Positions 1-64,000 of a stretch of DNA of 64,000 bases are shown here, one piece after another. The DNA is taken from contig CAIIXF020000012.1 of assembly GCA_903813345.2 (NCBI GenBank), positions 24,998,184 through 25,062,183 of the forward strand, written 5' to 3'. Every line of letters starts with the position of its first letter. The stretch's first letter is position 1. The notes beneath the pieces are model-generated. The model did not search any database and had not been told where the DNA came from. It saw only the letters and a list, made by a program, of their open reading frames with translations. Source of the stretch: Owenia fusiformis (taxonomy: Eukaryota > Annelida > Polychaeta > Sabellida > Oweniidae). The position numbers and the translations under genes are program-made.

Positions 1-3000
1 GGACTACATCCCAATGGAACTGCAGGTCACAGTAGGAATGCTAGTACAGCCAGCACATCTTGTAATAGCACATCATGTGGTGGCACATCATGCAACGGCA
101 CACCATGCAATGGCAATAATAATGAAACTACTCTAGGTGGAGATTTCATTATAGCTGTCAACAGAAAAATAGTAAGCCAACAAATTCAATATGTATATCA
201 TGGTGCACACTTTGCATTTTCTGCATGTTGGGTGTTCATAGGGTGTGGTTGAAAAGTATATATCATCACAGATTTCACCTTTATTTACACCAAAGATTTT
301 TGCTTTAATAATCAAGTTACAGAACTAATCTATTCAATTCAATTTATTTCAATAAATTTTATGTAATACAATATAATATCAAGCTGCTAAATGCCCAGAG
401 GTAACAGAAATTAACTTTAACTACATCTAGGCTACATTTAAAAGAAAGCACTTATATTGTGTTATTTATACCTTTATATTTATTTTGTTATTATATAGGC
501 TATCTAATTTCTTTGTATTTTAGATAAGGATGGATACATATTTTCTCTCATCACAAAAGACACGTCCAAGTCTATTTGGCCAGCCATTGATTCTACCATG
601 TGATGATTCTATGACGCAACAGAAGTTATACAGCCATGTTTGGATGCAAGTATCGAGACTTGTTAGTCCACTTCCTCCCAGTGAGACGCTAGCACACAAT
701 CATGCACAAGACTGGTATGTATGGTAGATATCCGGGGGGATTATCAAAAATGCTGGGGCATGCAGAGTTTGAGATTTTGTAGTTGGGCAAAATTTACTGT
801 GTATTACGTTTTATTATTAATCTTTCGAAAAAAATGTTCTAATGGGATGCAGATGGCAAGAATAGTTAGTTAGAATCATTCCTTCTTATTGTTCAAATAA
901 ATTTGTTGTCATATCTTGTAAAATAATATTTTTTACCGGATTTTCTCGCATATAAGCCCTGGGCGTATAACTGAAAGAAGGGGTAATTTCGTCTGTTATT
1001 TTACCTCTTATTTTTCGCCCATGGGCGTATAAGTGTACTACTTTCGATTTTTGGCCCAGTGGGCGTAAATGTGAGAAGAGCTGATGAATACAATGGACTA
1101 CCGTAACCTACTGTTGTAGTCCTACCGCATGTTTTGTAAGAATTATAAAGGAAATGTCACATACAACATTGGACTTAATGTTGAAACAAAGTAATAACAG
1201 AACGATCCACCACTGCCACTTACGGCACAGCGTTGAACTTAATGTTGAAACAAAGTAACGACAGAACGATCTGACAAAATACTCTTGAATTTATTGAAAA
1301 AATCAATAAATAGTCATTTTTTAAAGGCCCATGGGCGTATAAGCGTACTACATGCGTATATGCGAGAAAATCCGGTACAAGATATGTTTGGCAGTCGGTG
1401 TTTGTAACAAATGGCAAGTGGTGACATTTTGCATGTTGATGCCCTGTTATTACATTATTGAGATTATATCATACAATTTGAATTATTTTTCAGTGATGAC
1501 AGTCTTGGGTATGAGTACCCATTTACATTAAAAGTTGTCCAAAAAGATGGCGTGTCATGTGCATGGTGCCCCTGGTACCAGTTCTGCCGTGGATGTAAAA
1601 TCGAGTGTTCCCCTGAGAAGTTTAGCCACAGCAGTTTATATGTCGCCATAGACTGGGAACCTACTGCTCTACATTTACGCTACCAATCTGCTGCAGAGAG
1701 GGTAAGAGTTGAATACTGTCCAGTCTTTATAGAGATGTTCGCAAAAAGGCAACATGTGCATCTGTTTCAATTTTGATTAACTTTGAGATTTCTGCATCTT
1801 AAATTTTTACACTTCCATATTTGGTCAGATATTTTTTTCAGTTGATAAAATTAGGATTGTATTAAGGAAACATTTGCTTGGTTTTCAACATTTTATACTT
1901 TGTATTCTTCGGAGACACTTTAATTACTAAAAAGAATCTAAAATGGGATACAAAGTCAAAAATGTTGCCATCTCTAGTCCCATTCAATCAACTTTCATAT
2001 CCGCAATTGTTCAAACATGCTACATTATAAGAGAAGGTTGATTAACTTAATCATGAACTTAATATTTGATATATATTCTTTCAGATATACACAGATCATG
2101 AAAGTGTCGCAAAAAGTCGCCACTTACAGTCCCAACCAATCAACTTAGACACGTGTTTGCAGTCATTCACCCGTGAGGAGGTGTTAGGAGAAGATGAAAT
2201 GTGGTATTGTTCAAAGTGTAAAGCTCATAGAGTTGCACTGAAGAAAATGCAGATTTGGAAGCTACCCCCAATTTTGGTGTGTATTAGCTTTTGAAAAATT
2301 CAGTTTCTCTACTATGTTCATTCGACTTGCTACATTTAATTGCTATCAGTAGTTTTGAAGAAAATGCAGATTAAATCCCAAAATTTGGTTTGTATAATCT
2401 CATTTCTGTAAAATAAATTAAATACTTACATTTGCTGATGATCATAATTGGTTCACATGGTGAACTATTGTTGTGAGCTATATTGCTGTCTTATGCTGCT
2501 GGGAGTGCAGGCGGAACTGGCGGGTGGATGACTGCGTGTGGGTTGGCACAACTTGAATCTCGTTATCAAGACCTCTGTTAGAGATGTTTTATAATCTGAG
2601 TAATAAATAATTAAATATTACATACTTTATGTTTCAGATTATACATTTGAAGAGGTTCCAGTTCCTTAACACTAAGTGGGTTAAATCTCAGAAAATTGTC
2701 AAGTTCCCAATCAACGATTTTGATCCGACCAATTACATCGCCTCAAGGCAGTTACACAGAAACGTGCCACATAATACAAGTAAGTGATGCAGAAATGTGT
2801 CAAAGGAACAAGTATTATCGTATGATCTGTAAAATGAAGCCCTCTGATTGGTCAGTTCTTGTGCTGTACCAATCTGTATTGCTACTGAGATTGTCTTCGT
2901 TGATCATCTGTCGCAATTCAGAAAATATTGGTATGGAGGGGACAAACTCAGTACCAATACAGAGGATCACACGATAAAAATGTTATTGAATGATTGGAAG

Positions 3001-5343
3001 TGCAATACAGGATACATGTATATTCTGTCTTGATATTCTGTATTGGCATTCAACTTCGTCTTGTTCCAATACAGAATTTCTCAAGCAGAATGTATCCTGT
3101 ATTGCACTTCAAATCATTCAATAACTTATAATTCAGTTATTTCTAGTTATGTCATTCAAAATATTGTTTTGCTCATATACTGTTTTTGACGTTATTCCAG
3201 TTGTGATAACATTCCAAAATAAATCTATTATTAGACTTTTTCATATTGAGAGATGTTATTTAAGTATATGTATCCAATAGTCATAATTAGCCATTGTCTT
3301 TTTTAAGACAAACTGTTAAATGTGTGTATTTGTTTATAGAATGGAAAAATTAGTATTGAATTGTAAAAAATGGTCTCTCAAATTACCAAACAAACTACAC
3401 TCGGAGGAAGTGTAAGAGTTCTTCACTCGTTAGTTTTTGTGATTGAAATTACCTACAAAATTTCCGCTCTGATCACCCTAATTTCCTGATTTTGAGAGAA
3501 TATGTTTAAGAAACGATAAAAGGTCAGCGAGGTAAATTAGAATGTGGTGTCAAATTAAAATAGAAGTTGATTTTGAACTGTATAATGAAGACATGACTTC
3601 AAAATCACCAAAAAGTTGAGTGACATTCTACATTTCCTCCAAGCTTAGGTGAGTCAATGAGGAAGCATGACGCCATAACAATATTTTTGCTGGTTCATAG
3701 GTTAAAGCCCCTAATTGCTGATTACTTATAAATGCAAACCAATTGTTTTTAGGTGCAGTATCAGAGAGTACAACAAGCGCAGCTGCTGACTCCAAGTCCC
3801 ACCTTCCACAGACTAAAGACTCCTTAGACACATCACAATCGAAGGCAAACACACCACAAACAGACCCCTCAGAGGCACCATCAAAATCAGACCCCACCAT
3901 GTTGAATTCTAAGTCCAATAAAACACAAGCTACAAACCATGACAGGATAGCAGACTCAACATCTGCTCCTAAACTGAGGGATTCTGGGAAACTACGGAGA
4001 CAACGCCATGAGTCAGTCGACAGTGGAGATTATGCAAATGTTCGATACAACCTTTATGCACTTTCTGTAAGTCCACGTAGTGTCATGTTTTTGTGAAAAA
4101 TTACTGTTCATCTTAGCTTTTGATTTGTTGAGGAAGCAAAGGTGAACATTCATGTTTATAATTACATGTACATTTATGTTCCCCTTTCATGATGAGTAAA
4201 ATGTTGCATTTAAAGAAAGGGGTATTTATGCTAAACATTTTGTGATTCATTGTTGTTATGTTACAACAGGATACATGGTTGAGGCAACTAGATATTGAAT
4301 ACATGATTTGATAGAGTGTTACCATGCCAACCATGGTATTCAAGGTTGAGGTCACAATTTATGATTTTGACTCATTGTTTGTTGTAGTGTCACCATGGTA
4401 TCTTAGGTGGAGGTCATTATATTGCTTATGGCAAGAATCCCAAGAACAAGTGGTTCATGTACAATGATAGCAGTTGTAAGGTAAGGGTCATATACAATAA
4501 TAGCATCTACTTCATCTATTCAACCTGAAGTTTAAAAAATGGTCATGCTTGAAATGGTCATGCATGAACAACTGAACCATGTATGAATTTGTTTTAAAAG
4601 TTCATAATACAGATGTACTTCCATGTTAGATGTATGTAACTGATCGGAAGATAGATTACTGTGTAATTAAATGAAAAGGAAAATTTTGAAAAGTGAATTA
4701 ACTTAAAAATTTAGAATGACATGTACCTCTGTACCTTGCATCTTCAGATTATTTTGTTACAAACCATCTTTTCTGTTTGTAACCTCTGTACTTTCCAAGC
4801 GAAACCCTTTATCTCACTTCAGACATGTTTTGAATGATTTGCCAATTAGTTTGTTACGGTGACTTCAAAATTGTCTGGCTTGGAAAGAAAAAAGGACAAT
4901 GATGACTATACAATGCCTCCTCAGGTTTTTCATTTCATATTGTCACTTCTGAATTTCAAGACATTTGAGATGTCCATTCTGATGAAAGTTGGAGGCAGCA
5001 GGGGAAACCAATGCACTTCCACAGCTAATGTGTTATAGCGCAACAGCATGTAGTCCATCTAAGCATGTTTATCATAACATTATTGACATTAACCCATAAA
5101 AATTGCGTTTTTGTTGATTGAAATCAGAATTTAAAGAAAATGAAAAACTTTTGAAAATACATGTTTTTTCAGGAAGTGAAACCAGAAGACATTGACACAG
5201 ACTCTGCTTATATGCTGTTTTACGAGAGGGCGGGGCTGGACATTACACGATTTATGCCAAATGTTGACGGCAAGGAACCTGATTTGACAGAAATAGATGA
5301 TGAGTTTGAATCGGAGTTCAAGAAAATGTGTGTCATTCAGTGA
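1..5343 (+). CDS. USP32: USP32-like ubiquitin carboxyl-terminal hydrolase, C-terminal exons (5' end outside window)
   Basis: This is the C-terminal half of the catalytic domain of a cysteine deubiquitinase. Exons read: 1-31, 524-714, 1494-1701, 2085-2276, 2638-2779, 3753-4066, 4388-4480 and 5173-5343, all with GT-AG borders and matching phases. The family is identified by RPSLFGQPLI, WMQVSRLVSPLPP, the zinc-ribbon pairs CAWC and CRGC, ALHLRYQ, IIHLKRFQF and the His box GGGHYIAYGKN followed by YNDSS. Exon 3753-4066 is a Ser/Thr/Lys-rich insert, as in USP32 relatives. The protein ends in CVIQ, a CaaX prenylation box; vertebrate USP32 ends in a similar box and is membrane-associated. The catalytic Cys and the N-terminal EF-hand and DUSP parts lie upstream of the window. 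The end of the first exon is uncertain: GT at 26 or 32 both keep phase 0, and I prefer 32. Confidence 0.93.
934..1377. mobile_element. MITE with terminal inverted repeats in a USP32 intron
   Basis: The termini are inverted copies: ACCGGATTTTCTCGCATATA at the left and TATGCGAGAAAATCCGGT at the right, each followed or preceded by TA. The element is about 440 bp with no coding potential and has internal repeats of GGGCGTATAA. It lies between the exons at 524-714 and 1494-1701. The TA flanks suggest a Tc1/mariner-type non-autonomous element; that is an inference. Confidence 0.7.
2982..3127. repeat. Short palindromic repeat in a USP32 intron
   Basis: The left arm, around GTGCAATACAGGATACAT, is mirrored by ATGTATCCTGTATTGCAC, and the outer arms TTATTGAATGATT and AATCATTCAATAA also pair. 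The arms are about 45 bp around a 50-bp loop, so the transcript could form a hairpin. It lies in the intron 2780-3752. Confidence 0.65.
4562..4776 (+). repeat. Dispersed direct repeat, copy 1 (USP32 intron)
   Basis: This segment is nearly the same as 7746-7945 (shared blocks include GCATGAACAACTGAACCATG and AACCATCTTTTCTGT). The copies differ by a few small indels. Copy 1 is in the intron before the last USP32 exon and copy 2 is downstream of the gene. It is probably a copied interspersed element; no terminal structure was found. Confidence 0.7.
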
Positions 5344-5504
5344 AATATGTGTCATAGATATGTGTCGTACTGCTCTGTGTGTCATAAAGAGATCTGGATT
5401 ATAATTGGATCAGTGGACATCTCAATAGGGGATCAGGGGGAAGCAGATCACTAGATCACAAGAAAGATCAAAGGATGACAATATGGATAGATGGATCACT
5501 TATG

Positions 5505-5510
5505 AATAAA
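5505..5510 (+). promoter_or_regulatory. Candidate polyadenylation signal of the USP32-like gene
   Basis: AATAAA lies 162 bp after the TGA stop. It is the first canonical hexamer downstream. A longer 3' UTR cannot be excluded. Confidence 0.4.
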
Positions 5511-5705
5511 TATGTGTACACCATAAGTGTTAAAAGAATAATAATGTGCTTTATAGATGTGCATATCCAGTGGTTTGTTGATGTGCATCAGACAAAGGGG
5601 TAGGGCTTGATAATATAGCCTGGCCCTAATACGGCCTTGACCCCTATCAAGCCCTCATAGTCACTACGTGTGTTGTTATTTGAAAATGCATACGAAAGAG
5701 ATTTG

Positions 5706-5884
5706 AGGATACATACAGGAGAAAGATATAAAAATCTATATTATAGGGTAAAGATTGAAAGATACATACAGGGGAAAGATATAAAAATTTATACAGGATA
5801 GATTGAAGGTACATACAGGAGAAAGTTATAAAGTTACAAAAATCCATACAGAATAAAGATTGAAAGATACATACAGGAGAAAGG
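5706..5884 (+). repeat. Degenerate tandem repeat
   Basis: About four units carry the core GATACATACAGGAGAAAG followed by TATAAA-rich sequence, spaced roughly 40-70 bp apart. It lies in the probable 3' UTR or flank of the USP32-like gene. Confidence 0.65.
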
Positions 5885-6298
5885 AGTGAGAAATGCTTTC
5901 TAGATATGTGATATATTTAATGGGATATTCAACCCACAGGATAATGATTTCATCAAGGTATTTTCATCACATGGGAATTATGCATTTATAATATAAGCTT
6001 TGAATGGTAATACTTCAATGAGTAACTTGTTGGAGTGAATATATTATTGAACAAATTCATTATAATTGCTTTGTAATACAATAAAATCTGAAAAGTATTC
6101 TGCTTGGGGGGTGATTCATTTCTCATTAAGTCAGTTGGTCTTGGGACTTTGTAAGGTGTTCCACTTCTAAATGTGTTCCACTTTACAGGTTTCACTGCAG
6201 CTTTAACATGATGGGAAGTAATATGGACATTCTCTTTTGAGAGTTTCTCCCCATCACATACAGTGAGTTAACATACATCATTCTACATTGTATTGCTT

Positions 6299-6405
6299 AA
6301 TGAATCTTATAATGAATCTTAATGAATCTTATAATATAATGAATCTTAATGAATCTTATAATATAATGAATCTTAATGAATCTTATAATGTAATGAATCT
6401 TATAT
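6299..6405 (+). repeat. Tandem repeat of AATGAATCTTAT
   Basis: Units of 10 to 27 bp built from TAATGAATCT and TATAATA alternate over about 107 bp. Simple non-coding array. Confidence 0.75.
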
Positions 6406-7745
6406 ATGGCCAGTGATTGAAAATGCTTTATATCTTAATAAGATAAAAAAAATAGTTCACAATTAATGTAGCGCTCAAATTATATTATCATTATGTCAGG
6501 TTGGCGATTTGATGATGCAAATTTTGTTTTTCCATCCAAAGTTGACTCCGAATACAATGTTGACCATTGTGCAAAAATGTGCTTTTAGTCCCAACTGCTT
6601 TAAAGTATTTGAAACCTAGAACAGTATAAGTTTGAAATGTAAGATAAACGTATAAAAAACTCTATTGAAACTCTCCCATATTGTGTTCAACATGATACTT
6701 GATATTCACAGATACAATATTTCATTCAGTACTTTACTGACTAAGTGAAAATTCTTTATGAACATCCTTGTTGAACTTAGTTCAAAATTAGAGTTTCCAT
6801 TTATCTTTTTTAGTAAAGTACAGATTTTGTAGACCATGGTTGAATTATAATTTCACAAATAAAAGATCAGTGCCAACAAATGAGACATTGAGTTGTACAT
6901 GTATAGGTTACCTAGACAATTGGATGACATTGGCAACCAAGACAACAACTGCATGGCAACCAGCCAAGAGAAAAACATTATCTTTGAATCAACTTTCTGC
7001 CTGATTATGAATCCATAAATTGTTATTTTTGTAAATATCTGTTTATTTTATTTATAGATTTATCAAAGAAAATACAACCCTATAATGAAATATGAATTTT
7101 TGTATAGAATTAAATTATGTGTAAAATCTTACTCCACAATATTGGTCGATATTTATGATTAATATTGTTTACAGTTTTTCATTTACAGAAAATTCTAGAC
7201 ATTTTGTACAATTAAATGTTAAGATTGGAATATCACCTTGGTATTATCTCTCTCTTTTAAAAAACAGAAAAGGGAGGAAAAGAAAAAGCAAGGAATTGGA
7301 TAATGTTTTGGTATTATTTATCCTGAAATACCAGTAACTGAAAATCTTGAAATACCTGAAAATCTTAAAATGTCTGAAAATTCGGCATTGTTTGACAATT
7401 TTGAAAAGTTGAAACATTTAAAAAATGTCGGAAAATTTTGAATCCCTGAAAATTTTAAAATGTTTGAAAATCTCAAAATGTCTGAAAATCTGGTATTAAA
7501 TTCAGTGCTTAGACCAGAGTGGTATTCTAAGCTTGGAATATTTGAGCCATTTTTATTAGTGTAAAAATATTGTAAAATAATGTATATATGTCAGGTAGTG
7601 AAACAAATGCTTAAGATATACAATTAATTGTGCACTGTATAAATGTAAAGTACAGTAATATACACTGATTTTGTATTGGAAACGCATGAAATTACAAGAT
7701 GCATTTTTATACATGTACACATACTTGGTTGGGTACAATGTACAA

Positions 7746-7945
7746 GCATGAACAACTGAACCATGTATGATTTTACAGATGTACTTCCTTGTTATATGTA
7801 TGTAACTGATCGGTAGATAGATTATTAGTGTAATTAAATGAAAAGGAAAATTTTGAAAAGTGAATTAACTTAAAAATTTAGAATGACATGTACACATCTG
7901 CACCTTGCATCTTCAGATTATTTTGTTACAAACCATCTTTTCTGT
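7746..7945 (+). repeat. Dispersed direct repeat, copy 2
   Basis: Second copy of the segment at 4562-4776, about 3.2 kb further on and in the same orientation, outside the USP32-like coding region. Confidence 0.7.
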
Positions 7946-8582
7946 GAAAATTAAATGAATCTTGAAAAAGATTGCTTTCATTGTAAAGTGAGTTAATAGC
8001 CATTTAGAAATCAAGATGTGTGTGTGTGCCCCTCATGGTTTTTTGCATACGATTAGTTTTCAAGTCCTGGTATTCAGGCGCCTAACCAGGCATAGGCGAG
8101 GGTACGCTGGTGCATACCCTAAATGATGGAGCAAAAAATAAATTGTTGTAAAAAATAAAAAAGTAAAGTAAAATATTTTGTTTCATGATCTTTCCTGGAT
8201 GACTTCTCTTTAAGACTCCAGACAAGTAACATTTTTCGCCCAGAACGCACCATTTAAGGTCTAAAATCGCGTACCTGCAATCCTGGTCACGCCACTGGTA
8301 TTTTCAGAAGAGAAGCTTTGCATATAAGCTAATTGAAGGTGCAAAATGCAGGATGTCACAAATTAAATAATGTGGGTACTTTAGAGCTCATGTTTTTTCT
8401 TGTTTGATAATTTGATTCAGAGCTTATTTTTAGTCGAGAAATTTTGTTTAAATTATATGATGTTAATTTCAATGTACTAGTATTCATGGATGCCTCGATA
8501 TATTTAGCTTATTTTTCGTAAAAACTTATTACTAATTTTTACTAATATACAGGCAAAATATGACAAGCTCCTAAGTTCTCCA

Positions 8583-9240
8583 GTGGAGATCATGGTATAG
8601 AAGACCCTCTCTTGTCTATTATCATGGTATAGAAGACCCTCTTTTGTCTATTATGGCATAGAAGACCCTCTCTTGTCTATTATCATGGTATAGAAGACCC
8701 TCTCTTGTCTATTATCATGGTATAGAAGACCCTCTCTTGTCTATTAGAACAGTGGAGATCATGGTATAGAAGACCCTCTTTTGTCTATTATCATGGTATA
8801 GAAGACCCTCTCTTGTCTATTAGAACAGTGGAGATCATGGTATAGAAGACCCTCTCTTGTCTATTATCATGGTATAGAAGACCCTCTCTTGTCTATTATC
8901 ATGGTATAGAAGACCCTCTTTTGTCTATTATGGCATAGAAGACCCTCTCTTGTCTATTATCATGGTATAGAAGACCCTCTCTTGTCTATTATCATGGTAT
9001 AGAAGACCCTCTCTTGTCTATTATCATGGTATAGAAGACCCTCTTTTGTCTATTATCATGGTATAGAAGACCCTCTCTTGTCTATTAGAACAGTGGAGAT
9101 CATGGTATAGAAGACCCTCTCTTGTCTATTATCATGGTATAGAAGACCCTCTTTTGTCTATTATCATGGTATAGAAGACCCTCTCTTGTCTATTAGAACA
9201 GTGGAGATCATGGTATAGAAGACCCTCTCTTGTCTATTAT
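8583..9240 (+). repeat. 32-bp minisatellite with higher-order structure
   Basis: About twenty units of CATGGTATAGAAGACCCTCT plus CTTGTCTATTAT (32 bp) are arrayed head to tail with near-perfect identity. Variants are few: CTCTCTTG versus CTCTTTTG, and a 28-bp unit beginning GGCATAG. Some boundaries carry the longer junction AGAACAGTGGAGAT, giving a higher-order period. The uniformity suggests recent expansion. The unit count is approximate. Confidence 0.92.
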
Positions 9241-9647
9241 CTTTATGTCAAAATTACCCAATAGAACATGGCCTTCAATGATGTCAATGAGTCTTAAAGC
9301 ATTTTGCCTATGTATTAGATATATGTATATATGAAAAGCATGATGTAAAATCTTAATTATACGCGGATTATGTAAAGTAAATATATTATTTTTGTATGTG
9401 TTAATTAAAGTGGTGTTATCCGAGAGGGTATTTATAAAGAGGATGTTCAATCGGGGAAAACATGTACAATTAAGGGCCAGGGTAGTCTACTGCATGGATA
9501 GGTTCTGAGTAAGGAATTAAAGTAGTCTTGTATCGGATCTCTGATCCCCAAAGGATGATTTCTACCAAATATAAAAGTGTCTTAACTGCCAGTCTTAATT
9601 GTTTATAAATTCGAGCTACATGCATCCAATCTATGATTTTTACAACT

Positions 9648-9724
9648 AATACAGGGTGACCCCAAAACAGAGCCCACAAATCTGAATATGGTAATTATTC
9701 TGCTTTTTGGGTCACCCTGTATAT
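9648..9724. mobile_element. Mariner-like short inverted termini
   Basis: ATACAGGGTGACCCCAAAACAGAG at the left is matched by CTTTTTGGGTCACCCTGTAT at the right (left motif spans 9649-9672). CAGGGTG..CCCAAAA termini are typical of some mariner relatives. Only about 75 bp lie between the ends, so this is a deletion remnant or a very short MITE. Confidence 0.45.
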
Positions 9725-11210
9725 ATGATTAACTGTGTCTCAACCAACACTGTGTTCAAACGCCTCAAATGTTACCACAACTTAAGTATGTCCCTTGGTA
9801 TGTATGTTATGAGGTGGAGGGGGAAATCAGTCATTTTTGTACTTTGTAAGTGCCAAAATAGTACTAATTTGGATTTGTGCTGAACTAGTACTAATTTATT
9901 TCAGTATCATACTCTAGACCTGATGCAAGGATAGAATTTGAATGGAATTTAATGAAGATAGAAATTGTACATGTTTTCCCAAATTTTGTTGCCTCAACAT
10001 TGAGTTATCTTACAAATTCAGGGACTTTTAGTGTACAATTACAATTAATTGTAAACTTTGCAATGTTCAGTTAACAATTAGAAGCTGAAATGCCTTTGTT
10101 TATTTTCATAACAAAACTGTGTATAATTATACATTATTTGTAAATGTAGTTGTGCAGACGAATCAGTTTTATCATTCTAAAAATGTGTATTGACTTTTTG
10201 GTATGTTTTTCTTGTCTTGGTAAAAAAACTGTCATACCAATAAAACTCTAGATAGTACACATCATGAACAGCGTAGCATCAGAAAAAGTTTATATTTTTA
10301 ATATGATTTTGACTTTGTTTGTATAACAGTTTTGATGCTATAAAATGAATATGTTTCACTTTTTTAAAAATGATAATTATGATGTTTGAAATTAATTTAA
10401 GTTTCCAAATAAATAATATGTCTGCACAGTTTTAGAAATGCCACATCATTTTGATGCTTTTCTGTGACTTGGCATACAACTGTAGCTTTGACTTTATTTT
10501 TGAGGCTTTGCACTATCCTGAAACAACATGTTTTATAGATCTATAATACCAGAGACAATGTGCTTTATACATTGTCAAGGAATGTTGATAATTGATGTGA
10601 ATTTCTGTGAATGAACTATTTGCTAGATGTAAAATATGATATTCCTGTACATGACATGATTGATTGTGAATGTGAATGAATACAAGAAAATGAATAATAT
10701 GATAAAATATGAACATTTTATGTTTTCTCTATGAAGGATGCCAAGTAGAATGAGATATTCGTAAAGTTCAATACTTCGAACCTCATATCATGGTTATCCT
10801 TAGATTTTAAGGTTATCTTAAAAAACAATAAAAAAAATTAGCTTCCTTTCTCAATTCTGATGTATTTTGGCATTTCTATATATTAAATATTAAATTACTG
10901 TGCTCCCGGTGATTTTTGCGTGCTACTAGATTTCGCGCTTTTCGCATGTTATGTAAAATTCGCTAAATATAATAGCCGCTTAAGTCCAATAGTTCTAATT
11001 TGTGAAATATAATAGTCATGAAATTTCAAAATCACAAAAATGCCAAGTACAGAATTCTCAATTCTTTTTTCATAAGATAAATCATGATGACAAGAAAAAC
11101 ATTTGCATGCAAAGAGTTACTTTTAACACGATCCCTTCTACCTCCTTTAATTTTTGAATATTTTCTTCATTAAACTGACATTTAGTTTGATTTTCTCAAA
11201 TGGTCCACTT

Positions 11211-11740
11211 TCACCCCATGCAGACAGATCGCCTTAAATAACATTCGTATTATACGAGACTCGACATTCATCAGGAAAGTAGAAACATTTTGTAACCCAT
11301 GAAGCAAATTAATTTTTTACTGCTTAATAAATGGACAATGACCGTTTGAGTTACATTGAGTTCTATAAGTATGAGAATAGCATGACGTCTTGATATTTCA
11401 AGGTAACCCGTTCGAAAAGTGATGGCGGGCGCGATTGAAATTCAACATGTGATGTATAGTTCTTAGTTTTCCAAAGAAATCTACAAATATTTTGTTGCGG
11501 TTTTATTTTTACATCGTCATTTCAATCACTGCCATAATTTTTCGAACGAGTTAACTTGAAACATATAGACGACATGCTATTCTCATACTTATAGACCTTA
11601 ATATGACTGTCATTCATCATTTATTAAGTAGTAAAATATTAATTTGCATCATGGGTGACAAAATGTTTCTACTTTCCTGGTGACTGTTGAGTCTCGCATC
11701 ATCCGAATGTAATTTTAGGCGATCTGTCTGCATGAGGTGA
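11211..11740. mobile_element. Foldback element, family 1
   Basis: The left arm contains CCCATGCAGACAGATCGCC, GCGAGACTC-like sequence and AGGAAAGTAGAAACATTTTG. The right arm contains the reverse complement of these in reverse order, ending GGCGATCTGTCTGCATG. The arms exceed 120 bp. A solo copy of one arm lies at 40941-41060. No coding capacity. Confidence 0.75.
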
Positions 11741-12426
11741 CTTTCTCAAGTATAAACAATTTAAAACATTGCAATAACTTCTCACCACCTAAAGGCATGG
11801 GATGATGGTGGTGGGGTGGAAAAAAATCACTCTGTTTCCCTCTACTTCACCATACCTACCATAGAAGTTCACCAAAAAGATATACACAGGAAAAGTCTTA
11901 CACTTGATTTGATTTATTATTTTTTTAACAAATACCAAATTGAATATAAAACACTTACAAAAACATGTTTAATTGTTTATTAATTTTTAAACATAAATAC
12001 AGTATACTGTAATTCTAATATGATAAGTGTCATCAGAATAACTAGAACAATAGGTTTATTGGTCTACATGTATATTGGGACATAGATGACCACTTATTTA
12101 AACATTGTTGTTCTGGATCGTTTATCATTTTAGAATCATAACAAAGACCTTGATTCTATGAATTATGGCAAATAGATGACCTCAGATTTTATTCTGGCCA
12201 TTGCTACAAGATTTTGGTCTTTTTAACAATGAACAGACTAACATTTTTGGTCATGTAGGTGAGGAATTTTCAAAAATCCATAATTCATAGCATACGTCGC
12301 AGTCTTCTATGGTTTCAATACCGTATGCTATGGTTTCATGAAAAATTGTCAAAAATATCATATTTTACCACTGATTACACAAATTCCGTTTTTATTTTGA
12401 CATGATATCCCAAAAATATCATGAAA

Positions 12427-12597
12427 ACTATAGAATAAGTATAGGATATCCTATGATTTTGAGAGATATCATTTTTATTCACGAGTTGATATCAATATCT
12501 GGACGAATGAGCGTAGCGAATGAGTGCAGATATTAATATCAACGAGTGGATTAAAATATCACGAAAAAATCATAGGATGTTCTATTTATCCCATAGT
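12427..12597. mobile_element. Foldback (palindromic) element
   Basis: A near-perfect palindrome of about 170 bp: the left arm from ACTATAGAATAAGTATAGGA is mirrored by the right arm ending TCTATTTATCCCATAGT. The centre is GACGAATGAGCGTAGCGAATG. Similar hairpins with a GCGTAGC-type centre are common in invertebrate genomes (inference). Confidence 0.7.
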
Positions 12598-13387
12598 CCA
12601 CTTTAAAAAGCATTTCAAAACATTATTCAGTTTTATTTTGTCATTTGAACTATAGCTGAAACATTAATCATTTCCATATTAGTGACGTCATGAAATCACC
12701 ATGTTAAGCATATAACATGTAACCATGTAGCAATGCACGTCACATTGGCGAGAGTTTTCAAATCTGTGGAAAAGGTGATCTGTGGAATATTCTCCATATT
12801 CCACAGATATTATTTTTTCCAAAGATTTCCAAATATCATGAATATATTGAAAGAATACAGAATTGACTTCAACGATGGGATAATGAAAATTATTCAGTTA
12901 TTAACATGCGCAACTATTGGCCCTTTAATCAAAAGGCCTTTAAATGTAATGCACATACGGTACTATAATTGAATATACTTTTTTGATTTGAATTATTTTT
13001 TAAATACCAAATTGAATAGAAGAAACTTTCAAACATTAAGTTTCATGCAGACATTAAAAAGTAACCCAAAAAAACGTATATTTACAGTTCAATATTTACA
13101 GCTGAATGTATAATGAATAAAGATTTTTTCTTATCAAACTAATACACTTTGTCACAAAGGCCTAAGTGCTGATAATAGTCTGTTTAGTGACTCGATCGGT
13201 GTCTCATACTTTTGGCACAGACGTCAGGGTTCACAACATAGTTTGAAAATATGATTGCCTCATTTTGCCATATTGGCATTCAGTCCACTCCCAAAGAGTG
13301 AATTTCAAAAGTGATTGCCATTAACAGCCAGAGATGGGATTTTCAAATAAACCCTGATAAATGTTTTATGATTAACAGTCCACGTCC

Positions 13388-15265
13388 TCAAAGGAATGAA
13401 CCATCTTGTCCTCTATACTTCAGTGTGAAGATACACATCTGACGGGTTCCTTCGTGGTTAGCTCCTAAAATCAACTCTCCCTTTGAATTGGGCTCTGCAA
13501 AGTCAACCTTACAGTCTGTTGTGTCTGCTTCGATCAAGTCCTTGATGTAAATACCATCTGGCGTTAGAAGTTCCACTGTATTTTTGTCATTGTTTATAAC
13601 AATGATGTTATCTTTATCATCAACACAAGGACGCATGTGATATATTGATATATCAGTAGGTTTGTGCCAAAATAACATAACTGCTGAACTTCCATGTAGC
13701 TCAATTCCTGCGATACCCCCATTGTAAGACATGATGATTCTATTCTTGCTGTTAACTACCATGTTTGATGACCCTCCTCGAAATGTGTCCAAATTTCCAT
13801 CGACTGTTGCTTGACTCAACAACTTTCCGTTATAATCTACCCGGAATATAGTGAAATCTTTTGTCAATATGACAAACTCTAGCAGATGATTCATTGCAAA
13901 ATCGTGAAGATTGTTGATGGGACTTTGCAAAAACACCTTTCTTTTGAGTTTCCCGTTTTTCAAATTGTAGATACAGATTGAAATTAAGCGTGTTCCTCCA
14001 TTACAAGTAGCAAAGCAGTCACCTTTTACTTTATTCCAAGCACCAGTGATTTTTGGGAAGTTAATGGTACATTTTGGTTTTAACTCGTCATCATATATAT
14101 CCGCCTTACCATCATCAATTTTAACAATATCATCATTTGGGAGAATACAAATGTCCAGAAATTCCTCCACAACCTGATGTTTCTGAACATATTCTTCTTT
14201 GACATGTGTGGCTAGAGGATCATTATCAACAGACACTTCGAAATCAACCTCAGGGGGGATGGACCATAGGTTACACTTACTGTTCATCTCCGGAATCATG
14301 TTGACAATATCAGCTGGGTGGCCGTGATCTTGCAGAGCTTCTAACTGTTTAACAGTACCATCAATTGCATTTTTGTTGAATTGGAATTCAGCCAAATGAA
14401 CAACAATGCTCTTTGTTGCTGAACTGGCAGCTGCAATAGTGTCTATCTCCATTTTGTTAAACCGGGCATTTACTTTATCAATTTCAATCTTTCGATCAGT
14501 TGCAATCCTAGATTTAGTAACTTGTTTCTTTCTTTCAATCATTTGCTTGCGGATATGACCTGCCTGTATTCCCACTTCATACTTTGCTGACCTTTGCCTT
14601 CCAAGGTCAATTACTGCGCTCAAGTTCTTTAAGTTTGCTTTCGCAGTTTGTTCAATGTCCTCCAAAGGGTGACCTTGGTGTTTGAACGCAAAACAATCTT
14701 GACAGATAAGACGCTGATCTTTTTGACAGAAGTACTTCAATGGTTCTTTGGTGTGTACTTCACAGTATAAAGTTCGCTGGGATAACATGTCTATTGCTGT
14801 TTTAGCATCTCGGGAACTGTCGCCACTTAACACTAGCACCTGATGCGACTTTGTGAAACGCGACAATTTATGTGCACGTCCACATGATTTGCAAAGCTTT
14901 TCATTGCATTCCAGACATTTTAATATGGCAGGAACATGCTCATCAACTTGCAGACAGATATCACAATTCAAAGCATCTCTCGATGCTGCAGAACGATCCT
15001 TAACCGCATCCAAAACAGAATTAGCGAAAAAGTTCACCTTTAATCCTGCAGCCCCTTGATCAGGTATTGGGCAAAGGTCCCTGCAGTTTGGGCAAGGAAA
15101 ATCGTTCTTATGCTGATGTTTGTCCATTGTACTCTGTATACATTTCCTGCAGTAACTGTGCATACATGGCAAAGATCTAGGATCATCCAGCACCTCTAAA
15201 CATATTGAGCATGTCACTGAGTCTATTAAAGGATCAATAGCACTGGTTGCTGTTGCTGTTGTCAT
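13388..15265 (-). CDS. TRIM-family RING/B-box protein, single exon
   Basis: An uninterrupted 625-residue frame, ATG at 15265. The RING is C19-x2-C22-x11-C34-x-H36-x2-C39-x2-C42-x15-C58-x2-C61. B-box 1 spans about 101-141 (C101, C104, C117, C120, C125, C128, H132, H141). B-box 2 spans about 168-199 (C168, H171, C180, D183, C188, C191, H196, H199). A Lys/Glu-rich coiled-coil region follows at about 205-330. The C-terminal region at about 370-620 has repeated beta-strand blocks and looks like a propeller related to the NHL group, but I cannot assign clear NHL repeats. Proteins of this kind are ubiquitin E3 ligases; substrate and role are unknown. Lack of introns among intron-rich neighbours suggests expansion by retrocopying, which is common in invertebrate TRIM families. 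Confidence 0.9.
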   Translation of the reverse strand: MTTATATSAIDPLIDSVTCSICLEVLDDPRSLPCMHSYCRKCIQSTMDKHQHKNDFPCPNCRDLCPIPDQGAAGLKVNFFANSVLDAVKDRSAASRDALNCDICLQVDEHVPAILKCLECNEKLCKSCGRAHKLSRFTKSHQVLVLSGDSSRDAKTAIDMLSQRTLYCEVHTKEPLKYFCQKDQRLICQDCFAFKHQGHPLEDIEQTAKANLKNLSAVIDLGRQRSAKYEVGIQAGHIRKQMIERKKQVTKSRIATDRKIEIDKVNARFNKMEIDTIAAASSATKSIVVHLAEFQFNKNAIDGTVKQLEALQDHGHPADIVNMIPEMNSKCNLWSIPPEVDFEVSVDNDPLATHVKEEYVQKHQVVEEFLDICILPNDDIVKIDDGKADIYDDELKPKCTINFPKITGAWNKVKGDCFATCNGGTRLISICIYNLKNGKLKRKVFLQSPINNLHDFAMNHLLEFVILTKDFTIFRVDYNGKLLSQATVDGNLDTFRGGSSNMVVNSKNRIIMSYNGGIAGIELHGSSAVMLFWHKPTDISIYHMRPCVDDKDNIIVINNDKNTVELLTPDGIYIKDLIEADTTDCKVDFAEPNSKGELILGANHEGTRQMCIFTLKYRGQDGSFL

Positions 15266-16005
15266 TCTTTCAATTTGTGCAGTTATGTATGTATATGTAT
15301 GGCGAAATATTGCAATTTATAGTTGACCTACAATGAACAGAGTCAATTATTTGATCCTTTTCTGCGAATTCTAGGCTAGACTACAGTCTTTTGCTGATCA
15401 TTTGAATCGGCCTAGACCATAAACTTGTCTATAAATTGAGTCTATCAATCTGTCTCTGGTACTTTTTATTCCTCTATCTGTATGTTTTGATATATCTGAA
15501 TACAAATACTGGGTTTGGATGATCAGGAGGTAGATATGGCTAGGCTAGATCTACGTATTCGAGAAAACAAGGCACATGACGTAAATGAGACTCAGATCAC
15601 ACCATCAAATAGCAACACTTATGAACCAGGAAACTGTTCTCCTATTATGTTTACATTATATGAAGAAAAAAAACATTGACTGTGTAAAATTATATGGCAG
15701 TAAGTTTTGAAAGAAACTATGACTCAAGTCCGTGAAATAAACTTTAAATATCTTCTCGTATATAAAATATATCGAGAAATCTTGTCACTCCAGGTAGTCA
15801 AGAGGTTAAAGGTTACAAGCATATAGTTACATGCAGGAAGACTTTTTGGTATGCGCGTCAGTATGCCATTCGGTATAACGCCTTTTGGTACAATGCGCGT
15901 CGGTATAATGGCTTTCGATATAATGCGCGTCGGTATAATGCATTTCCATGTGTGGACCCCTAAGTCTAAAGGTACCCCCATAAATGTGTGGCTGATTTTT
16001 CAATT
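15266..16005. other. 5' flank of the TRIM-like gene
   Basis: No further coding exon is evident. A tandem motif CGGTATAATG/GCGCGTCGGTATAA is repeated about four times near 15850-15945. No clear TATA box was identified upstream of the ATG on the minus strand. Confidence 0.4.
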
Positions 16006-16009
16006 AAGG

Positions 16010-17515
16010 TCTCGGGGTAGTTATCAGAAATTTACACCAAACAGGAAATGAAAAAACATGTGAATTTTAGAATTTTTTGAAGTAAGATAACGGAGTTCTG
16101 CTTTGTTTCCCGGATTGTACTACTCGCATATATCATTAACGCGGCCAGGATCACAATGGTCATGGTTAAAATAACATGCTGAAAGAGCTTTTTCAGCCCT
16201 CTGAAAATGTGACTGAAAAAAGTTATAAGCTAGCATTTCGGAAAGGTCACTGTACAGAATATTTTGAATTTTTCAGAAAATGTGCCCAACATATTGCTTT
16301 AAATGATAGGAGCTTTGAAAATTTGAATCCATTTCTAGAAATAGAGAAAAAAATTTTAAAATGATCTGAAAAGTTACATTTTTTCCTTTTAATGACCACA
16401 ATTTTTGTTTCAGACAATTTTTCTCTAAGAACTACATATTTTCATGCTCCTTTGATGTTCCTTGGTAAGGTAAGATTTTGGAGTCCCTAAAACCAAAAAG
16501 TGGGCCCAAATTTTAAAAATATTAAAAATCATTTAGAGCAATATATTGGGCACATTTTCTGACAAATTCAAAAGATTCTGTTCAGTGACCTTTCATACCT
16601 CCTACTTTTAGCTATTTTTCAGTCACATTTTCAGACGGCTGAAAAGGTTATTTTATCATGTTTACTGTTTAGGGTCATTCTGACCATGAACATTGTGATC
16701 CTGGACCTGTAAATGGTATGTGGAACTAGTTGAATTGACTAGAGCTGTCAAAACAGAACTCTGTTATCTTTGTTCAAAAAATGTCTAAAAATGCAGGAAA
16801 TGACTAAAACATGAAGTGACAATACCATGTTTGATTTCAAACATTTTTTGAACCAAGATAACAGAGTTCTGTATTGACCTCCAGTCAGTTTAATTAGTTC
16901 CACATGTCATTTACATAACCAGGATCACAATGTGTATGGTCAGAATGACCCCAAACATGATGAAATACCTTTTTCAGCCCTCTGAAAATGTGACTGAAAA
17001 ATAGCTAAAAGTAGGCGCTTAGGAAAGGTCACTAAACAGAATCTTTTGCATTTTTCAGAAAATGGGCCAAATATATTTCTCTAAATGATACAATCTTTGA
17101 AAATTTGATGTCATTCATAGAAAAATAAAGAAATGAAAAAAAATGAATTGAAAAGCGATCTATTTTCCTTTTTATGACCGCCATTTTTGTTTCAGACAAT
17201 TTTCTAAAATTTCAAAGATTGTATTTATTGGGCACATTTTCTGAAAAATTCAAAAGATTCTGTTCAGTGACCTTTCCTAATGCCTACTTTTAGCTATTTT
17301 TCGCACATATTTTCAGAGGGCTGAAAAAGTTATTACATCATGTTTGGGGTCATTCTGACCATGTACATTGTGATCCTGGTCATCAGGTCATGTAAATGAT
17401 ATGTGCAACTAGTTAAATTGACTGGAGGTCAAAGCAGAACTCTGTTATCTTGGTTCAAAAAATGTTTGAAATCAAGCATGGTATTGTCACTTCCTGTTTT
17501 GTCATTTCCTGTTAA
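16010..17515. mobile_element. Nested palindromic repeat cluster, family 2
   Basis: The motif TTTTCAGCCCTCTGAAAATG followed by TGACTGAAAAATAGC occurs in direct and inverted orientation near 16190, 16625, 16970 and 17300. The motifs GGTCAGAATGACC and ATAACAGAGTTCTG mark the arm ends. The left end carries CGGGGTAGTTATCAGAAATTT, a sequence also found at 26219-26243 (inverted) and, slightly changed, at 50876-50896. This is probably two or more foldback copies inserted next to or into each other. Confidence 0.65.
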
Positions 17516-17520
17516 GTACC

Positions 17521-17955
17521 ACTGCACCTTAAGGTTCAGCTGGAAAGTAACATTTTGGTAAAAAATTGCTATACCGGCACATGTTATTTTCTGGTACAAA
17601 ATTAAGTATGAAGGCATGTGTGTATTTCCTTGCTTTTTTCAGGAAAGTATCATTACACTGTCTACTTTTAGTAAACCTGGAAACAGGTCAATGATAGATC
17701 CTGTGTTGTCTGGAAACTTTGAAAGAAAATTTGGAAAAAAGTGTGAAATATCAGAATTTCCTGGAGTTCGCATTGAACCCCTACCAGATATTCTAAAAGA
17801 AGACAATGTAATGATACTTTCCTGGAAAATCAAGGAAATTGACACATGCCTTCATACTTTATTTTGTACCAGAAAACAACATGTGCACATTGTGCAGGTA
17901 TAGCAATTTTTTCCCAAAATGTTATTCTTCAGCTATACCTTAGTATCATGGCACC
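17521..17955. mobile_element. Foldback element
   Basis: The left arm (GGTAAAAAATTGCTATACC, TTCTGGTACAAAATTAAGTA) and the right arm (TACTTTATTTTGTACCAGAA, GGTATAGCAATTTTTTCCC) are inverted copies. The centre lies near 17735 and also pairs (GGAAAGTATCATTACA against TGTAATGATACTTTCC). The frames open on both strands here are only a result of this palindrome. Confidence 0.75.
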
Positions 17956-18001
17956 TTATGTCAGACTGTTAACTCAAAGCTGAAATTTATCTAAATAACC
18001 A

Positions 18002-18443
18002 CTAGTCTAGCTTATTTCCAAACAAATAAAGATTTAGAGTCCTTCACTGCTTCATTTCGTCAGAAGAACGGCAAAAATAAGAAATTGGGAGACCATTGTG
18101 CAATAATATATGGAAAATTATATTCATAATGTACATGAATGGCATTTGTATATCTTGGATTGCTTTTAGTTTGGCTTATAAAGTGTGTGGCCTCTTATAT
18201 TTGGATGTTTCTCTGCCATGTTATTTTCAATAAGATTAACATGGCTGAAATTCTTCAAATTACAAGACGGCACAGGCTTAGATCTATTGCACAAAAAACT
18301 AAAAAATCTGAAATATACAAATGTCATTCATGTACATTATGAATATACTTTTCCATATATTATTGCACAATGGTCTCCCAATTTCTTATTTTTGCCGTTC
18401 TACTGACGAAATGAAGCAGTGAAATGGGCTAATAGACTAGTTT
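18002..18443. mobile_element. Foldback element
   Basis: The arm GCTTCATTTCGTCAGAAGAA at 18048 is matched by TTCTACTGACGAAATGAAGC near 18398; AATTGGGAGACCATTGTGCA is matched by TGCACAATGGTCTCCCAATT. Total about 440 bp. The outer ends are CTAGTCTAG and CTAATAGACTAG. Confidence 0.75.
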
Positions 18444-18707
18444 CCAGTTTTTTAATTTCCAGTTTTCAAAGATACAGTATGTACTCTGGTCATGTCCAGC
18501 TCCTGATCATCCAGTATTTGTTTTATGTACCATCTCAATCAATCATTTGAGTGGGAGACAGTGTGCTACAGCCTTATACTTACTACTATTGGTAATAGAT
18601 AGTAAGAACTTTTGAATCTTTTTGAAATATTTATTGAAACTCGGATGACTTCCGTCTATCTATACACTGAACGAAAAACGTTGTCCCGGGAACCTCTTTT
18701 TCATTTA

Positions 18708-19982
18708 CAGTAGAACCTGTATATCTGAACACCTGACTAATCCGAACACCTTTCAATTTGAACACTTTTTCCGGTCCCTTTTTTTCCTCCCATTGACTCC
18801 CATGTTAAAAAACCTTGAAATCTGAACACCTCCTAATCTGAACAGTGAACAACCAGATTTGAAAAAGTGACCTGTCTAATCTGAACATTTTTATCATGGC
18901 AGAAGTCAAATGTCTGGACATTTCAATAATAGCCACATATTGAGTCAATGTTGTAGTTGTTATTTATCTTTACTAATGTCAAAGAACCAACATTGTCATA
19001 CCTTATTTAGTCTCAGTGACATCCCTAGTTTGTGGAAAACAAGGAAGATGTTTTGGAAAGGTGTGAATACAGGGGTTAATTGGTTTATCCTATGAGAAAA
19101 GAACTGAATATTTTATGTTTGGAATAAGAGAAAGGTGTGAATCAAGAAGATAATTGATTTATCATGATTGGAAAATACCTGGATGTTTTTGATTTGGATT
19201 GAGAGTAAGGTGAGAATCTGGGAGACAATTGGTTCATCCTTATTGTAAATTAACTGGATGTTTTTGATTTGGATTATGAACAGGTCTTAACTGTTTTATA
19301 TCCCGTGGGGCTGTTATGATAGCTAAGATTCAGTCAGTAAATGTTTTATAATCACAAAGACAACACAGACACATCTGCAGACAAGATTATATCACGAGAA
19401 AGAGAAAAAATAAACTTTGTAATATCCTATTACTAAATTGCCTCCTAAAAAGGCATACATCTGACATCCTGAATGCCCTTGATATTTTGAAGGATTATAC
19501 ATCATCTCGAATGAACAGTCATGAAAATTTCTTTTTACTTGAAGAGGATATGTATCTACTTAAATATTGCTAATGCTAAAAGTCCTAAGAAACAAACAAC
19601 AATGAAGGACTTTTTCAAGCAAACGTAAAGCAGTGCTATATAACCATATGGGATAAGTCATTTGATAAGCATAAGATTTCGTATGAGACTATCATATACA
19701 GTGTATTACAAAGTTTTTGCCAAAATATGAGTTAATTTTACTAAAATAATGAAATTGTTCAAGATGTAAATAAAACATAGCATATAGGCTATAGGCCTAT
19801 TGTTGAATAATCTCATCAACAACATGTATTGTTTTCTGACTTAGTATTAAGTGTTCAATATAGTGGACTGAACAATGAAAATACCCCCACCTGATCAACA
19901 AAATCCTCGAAATTTGAACACCTGCCAATTTGAACGCTTTTGGCTGGTCCCATGGGTGTTCGGATTAGACAGGTTTTAAGTA
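18708..19982. mobile_element. Decayed pogo/Tigger-like element
   Basis: The left end CAGTAGAACCTGTATATCTG resembles the Tigger-type terminus known from pogo elements, and CTAATCCGAACACC is repeated inside. The right end GGTGTTCGGATTAGACAGGT is its inverted counterpart. About 1.27 kb separate the ends; the only open frames are short, so any transposase is lost. Confidence 0.6.
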
Positions 19983-21897
19983 GCGTTTCTGTTTAGTTAT
20001 CACGGTGGCGAATCAAAACGATGGCACAGCCGCAGATCTAGGAACCAACAAGGGGAGGGTCATATTTGAAGTCTGAAAAAAGAACTTTGAATTCCGCGCT
20101 TAAACACGGAAAAAAGTTGAGCCCCTAAAACCAAACAGTGGGCCCAAATTTTAAAAATTTTATTTGATTTAAGCCTGAGTCTATTATCAGAATATAATGT
20201 GTTAGTAACATCAAGGACGTCTGATCTCAGGTAGACGCCTTTGGTAACATACACGAATGCTTTTATATTTCCAATATAGAATGATAAGCCTACATGATCC
20301 TTTATTGAAATTCAAACATGACTCTGGTCAATGATGAAGTTGAACAGCCCAACATTTACATCTAAAAGACTGTCGTCTTTGAAGAAATTAATTTTGCATG
20401 TTTTTGGACAAGTTTTAATAGGGGCGCTAGGTTACAATTGCTATTCGTTTGAAATTGAGAAGGCTTTGTTTGTCAGAATATTATAGGAAAAGAAATGATT
20501 CATTTGATGCAGAAAAAGTATGAAAAGTTGGTTTAAAAATCATTGCAATTGCATTGACTAAAATGAACAGTACACGGATGATATACTGTCACCGCTTTTT
20601 AAAGAATAGTACTGCTATCAAAAATTAAACGCAAGTACAGCAAAATCATTTTCATGTATATATCAATAAATTGACACACCGAAATGCCTTAAGCTGATTG
20701 GCTGAGACACACAAGGCATGTTTGAATTTACATTATTGAACTTAGATTATTTTGCGATGTGTAGTTGCTAACATATTTAAGACATTATTTTCAAAAAGCT
20801 TTACAATGGGCATATTCCCTTACATTTTTGGACTCTTCTTTTCAGGATGTAGAGCTCAGTGTTAAATTTTAAGGCATGCATTTTCAAAAAGCTTTACATG
20901 AGTCATTTTTCTTTCATTATTGGACTTAGATTATTTTACGATCTGGAGTTGTGAAATTGAAGGCATCCATTTCCAAAATCCTCGGGTTTTTAAGGTTATC
21001 TGTGAAAAAATAAAAAATAAACTTCTTTTTTCAATTCTTATGAATTTGGAGATTTTTACCTCATAAATATGAATGATAATGTGTCTAATTTTTTCAGAAA
21101 ATAAAATTAACCGACAAGCTTGGTTTAAACAACTGAAACTTTCTCACGTACAAACCATTTAAAATTCCAACTTTCTAAAGTCTACACTTTTAAAATGCAA
21201 ACTTAGTACACACGTAAAGCACAAGGTTCTTGAAAAACAAAATTTTGACATTCTAAAGACAAAAAACATAAACAAATGACAAGATTCGACCAAATGGGAG
21301 ATGATGACTTCTGTTGTAGACCACATCGACAGAATGGGAAGTGTTGCCCGTTCCCCTGACTGTCATAATTAAAAGAAACAACGTTTGAGTGCAAACCTGG
21401 CCACCGCTTTCTTTCAAGGTCAGTGCTCTAACCTAAATTATAAAATTAACATCTGGATTTTCACACACAACCTATTTTGGTGACCACCCTGGATGTATCT
21501 TATTCTTGATAAACAATAACTTGATTGAAGGCCATGTTACTAAAGGGACACCAACCAATCATATAGTTCATATTTGTAAATATTGTAATCAAATTTATTT
21601 TCTGCTATTTAAATTGTAAAACATATTCGTATACATGTATGTAGCATTTATTTGTCACTTGCTGGAGCTGTCACACTTAGGTCGTGTTGGCTCATCGTTC
21701 GCCACCACGAGCCTCGCTTTGGGCAGACGGTGAGCCACGGCATATTCTGCGTGCAGAGTCTAGTTATTAATGAAGACGAAGCTCTCTTTTAGGAGCAAAG
21801 TGAAGAACCATGTTCAGTACTACGTGATAATTCCGCGATTTCCACTTATTTCATCCTTTGATATTCCCTTGTACTGTTTATTCTTTATATGGCATAT
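19983..21897. other. Non-coding interval
   Basis: No gene seen. Small items: a GTGGGCCCAAATTTTAAAA motif near 20140 shared with 16500 and 39220; a short direct repeat CATTTTCAAAAAGCTTTACA near 20785 and 20877; and the repeat at 20990-21060 shared with 10790-10880. Confidence 0.5.
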
Positions 21898-22389
21898 ACT
21901 GTAGATTGGGTTAATTTGGCGCCCGCTTTAATTTGGCGAATTTGGCGAAATTGAAAAATTCGCCAATATAAATCTCCGCCAAAATTTAGAATAAATCCCC
22001 GGGAATCATCTAGGGTATTTCGTCCAGTGTATTTAGGTCACTTCCGGTTTATTTTTTCCAAAAATATGAAAAAATGTCTCTCATAAATTGGCTCAGAACT
22101 GGTCAGTCACTCATTTATACTCAGGGAAAAGTAGCAGGATCGATTGAGGTGTAAAATGTAAAGGATGATCTCATAAAAATGTACAAACGTGGTGAATATC
22201 GCCAGTGGTCCTCAAAAGAAAAAACGAACATAGCCAAACATGCCCATTTACATGGTAATTCGCAAACATCGCGTAAGTTTAACATTCCATTAACATTGTT
22301 TTGCATGCCGCCAAATTAAATAGCCGCCAATATGCCAAAAATGGCAAAATCGCCAAATTAAGTAGCGCCAAATTAACCCAATCTACAGT
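21898..22389. mobile_element. MITE with 24-bp terminal inverted repeats
   Basis: ACTGTAGATTGGGTTAATTT at the left end pairs with AAATTAACCCAATCTACAGT at the right end, both flanked by TA. The interior is built of inverted TTTGGCGAA/CGCCAAAT motifs. About 492 bp and non-coding; a Tc1/mariner-type origin is inferred from the TA flanks. Confidence 0.8.
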
Positions 22390-23681
22390 ATCATATCAAA
22401 TTGTTCGTCTTTGAATCAGGTCTTTTCTTAGTTTACTGTTATGATCATTTTATTGTTTCTGGCTATGTCAAAGGATATTTGCCATGTTGAAGTTTGGGTA
22501 AGACCTCATAATTAAGGCGTCACGCGTAACAAATGACGACAGGGAAACCTACATGTAAAAAAGGACTATCTTTAAACATAGTCAACCGATAATTTTCATT
22601 TTTTGCTATAGTATTCATAAGATTACAGGTATTCTTTTTATATCATTAATATTATCGGGGGAATATACGCAATGCTGGATTGCAATGAACAACGCGAAAA
22701 ATTTGTCACGCTCGAAAGGTCAAACCGTGATGCTGGTAGGGTTTTCAGCCATTAAATGAAATTTATAATTAATTAATTCAAAATGAGTTACACAAGTTAT
22801 AATACGAAACGTTTTTCATGACTCGATGTCACAACTGGTATTTTTCATTATTTACAATTACGTTCGTGGATTTGCGTCATTACAATTTTAAGTTTATCAA
22901 AATCAGAGACATATACAACACCAAATTTCAAATTAATTGATACAATAAAACATTTTTCCCTTTCGAACACGTCGTGATTTGTATCTGTTGTCAAAAATCA
23001 ACCAGACTTATGTTTTGCAGATGTACAGTATATTAACCATTAATGATGGAATAAATTATAAAAAGTAAGATATCTTCATTGCAAAATACAGAAAAATCAC
23101 TCATGTTTATCTCAATAAGGATTTAGTATAGATTTTGATACACTTTACTCGAATGCAAAGGGTAGACAGGTAGACACGGCATGGATTCAATGATAGACAA
23201 AACATATAGTCACAGCTACTTTACTCATGACAATCTGGTGCAAACGAAATGTCGAGGTCTGAGATTGCTCCTAAATCATTTGTTCCTTCTCGTGACATTG
23301 CCCGGCATGATATTGTCAACACCACACTGCAGGTCTAGATTTACAGTTCCAATTAATTGTACATGTCTCACTTTAGAATGTCGATTGTGGCTTTTCCAAT
23401 ATTGTATTTTGTTAACCTGCACTATTGTATCCAAGAGTTTAGTCCTCAAAATGATGATGTTCAGAAATATGATTGAATGCAGTGGATGCAGCCAAAATGG
23501 AAGCACAGGACGATGCAAAACATAGTTTTGAAAACTAAGGAAACAAAACCCCAACGTCTCGGGTAAACGTTGATCGAAACTATGTCTAACATCCCCTCCC
23601 GTCCCTACCCTTCAGGGAACCATTATCTAATCCAAAATTCACAAGACCAGAGTATACTAGTGTCATGTCAGATAGTACCAG
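22390..23681. other. Non-coding interval
   Basis: I see no exon or repeat with support. The overlapping opposite-strand frames near 23180-23550 have no recognisable motif and are judged spurious. Confidence 0.45.
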
Positions 23682-24105
23682 GGGCGTCAGAAGGATTTGG
23701 TAAGGGGAGGGGCGGCTTTTGGATATGGATGGGTCGTGCGTAGTCTATATCCAGAAATTTCAGACTAGAGGATATAGTCTAGGGTCGTGCGTGAAGCGCG
23801 TCGTACGTTTCCGCAATCTAGGGGGTTCGGGGGCATGCCCCCAGAAAAATTTCAAATTTAGACCCTCTCTGGTGCATTCTGAACATATCTCAGCATTTTG
23901 CACTTATTCTTCAAAGTATTTACATACTGTATAGGTTCCTGAGAAACTATATAGAATTCTATATAATATGAGAAATGAGATCTTACACTTTGACTTTAAT
24001 TAGCTCTGAGAGCGTTTAATCCTAGGCTCGGTTTCAAATCTAAAAAATCTTGGAAGGGGGGGGGGGCGGTCGCCTCCAACGCCCTCCCCCTTCCGACGCC
24101 AATGA
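23682..24105. mobile_element. hAT-like MITE
   Basis: The left end CAGGGGCGTCAGAAGG pairs imperfectly with CCTTCCGACGCCAATG at the right. AGTAC flanks both ends, compatible with a target-site duplication. The interior holds G- and C-runs (GGGGGTTCGGGGGCATGCCC). CAGGGGCG-type termini are typical of hAT elements. Confidence 0.55.
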
Positions 24106-24424
24106 GTACTAAATATAAGTTAGACTGCGTAACGTAAAGGTATGAGAATATTTACTAAGTGCACGAACCACACAATGTACTTCATACATGTATAGTTAAG
24201 TGATTTATCACAGATTGGTAGGTCATTAATTGAAAGGTCATTACTTGTTTTCTTGATAATGAAAGAGATAAAGTGACACCAGGTCACAGCTGACATGATT
24301 CTCTAATGATAATTTTAACACATACCCTCTGTTTGTCTTTTTAATCATATTTCCAGATGTGATGTCGAAGAGGGTAGAATATCAACTAGTTGCAATGTCG
24401 TCTCCAGATAAATTAAGAAGAAGA

Positions 24425-24855
24425 GTCAACCCTTTCAGTGTCAAATGTTATGTAACCAGAATAAATCAACATTTTCAATGTCACATTATATGAAACCAGA
24501 ATAAATTCAATAGTTTCAATGTCACATTATATGAAACCAGAATAAATTCAACAGTTTCAATGTCACATTATATGAAACCAATTTTAATGTCATATTATAT
24601 CTAACCAGATTCAACAGTTTCAATGTCACCCTATATGTAACCAGAATTAATCCAACAGTTTCTGTGTCAAATCAGATCTAACCAGAATAAATTCAACAGT
24701 TTCAGCGTCAAATCAGATCTAATCAGAATAAATTCAACAGTTTCGTTGTCAAAATCATATCTCACCAGAATGAATTCATCTGCTTCAATGTTCAGTGTCA
24801 AATCATATCTAACCAGAATAAATTTAACAGTTTCACTGTCAAATCAAATCTAACG
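24425..24855 (+). repeat. Minisatellite of about 40 bp units
   Basis: Around ten degenerate units of AACCAGAATAAATTCAACAG followed by TTTCAATGTCACATTATATG. The array lies just downstream (minus-strand sense) of the first lectin gene. Divergence between units is higher at the right end. Confidence 0.85.
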
Positions 24856-25094
24856 AAAAAACAATGAACAAACTAGAAGGTTGCATCAAAGAACAAGTTG
24901 CCAACAAACAATACTAGTTCAATTAAAACGCAGACATGAACTTTTGGTATCGTGCAACTCTAACCTACGGAGCCAATAAACTGATTTTGCACGTACATTA
25001 TGCTATATCACCATACAGTGTACCATAAACCATCTTCAGAATAAAATTATGTAATTAGTGTCCACTAGAAACACGTATTTTATTTTTAGAATCA

Positions 25095-25100
25095 TTTATT
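25095..25100 (-). promoter_or_regulatory. Candidate polyadenylation signal of lectin A
   Basis: AATAAA on the minus strand, 85 bp after the stop codon. The sequence between is partly conserved with the 3' UTR of lectin B. Confidence 0.45.
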
Positions 25101-25184
25101 AGAAGCATCTAACTGTAAGCACGATAAGTTATTATCTAGTCATCCAGCTAAACCTCATGTCACATGGTTTCTCCTTTGTTGGCC

Positions 25185-28100
25185 TTAGCACCTTTGCCTT
25201 GCACCTAGAATATAAAATTATCAATGCAATGTTAATTTATTAACTCATCATGGTTGCAATAAAGTGTTACCATTTTTACAGAGGCAGATGGCAACAAAGT
25301 CTTGGTTGTGGTATACTAAATCATACACTGTGTGTAAGTGTTGTTCGTGTAAGTGTTTCAGTCAGAATATTGTCTAGCTACAAGCCCGGGCTACAAGCCT
25401 CTGTGACTCCCCCCCCCCCTCTACCTGACTAAACATTTCACAAGGCCAGTCTTGTCAGATCATTTAAATTTATTAATTTTATCACTAGACCATGTCTTAT
25501 AGAACATTCAGGTGTGGTTTTGCACACGAATTTTGCACACGATCTCTTCGATGGAGGAGTGATAACATTTGACCCAACCAAAGTACTAATAATAGGAGGG
25601 TGTGGACACGATGGCATTGAGAAAAAATTCCCTTTAAATAATAACAATATGATATGATAAGTAATATACTATTTCATAAAACCTGGTCCAACTAATTATG
25701 CTCAAAATATTCTAATTAATTGAAATCATGCTCCAACGTTCTAATCTACATGTACGTTACTTAGGGCTCTTAGGGTGTCGGGGTCGATGTCATTACCTTA
25801 ACCAAGAAATGTACATAAAAAGTTGTGGATTTTTGAGTTTTTACATGATCAGGATCACAATGCCCCTTAAAATGAAAGACTAGCCTTTTCACTCCTCTGG
25901 AAAATACTTTAGTTAAAAGTTGTCCTTTCGGAAAGATCACCAAACAGATGTTTTAAATTTTTCAGAAAATGTGCTCAATATATTCAGCTCATTTCTGAAA
26001 AATTCAAAATATTCTATCCAGTGACCTTTCCGAAAGGATACCTTTTAACTATTTTTCAGTCACAATTTCAGAGTGCTGGAAAGCTATTTCTTCATATTTA
26101 GGGACATCTTGACAATGATAATAGTGATAATACTGACTGTAGTCAAAACAGGAGGCTATTATCTAAGTTCAAAGATTTTCAAAAATCCAGCATATTTTTT
26201 CACTACCTGTTTGGTAAATTTCTGATAACTACCCCGAAACCTTAAAGATGCACTATGCCATAAGTCCCTCTCCCAGACAATCAATGATGTCCTATTGTAT
26301 ACTATAATATCTCACATACCATGGATATATTTTGAGAATAACTTTTGGGTATATTATTGCCGAAATATCGGAAATATTCAACAGAACAACCAAACTCCAG
26401 AATTAAACACAATCGATTCCTCGGCTTGCGAGGGTAATCCCCATTGAGTCACACAAGCGCCCTGAACCAGACAGCCAATCAGGTTTATGATAAACAAATT
26501 CAACGACCAATCAGATAACAGGAGAACTTTCCCGGTATATTCAAACTTCAGATTGAATTAATTTCTTCGAAATAAATAATTAGATCGGCCAGCACAATCG
26601 CACAATTATCACTGAAAGAGGAGGATTTGGGACTTCTTCTTTGGTAAGTAGATGGGTATGTATGTGGTGAAACTCAATATGCAAAAAAGTTCAGAGGGGT
26701 CTTGATTGTGCTATCCTATGGCATAGAGCCTCTTTAACATTGTCAAAATGTCCCATTCCCCTAACTTTCCATAAGGTTTAACAAAAATAACTGGAAATCT
26801 AAACTAAGATTATAAAAGTAATGTTGCCTCAAATCATCTTACGTTTTTTGCAAACACCAGCGTGTCTGTCTCTACAATGTACGTCATTCCAGCCATCACC
26901 ACCTAAAAAGACAAATAATCACATGACAAAATTGAGAAATAGAGGACTGACGTATATGAAATAAGCATTAGGGGTACTGAACCCGACCCTTTCTACTCAT
27001 AACATGACAATTTTTATGCCTAATGTTATTTTACATTGATGTCATGATTACCATGGGCACAACGATTTATTTAGAAATCATCATTTACTTAAGTTATGAT
27101 AATCATGGAAAGAGGAATGCAGACACAGAAGTATCACAAGTCACAAATACCTTTGGCAAAAGAAAACTAGGAAAAATATTAAAGGAGTGGTATCGATATG
27201 GAGAACTGAATTCAACAATGTTTTCTCTTAAACCAATCATTGAAAACATTCTGTAAAAACACGGTATTTTATGTAATGTCAACTTATTGATAATGCAAAA
27301 ATTATTTAGAAATATTTTATATAACTGTTTTTGTTAACATTTTTTTGTTTTTTTAGTGCAATTGTTTTTGCTCCTTTCTACCAATTCTTGAGAATGAAAT
27401 GAAATGTCTTTCCTAACCTTGCTGGAACAAAATAGCATATACAACATGTTTTTAGACCTCTCAATATTATAGTAACATAAAGGAATTTTTGGTTGATTTT
27501 AAAAAGTATTCAAAAAATTAAATTAAAATCCCCCCAAAATAGATAAAAATCAAGATAAACCTTTTATTTCATTTATAAGATGCTTTTTTTAAGTTCAACC
27601 AAAATTTCCTTTGTACAATTATAATATTGAGAAACCTGAACATGTTGTGTTTATGTCGTTTTGTTCTAATGAGGTTCCAAAAGATCATGTTTCATTTCAC
27701 TCTGGAAACGTGATACCAAGAACAAAACAAGTGTTTGATATATTTTTCAAATTACATTATTACCATTCAAAAGATGACCATTAAAGGAATCCAACACCTT
27801 GCAAAACTTCTTAACGGAGAGGAATAAGGGAAAATGCTTGCCGGATTCTGAATCTGTGTATTTTTTAATGATTTTTCACCGTCTTAGAATTTCAATTTTT
27901 TTCCTTTGAAAAAATGAGATTTGCATTGTAAATCCAATTAGACAAATGAGTAAACATGAATAGCCCGAAATCTAACGGTGAGATTTTGTTTTAAAAAATC
28001 ATGGATATCAAGGCTAAATATAGCTATACAATAAACATAAAAAAGCAATGCTTGGACTCTTCATATTCACACAAAAAATTAATTAGTAAATGAGGTTTGA

Positions 28101-31100
28101 TATTTGTGAGAATAAGTTGTAGGAGTCGCAATGCTCTACAAACACCAGACTACAGGGTGGATTAGGATCAATGACACACATAAAAATTGATTTAAAAACA
28201 TTTCATGATAATTATCTCAAACAAAAGCAGTTAGCGAAGGATACATTTCATTACACTCAATAAATATTTATCACTTTTGACTATATATACATATCTCATG
28301 GGAATGTATTTCCATCTGCTCAAGATATCATATTTTAGCTTCGAAAATCACAATCGTTGGATAATACATTTGTCTCAGAATGATAGGCCACCCTGTAGCA
28401 ATGTAGCTTTCACTTGAAGTGTACCCTTGAGAATAATGAACTTACTTTCAAATTGGTCTTGCTTTTGTGGTGTATGTGGCATTTTAGCAAATCTGCCACG
28501 CTCATTTCTTTCCAGAACCATCTTGTTCACATGTAACACTAGGCTATACGCGCATGTATAGACAGATGACATAGATATACATATAAATTATATATTGCAC
28601 CTGTATTTAGTTACATGGGAATATTCCCTTTGGAAAAATGCAAATGCATGAACATATATTTTCATCTTATATATGACTTCAAGCTAACATATTATTTCAT
28701 ATTTATATTTTCATAGCTAGTCTAACATAAATAATAGATCCATGAGAACAATATTCTTTGTTTTCTTAAAAATTGATGGGTTTACTGTGAATTCAATAAA
28801 TTACAATTTGCAAGGGGTAAGTATACTGTATGACCTTAGTTGCAAAGTACTGTTTATATATGCAGCTCAATAGCATAAAATATGTTGAATGAAGCATATG
28901 GTGGGGATTAGTCGTGTGACACACAAACTGACCAATACATGAGGGTATTAGCTACTTTTCACAGAAACCAAAGGAGGACAGTGATTTTATTTCAACTGGG
29001 AGCTTACCTCCACACGACTGATCATGTGACCATGGTGTTGGGTCCCTTTAAATTGACGATGTGTTAAATTTTTAGATTATTTTATGACTGGTTTAAGAGA
29101 AAAAAAGTTCTCCATATCGATACCACTCCTTTAAGTGAAAAATATTTAATATAAAATATTTTAAGTTCTGATTAATTTTTGAACTTATATTTTTTATCCC
29201 ATGAATATATACCTCTATCAGCCTGGCAAATGCACTCTTCATTTCCGAAGCTGTTGCTTGGTTCCCCACTCTTCCAGGCAGTGAAACTGAATCTTGAACC
29301 ATCAACCCATCTAAACGGATATCTCATTACATATAATCACGTATAACACATCTCATATCGAAATTTTCAAAACAGAAAAATGTAAAAAGTATGGCCTGTA
29401 GGTCCCATTCCCTATGGTAGCATTGATATTGGCCTCGTATATGTCATACAATCAATTGTTGAAACATGACTATTATTTGAACTTATGGTCGGACATATGA
29501 TGTACTCGTGATGGACACGTATGCTGTGTACTTCAAGGTAATAAAGTGTCATCATACTTATGTCCGATCATAATTGAATGCACCCTTACCGGAATCCTGG
29601 ATGTCTACCGCCATGGGTTCTTCCCCTTGTGCACTGTCCACCGATCCAGAACTTGCTGTTCCCGCCTGTAGCGTGACTGAATCTGTTCTCATTCGAATTG
29701 TGGATGGAGACAGCCTGGGCACCATCTCCAAGATCCCTACATGTCTGTATATATCAAAGTAAATTTAGCAAACATGAATGTTCAACATGAATCAACTTCT
29801 TATTTCTTACAATTTTAATTATATCAAATACCATGCTTACATCTGCCAATGAAAATCGTTCAAGGGAAAGGGTGTTTAGTTAGTACATCGCAACAGGTAT
29901 ATTAAAAATAATTCAAATAAATTCATATCCCAAATATATATTCCAAATGTCCGTTCATATACCGTATGTCGTAACTTGGTAACTTCCATAGGCATTTCTT
30001 TCCCGATATGAACCAGGTCTAAACATTGAAACCAAAATTTATATCGGCAAAGAACTACACATGTACACAATAGCAAGTTCACAATTTATTATACTCCAGA
30101 ACTTACATACATTAATTTCGAAATGCTGGTTACTTGTTCTCATACTATTCTAGTACTTTTTATATATTATTAACAGGTGTAATGTCCGGTGGCCGAAAAT
30201 GACCATAGGCCGAATCAAGTCACCGTGGTAATGTATTGGTACAAGGACAATACGCAAAACACATTGCGATACTCGCTATTATACTTTGCCCGTACAAAAG
30301 GTCAAATACCACTCCACCGGTGATCCGCTCGATTACACTGGTTACCAAAACGGTTCGTTTTGGTAACAAAATGTCGGAACGTCGAAGGTACGATTTTTCC
30401 TTTTTCCTTATTTCACGCGTTGTAGGCAGAATCCCAACGACGTTTTTTTTTATCACAAACGTGTATCAGCATCATATGATTTAGAAAATGTACATGTTTG
30501 CGAAAAAATAGCTCAGAAGACAACAGAATCGTCGATATAATTCCTCACTTAAGTTACATAAACGGTTTGGGTTAAAAGTGCAGATCTTAACTGTTTTTCG
30601 AAAAACCGTTTGTGTAACTTAAGTGAGGAATTAAATCGACGATTCTGTTGTCTTCTGAATTATTTGTTCGCAAATGTGTACATTTTCTTAAACATTTGAT
30701 ACTGATACACGTTTGTGTTAAACATGTCGTGGGAATTCTGCCTACAACGTGTGAAATAAGGAAAAAAGAAAAATCGTACCTTCGATGTTCCGACATTTTG
30801 TTACCAAAACGAATCGTTTCGGTAACCAGCGTAATCGAGTGGATCACCAGTGCACTATATAATCTTGTCGCTACTTACTCTTACGAATTCATCCCAGTTG
30901 TATCTCGAACCACTCGTCTTAGTGTAGCAGTAATTTCTGAAGTAAGCCCATGGTCCAGACCCACAAAAACATTGGTCCTGAGCTAAAAGTAAGATTAGAA
31001 GCGTGAATTCTCGTTAAGAGGGAACTGACAATTTGCATTTTTAAACTCTTAAATCATATAGCTCATATTTTGCATAGTGAAGGAGAAAGGAAATTCTAAA

Positions 31101-31305
31101 TCTTACTTGCAATTTTGTTTTCACAAATTTAAGTCAAAACACAGAGTGGGCGCTATAAAAACGGGGCATTGTATCAGTCCAACCTGGATACACTATACAT
31201 CATAGCAAGACCTCGAGGGATAAGGCATAAACATATCTAAGACCAGTATATTATCTTACCCAGTGCAACTGCGAACAAGGCTGAAACTAACAGGAACCTC
31301 AACAT
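25185..31305 (-). CDS. Secreted C-type lectin A, six exons
   Basis: Exons on the minus strand: 31260-31305, 30879-30982, 29590-29744, 29213-29310, 26843-26902 and 25185-25204. The 483-nt frame encodes 160 residues. Residues 1-16 (MLRFLLVSALFAVALG) are a signal peptide. A single C-type lectin fold follows: CFCGSGPWAYFRNYCY, AVSIHNSNEN, FWIGG, GEPSNSFGNEECIC, then GWNDVHC and the last fold Cys in AGVC. The tail is KKRARQRC. The calcium-site motif reads EPS instead of the usual EPN or QPD, while WND is kept, so sugar specificity cannot be predicted. Such small lectins act extracellularly in recognition or immunity. The stop codon and every splice border are conserved in paralogue B. Confidence 0.88.
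25840..26246. mobile_element. Foldback element, family 2 copy, in lectin A intron 5
   Basis: CCTTTCGGAAAGATCACC and GGTCACTGGATAG/CCTTTCCGAAAGG form the arms around a TTTTTCAGAAAATGTGC loop. The right end carries the inverse of CGGGGTAGTTATCAGAAATTT, linking it to the cluster at 16010-17515. It lies between the two last lectin A exons. Confidence 0.6.
27183..29130. mobile_element. TTAA-flanked element with terminal inverted repeats in lectin A intron 4
   Basis: The left end AGGAGTGGTATCGATATGGA and the right end TCCATATCGATACCACTCCT are perfect inverted repeats, flanked on each side by TTAA (27179-27182 and 29131-29134). Lectin B carries a single TTAA at 36153-36156 in the same context (TTAAGTGAAAAATATTT), an empty site. 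The 1.95-kb interior has no transposase frame. TTAA duplication is characteristic of piggyBac and Kolobok superfamilies; which one applies is not decided. Confidence 0.82.
30319..30848. mobile_element. Foldback element next to lectin A exon 2
   Basis: The arms of about 250 bp are inverted copies running from GGTGATCCGCTCGATTACAC to GTAATCGAGTGGATCACC. The two opposite-strand frames in the arms encode the same meaningless peptide, as expected for a palindrome. It begins 30 bp from the exon 30879-30982, so it sits right at the 5' splice site of intron 2. Lectin B lacks it. Confidence 0.85.
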
Positions 31306-33409
31306 CTGAAATGAAGACGTTCAGATTTGTACACATGTCGACCCACTGCTCTTTTGCTTATTAAATTGTGTTTTAACCTTTTGAATACCAGAGCAATCTG
31401 CTTGCCATTCTATGGATGATAATTTGATATCAAGTTTGTTACACAAATTTGATTATTTGTGATATCATGGATGATCTTAGAATGTGTCCAACTTTCGGGA
31501 AATCGGTTTAAAAAATGATGTGTAACCTTTTGGTTGACATGAAAATCTTTCATTTTCTTTTCTTTCAAAAGTGGGCACATTTTTAAAATTGCCATAACAA
31601 GAAGAACATCGAATGTCATGTCTCACAATTGTCATCCATAGATTGTAGTGTCTGTACATGAAAAAATGAAGCTGGTTACATATGTATTAAAGAAGAAATT
31701 ATTTCATTTTTGGAGGGTTCTGTTTTTTGGGTCACCCTGTATCTCTCACTGGGTTTCCTTGAAATTTAGTAGGCCTATTTGAAACTTAGTCACCACTCAC
31801 ACATACATAATAGTTATGACACTATACATGAACTACAAACTAAAGAAAGCAGATTTGACATTATTTGTAACAAAAATAAAAGTTCATTCAGTGAACTAAA
31901 TCAATTACTGACCTGTTTTACCCTTACCAGTCAAAATGGAACATGAGTCATATTCTTTATAATTAGATGGGCAGAATAAAGGTATACGAGACAGGATATT
32001 TAAGGTTATTTTGATATTTCAGAAACAAGAAACCATAAAAAGATGTGTTTTATTTATTGTTCTTCAGTGATTTTTTGCTCTGCAAGGCCTACATATACAC
32101 ATGATTACCCATACGAAAAAACAGTTTTTAGAAATTCACAGGGTGTGTACCAAACTAAGAGTGACAGTTGAACGCGCGGGGTAAGGTACAGCACAAGGGT
32201 GGTAAAATTTTAGCAAACTGATCTTTTCATATTTTCAGAAAGATCTGGTCTAGTTTCTAGAACTCTAGAAATTCTTAAAAGAACATTCTAGACAGTGAAT
32301 TTCACAATTAAACCTACACAAACTCCCAATGTAGTATTGTTTCTAGTTCTTTTCTACCAATTCTTGAGAATGAAATAAAAGATATCTCCGAACCTTGTTG
32401 GAAAATAATAGCATAAAAAGTAGACAACATTTTCTTAGACCTCTCAATTATAGTTAATCTTAGTTATACAAAGGAAATTTCAGTTCATTATTCAAAAAAA
32501 TATATGTATATATAAATTAGATTAAACCTTTTATTTCATTTACAAGATACTTTTTAAATCAAGCAAACTTTTACCCTGCGTGCAGAGTCTAGTTAAACTA
32601 CAAGACGAAGCTCTCTTTTAAGAAGTGAAGTCAAACGAATGCAAAGGGTAGCAAACTTTCCTTTGTACAATTGCAATATTGAGAGTCCTAAACACGTTGT
32701 GTACTTGTACATGTTCATTTTGTTCCAATGAGGTCCGGATAGATGTTACATTTCATTCCAAACATATGATACCGAGAACAAAAGAAGTGTCTGATGTGTT
32801 TTCTAAAACAATATAGAGAAAAGTATATACATATTTTTTTCAATTAAATCGTTATCATTCAGTATAGGATCATTAAATTGACGATGTGTAACATTTTTGA
32901 TGTAGACTGGTTTAAGAGAAACATGTGTTCAGTTCAGTTGGTCACATCGATACCAATTCTTTAAAGATGTTAAAATTTTGTTAGGCTTAGTTGATGCTAT
33001 TCTGTCATCTGAATTTTGAAGTATAACTAAAGGAGATCAAATAGCTTTTCTACAAATTAGTCTTACTATTCGGAATATACAAAATGTTCTCTAAAAACAT
33101 TCGTATTCTTCATATAATACTGCTAAGTCGGCATTACTGAACATAGAAATCGCAAGCAGAATTATCCTCGACAACCTACCTTGATTGTCAGAAATCAAAA
33201 AGAATTCTAAATTGAGTGGAAAAAGTGATGTAATATATACATAGTCGATTGTGTGAACGGCCATATGGTTTTTGGGACGTTAGGTAGAGATCTTTATTTT
33301 TACAAACATTGGACGGTAGGAGTGGTAAGACGCCGTGTCATTTAGATAAAGGTATCATAATTTAAGTAACTATAACAACAGTATATCCAGGTTCTGTTTT
33401 GTGTTGTAT

Positions 33410-33642
33410 CACTGGCGGATCTTTGTTGGCCCAGAAAAAAATTGGCCAAAAAGGCCTAAGGCCCCAACCAAAAAGTGGGCCTATTTGGTCATAAGTGGGC
33501 CTTGTAAGGTTTTATATTTTTTTAATTCCAGGCCAAATTTTGAAGAAAATGGGCCCAAAACCCAAAGATTTTCTCTAAGTTATTTTCTCTGACCTGAAAT
33601 TTGCCCCCCCCCCCCTTGTTGGTTCCCAGATCCGCCCCTGTG
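33410..33642. mobile_element. hAT-like MITE
   Basis: CACTGGCGGATC at the left pairs with GATCCGCCCCTGTG at the right. The interior has AAAAAGTGGGCC motifs and a C-run of more than ten. A relative with similar interior lies at 39128-39410. Confidence 0.55.
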
Positions 33643-34436
33643 TATTGTATTGTATTGTATTGTAATGTAGCGTATACTGTATCTTTATTTCCTCCTACAA
33701 AATTGCGGAAACAGTTTTATTCTACTTTAATAATAGCGCTACTCTCCACATATACAATATGGCCAAATATTATATTTTCTGCAGGTTATCAGAAAAACCA
33801 GAATGTATGGCGTTTCATGAGTTTCTTGACTAATGCATTATAAGATAAATTCTTTTTTTGACTCAGTAATATTACATCAGTAATGAAATTTCCACCTATT
33901 AATGAATCTCAGAATCAATTAATGTATCATATGATTGTATTTGCAATGTCAAATTAAAATCGAATGTACGATGCAACTTCACATTTGAACGTGATCTAAA
34001 GAAGTACAACTATATTCATACATATTACAATTTAGGCTGGAGGAGAGAAGTCCAATCTAATGTAGACGCACGCACAGTAGTAACAACTTAACCATGCGTA
34101 TTCATACATTGCTTAAGTATACTAATTAGTGACGCTGTCTTTTTCAAAAGGTGGCTCATTATTTTTTAAATGCACTCTTAGTATATCATGTAGCCTTACC
34201 CAATGCTGTGTCTTTTTATTTTTTATATTTTATTTTCACAGCCTGTACATAAAGAAAATCAAAATAAACAAAATATAATAAAGACTTGGGCAAGGCTATA
34301 TATCGTGTAACTCCAGACGTATTGGGTCAATAAACTAATTTCTCAAGTACATAACATGCGAATCACTTAAAATATTCTTTGGGTATATTCATGCAATTAT
34401 TATCTACAAGAAACACATATTTGATTTCAAGAATAT

Positions 34437-34442
34437 TTTATT
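34437..34442 (-). promoter_or_regulatory. Candidate polyadenylation signal of lectin B
   Basis: AATAAA on the minus strand, about 92 bp past the stop, at a position comparable to that of lectin A. Confidence 0.45.
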
Positions 34443-34533
34443 TGAATCCAATAACTGGGTGTAGACTATAGTAAAAATTATTATCTAGCCATCCAGCTAA
34501 ACCTCATGTCAGGTGGTTTCTCCTTTGTTGGCC

Positions 34534-37500
34534 TTAGCACCTTTGCCTTGCAGCTAAAATATAAAATAAGCAATGCAATGTCAAGTTATTAACATACCAT
34601 TAAGATTCTAAAATGGTTGCAATTACTTAAGTGTTACCATTTCGTAGAGGCCGATGGCGACCACATCTTGATGGTAGTATAATAGATCGTTCATGTGAGT
34701 GTTAAGTAAGTTTTGTTACAGTTGGGGACATAAATAAATGACAGGTGGATTTGCTGAAGTGAGGATTTCCCATGTTAAAAATAAGAGAATTTACAAGAGG
34801 CCATAAATCAGTGGATGAGATTATACAAAATGTAAAATATACAAATTTTAAGGGATATGTATCTAGACAATACTGGAAATTATGGGCTTTCAGACCACCA
34901 TAATTAGGAAATGGTGATCGAAAATCGACCTGTCATTTATTTTTGTCCCCAACTGTAGTGTTATTTTTCAGCCTGGCTTTTCAGTCAGTCCGTAAATCTA
35001 ATAATTTTATCACTAGACCATGGTCTAAAAATATTTTTAAGTACACTTAGTGTAACCTTATACTGATTTTTTTCACATGGTGCTGCGAAAATTTAATAAA
35101 CAAATTAAGTAACAAATGAAGTCTACACCGTGTGCTTTCTCATGGTCCATACGTGGAGTTTTTTTGCACACGAATTTTGCACACGATCTTGTCGATGAAG
35201 AAGTGATAACAGTTGACCCAATCACAACACTATTATAGGAGGAGTAAAGGAGGAGTGAACATAATGACATTGAGAAAGAAGTTTCTCTTTGAAATTAAAA
35301 AATTATCAAACTAAAGCTTATGACTGCGGTTTTGATCTATCCGTTGCGCAAGTAAATCGCGTAATATTTAATGAGTTTCCCCATGGTCATATGTTTTCAA
35401 CAAAAATAGCACATCCAAGCGCTCGTACACTTTTTTATTACTTTGACATCACAGTTTATTGCAATAGAACTCCTGTGGTGCACCAGGGATCGGCTAGCCG
35501 GCGCGGGTGTGATTGAAAAGGTTGATATAGCGGTATGGTGTAAGTGCGCTTGGATGAGCTGTTCTTGAAAACATGTAATTTGCATCACTGGGCTTATTCT
35601 TCTTTTCGTGATACTTTTGTGATTAAACTAATGTTCAATTTAACTGGTCCAATTTAGTCATGCTCAAATATTCCAGTTTGATCATTCCCACAGTGATCCA
35701 ACCCAACATTCTAAACAACATGTGCGTAGATTAACATGGTCAAAATGTCCCACTCCTCCAACGTTCCATAAGACTTGAAAAATAATTAGACATCTAAACT
35801 AAGATTATAAAAGTAATGATGTCTAATATCATCTTACTTTTCTTGCAAACACCAGCGTGTCTGTCTCTACAATGTACGTCATTCCAGCCATCGCCACCTA
35901 AAGGTAGAAATAATCCAGTGCCAATTTTGCTAAATCGATTACTGGCGTATGTGAAATAAGCATCCGGGGTACATTGCCAAACGCTTACTATCTTGTTATT
36001 TTACGTTGACTCATGATTACAATGGGTACATAAAACGATTAATTTGGAAATGCTAATTATAAGCTATCAAGTCTATCATATCATAACCGATTAAACCCCG
36101 GTGAGGAGATGAATGCAAACACGCAAGTATTACACAGGTAACTCTTTTGAATTTAAGTGAAAAATATTTAATTCAAAAAGCTCTGATTTAATTTTATGAC
36201 GTTTGGACTCTCTATGTGTATACAGGTACCTCTATCAGCCTGGCAAATGCATTCCTCATTTCCGAAGCTGTTGCTTGGTTCCCCGCTCTTCCAGGCAGAG
36301 TAATTCCAGGGTGTACCATCAGACCATCTATAGTAAACGGAATAATCGTATAACCGTATTGTAGGCATATATTAGAATATCTCTTACTATATCACAATCA
36401 CATATAATCGTGTATAAAGTCACGGGCTTTCAACTAGATTATATTTTCAAGTTTTGTCAATGTGAAGTGGCTAATGAATACCACTTTACTACTACGAAAG
36501 GAAGCGTTGTCATCATAGTTTCGCGAAAGTGTATCCATGCACTCTCTTGGAGTCATAAAATGTTCAAAATGAAATGAAATGAATGAAAGACATGGTAGTA
36601 AAGAATGCACCCTTACCGGAATCCTGGATGTCTACCGCCATGGGTTCTTCCCCTTGTGCACTGACCACCGATCCAGAACTTGCTGTTCCCGCCTGTAGCG
36701 TGACTGAATCTGTTCTCATTCGAATTGTGGATGGAGACAGCCTGGGAACCATCTCCAAGATCCCTACATGTCTGTGTATATCAAAGTATATTTAGCAAAC
36801 ATGAATGGTCAACATGCATGAATCAACTTTTTATTTCTGACAATATCATTTCAAATACCCTTGTTACAACGCCGTTTATGTGTTTGCCGATGAAAGTACA
36901 GTAGTTCCTTGGAATAAGGTCTCTGAGCCTTTCGTTCAGTGAAATCCGTGCCTCCTTTACTTCAGGTAGTGAAGGTACGCAACGAACGAAATGGATTTTG
37001 AGAATGCTTTAGTATATGATCATGAAGTTGATGCAATGCAACCGTTATATTTAAAATAATTGAAAGTAAATTCATATCCCATAGAAGTATATTCCATATA
37101 ATTATCCATATTCCATAAATGTAGCTTGGGAACTACCATCGCCAAAGTACAGTAACAATATTATATTAATTGAGAGCAAACAAAAATAGCATTAATGCAA
37201 TATTCACTTTCATACTTCGCCCTTCGAAAAGCTAAAATATCACTCTGTAATCTTATTGTAATGCTTATAAGCTTACTCTCTGTAATTCCCCCCAGTTGTA
37301 TCTCGAACCACTCGTCTTAGTGTAGCAGAAACCTCTAAAGTAAGCCCACGGTCCAGACCCACAAAAACACTGGTCCTGGGCTAAAAGTAAGATCAAAAGC
37401 ATGCACTTTCAGATACGAATATAAACCACCCACGGCCACATTGTGACCTAGGAATCATCCTGGATTGTGACCATTTATAACAGGCCCGTAGCCAGGGGGG

Positions 37501-37902
37501 GGGGGGTTCGCAGGGTTCGGGCGAACCCCCCCCCCCCCCTGGCCAAAAATTCTTTCAAAATCATGCAGTTTTTGACCATTTTGAGCACTTATCAAGTGAT
37601 TTTAGCCTAATTTGGGCCAAAATTGTCAAATGTGAACCCCCCCTGGAAATTTTTGAAAATTGACCCCCCCCCTTGGCAAATCCTGGCTACGGGCCTGTAT
37701 AATCTCATAAATAAACGTTACCATTATCATGGGGCTTATATTGTGCGTAGCAAAGGACAAATGAATTTGTAAATATTACTTGCACATTTCTTAACTCGCA
37801 GAAATATAGCAAGAAAGGGTCGATGGGTAGGGCATAAACTATATTTAGTATCTTACCCAGTGTAACTGCGAACAAGGCTGAAACTAACAGGAACCTCAAC
37901 AT
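34534..37902 (-). CDS. Secreted C-type lectin B, six exons
   Basis: Minus-strand exons: 37857-37902, 37277-37380, 36617-36771, 36230-36327, 35838-35897 and 34534-34553. Exon lengths (46, 104, 155, 98, 60, 20) and phases equal those of lectin A, giving 160 residues. Signal peptide MLRFLLVSALFAVTLG; lectin fold with WAYFRGFCY, AVSIHNSNEN, FWIGG, WSDGTPWNYSAW, GEPSNSFGNEECIC and GWNDVHC; tail KKTARQRC. The third exon differs from that of lectin A by only two bases in 155, whereas the start of the fourth exon differs at 7 of 12 residues. The gene is compact (3.4 kb) and lacks the large insertions of lectin A. No transmembrane segment is present. Confidence 0.88.
37481..37697. mobile_element. MITE with CAGGCCCG termini in lectin B intron 1
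   Basis: CAGGCCCGTAGCCAGG and CCTGGCTACGGGCCTG are perfect inverted termini, flanked by TATAA on both sides. The interior has G-runs and C-runs and the motif GTTCGGGCGAACC. A partial relative of the same family is at 50271-50470. Confidence 0.75.
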
Positions 37903-38719
37903 CTGAAATGAAGACGTTCAGATTTGTACGCATGTCAATGATCATGGTAATTGATATAGAATCATTACACTCATTACACACGTCAAGCAATTTGTCAAAT
38001 TTAATTTTGTTTCAGTGAGAAAATCTATGAACGATATATCTCTCTGGCTCACTCTGGGTTTTCACCATCTTCGACTCCAAAGGTGTCATGACAAGTTGGA
38101 AGTTGAAGTAGTCCAACAACATTAGACCTAGCCTAGGCCTCGTTTCTTATCTGATATGTCAAGTCATGGCCAAGAAAATTCCTAATAGTAAAGAACGCCG
38201 TTATTGAGTTTAACGACGTTGAGCTAAAATTGAAGCAACTATACCTTGTGAATCAAGATGGGTTTTAAGGAGTTGAACATACTTAGGTATGAATCATATT
38301 TTTGTTGTTCAGTGTCAGATAATGAATTTGCCAAACCCCCAAAACATACGTAGGCTTGAACACGTGGTCCAAAAATGGCCTTTCAGGTGACATGCTGTTG
38401 TTTTTAATAAAAAGGGAACGGAAAATAATAGAATGGTAAAATGCAAGAAGTTTTAGTTGTGTCTTTGTTTCAATGTCAGGTTTCATCCAACTTTCTTTTT
38501 GAATCGTTCAAGTCACCACATCATGTATTACATAAATGATTACTTTATGTAATTAATGCGTCATTATCAACGAGGCAATATCCGAAAGAATTATGCACCA
38601 ATCCAAATATGTATATGCGGTGCATTCTTGTAACATTAAAAAACAATATTCATAAATTCATTGTTGTTGCTATGGGAGAAGTGACATCATAATTAAGGAA
38701 CAATAGGATTGTTAATTCA

Positions 38720-39093
38720 TAAAGGACTGGTACCGATATGGCGAACTGAATTGAGCACAATGTGTCTCTTATAACAAGTCATCAAAATATTCTAGAATTT
38801 CGTTTTAAATAACTATAATATGGTTAGGTCTAAGAAAATGTTGAATACACTATTTTGTTCCAACAATGTTCGGAAAGATATTTTATTTCATTCTTAAGAA
38901 TTGGTAGAAAGGAACAAAAAAACAATTGCACTAACAAAAACAGTTACATAAAATATATAAGTAATTTTCGCATTAAATTGTTGTCAGTCAGTGACCATTA
39001 GGACCGTGTTTTTTACAGACCGTTTCCAATAATTGGTTTAGAGAAAAACAATGTTGAATTCAATTCGCCATATCAATACAAATTCTTTAAAAT
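38720..39093. mobile_element. Short relative of the TTAA-flanked element
   Basis: The left end AAAGGACTGGTACCGATATG and the right end CATATCAATACAAATTCTTT are diverged versions of the termini at 27183-29130. The interior shares CAAGAATTGGTAGAAAGG in inverted orientation with 27380. An older, non-autonomous member of the family. Confidence 0.6.
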
Positions 39094-39127
39094 ACATCCC
39101 TGTGCATCAATGTGCTCTCGGTATGGT

Positions 39128-39410
39128 AAACACTGGCAGATCCAGAAGCTAACAGAGGGGGGGGGGATATTGAGTCAAGAAGATTTTTTCCTGGGGGCCG
39201 AAAACCAAATATTGGGCCCAAATTTTGAAACTGTAAACCCATTTTTTGATAATTTGGCCTAAAAAAGGCCTAAACGACCAAATTATGCCGTCAAAAGGCC
39301 CATTTTAAAGCAATACAAAATATTTGGGTCTAAAGCATTTCGTAGCCCTAAAAAAATTCTGGGCCCACAAAAAGAGGGGTGCCGGGCCCCATGGGATCCG
39401 ACTGTGGTAA
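39128..39410. mobile_element. hAT-like MITE, diverged
   Basis: CACTGGCAGATCCAGAAGC at the left and GGATCCGACTGTGG at the right form imperfect inverted termini. GGGCCCAAATTTTGAAA and AAAGGCCTAAACGACC in the interior recall the copy at 33410-33642. Confidence 0.45.
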
Positions 39411-39699
39411 GTGTCAATAGTGTGAACAAGGGAGTGATCATTTTGCTCACAAATGTGTGGGATGTTGTCAGTTGATGCGTCTCTTGATGCCTCTCTGTCC
39501 TATTAATTTTATAACTTTATCAGACCTACAAACCTTAATATTCGGAATAAACAAAAACGGTTTCTAAAAACATTCGTATTTTCCATATAGCATACTGCAT
39601 AATTGAACATACAAATCGTGCAATATTATAACTTGAGTGTAAATAGAATTATTCCATAATACTACTGTTTTCCCAGGGAAATATGAAGGAATAAAAATC

Positions 39700-39810
39700 G
39701 TATTGAATCGTATTACATGAAAAAATCGTATTGTCCCCGGGAAGAAAATCGTATTGGAGCGTATTACATGAAAAAATCGTATTGTCCCCGGGAAAAAAAT
39801 CGTATTGGAA
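39700..39810 (+). repeat. Short tandem repeat with CCCCGGG
   Basis: About three units of AATCGTATTGTCCCCGGGAA with ATTACATGAAAA spacers, of about 50 bp each. Confidence 0.7.
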
Positions 39811-39907
39811 AATATTAACCTATTTTTGGTTTTCCTGTTATTTTTAACCTTACCTAATTGATAAAAGCATTTTCAAAATGTGACATTTTAGAGGAATGTA
39901 TTATGGA

Positions 39908-40101
39908 ATAAATAGGTTATTTCTGGTCGGGATTGAATATGGGTTTCATTCCTCGGAAAATATGATATTGACCTTGGGAAATATGATATTGACACTCGGT
40001 CGCTGCGCTCCCTCGGTCAATATCATATCACCCTTCGGTCAATATCATATTGTCCCTCGGAATAAAATCCATATTCAATCCCTCCCAGTAAATAACCTAT
40101 A
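39908..40101. mobile_element. Foldback element with repeated inverted core
   Basis: AATAGGTTATTTCTGGTCGG at the left is mirrored by CCTCCCAGTAAATAACCTAT at the right. The core repeats GGTCAATATCATAT in inverse orientation around CGGTCGCTGCGCTCCCTCGG. Confidence 0.7.
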
Positions 40102-41568
40102 TTTATCTTCGACTGCTTACCTTTATTATCGGATTTAATTCAACTTCAAGTGAAGAAAGTGATCTATTTATAGTGTTGTTTGTGTGAATGGTCAGATGTT
40201 TTTTTGACTTTAGGAGTGACCAGTCACTTATATACGGCCATTCGATCAAATCTCAAAACTTCGTTTAACGACTTTAAAGTGGGTGGTGGGGGCGAATAAT
40301 CGAAATATATTAATATTGGATGGAGAGGGGGGGGGGTAACGTGTATATAAGAAATGATAAGACATGCTACTTGAATTTATTCTTATAACTCCAAATTTTC
40401 CCATTTTTTATTTTCCAGAGATATAATATCCAGTTTCTTACTGGGGTACTGAGTTTTGTTTTTTTCAAATACACTAGTGAATTTGTTCCATTGTAAAGAC
40501 ATATAACTCCCCCCTCCATCCAATATTAATTTATTTCGATTATTTTTTGTATAACGCATGGAAACTAACTTTAAAAAGTGAGCAATATCATCAGTGTTAT
40601 GATAATGACGTCCCTTATACCTACCCGACCATTATTGCCTGATTTATAGCAAAAACATATTGACTTTTGCACGTTGGTGATGATGCGCCTTTGTTTAATA
40701 GATCTCATATCTCAGAAGAGTATCAGTTCAAAAAAACACTAGAAGACCTAACATATTTTGCCATGCACTGCGCCTATTCATTTGGCAATTCAGTCGTAAA
40801 TTTTCTCTTGAAAAATAAATCTTCCTATTTGTTGAGTTTTCTTGCAGAAATCGCCTACTCCCCCCTTTTTTCTAAATAGGAACCTATTTAGAATTCTACA
40901 CTTCCAATCAATGCTTCTATACACACGTTGTCCTGTTCCACCCCATGCAGACAGATCGCCAAAAATTACATTCGCATGATGCGAGACTCGACATTCACCA
41001 GGAAAGTAGAAAGTAGAAACATTTTGTCACCCATGAAGCAAATTGATTTTACATTATCATGTGATTAATGCATCTTGTAATTTGTGGCATTTAGTTTTTA
41101 ATTGATGCAGTTTTTAAGATAACTGAAATAAAATAAGATTTTTGAATAATGAATATATATTTTTATAGGAACAATTTCAAATATTAGAAGTATTATTAAA
41201 AAGTTTAAAAAATGGTTGTGGTGAACTTTAGTTCCCCTAATCATTGATTTGTAATTTGCTTAGATCACGCCATGCACATGAGTGAACTTATTGAAGGCCA
41301 TGCGATTTAGGCTATCGCCGCATGTGCCTGCCAGATCATTGCTTCTCACGAGCTGAATATATATAACAGGGGGAATACCCCAGAATTCATAGAGGAACTT
41401 ATTTAGAGATTCACGCTAAAGGGAACATGGGGCAAAACGGCCCTAAAAATTTAATTTTAAGTTGTTCTGTACGGGGTATTTTCTTATCTGTCAATCATCG
41501 CGCACTTTGATGTTCCACTTTATTAATGGGTTGTGGTTTACATTTTTCGAGTGTTTTATACTTGTCTA

Positions 41569-42057
41569 ACACCCCAGTCACATTTGTCGTACGGAGGCCG
41601 TGCGTCGACCGCAGATCGATTAAATCGGTGAATTTCTGCGGCGAGCGTAGGAAAACTACGCCTTGCGGCCTTCGTACGGCGTATCCAGTTTTTTTACAGG
41701 CCGCAGGGTCGCCGTAGAAATTATAACTCGGAGTTATAATATTTGTTCATTTCTGAGGTCCCCGTAGAAATCAACTGGCTCAACAAGATTGAATCATTAT
41801 TTGTCAATGTTTCACGATCACTTTTCATTTGATATTACATCCTAGCACTATGAATAACATTTATAAATTGTCCCGATGTAAATAAAATGAAAAAAGTATT
41901 ATTTATCAACAGAAATTTAAAATTCACCGTGCGGCTGCCGTGGGAAATGTGACTGCAAAAGTATGAGAGCGCAGAAATTCCACGGCGAGCGTAGAAATGT
42001 TACTGGCCGCAGAAATGATAGACCGCAAGGTCGCCGTAGGAAATGTGACTGGGGTGT
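41569..42057. mobile_element. MITE with 17-bp perfect terminal inverted repeats
   Basis: ACACCCCAGTCACATTT at the left and AAATGTGACTGGGGTGT at the right are perfect inverted copies. The interior is rich in GCCGTAGAAA, GTCGCCGTAGG and related motifs in both orientations. About 489 bp, non-coding. A relative starts at 63733. Confidence 0.82.
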
Positions 42058-44170
42058 AAAGACTATCTTCTGTGATTTTTCAATGGTCAAAAATATTGTC
42101 GAGAGTGGGGCGAAACGGCCCATGGATGGGGAAAAACTGCCCACACTCTGTTACATGGGTTTTAAAACCAAAATTAATCAATTACAAGACTCGTCCACAC
42201 ACATCTCAGACGTTCAAACCTTTGACAGATAAAGTATTCTTAACCCTACCATAATTCTATCTAGTCATTCGATCTGTGTCGGAAGGAAATAAGGTACACG
42301 CCAAATGTTAAAATCGTTATATTTGAAAACCAATTGTTCTTGCACAATTAGATTTTTGTATGTTATAACCTTTGTGGGCCGTTTTTAATTTGCCTAATAT
42401 TTGAAGCTCGAAATTTTTACAAATAAAAAATAAATATGCATACTCTATGTAAAATGTTAAATCAAAACCATATTCTATTGTTGCAAGATTTTTTAGAGAT
42501 GCTCGTGACCGGGAGGGGTAATTTACAAAAAGAGGGTGAAAAGTAGAATTGCCTCTTACGCAAAGCGAGACGCTGCTTGGTTAAAAATGGGCGGTCGAGA
42601 AGGTGGCAGAAATTTCAAAATTCGACGATGTGACTTTTGAAGAACCATCTTTTATAGTTCAAAAGATATTTCGATGGGCCTTTTGCCCCCAGAGGGCCGT
42701 TTTGCCCCATGTTCCCTTATATAGAACTATAAGTTTATTTATGAATTCTGGGACATTTCACCCTCTTAATAGTTATCCAGTGTAGGCAATATCTGGTTCA
42801 ATGGCCATCTTCCATCAAGTGACAGTAACCGACAGACTCTAGGGGATCCAAAATGGGATAATTGGGTCTCTTTTGTTTTGAAAGGGGTACACCCCAGTTG
42901 TCCGAAACCCAGTTGTCCGAAACCCATAAGTCCGAAATCCAGTTGTCCGAAACCCAATTCTCCGAAACCCAGTTGTCCGAAACCCATTACTCCGAAAAAT
43001 ATAGTCATACTTTACCAGATCTAGAGAAAGGGGGGGACGTACTTAAGCTTAGGCCAGTTTCATGCCATGTATTTGGCCAAATTAATGGGATGGACGCATC
43101 TTGATGTTCATGGATCTCTCCCCGCCTCACTTTGAATAGCATCCATTACGGCGTTACTAGAATGGCAGGAACGGGGGATTCATTTTACATTGTGATTCTA
43201 AAAAAGGTTATTAAAACACAATATATATTACGGAACAGTTTATCTTATCTTCTCAAATCTCTTTTATATAGGCAAAATAAAATGAAACATTTTGAAACAG
43301 ATAAAATAAATTAACGCATAGAACTTTACATACATGTATTACGTTGTCAAAATATGTCGTCGCATTTAATTTCTTAGTCTCTGTCTCTTATCAAATCGTA
43401 AAAGAACAAAACATTCACACTAGTCATTCAAGCACTAGTCTGAGTACATTTAGAAATCTAGCACTTAACAAAAATTTCAAAAAGGCTAAGCTTTATGTCC
43501 TGTTTGAGAACCACTAATCTATATTCTATATGGATGCACATTGTACTGAAAGGCGTACATACTGGATTCCAAAATGCCGACGCACATTCAGTTTTCCTGC
43601 CCAAATCAAACTGCATACTAATTTTGGGCCAAACTTCGTGTTGAAAATTTGAGTCCATCCAAAAAAAATAATATGGAATGTTTTCTGCTTTATTCGTATT
43701 TTACTATATGTATTCGTAAACTGAACTTCTGTACTTGTTAAATGCAAATTTATGTTCGTAACTTGAGTATTTTCATTCAGTCATTGTTTGCCTTTTCTGT
43801 TCGTTAATCTATTTTGTTTCGTTAAAACGTATATATACGTATGTATGTGTTTTATACTGAATGTCGAATTTATCAATGAATAAGTACTAGCCTTGGCACT
43901 TTATAATATTAATGTAACATTTACAAATAAAATTCCCAAATTACAAATACAAATATGATGTATCAAATAAACAAACAGATACTAAAGTCGGGTGCATTTT
44001 ATGTTTGTAAGGACTAGAAATATTTGTAACTAACAATTTATTATTCGCCAAAATTATTTGTCCGCCACTGACTTCTCAGTTATAATGAATCATCCTTATT
44101 CCCCGGGGAATTATATGCAGGGAAGTACTATTTGCAATAAACGAAAAAATCAGATACGCTGAGTGCCATC
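42058..44170. other. Non-coding interval left of the large mobile element
   Basis: Apart from the short tandem array at 42892-42996, I see no exon, RNA gene or transposon terminus with support. Open frames here are short and lack motifs. Confidence 0.45.
42892..42996 (+). repeat. 12-bp tandem repeat CAGTTGTCCGAAACC
   Basis: Seven or so units of (CAG/CAA/CAT)..TCCGAAACC follow one another, with 12-16 bp period. One frame reads a QLSETQLSE-type repeat, but there is no gene context. Confidence 0.8.
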
Positions 44171-44828
44171 TGGTAGGACTCCACCATTGATTTGCTGATT
44201 TACTATCTGCAACACTGGACCGAATGACTGTGTATCATCCTAGACCCGTTTTCCACCAAACTTTGCAAAACCATCACCTTATAGATAAGCTTCAAAAATC
44301 AAGTTGTCTTGGCTACCGCGATCTCATGGTAACCATAGCAACCATGCAAATTCCTTAAAAAATTGGGGTAAAAAAAGCACCAAACCTACCAAAAAAGCAC
44401 TTATTTTTCAAATATTTCCTGACATAGAATTTTTTTTAAACTTAAATATCATCTAGAGCCATCCAAGACAACAAACATATCAAAAATTGAGGGTAGGTTT
44501 ATCACTTCAATTTTTTGCTAGGGATGGGGAAAGGAAATCTACAAAAAATGACCCATTTTCGCTTTCAATTCACCAATTATCGCCCAAATTCACATGTTTT
44601 TCTAAGGTCAAGGTCACGATACTAAACTTAGAATAACTACAGTGTACGTACCTTTCTGACATTCTCTGATAGCTCTGCTTCACCATGAAACAAACACAAT
44701 TGGTCTGGATCAGCCATTTCCATCATGTAATAGATGTGAAACCTGAACTATGTCTTAAATGGATGAGAAACTTTATGCCAAGCAGTAAAAATGCCATTTT
44801 CGCACTACTTTTGGCGTAATAATACCAT
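44171..44828 (+). repeat. Left terminal direct repeat
   Basis: Starts TGGTAGGACTCCACCATTGA, ends GGCGTAATAATACCAT. It contains no open frame of note. It lies 549 bp upstream of the transposase ATG and could hold its promoter. Confidence 0.88.
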
Positions 44829-45377
44829 AATGAGCGCATATTTTCGTATGCAACACGATCCAATATGTTTATAGCAATTTTTGACAATTCCGATCAATAC
44901 GATATGCAGAAATATGGTATTATGAATAAAAATGGATATAAAATGCCCCCTGAAAATGCCTACATAAATTGGATTTTGATAATTTTGGGGACTTGAGAAA
45001 ACATGGGGTAGGGGAGTGGAAGGAGCATTGTACTGATAGCTGTTTTCAATTGGTTTAAGAAAATATATACATATTTGGTACCATTTTAAAGCTTATATAT
45101 ATTCCTTTAATTTGGTACTGATATTATGACATCATATGACACAGTGTGACGTCATAATGGTACCAAATGATGATTATGTCTATTTTCTAGCATTTTTAGG
45201 CATTATTTGAATGTTTCCAATCATGGCAACTTGGTATCCATGAGACTAATTTTACCAGCCAGATTCTCTGTATGACATCACATAATATTTCATATTTGAT
45301 ATGTGTGACATCATATTAATACACATATGTCATCTTCTTGACAACAGCTACTCTCAAAACATCCAAATATCAACAAA

Positions 45378-47384
45378 ATGCCTTTTGAAAAACAGAGAAA
45401 AAAGTCAGCATTTTCCAAGGGACATGCATACATACCTGGTAGGAGATATGGAGATCTCAAAGAAAAACACACTCTTCCATGGAAAAGGCTCACATATGAG
45501 GACCAGGACTGCATTGTTCAGCAGGATAAAGATGTACTGAGGACCCCATTACTGGATGGCACGGATGGCCTAAAACTACTGAGGCCAAAGCCAAAATCAC
45601 CAGACCATGAAAATACTGACAATGATATTTGCCATGTTATGAGTGTTAAAAAAGTTGAAGACCTGTTGTCTCATGTAGTAAGGCATACTAATGAAAGCCC
45701 AAAATGTCACAATCCAGCCATAAGAATATACACGCAAAAATGGGGAGTTACGTGTACATTAACGTATGAGTGTACTCGCTGCGGTTTTCAATCACAAAAC
45801 TTCAAAATGTATAACATCGTAAAGACTCAGAAAAGAGGACGAAAAGCAGCCGTGAATAACATTGGACTTCATGCTGGCATTAATGAATCAACAATTGGCG
45901 TAAAAAAGGTACAGATAGCATTTGCGGCCTGTGGAATTGAGCCTCCAAACACAAGTAGCATGTACAAGACCTCAAACCAAGTAGGATCAGCTATTCTTAC
46001 CGAGGCAAGGAGGGACATATTTGAGAAAATAGAATATGTCAAAAAGTTGAATAACCTTAAAGGCGAAAGCGATACTAATGCAGTAGATATTTCTATTGAT
46101 GCAATGTATAATTCAAATCAAATCGCATCAAGAAATAAATACGGCCAGAGTGCTACACAAGCATACACAACAGTTCGAGAGCACAACACGAAGAGAAACT
46201 TTATAATTGGTGCCCATGTAGCAAACAAATTATGCTGGGTGGGAGCGTATTTACGCGGAAAAGGGTATGAAAATGTCAAATGTCCTGGTCATTCTGGTTG
46301 TACGGCAAATTATGATAGAGCAACACCACTTTCGGAACGTCACCTGGCTTATATGATTGGAAGAAATTTATCGCACGAAGGCTTGAACCCTAATTTGGTT
46401 ATCAGTGATGGGGACTCTCAATCCATAAATGGTCTCAATGACGCGATTCCTGAGAATAAAATGATTGCACAAAAAGACCCTATTCATTCAGCCCAGTGCC
46501 AATTTCGCGCAGTTCAGCGAGCAGAATTTTCTAACGACATGTTTGGTTTGAACACGCCAAATATATCGGTAGGTGAAATCAAGAAGGTACTAGGCTCCGA
46601 TATCAAAATGCGGTGTAATGGGGCCATCACAATGATACGAAAACAATTCGACCAAAATTTAACATTCGATGAGAATATCAATTTAATAAGTGGAAAAATA
46701 GCATCATCCGCTAGCGCTATCGTGAAATGCTACACAGGCGATTGTTCCAGTTGCGGACAGCAGGGTGTATACAGCCAATGCGACGGAGGGAAAAATACAT
46801 GGTGGAATAAATCTTACCATTTCAAAAATGTAAACCCACCGATCATAAAGGGCAGTTTCAGACCCGATAAAATAGACATTGAAATTCTTAGAGACATTAT
46901 TGATATTCTAATGTCGCGAGCTTCTTTCGAATTGATGAAATCTGGGAAATCAACAAATTCCAACGAAGCAGCAAATAGGGCTATCACCGCCAGGGTCCCA
47001 AAAAATGTAAGATGGTCACGAAATGGTACCAGCCGTGTTTTTGGGACAATTCACACTTTGAACAATGGGCCGGGAGTTTCGATGTGCAAAAAATTGAATG
47101 CAATCAATATTCCTATAGCAGGAAGGATATCGAATTTTTTCAAACGGATACAGAAAAAAGCCCTATACAAAAGTTCCTGGCAAAAAAGAGACTCTGTCAA
47201 AGCCCAACGGGTAAAACGCAGAAAATCGCAAATGTCAGATTTTTATAATGGACGGGGAAAACGGCAACGGTCAGACTATAAAAAATACAATGTACCTACA
47301 TTAAAAAGGAACAATGATCATACATATCAACAAGTAGAAATAAAGCAAAAAAGGGCTAGGCTTAATAGGCAAAAACATCAGTAG
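45378..47384 (+). CDS. Mutator-like DDE transposase, intact
   Basis: A continuous 668-residue frame with A at -3 of the ATG. Family clues: an N-terminal basic segment, a zinc-like region CHNPAI...CTLTYECTRCG (about 110-137), then GLHAGINESTIGVKKVQIAFAACGI-type sequence preceding SSMYKTSNQV. Candidate DDE residues are D241 in DISIDAMYNS (or D237), D344/D346 in VISDGDSQS and E530 in NSNEAANRA. Between the second and third acidic residues come CxxC-type pairs (CYTGDCSSCG). The C-terminal 90 residues are very Lys/Arg-rich and suit DNA binding or nuclear import. The layout fits the Mutator-like transposases of invertebrate genomes; the family call rests on motifs remembered, not on a search. No stop or frameshift interrupts it, so it may be active. 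Confidence 0.75.
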   Translation: MPFEKQRKKSAFSKGHAYIPGRRYGDLKEKHTLPWKRLTYEDQDCIVQQDKDVLRTPLLDGTDGLKLLRPKPKSPDHENTDNDICHVMSVKKVEDLLSHVVRHTNESPKCHNPAIRIYTQKWGVTCTLTYECTRCGFQSQNFKMYNIVKTQKRGRKAAVNNIGLHAGINESTIGVKKVQIAFAACGIEPPNTSSMYKTSNQVGSAILTEARRDIFEKIEYVKKLNNLKGESDTNAVDISIDAMYNSNQIASRNKYGQSATQAYTTVREHNTKRNFIIGAHVANKLCWVGAYLRGKGYENVKCPGHSGCTANYDRATPLSERHLAYMIGRNLSHEGLNPNLVISDGDSQSINGLNDAIPENKMIAQKDPIHSAQCQFRAVQRAEFSNDMFGLNTPNISVGEIKKVLGSDIKMRCNGAITMIRKQFDQNLTFDENINLISGKIASSASAIVKCYTGDCSSCGQQGVYSQCDGGKNTWWNKSYHFKNVNPPIIKGSFRPDKIDIEILRDIIDILMSRASFELMKSGKSTNSNEAANRAITARVPKNVRWSRNGTSRVFGTIHTLNNGPGVSMCKKLNAINIPIAGRISNFFKRIQKKALYKSSWQKRDSVKAQRVKRRKSQMSDFYNGRGKRQRSDYKKYNVPTLKRNNDHTYQQVEIKQKRARLNRQKHQ

Positions 47385-47396
47385 AGGGGGTCTTAC

Positions 47397-47461
47397 GGTA
47401 AGTGAATCTAAGGGCAGGTAGGGGTGGGGCTTACCCCATACCTGCCCTTAGACTCACTTAC
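47397..47461 (+). terminator. Strong hairpin after the transposase stop
   Basis: GTAAGTGAATCTAAGGGCAG is followed by its inverted copy CTGCCCTTAGACTCACTTAC with a short G/C-rich loop. It begins 13 bp after the transposase stop. In an animal transcript it would be a 3' UTR stem-loop; a bacterial-type terminator is not implied. Confidence 0.6.
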
Positions 47462-47610
47462 AGATTACACTAAGGGAACCTAAGGAAAGAAGGAGGGGCT
47501 ACTGTAAGGGGATCTAAAGGGAGGGAAGGGGGAGGGGTGTATTGTGTATGACTGCATATTTCAATAAGGCTTTTATATGGAAAAATGTATTTTTGTACCT
47601 GTATACACAT

Positions 47611-47616
47611 AATAAA
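47611..47616 (+). promoter_or_regulatory. Candidate polyadenylation signal of the transposase gene
   Basis: AATAAATAAATA lies 227 bp after the stop and inside the element. Confidence 0.45.
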
Positions 47617-47717
47617 TAAATAGATAGCAAAATGTCTATTTTAAAATGCAAAATGGTTCGTCATGATTTTTGCTGCATCGCCTGGGCATTAAAAGTTTAC
47701 AGCTAGGGCTGCCTGGC

Positions 47718-48032
47718 CTAAGTTGTTGAATGGGACTCTAAAACTAAATGTGTTGGATTCACACAATGCTTAACATGGCACAAATGTGAGCATTCCTTTG
47801 AATCATCACTTACCTCAAACAAAAAATCAAATCTTTTTAACTTAAAAATTACTGAAACTTGATGGGCATATAACGTCTTCTTTGGAATATTGGAACTCAA
47901 AGGAAATGAAATGGAAACCCTACCATACCCCCCGTGTAGTGGGCCCTGCCAAACCCAGCAACCATTACTGTCTTCAATTGATCCTGCTTGCAATATTTTT
48001 TGGAGATTTTTAAACCATGCTGGTTCAGCCAT
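47718..48032 (-). pseudogene. His-Cys box (I-PpoI-like) endonuclease, frame-broken
   Basis: From the ATG at 48032 the frame gives 104 residues; an in-frame extension to 48302 also exists. The start (AWFKNL...GS) and GCWVWQG, GYGRV, then CSHLCHVKHCVNPTHL match the zinc-binding core of His-Me finger homing endonucleases such as I-PpoI. Predicted first zinc site: C25, C85, C90, H95; catalytic His: H83. The frame stops at LESHSTT, just where the family has its metal-binding Asn. The expected second zinc-site signature (C...C..NHD..P.C) is present a few codons downstream but in another frame, at about 47650-47705. The copy therefore looks inactivated by one or two small indels, unless an intron removes them. 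It is antisense to the transposase and ends about 330 bp beyond its stop. Confidence 0.7.
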
Positions 48033-48316
48033 CTTGCAAAATTCAAATTTCCCAGAAAAAAACTTTAATCTCAAAACCGGAAGTGAATTTTTTGGAGCAA
48101 AAAAATATTTTTTGCTTGTTTGGGGTAGGGGTTGGTACTGCCATATCATATTGGCTGCAATTATGTCTATTTTTAGAGAAAAATGTTTTGATTTGGTATA
48201 CTGGATAGCATACAGAGCAAACTTCATTTTGAATTTCATTCTATGGAAATTTGATGTTCTCTGTGATGTCACAGAGTGCTTACCTTGCAAGAATGGGTCC
48301 AAAACAGCTAAAATAA

Positions 48317-48967
48317 TGGTAGGACTCCACCATTGATTTGCTGATTTACTATCTGCAACACTGGACCGAATGACTGTGTATCATCCTAGACCCGTTTTCC
48401 ACCAAACTTTGCAAAACCATCACCTTATAGATAAGCTTCAAAAATCAAGTTGTCTTGGCTACCGCGATCTCATGGTAACCATAGCAACCATGCAAATTCC
48501 TTAAAAAATTGGGGTAAAAAAAGCACCAAACCTACCAAAAAAGCACTTATTTTTCAAATATTTCCTGACATAGAATTTTTTTTAAACTTAAATATCATCT
48601 AGAGCCATCCAAGACAACAAACATATCAAAAATTGAGGGTAGGTTTATCACTTCAATTTTTTGCTAGGGATGGGGAAAGGAAATCTACAAAAAATGACCC
48701 ATTTTCGCTTTCAATTCACCAATTATCGCCCAAATTCACATGTTTTTCTAAGGTCAAGGTCACGATACTAAACTTAGAATAACTACAGTGTACGTACCTT
48801 TCTGACATTCTCTGATAGCTCTGCTTCACCATGAAACAAACACAATTGGTCTGGATCAGCCATTTCCATCATGTAATAGATGTGAAACCTGAACTATGTC
48901 TTAAATGGATGAGAAACTTTGTAGTAAAAATGCCATTTTCGCACTACTTTTGGCGTAATAATACCAT
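48317..48967 (+). repeat. Right terminal direct repeat
   Basis: Second copy of 44171-44828. On the minus strand it lies directly upstream of the endonuclease frame. On the plus strand it ends 230 bp before the CHEK2 start codon. Confidence 0.88.
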
Positions 48968-48968
48968 C

Positions 48969-48976
48969 TATAAAAG
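48969..48976 (+). promoter_or_regulatory. TATA-like box upstream of the CHEK2 orthologue
   Basis: TATAAAAG lies 221 bp before the ATG and starts two bases after the end of the right repeat. Whether it is used is unknown; no initiator was identified. Confidence 0.3.
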
Positions 48977-49196
48977 TGCTCAAAGACCCCTTGATTACAA
49001 GTGCGGTATTGTCAAATAGATTAGACACGTCACAGGTTGTCTAGGGTTGTCATTCTATATGACTCAAAAAGAAGACTAGAGCACGAAATTCCGATAGTCT
49101 CCAATTTTAAGTTTATTTGCATAACCTTTCAAAACCTTCCAAAAGGGTATCTGAAAATAACTTATATTATACTAAGGGGTCTCCAGGTAAACAAAC

Positions 49197-52100
49197 ATGA
49201 GCCAAAAAATCGAAAATCCTTCAACTTGTAATTCGTCTGGAGGCCAAACTATGGAGACTGCACCGACACAGGATGTTGCAGATGGATTCCTGTCGGACGA
49301 TGAGTCCCAGGAAGAAGTCTGGGGTAGATTTTTTCCGCTTGGGACGAGCTTCTATGCATTGGGTAAGCACACGTGAAAAAAATTGCCGGGAAAAGTTTGT
49401 ATTTTTCAATCATTAGGCTATATTTATCATGATTTATATTTATTTTCGCCTCACTTTCATCATCAGTTCAGCTGACATCTACAATGGTGCACCAGTAACG
49501 TGACAGCCTGTAACATGTTAATATATATCAAATATAGTTTGCAGCCCTGTCCCTCATGCATTAGACGTGATTGTCACGCATTTGCTGGAAAAATAGAAAT
49601 CGCACATCAATTTAGCGTGTATGATCAAATGTCACGCAAATCATACATTATGTTGATAGTCCGAACGGTGAAAAAAAGCGAACGCATTCTGTTCGGTCTT
49701 TGCACGCGATTGCTGTTCATGTCAAGCATTTGGTCCGAAATGTGTATATATCACGCATTCGTATCGAAAATATTCACACCTACCCACCCACCTTGACGGA
49801 CTTGGTAACCAAGATTGGAAAAAGATTTAGGTGTGCTATATTGATCAGTGTTCAGTAAGGTGTCCAAAATATGAAGGAGGGTATTCAACATTTGTAAGTC
49901 ACACATATTTGATGGTCCCAAGTGGACAGCCCTGAGTTTGGACCATGGGCTTTCAACCTCTCCTTCATAGACACTGTAAATGTTGTCGACTGGACACTAA
50001 TGCAGTTTATCACTTGATGCATGGGCTTTCAAGAGAGCCCATGGTTGATGCTATCGCTTATGCAATGAAAGCCCATGTTTGGACTCACTAGATCTACTTT
50101 TCCAGGAAGTAACTGTTATCTGTTGCTTATGTGTTTATCCTTTTTATGAATACCACTCTACTTACCATATTCTATGGCAAGTATTGGTTAGAGTCTTGAG
50201 TAACACTTTACAATCATTACTATGAGAAACCCTTTGCCTTTATTCAAGCAGGTCAAGTGTAACACGACAGGCCCGTAGCCAGGATTTGCCAAGGGGGGGT
50301 TCAGTTTTCAAAAATTTCCAGGGAGGGGAGGGGGGTTCACATTTGACAATTTTGGCCCAAATATGCCTAAAATCACTTGAGAAGTGCTCAAAATAGTGAA
50401 AAACTGCATGATTTTGAAAGAATTTTTGGCCAGGGGGGGGAACCCGAACCCTGCGAACCCTACGACCCTGCACGACTCGTGGGATTGTCCTGCAAATTTG
50501 CTCAAAGTTAGGCTTATTCATTGGCAACCAAATCCCTTCAAATATCCTGCGAAATTGTTCTGCATAATTCCTTGCCATATTACCCATTCCTAGCATGATT
50601 AGTCACTTGGGGCAAACTGAGTGAGGTCATAAGTATCATTAGGGTCATTAGCAGCAGGCAATTTTCACTGGTTGTTTTCACAAAATTGCCTGTTGTTTTT
50701 TAGGGATTTTTCAAATTTTTCATGATAAATTTATGATTTCCATTAATTTTGCCTGTTGTTTTCATTTAAAGCCTGTTGTGGGAAATTCTATTGAAACCCC
50801 TGGAGATTCCATCTTTGATTCTTTTTTTAGCGCATTCTCATTAAATCTAGGTCTAGGTTAAGTTTAGGTCTCAGAGTAGTTATCAGTAATTTACAACAAA
50901 CAGGAAATGAAAAAACCATGTGGATTTTAGAATTTTTTGAACTAAGAGAAGATAAGTTAGCACTTCCGAAAGATCAACACTCTTCAAGAGAGAAAACTTT
51001 ATCTTCAATCTTTCAGTTTACAATATATCTCTGAACTCATGAGCCAATCAGAGCTCAGTGTTAAAAAATACAGCGACTTTCTGTCTTGTCATTCCCTCTG
51101 ACGTCATTACATAGTTAATGAGTATGCATATAGCAAGACTCCCATCAAGTCCGCTTATTGGTTGAGAAATGTCAGTGTGGTTGGTTTGAAATAAAATCCC
51201 CTGAATTGTTATATTACAGATTTTACAAAGGATCAGTATACATTTGGAAGAGGGGACACGTGCGACTATCCATTTAATACAGCAGCAATGAAACAGCATA
51301 AATGTTTCCAAGCCTACAGCAAAGTTCACTTCACTATATTTAGGGTAAGCCAAAGTTAGAAATGTTGGTCATGTCAGTCATGAATTGATAGACATTATAC
51401 AGAAATATTAGGGGTTCATCAAGAAATATAGTTCTGCAAATGCCCCAGGCCTGTAGCCAGCTTTTGACAAGGGGGTCGGATTTTGAATAAATCCAGGAGG
51501 GTCAAATTTGACAATCTTGGTCCAAAATCACCATTAAATTGCTCAAAATGGTAAAAACTGCATATAGAATATTAGGCTAGGAGGGTGGTTCACCTGCCTA
51601 CTGACCTGAGCCCTATATTTTGAATAAGTATACCTTTGTGCACTGCCTTAACCAAATTTTGTCCAGTAGTATGTTACTGAGTAAAAGTATGTCCCGTGGT
51701 AAAGAGGGTGGAGTATGTGGCATACATGTAGGTTAATAGGGATCTAAGTGTGATAACCATCTGAATGCAGTCATTTAATGGACTGGATGTATTGTAAAAT
51801 TCATAGGCTAAGGGCGATAGAAATCATTTTTAAATAAAGATGCCATGGTAATCGATCTGTGTTTATCTATAAAGATAATACTGAATTCTGTTGGTGCTGC
51901 CATCTTTATATCGGCCCAGAACCTATGATAAAATTTTCTAATCTACCTGATTCCATGTTAGATAATTATCGATCTTCACACTATACATGTATTGCAGGAA
52001 AACACGTCTACAGGAATGCATGTCTTTCTAGAAGACAGATCAAGTAATGGAACTTTTATTAATGGGGAAAAAGTTGGTAAGCACATTAACAAAATTGTGA

Positions 52101-55100
52101 TTGTTTGGTTAGAAGTACGAAATATGTTAATAAGTGTACCTGATGAAGATGTATGTTATTTTTTTTATTTACCATCTTAAAGATGAGTAAATATACATAA
52201 ATATGTTACAAAAATAAATAAATAAAAAGTAAGAGTTAGGAATGAAACCTTTTAATTTTCTAATTTTCCTTCGATTAAAGTTCAAGATGACGTTTCATCA
52301 TTTATTTCATTTTTATTATGGTCTCAAATTTTATTGTGAAAAGTGGTTGGTGTTTGGCATTCAGCATCTATAACAAATGGCAGGTGGTGACATTTTGTAT
52401 GTTAATGCCTGGTCTTATTTTTGACATGATTTTTTTAAATATTTCTTTATAGGCAAGAACAACAGACAAGCTTTAAACAACAACGACGAGGTAGCACTAT
52501 CTATAAAGAAGAACAAAGGTACTTTTCTTTTCATAACATTGATGCATCTTGTTTGTCTTTCTCTCAGACAATTATATTCATTCAATATCACATGTTATTG
52601 AAATAATAATTACAGGCCACAGACTCAAATCCAGTGAACTGGTCTGTCAAATATATCGTCAGTTGGCCTATCACTAACATCTGCTTAGAAGTTATCTTGT
52701 CCAAAACACATGTTCCTGAAGAAAGCATGCTCAAAGCAGTGGTATCGGCCTTGAAATATACACTGTATGCAAAGCATATTTATTGAAAGAGAGCCGACAA
52801 CAGGTTCAATCAAATCTGGAAAAATATTCCATACTGTCAAGAGTTCATTTTCTTCATTGTATTTTCAGCTTTTGTGTTCATGGATGTTACGCAAGGGGAA
52901 GATATGAGTCTCCCGCCAGAGATTAGGGAAAAATATACAATGTCAAAAACACTTGGAAGGTAAGACCTTGTATAAGATTTCTCATTTTTATGGTAGTTTT
53001 TATTTTCACCACCACAAGTGGTGATACATTGTTATCGTCTCCAGCTTCTTCGTGGCAGTGGTCAGTGTTTGGTGGCTGGTGTTCGGAGGTTGGTGTTTGT
53101 TATTCGGTGTCTAAAAATTGCAGTTGGTGAGATTTTGCATGTTAATGCCTTGTTTTGTAAGATCTTTACTTCATATACATATACCATACCCTTATTCAAA
53201 TGTTGAATGGAAGCAAAAGTTGCCTAATAAATGGTATATTCATAAAATGAACCTCTTAAGTTATTTCCTGTACTGGTAATCATAGAAATTAATAGAAATT
53301 CCATTTGAAAATTTTCTTCATTTATGGGGTCTCTGCAACATTCTCATGTGGAGTGGCTCAATGAAAATTGAGTTGATTTAGAACAACAACAACTTAAGTG
53401 AAATATTTGTTGTTATCTTATAAGTTCCTTGTTAGCCTATATTAAAGTTCTGTGTAATTTCTGTATTTTATTAGGGGAGCTTGTGGGGAGTATATTAAGG
53501 TTCTGTGTAATTTCTGTATTTTATTAGGGGAGCTTGTGGAGAGGTGAAACTAGCCTTTGAGAAAGGATCTTGTAAAAAGTTTGCAGTAAAAATTATATCC
53601 AAGAAAAAGTTTACAATAGGTGGAAACCATCACGTGGTAAGTTTTTATTAGGGTTATTTCAACCTCATTTGGTTATAGACTCAAACCTGTTTAAGTGGAA
53701 CACCTTCGGTACCTCTAAAAATAGTTCCACTTAGGAGGTGTTCCACACACATGTTTAAAGGAAAGAGGTTCATGTAATATTGGGTCAATTGGTCTTTAGA
53801 CTCTAAAAAGTCCAAAGACCAAAGTCCAAAAGTCTAAACAGAGTTCCACTAACAGAGATGTCCCACTTCTAGAGGTATTCTACTTTACAGTTTTTACTGT
53901 ATATGATAAGTATAATTTGATTTACAATTGATCAGTATGACTTAAACAATGATTATGATTTTCATCTTTGTCAATAAATTCTGATATGGGGTATGTTTTT
54001 ATGTCACCACCAGAAGGGGTGAAATATTGTTGTAGTCTCCAACTTTTTTGTTGATGATGTACGATGGTTTGCAGTTTGCATTTGGTACTCAGCATCTATA
54101 AAAAATGGCAGGTGGTGACATTTTGTATGTTAATGCCTTGTTTTACCTTTTGGATTGGTCTTTGAAGGGCAATTTGTAAACAGTAGAAAACTTAAAGGGG
54201 CAACAAGGCCTGTAGAGAGAAAATTAGAATTATTTTACTTTTTCTGAGCTATCAGGGCATGGCTTAACATCTTCTTTGACAAACCTATTTTCTTAAAATG
54301 TATGGATAAACTATCAATTTCAGCATGAAGAAGTGTAAATTCAGTTCAAAGTTTCTGTGGATTTTAAGATTCACCATATGCATGTTTCGAGGAATATCAG
54401 CTGAATATAATGTTCATCCAGGGGGTTTCTTTGGAAATAATAAATTAAAATATATGTTAGTCTCAAAGAATAACCAAACTTAAATATATTTTGACACTTG
54501 TCCATGATCGTTGAATGGCCCCTCTGCACTCATTGTTGCACCTTTAAGATTATTTAAGTAAATTATTAAGAAAATATTTATTTTCAGAATTTAGCCAACC
54601 AAGTCATGACTGAGGTGAAAATATTAAAATCACTTAAACATGTAAGTGTATACTTGAACCAATGTATGCTTAAGCACATTTGCTCTATCGTGGGCATTCA
54701 GCAGCTGTAGCTTCACAAAATTGATATTGAAAATCTACATTGTGCTGCTTATCCCAATATTTTATGCTGCATATTTCTTTTGATGGGAAGCCGCTGTATG
54801 GTTGCCATAGATCAAATGTGACTGAGGCATTAATATTTTTTAGAATTTATCCTACCTATGATTACAATGTACTTTACAATATTATTAATTTATTTAAAAA
54901 TATTTTTTTGATCTTTAATTAAACCAATTACCAGTGACTCCCTATTCTAGTACTATGTGTATATATATTTTTTATTTTAAACTATTGTTTTTTATTTGTT
55001 TTATGTAAAATAAGAAAGTGAGACTTCATTATTTTCTAAAAATTGAGACAGCTACCATCTTTTACTAATTGTACGTTTCCATGTATGTTCCAGGCTTGCA

Positions 55101-58100
55101 TAATTGCCATAGAAGATGTTATAGACACCCAAGATACGCTGTTTATTGTACTTGAACTGTAAGTAAATTGTACTTAAACAATAAGTTTATTGTACCACAA
55201 CTGTAACTTAATTGTACTTGAACTGTAAGTTAATTGTACTTGAACAATAAGTTTATTGTACCAGAACTGTAAGTTAATTGTACTTGAACTGTAAGTTAAT
55301 TGTACCAGAACTGTAACTTAATTGTACTAGAATTGTAAGTTGATTGTACGAGAACTTCAGCTTAATGATGCACACTGGTTGCTTTCTCATGAAATTAGGA
55401 GTTTCCAGTCTTCATGAAATCATGAGAGGAAATTCTCTTGAAATAATCATCATGAAAATAAGATCATCGGAGAAAATTTGAACCAAGTTATAAGAGTTGA
55501 TCCTCATGAAATCGCGAGAGGCAATCTTCATTGAAGTTGTCTGATACTATCACATTGAGCATTGTTGTACATATGTTATAACATATTATTTTAATCTAAT
55601 GAAATTCATCATTTTTATTGTACATATTATATGTTTTTTGCAGAGTTGAAGGTGGTGAGTTGTTTGACAGAGTCACGAGTCTTGGCCAAATAAAAGAGCC
55701 CACAGCCAAACTGCTCTTCTATCAAATGGTGCTAGCAATAAAGGTATATCACTGTTCTACTATTTCTACCTCAGATTTTTATGAATAAGAAGTAAATTAT
55801 GTAATGTCACTGTTTTACCAATTTTTTTCAATGATTTTGAGAAGTATGACTTGTGAATAGATTAACGCCAGTAGAGAAACTTCACTTCTGCCTTTAATAT
55901 GATTGGTCTACAAAATCCACAGAATTAGCTTATTCTTGTGTCAATGATATTTTGAGGAGACCTCTGAGATGAGGAATCATATATCTGAGATGAACTCTTC
56001 CCTTGGATGATAGATTCAAAGATTTATTACATGTTTATTGCGAACTTTTGTTTTGCAGTATCTTCATGACCAAGACATAACACATAGGGACTTAAAGCCA
56101 GAGAATATTCTTCTGGCATGTGACGGTGATGAGACCTTAGTAAAGGTAAAATATATAGAGTTGAAAATACTAATATAATAATCATGAGTGGATGTGATAT
56201 GAGATATACCCATTTTTAGTTTTTAAATAAGTAGTAGTTATACTTCACTGGGAGCCAGAACTGTAGATTTAGTTGTAGTGATACAGATAACCACTGGTGG
56301 TGCTAGTGGAGATCCCATTAACATTAAACTGCCACAGACAACTTATGCTTAATAGCCATGAATGCAACTGGTATTAGGTTACACTGGTCAGTTCACTTAT
56401 GCACTTTAAATGGCCAACATACATTTCCCAACAATTTCTTGCATGATCTCGAGTAGTAATATAATGTGATATATTGTTACTGTATGATTTAATTATTTAT
56501 TCATTATTTATCTTATAACATGCACTTTTCTTGACTTCAAATTAATCAGTATGCATTTAATATTAATAATGGTGTTATCTTAGGTTGTTTTTGAGAGAAA
56601 TGATATACGTATGTAAATGTATGCTGTTTCAGTGCAAAATCATTTAGTCCTGACTATGTCTTTTATGAATGAGAAAAGTCTTTACATACATATTACAGGT
56701 TCTTGGAGAAAGTATGTTTTTAAGAAGTTTATCACTTACATCTCAGGTTGACACGCCAAATAATATTTCATCAGAGTTATTATTCCATTACATAATTTTG
56801 ACTTTCACTTAATTTTGATTTATATTCTCCTTTATTTCAGCAAATTTGTTTCCCCAGGTCTAAAAATGTTTGCAATCATTTTTTCAGTATATCAGCAAGA
56901 TTTGTTACATTCAGTTTGTGTTAGGGAAATGAATTTTTGGTTTCAAGTATGGATTATGTGAGAGTGATAGTCCAGTGATAGTATGATTTGAAACACATTT
57001 TTCTCAAAATCTGATTCTGGCACCGCTTGGAAATCTTTTGACCTGCATAGGAGACACTTTGAACAACACTAATGAAGATGTTTGAGAGTAGTGCCAGAAT
57101 CAGATTTTTCATTATAATAGATTAATGTTAATGGTCATTAAGAGAGTTTCAAATCTTCAAAGAGAGTGGCTGAGAGTAAGACCACAGAAATCCCTAGAGA
57201 TCATCAATGATACATCTCTATCTCTACTAAAGTGATGTTTAGATATTACCCTTGCAACATATTTAATTTCAATCTGAATTTATCAATCTGGTGGTATATG
57301 ATAGACTGTTAAAGAATGTCTAAAAACATTACAAGATAGGCCATTTTGAAGCAGAAGGTATCACTAAGCAACAACTCAGAATGAGGCTCTCTGCTGTATC
57401 AGCCTTGGCTATCAGGTTTCACAAGGCTGCTTAACTAAGTCTTGTGAAGTTTACTATACTGGCTCCCAGTGACTTGTATTTTGAGATTCATTACCTAACA
57501 TATTGGATCTAAATGAATCAAAATAGAATAAATAAACTCTTTAAGTTTACTCATATGTTTTGGATTCAGATATGGTATTGCATCCTTAATAAATGGAGAT
57601 GCTCATAAAAGGATGATGGGTGGTACCTTTTAGAAGACTAAATTTAACTATACTATCATAATCATTGATGCAAGTATGGTACATGTGTTATTCTATAAGT
57701 TGTATCTCTTAATTTAGGTTACCGATTTTGGTCTCTCTAAGTTTGTTGACGCAAATACCATGATGAAGACATTCTGCGGGACACCTAATTATCTGGCCCC
57801 TGAGATATTAAAGACTGCTGGGATGGGCAAGTACAACAACAAAGTGGACTGCTGGGCACTTGGAGTCATTTTGTTTATCATGTAAGAACTATATAAAAAC
57901 AAGTACAGGGTGGTCAAAAAATGGGACACTTGTATTTTGAAAATAGATATTGATTTTCTTGATGAAACCATGTCATATTATCTGTAGGGTGGAACACCTC
58001 TATTAGTTGAACACTTTTCAGAATCCCAAGACCAACTAACTAAATGTCAAATTAACCTCTATAAGTGGGACACCTCCCATGTGGAACATTTTTTAGAGGT

Positions 58101-61100
58101 ACAGGTGTTCCACTTAGACAGGTTTTACGTTAAATGAAGTGTCCTGCATAAACTGTATAGTTAAGAATGTACAGTTGTTCACCAATCCAGAAGTGGACTA
58201 TTTGAGCCTATGGAATCACCTATTCCTCCATATTGCATTCCATCTGTGAACTATTTTCAGACAAATTAAATTGCCATTCATCTTATCCAGTGTGGTCATA
58301 TCCATTTTATGGGGTCGAAATTAGTAATTTACACATAATTGGTCCATGCTCTTACTGTTGAATCATTTTGGAGGAATCTGATCTTTTAACTAAATGGACC
58401 AATTAAATGGTGCCATTGTAATGACATTTGGCTTTGGTAGTGACAGCTTTTGGCATTTTGGCATCCTTTAACACTTTTTTACCCATTTGCAACAGCTTAC
58501 CAGATGACATTTTGCAACATGAATGCTTTCATATGTCACCACAAGGGGTACTGACATATTGTTATAGTATCCAGCTTTTTGTGGATGGTATTTGGTAGTT
58601 GGCATTCAGCGGTTGGCAAGTTAGGCGTTAGTCCATTGTCTGTAACAAATGGATGGCTGTACCATTTGACATGTTAATGCCTTGTTTGACATTGAGTTGA
58701 CTCTTTATGTCAACCTCTTCAGACAGTATATAAAAATACACTATGCAATGCAGGGAATCATTGATGGACCATTATATTCTCTTAATGTATCATGATTTTC
58801 TCCTTTTCAGGCTGGCTGGGTATCCCCCATTCACTGAGGAACGCAAGGATATGGATCTCCCTAAGCAGATAATGGGAGGACATTATGACTTCCCAAAAGT
58901 TCATTGGAAGGGCATCTCAAACACAGGTACAGTATATGATATTTACATACAGTTTTACTATAGGACTTCTAAAACCTCTGTAAGTGGTGTAACCTTTGTT
59001 TTTTTATTGGGAGTTGTTTCACCTAAAGAGGTTCATTTAAAATTAAGTCAGTTGATCATTGAACTGTGAAAGGTGTTGTTTCACTTTACAGATTTTATGT
59101 ATTGAATAGGAGGCACTTCTGTAGTTAAATGTAATATCTTTGAGGATCATATAGACCTATTTGGCATCACCCTTGACTTAATCATCTGCTTAATGACACA
59201 TTTTATTTTTATTTTCTCTCTAAAAATACTACCTGTATTAGTTAATGAAAACACAGAATCAAATTCTGCACTAAAAGTTGATTTGAAAAAGAAGCCAGTC
59301 CACCCTTGTTGGGATCAACCCACGAGCCTTCGCTTTCTGTACTATAGTGCACTACCACTGAGCTATGGAGCCTACCGACTCTTCCACTATAAAAGTACTA
59401 CATGTAAATATACCATACATCATCATATCATCATATGTACATTGCAGCCATTGATCTGATTAAGCAGCTGATGAAGGTCAAGCCTGCAGACAGGATCTCA
59501 ATGGAGAAGGCTTTGGAACACCCATGGCTGAAGGTATGATTGTACACCCCCTCCCAAATTATATTTAATGACGGAAGGTATGTTCACCCCCTAAATTTAT
59601 GTTAAAGCATCCAAGGCTGAAGGTATGTACAGTGTACACACCCCAAATTATATTTAATGACGGAAGGTTCATCCCCTAAAGTTATGTTAAAGTACCCATG
59701 GCTGAAGGTATGTACATCCCCCAAAATTATGTTAAACATCCATGGTTGAAGGTAGGTGTACATACATCCTCCCAAAATTATTCAGAACATTCATGGCTGA
59801 AGGTATGTTTATCCCCCATAATTATTCAGAACATCCATGGCTGAAGGTATTTATGTCCTGCAAAAATATGTTAGAACTCCCACAATATGAATTCAATACT
59901 TCCCATATTATGTCAGAACACCCACAGTTGATGGTATGTACACCCTCCAAAATTACCTATCATTGAAGGTATTTTACACCGTCCAAAAAATTGTTTTGTA
60001 AATTAACATATGAGAATACAATCAGAAATCATATATCAGAAATGAATGCATGAAATATCAATAAATACAAACATTTGTGTCTTGAAATAGTTTGAGGTCT
60101 AGTTATTGGTTGGATATTGTGTGACAATAAATCTAGAGCATGATGATAAATATGACCCTGTTGAATATACCCATGTACCCTTTGTTTCAGGACAATGAAA
60201 TGAAGAACAAAGCTGATGCTATTATAAAGGCAGCTAATGCACAGGTATGTTCACTCAATTTTCATCTTGAAATATGGCAAGGATTACAGCTTAATTCAGA
60301 CTTTAAAGTGGGTATTTTCTAGTCATGTAAACAGGTGTCTTTTAGCCCAATGAATTATCTCCAAAAGCACATTTAAAGAGGATAGGGTCAAGTGAACCCT
60401 GAAAGGCAATCACAATAAACATGCTTTTGCTGAAATGATTTTCATCCTTTGGACCCCCATGTTAAGATTCAAGGTTGAATTTCAAAGCTTGCTGCTGCCA
60501 ATTCAAGATATCTGCCAGGAAAAATATTATTCAAGAGAACTTCAGTCATCAAATTTGGTCTTAATTTTTATAACGATTTTAGTCGTTCTGTATTTACTTT
60601 ATACCATGTTAATCATAGAAATCCAAAGACTGTAGACGCACTCAGTGAGAGTGCCATTGATATAAATAGTGTAGAGTCTCAATAAATAAATAAAAATAAA
60701 ATATATTTAAATTTCATTAATTGTTTCAGAGAGGAGAGATGCCACCACCAGCCGTTAATGCAGTAAGTGTAAGTTTGCTTCAGCTTCTCGGCATGCTTAT
60801 TGTACAAGGGTTAACTCCGTTAGCATGAACTTGAAGATATGTTAATCAGTAACGTTTGATTAATCCAGTCTACATGTTAATCAGTAACATTTCCTTTGTC
60901 CAGTTAACATGTTAATCAGTAACACTTCCTTAGTCCAGTTTACATGTTAATCAGTAACACTTGCTTAGTCCAGTCTACATGTTAATCAGTTATACTTGCT
61001 AAGTCCAGTCTACATGTTAATCATTAATATTTTGCTCAGTCTACATGTTTAAGTCATTAACCCTTATTAAGTCCAGTCTACATGTTAATCAGTAATATTT

Positions 61101-62049
61101 TGCTCAGTCTGCATGTTAGTCATTAACCCTTGCTTAATCCAGTCTCTTCGTACATGTTAATCAGTAACACTTGCTTAATCCCGTCTACATGTTAATCAGA
61201 TGCTTTCTTAGTCCAATCGAATTGTAATACTCATCTATGTGTTGCTAGATCGGGCTAATAATAAAGATTATTAGCTGCATCCCTTCATGGACATAGGCTA
61301 TAGATTTAAATAATGATCCATTGAAGTAATGGGATTTGCACCCATTTGGGATTTAACTGAGAAACTATGGCGTATTTTCACGAGGCTTCTTTAATGAGAA
61401 ACTCATGTTATTCAAGAGGCACAATGAGAAACTATGAAGACTTAAATGAAAAATTATGTCCTCTTTTCACTAGGTTTAATTAGAGGTTATGTCACTATGA
61501 CGTGAAATATGCCTGAGTTCTCCCAATATAGGCCGACCTTGGGAGGCTCTATATTTGGGCAAGAACGAAGGCATATTTCACGTCATAGTGACATAACTGA
61601 TGTATTACATGCCTTTGTTCCCATGGTTACTTTGTATCAATGACGTGACGTCATGATATTATCATGGTTATTAAAGAAATCTAATATCAAAACGAGGTAA
61701 GCGGGCTATATCGGGGTAATCGGGCAATATCGGTGGATATAGCTCGCTAACTTTCCCATTGACTTCCATACAAATGCTTCGCTAGGTATGTAATACTGAG
61801 AAATATGTCATATTCATTGGGCATTTAATAAAAAAAACATTCTATATTTACAGATGGCCTTTAATGATAAAATGTGCCATATTTCACAGGGCCTTTAACG
61901 AGTAACCATTTTTATTTTCATAGGCCCTTTAATAAGAAACTGCATTCTGGTTTCAGCCTAGGAAGAGAAGCGCCTCCGCTAGTAATGGTTCAGAAGAAAA
62001 TGATACCAAGAGAAAGTCCCTAAAAACGCCACCTATAGAAGACTCATAA
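49197..62049 (+). CDS. CHEK2: Checkpoint kinase 2 orthologue, complete, 16 exons
   Basis: Ser/Thr kinase of the DNA-damage checkpoint, activated by ATM and acting in the nucleus. Exons: 49197-49362, 51220-51344, 51998-52076, 52453-52518, 52869-52959, 53528-53636, 54588-54641, 55094-55158, 55644-55743, 56059-56145, 57718-57881, 58811-58926, 59448-59533, 60191-60244, 60730-60768, 61957-62049. All phases agree and give 497 residues (human 543). Residues 1-40 hold three SQ/TQ sites, T24-Q25 being a possible equivalent of human T68. FHA domain about 55-150: FGRG (R66), SSNGTFIN. Kinase about 170-440: GRGACGEV loop, K197, HRDLKPEN (D296), DFG (D317), activation-loop T332 and T336 matching human T383 and T387. 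The tail has PRKRS and TKRKS basic clusters, a likely nuclear signal. Confidence 0.95.
52330..52440 (+). repeat. Dispersed repeat ending GGCAGGTGGTGACATTTTG
   Basis: One member of a family with ACAAATGGCAGGTGGTGACA, then TTTTG(T/C)ATGTTAATGCC. Other members: about 1388-1450, 53005-53160, 54003-54145, 58535-58690 and, inverted, 62808-62905. Longer copies start CACCACnnnAGTGGTGA and contain TCTCCAGCTTnTT. It is concentrated in the CHEK2 introns and may be a SINE or MITE; no poly(A) or tRNA head was identified. Confidence 0.7.
53438..53543 (+). repeat. Tandem duplication of a 3' splice site in CHEK2
   Basis: Two copies of 53 bp (53438-53490 and 53491-53543) each contain a T-rich tract, TTTTATTAG and GGGAGCTTGTGG. 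The second is the true start of the exon 53528-53636 (glycine loop). The first copy is a decoy acceptor at 53474; joining there shifts the frame and meets TGA soon after entering the real exon. Confidence 0.88.
53681..53899. mobile_element. Pogo/Tigger-like MITE in CHEK2
   Basis: AAACCTGTTTAAGTGGAACACC at the left (53683-53704) and GGTATTCTACTTTACAGTTTTTACTG at the right (53874-53899) are imperfect inverted termini. Related pieces lie at 57983-58133 in another CHEK2 intron, at about 6112-6195 and at about 58970-59097. Confidence 0.6.
55142..55357 (+). repeat. 22-bp minisatellite whose first unit is the CHEK2 exon end plus 5' splice site
   Basis: Ten units of TTAATTGTACTTGAACTGTA plus AG run without a break. 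Unit 1 is TTTATTGTACTTGAACT of the exon ending at 55158 plus GTAAG of the donor. Several later units (starting near 55208, 55252 and 55274) repeat AACTGTAAGT, giving full decoy donors. The 22-bp period is exact across the array. Confidence 0.92.
59305..59374 (-). repeat. tRNA-like sequence, probably SINE head
   Basis: On the minus strand, TAGCTCAGTGGTAG resembles the tRNA A box and GGGTTGATCCC the B box, about 45 bp apart. The acceptor stem does not close and the T stem is imperfect, so this is not a functional tRNA gene. It lies in the CHEK2 intron 58927-59447. Confidence 0.55.
59515..59995 (+). repeat. About 45-bp minisatellite seeded by a CHEK2 exon end and 5' splice site
   Basis: The exon ending at 59533 finishes CACCCATGGCTGAAG, followed by the donor GTATGA. 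The intron then carries around ten degraded copies of CATCCATGGCTGAAGGTATG followed by a C-run, AAAATTATGTTA and a new unit. Good decoy donors are near 59621, 59708, 59803 and 59848. Confidence 0.9.
60838..61215 (+). repeat. About 36-bp minisatellite downstream of a CHEK2 5' splice site
   Basis: Ten or so units of CATGTTAATCAGTAACACTT followed by GCTTAGTCCAGTCTA. The exon-intron border at 60754-60780 (GTTAATGCAGTAAGTGTAAG, then TTTGCTTCAG) is similar, suggesting that this array also arose from the junction, though less clearly than the other two. Confidence 0.82.
61485..61605. mobile_element. Palindromic element in the last CHEK2 intron
   Basis: GTCACTATGACGTGAAATATGCC is mirrored by GGCATATTTCACGTCATAGTGAC (61490-61512 and 61571-61593). 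The centre carries CCAATATAGG/CTATATTTGG pairs. Confidence 0.7.
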
Positions 62050-64000
62050 TACTAGGATTTTTGATACTAGGAAAAATAGTCTCTGTGGAATATCAGGACT
62101 TAGGATATCTTTGTGAGAGACATATCTGAATGAAAGACTGCTTGGGGACTTATGATATCATCAGTAATAGTCCTCATTGGAATACCAGTTTTGAATAAGG
62201 CTTTTAAAAGAAAAAAGCCCTCAACCTGACTGTTAATTCAGGGACTTAATAGGCACCAGGAATCAAAATCCCTGGTGCCAGTGCTGCCGTACTATCAATA
62301 CCTTATGTTTAAATACTTGTACAAGATAAGGATTGTACTAAAACAATAAATGCAACCGGACAATTGTTTAATAAACAGTGTATATACACATAGTATGTAT
62401 ATACATACATATAGTGTAAGTTAGAGTCAGTCACTCATTTCTGTGAATGTGTTTTAGGAAACGAGACATCAGGAACTGTTTTCCAACATGTGCTACCCCT
62501 TGTGTTCAGTGCTTCTTAGTCTAGTTGCTTCATTTACCTCTCCCATATACAATTAAGAGATCCCGGCAAGGCTGCTTTTACGTGGCTTGAATGGGATTTA
62601 AGGATTTGTTGGTGTGTGTTCTTCATGACAAGAGTATGCCAAAAGTATATAAAAGCTTTTTTCAGTGAGCAGTGACTCGATGGACTCGATTTGAATATTT
62701 AGTTTGCGCTCTATATCATACCATAATTGAGGCTGCTCCATTCTACCAGTATTTACATTGTTAAAGCGATTAGAAAGGATATAGAGAGTGTAAAATCTAA
62801 AGCAATCTTTTCAACATTCATAATTACCATGCAAAATTTCACCACCTGCAATTTTTACTTTTTAGACACCGAATGCCGACCACTTCTGGTGGTGACATTA
62901 AAATGGAAGGATTATGTTATAATTGTTGGAAATTAGGCATGACATGGGATGAGAGTAACAATATTGTTGAATCCAACGCTCAACTCATATAAATCTCTCA
63001 ACTCATCTAAATCCCTTGTAGTCCCTTAACTCAGAACATAATGATAATATAAGATAATTGTAAACTGATACAAGATAATGTATGCATCCTATTTTCATTT
63101 TCTGTTTACACTAATATGTGTATTTTAGTATGTGTAAACATATAAGTTCAAGTATCAACAATTTTTGTTGAAAGCTATTATGGAAACCCTTTGAAAGTTA
63201 CATGTATATTCTGGCAGAAAGTTGAAAGAACTTTTTAAATGAAGAAATTGTTTGCAAAACTGAAACATGTACATCATGTATATTGATCATAATTCTTATG
63301 ATGACATGATTTTGCCTAATTATTATACAACAACGTATTTGTCACAAAAAGGTAATAATCATCATCGTCAAAGCAACACATGTTTACCTGATTGAGGTAT
63401 GTGATTTTTAATGTAAAAGTGATTTGTCATGTTGAGCTGAATATCCTTAGTTCAACTTTTTCTGTTTGTTTCATATCTGTCTCAGTGGGGGTCCATTTTT
63501 ACTTGTTTATAAACCTAAGTGACTTTAGGGGTTTATTAACGTTAGTGACCTCCCCATATTATTTTCTCAACGGTGTTGAATATAATTTAACCTATTTTGG
63601 TTGAAATGTCGCAATAATTCTTCCTTTTGACATTGGGGTCTGAACAGATTTTCAGTAAGGTGGCATATAACTTCTAGAACTGAGGACATCCCCTAGTTGC
63701 TCTCATGCGGGAATGGGAGAAATCACACTAATGCCTCAGTCACATTTGATATACGGCAATCGTATGGAGGCCGTAGCTTCCCAAAATCGAGAGAAATATA
63801 TATGCAGCATAAAATCAGTACAATGTAGATTTTCTATATCGGTTTTGTGAAGCTACGGCTAAGGGTTACTGTATCTTGTTTTGGAGGCATTTAAACCTGA
63901 TTTTGATGGACCCACTGTAGGTACATCATTAAATGTACCTCATCCAAATCCATAATACACAGTGTTTATGTGTACTCCTGAACAAAAATATGTTACAAAT
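62050..64000. other. 3' UTR and downstream flank of CHEK2
   Basis: No further gene is seen. An inverted member of the GGTGGTGACATTTTG repeat is at 62808-62905. From 63733 (GCCTCAGTCACATTTGATAT) runs a relative of the MITE at 41569-42057, with CCGTAGCTTCC and its mirrored motif GAAGCTACGGC near 63850. Confidence 0.5.
62345..62375 (+). promoter_or_regulatory. Candidate CHEK2 polyadenylation signals
   Basis: Two AATAAA hexamers, at 62345-62350 and 62370-62375, lie about 300 bp after the stop codon. Confidence 0.5.

Follow-up and report, generated by a model that had tools for sequence, protein, structure and literature searches.

Exon-intron border repeats in a CHEK2 gene of Owenia fusiformis resemble the mirages of amphioxus

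Introduction

Tandem repeats that run across exon-intron borders were named mirages in the amphioxus Adh gene (Canestro et al. 2002, as cited in PMC3087553). They have been described in amphioxus Adh3, the globins BflGb6 and BflGb9, troponin C and PGBD5, lie at 5' and 3' borders alike, and carry decoy splice signals in many of their units (PMC3087553, PMC3902484). The units measure 10-72 bp in Adh3 and about 150-160 bp in the globins (PMC3087553). Splicing in the presence of these repeats is reportedly undisturbed and apparently normal (PMC3087553, PMC3902484). Two other systems are close to them. Intron gain by tandem duplication, as summarised for Drosophila and potato, likewise involves a duplication that carries splice signals within a gene, and ordinary intronic minisatellites or VNTRs grow in copy number from short units.

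Here we analyse three intronic arrays, and a fourth repeat at an acceptor, in a 64,000-nucleotide stretch of the Owenia fusiformis genome (the window). A sequence-only reading of this DNA had proposed that the arrays were seeded by splice junctions and knew of no named class for them. Such a class does exist, since PMC3087553, citing Canestro et al. 2002, describes it under the name of mirages. What is new is the probable occurrence of mirages outside cephalochordates, together with an estimate of their frequency, about one conserved junction in 20.

Repeats across CHEK2 splice junctions

Joining 14 exons of the window, from 51220 to 60762/60768, gives one stop-free frame, and the spliced product matches human Chk2 (PDB 3i6u) at E 7e-120. 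On this match the gene carrying the arrays is CHEK2, as the sequence-only reading had identified it. The positions of its repeats and of the two exons that matter most here are given in Table 1.

Table 1. Repeats and exons of the CHEK2 gene (window positions; a slash marks the splice junction; TRF, Tandem Repeats Finder)
Feature	Position	Strand	Basis
53-bp x 2 duplication over 3' splice acceptor (TTTTATTAG/GGGAGCTTGTGGAGAG)	53438..53543	+	TRF, exon frame
CHEK2 exon ending at kinase hinge (LFIVLEL)	55094..55158	+	donor GTAAGT at 55159
Array 1, donor-side mirage, 22-bp unit x ~10	55141..55356	+	TRF, shuffle test
CHEK2 exon ending EHPWLK	59448..59533	+	donor GTATGA at 59534
Array 2, donor-side mirage, irregular ~44/85-bp repeats of CACCCATGGCTGAAG/GTATG	59519..~59970	+	TRF, shuffle test
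Array 3, 35-bp minisatellite within intron, ~70 bp past donor	60839..61215	+	TRF

Some other features of the window were recorded in passing. Two candidate donors lie 6 bp apart at 60762-60774 (GCA/GTAAGTGTAAGT), and the frame stays intact with either, with Val-Ser added or not. By eye, a dispersed element is common to several CHEK2 introns (~52340, ~53010, ~54010 and ~58530) and carries stretches like GTGGTGA...CATTGTTAT..TCTCCAGCTT and GGCAGGTGGTGACATTTTGTATGTTAATGCC. A Mutator-like transposase with a 668-aa open frame occupies 45378-47384 (PF20700, E 1.3e-41), and 13388-15265 on the minus strand encodes a 625-aa RING/B-box (TRIM-like) protein in a single exon.

TRF recovers array 1 as 22 bp x 9.8 with a score of 271. 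The array takes in the last 18 nt of the exon with its end at 55158, and its first unit consists of those 18 nt plus GTAA; the repeated unit is the exon end plus GTAAGT. The alignment of the exon end with the array scores above 500 of 500 composition-preserving shuffles, which bears out the description of about ten tandem copies of exon end and donor that begin in the exon. Individual units differ from the exon unit at 1-6 of 22 bases, and a weak higher-order period of 66 bp (three units) is present, as expected from block copying. The nine later donor positions read GTAAGT four times, GTAACT twice and ATAAGT twice, and one is lost. Mismatches occur at a rate of 0.139 in the decoy GTAA and 0.123 in the rest of the unit, and in this small sample the per-site mismatches gave no sign of selection for or against the array 1 decoy donors. 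Such equal decay of the decoys and the remaining bases argues against selection either way. With its first donor retained, array 1 reads GAA CTG TAA, and the in-frame stop that had been predicted for use of a downstream donor is indeed found there.

Array 2 is less regular. TRF reports ~85/44-bp repeats from 59519 to 59850, with near copies of CACCCATGGCTGAAGGTATG (1-3 mismatches) at 59608, 59693, 59737, 59788 and 59832 and weaker copies at 59563, 59919 and 59954. None of 500 composition-preserving shuffles reached the score of the exon end against this array, confirming it as copies of CACCCATGGCTGAAG plus GTATG from the exon end at 59533. Several of the decoys (GTATGT) outscore the true donor (GTATGA), and the choice of the outer site therefore cannot depend on donor strength alone. 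The structure of arrays 1 and 2 is that of rows of decoy donors, as had been claimed. Since the exons bearing these two arrays encode conserved Chk2 sequence (LFIVLEL and EHPWLK), the copying went from exon to intron.

A further duplication, absent from the sequence-only reading, crosses an acceptor at 53527/53528. Its two copies of 53 bp match at 96%. Only the second runs on into the exon (from 53528), and the first would shift the frame.

Array 3 was recovered by TRF as 35 bp x 10.3 at 60839-61199 and is a real tandem array, but the proposal that it derives from the junction at 60762/60768 was rejected, as its match to that junction is at about chance level. The junction's score against the consensus was equalled by 171 of 2000 shuffles and by 127 of 791 ordinary 80-mers of the window, and its score against the array in full length by 15 of 500 shuffles.

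Duplications thus cross 3 of the 28 CHEK2 junctions (arrays 1 and 2, plus the 53-bp repeat at the acceptor). This is more than the 1.3 expected, yet within chance (binomial P 0.13, unadjusted for the choice of a striking gene by the earlier reader), and CHEK2 is not exceptional in this respect.

Comparison with described systems

In arrays 1 and 2 and in the 53-bp acceptor duplication the unit spans an exon-intron border, as it does in mirages by definition; in array 3 it does not. Their units of 22, ~44 and 53 bp fall within the range of amphioxus mirages, with which they share minisatellite-like, border-spanning repeats and decoy splice signals. The amphioxus examples are reported in cephalochordates, whereas the CHEK2 arrays are from Owenia, an annelid. 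Mirages are further characterised by length polymorphism, including somatic instability; the CHEK2 arrays are known from one assembly. The outer donors and acceptor of the CHEK2 repeats yield the stop-free Chk2 frame, and these original sites are presumably the ones in use. A narrow search of the literature, which is weak evidence, found nothing more on mirage-like repeats in further taxa.

The other two systems fit less closely. Intron gain of the Drosophila and potato kind places a new intron between two copies of a duplicated AG/GT, whereas in CHEK2 the junction that is duplicated was already there and no intron has been added. The copies sit in an existing intron with one donor and one distant acceptor, and the Chk2 frame needs no extra exon. 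With ordinary intronic minisatellites or VNTRs the CHEK2 arrays share units of 22-50 bp, the weak 66-bp period of array 1 and growth in copy number, but their first unit lies partly in coding sequence.

Related repeats in other genes

Examples at both kinds of junction in other genes of this genome were read by eye, and the gene names (MAP2K1-like, PAK-like, kinesin and KIF4-like) are presumptive, taken from recognised peptides. In the MAP2K1-like gene the donor after ...SMANSFVGTRSYMS is repeated (54 bp x ~4). A PAK-like exon has an acceptor-side array of 86 bp x ~4 (L070:525-856) and, independent of it, a donor-side repeat of 71 bp x 2 (L070:1066-1206). Among kinesins, one gene carries an acceptor array of 42 bp x ~3. 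The KIF4-like kinesin carries an acceptor array of 159 bp x 17.9 with 97% matching (L062:846-3689, G000:C2, minus strand). Its unit comprises the intron 3' end and 128 bp of exon, and only the last copy enters the exon; this very large acceptor-side mirage is probably young.

Junctions compared with nearby intron sequence

The sequence-only reading had taken the splice junction to be the apparent common factor and suggested comparing arrays at exon-intron borders with chance. We made this comparison in an independent sample of 79 loci, consisting of stretches around kinase and kinesin exons that Pfam searches had located in this genome. Junctions were placed at domain-internal exon edges from the ends of HMM matches and from splice-site weights rather than from RNA, and local tandem duplications were scanned with a scoring that gives none in Markov shuffles. 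Such duplications cover ~6% of the window, far above the zero of Markov shuffles. In the sample they cross 8 of 177 junctions (4.5%; donors 3/85, acceptors 5/92), and 262 of 4599 intron positions 40-300 nt from junctions lie inside them (5.7%). This gives a ratio of 0.79 (95% interval from a bootstrap over loci 0.33-1.28), a sample of 177 junctions leaving room for enrichment below about 1.3-fold. Random uniform placement predicts 13-15 crossed junctions against the 8 observed. Genome-wide, rows of three copies of the donor word AGGTAAGT at 16-46-bp steps show no excess: there are 217 of them, and 358 such rows of the reversed word. Singly, the two words occur about equally often in the sample (14 and 18).

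Together, the junction counts and the lack of a donor-row excess indicate that, within the power of the sample, junctions are not preferred seeds. It is thus unlikely that tandem duplication in this lineage starts preferentially at splice junctions, as it might if splicing-linked structures or U1-bound nascent RNA promoted slippage there. One gene with two donor arrays and an acceptor duplication, and the further cases in other genes, would suit such seeding. Against it stand the absence of any excess over nearby intron, the relative scarcity of donor-word rows, and array 3, which was not demonstrated to be junction-derived.

Origin of the repeats and their meaning

The reading that we favour, and hold to be quite probable, is that arrays 1 and 2, like the 53-bp duplication at the acceptor, are mirages produced by ordinary local duplication and minisatellite growth and kept since the outer unit completes the exon, the junction being no preferred seed and the decoys without sign of function. 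A local tandem duplication whose ends fell by chance on both sides of a junction would have placed in the intron a copy of the exon end together with its splice site; two of the three copies would then have grown as ordinary minisatellites by slippage or unequal exchange. Local tandem duplications arise often across the noncoding DNA of this genome, and those that cross a junction would be tolerated and retained because one end unit, the first donor or the last acceptor, still completes a normal exon. The sequence-only reading had offered two alternatives, slippage that favours junctions and tolerance because the first donor is always used. The former finds no junction enrichment to support it; the latter, widened to presumed use of the outer unit, gives the best fit.

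A role for the decoy rows, either in recruiting U1 snRNP against early polyadenylation or in controlling CHEK2 output by stop-containing isoforms, is very improbable. The in-frame stop that follows decoy use in array 1 and the strong decoys of array 2 would fit such a role, but the array 1 decoys have mutated as fast as the other bases of their unit, like duplications occur at acceptors where there is no row of 5' splice sites, and the amphioxus mirages reportedly leave splicing undisturbed (PMC3087553, PMC3902484). Least probable of all is that the exon ends resemble the arrays by coincidence or assembly artefact: the chance-level match of array 3 to its junction is what it would predict, but for arrays 1 and 2 no shuffle reached the observed score (0/500 for each), and divergence among array 1 units is unexpected for duplicated reads.

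Earlier work proposed that mirages supply material from which new introns could arise. A tentative reading, with somewhat less than an even chance, is that a non-chordate genome carries junction-spanning duplications at about one in 20 junctions, hence thousands genome-wide, and holds in them a lasting reservoir of decoy splice sites and potential introns, of which CHEK2 would be a single case. The probable presence of mirages in an annelid, and their rate, suggest that mirages arise generally as a side product where local duplication is frequent. It would also provide a natural collection of genes whose splicing requires the spliceosome to choose between several neighbouring splice sites that are almost identical. 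In the same genome, one kinase-domain stretch is matched twice, 178 bp apart, at G000:C10:2256896-2257205, and from the matches this is likely another tandem exon duplication.
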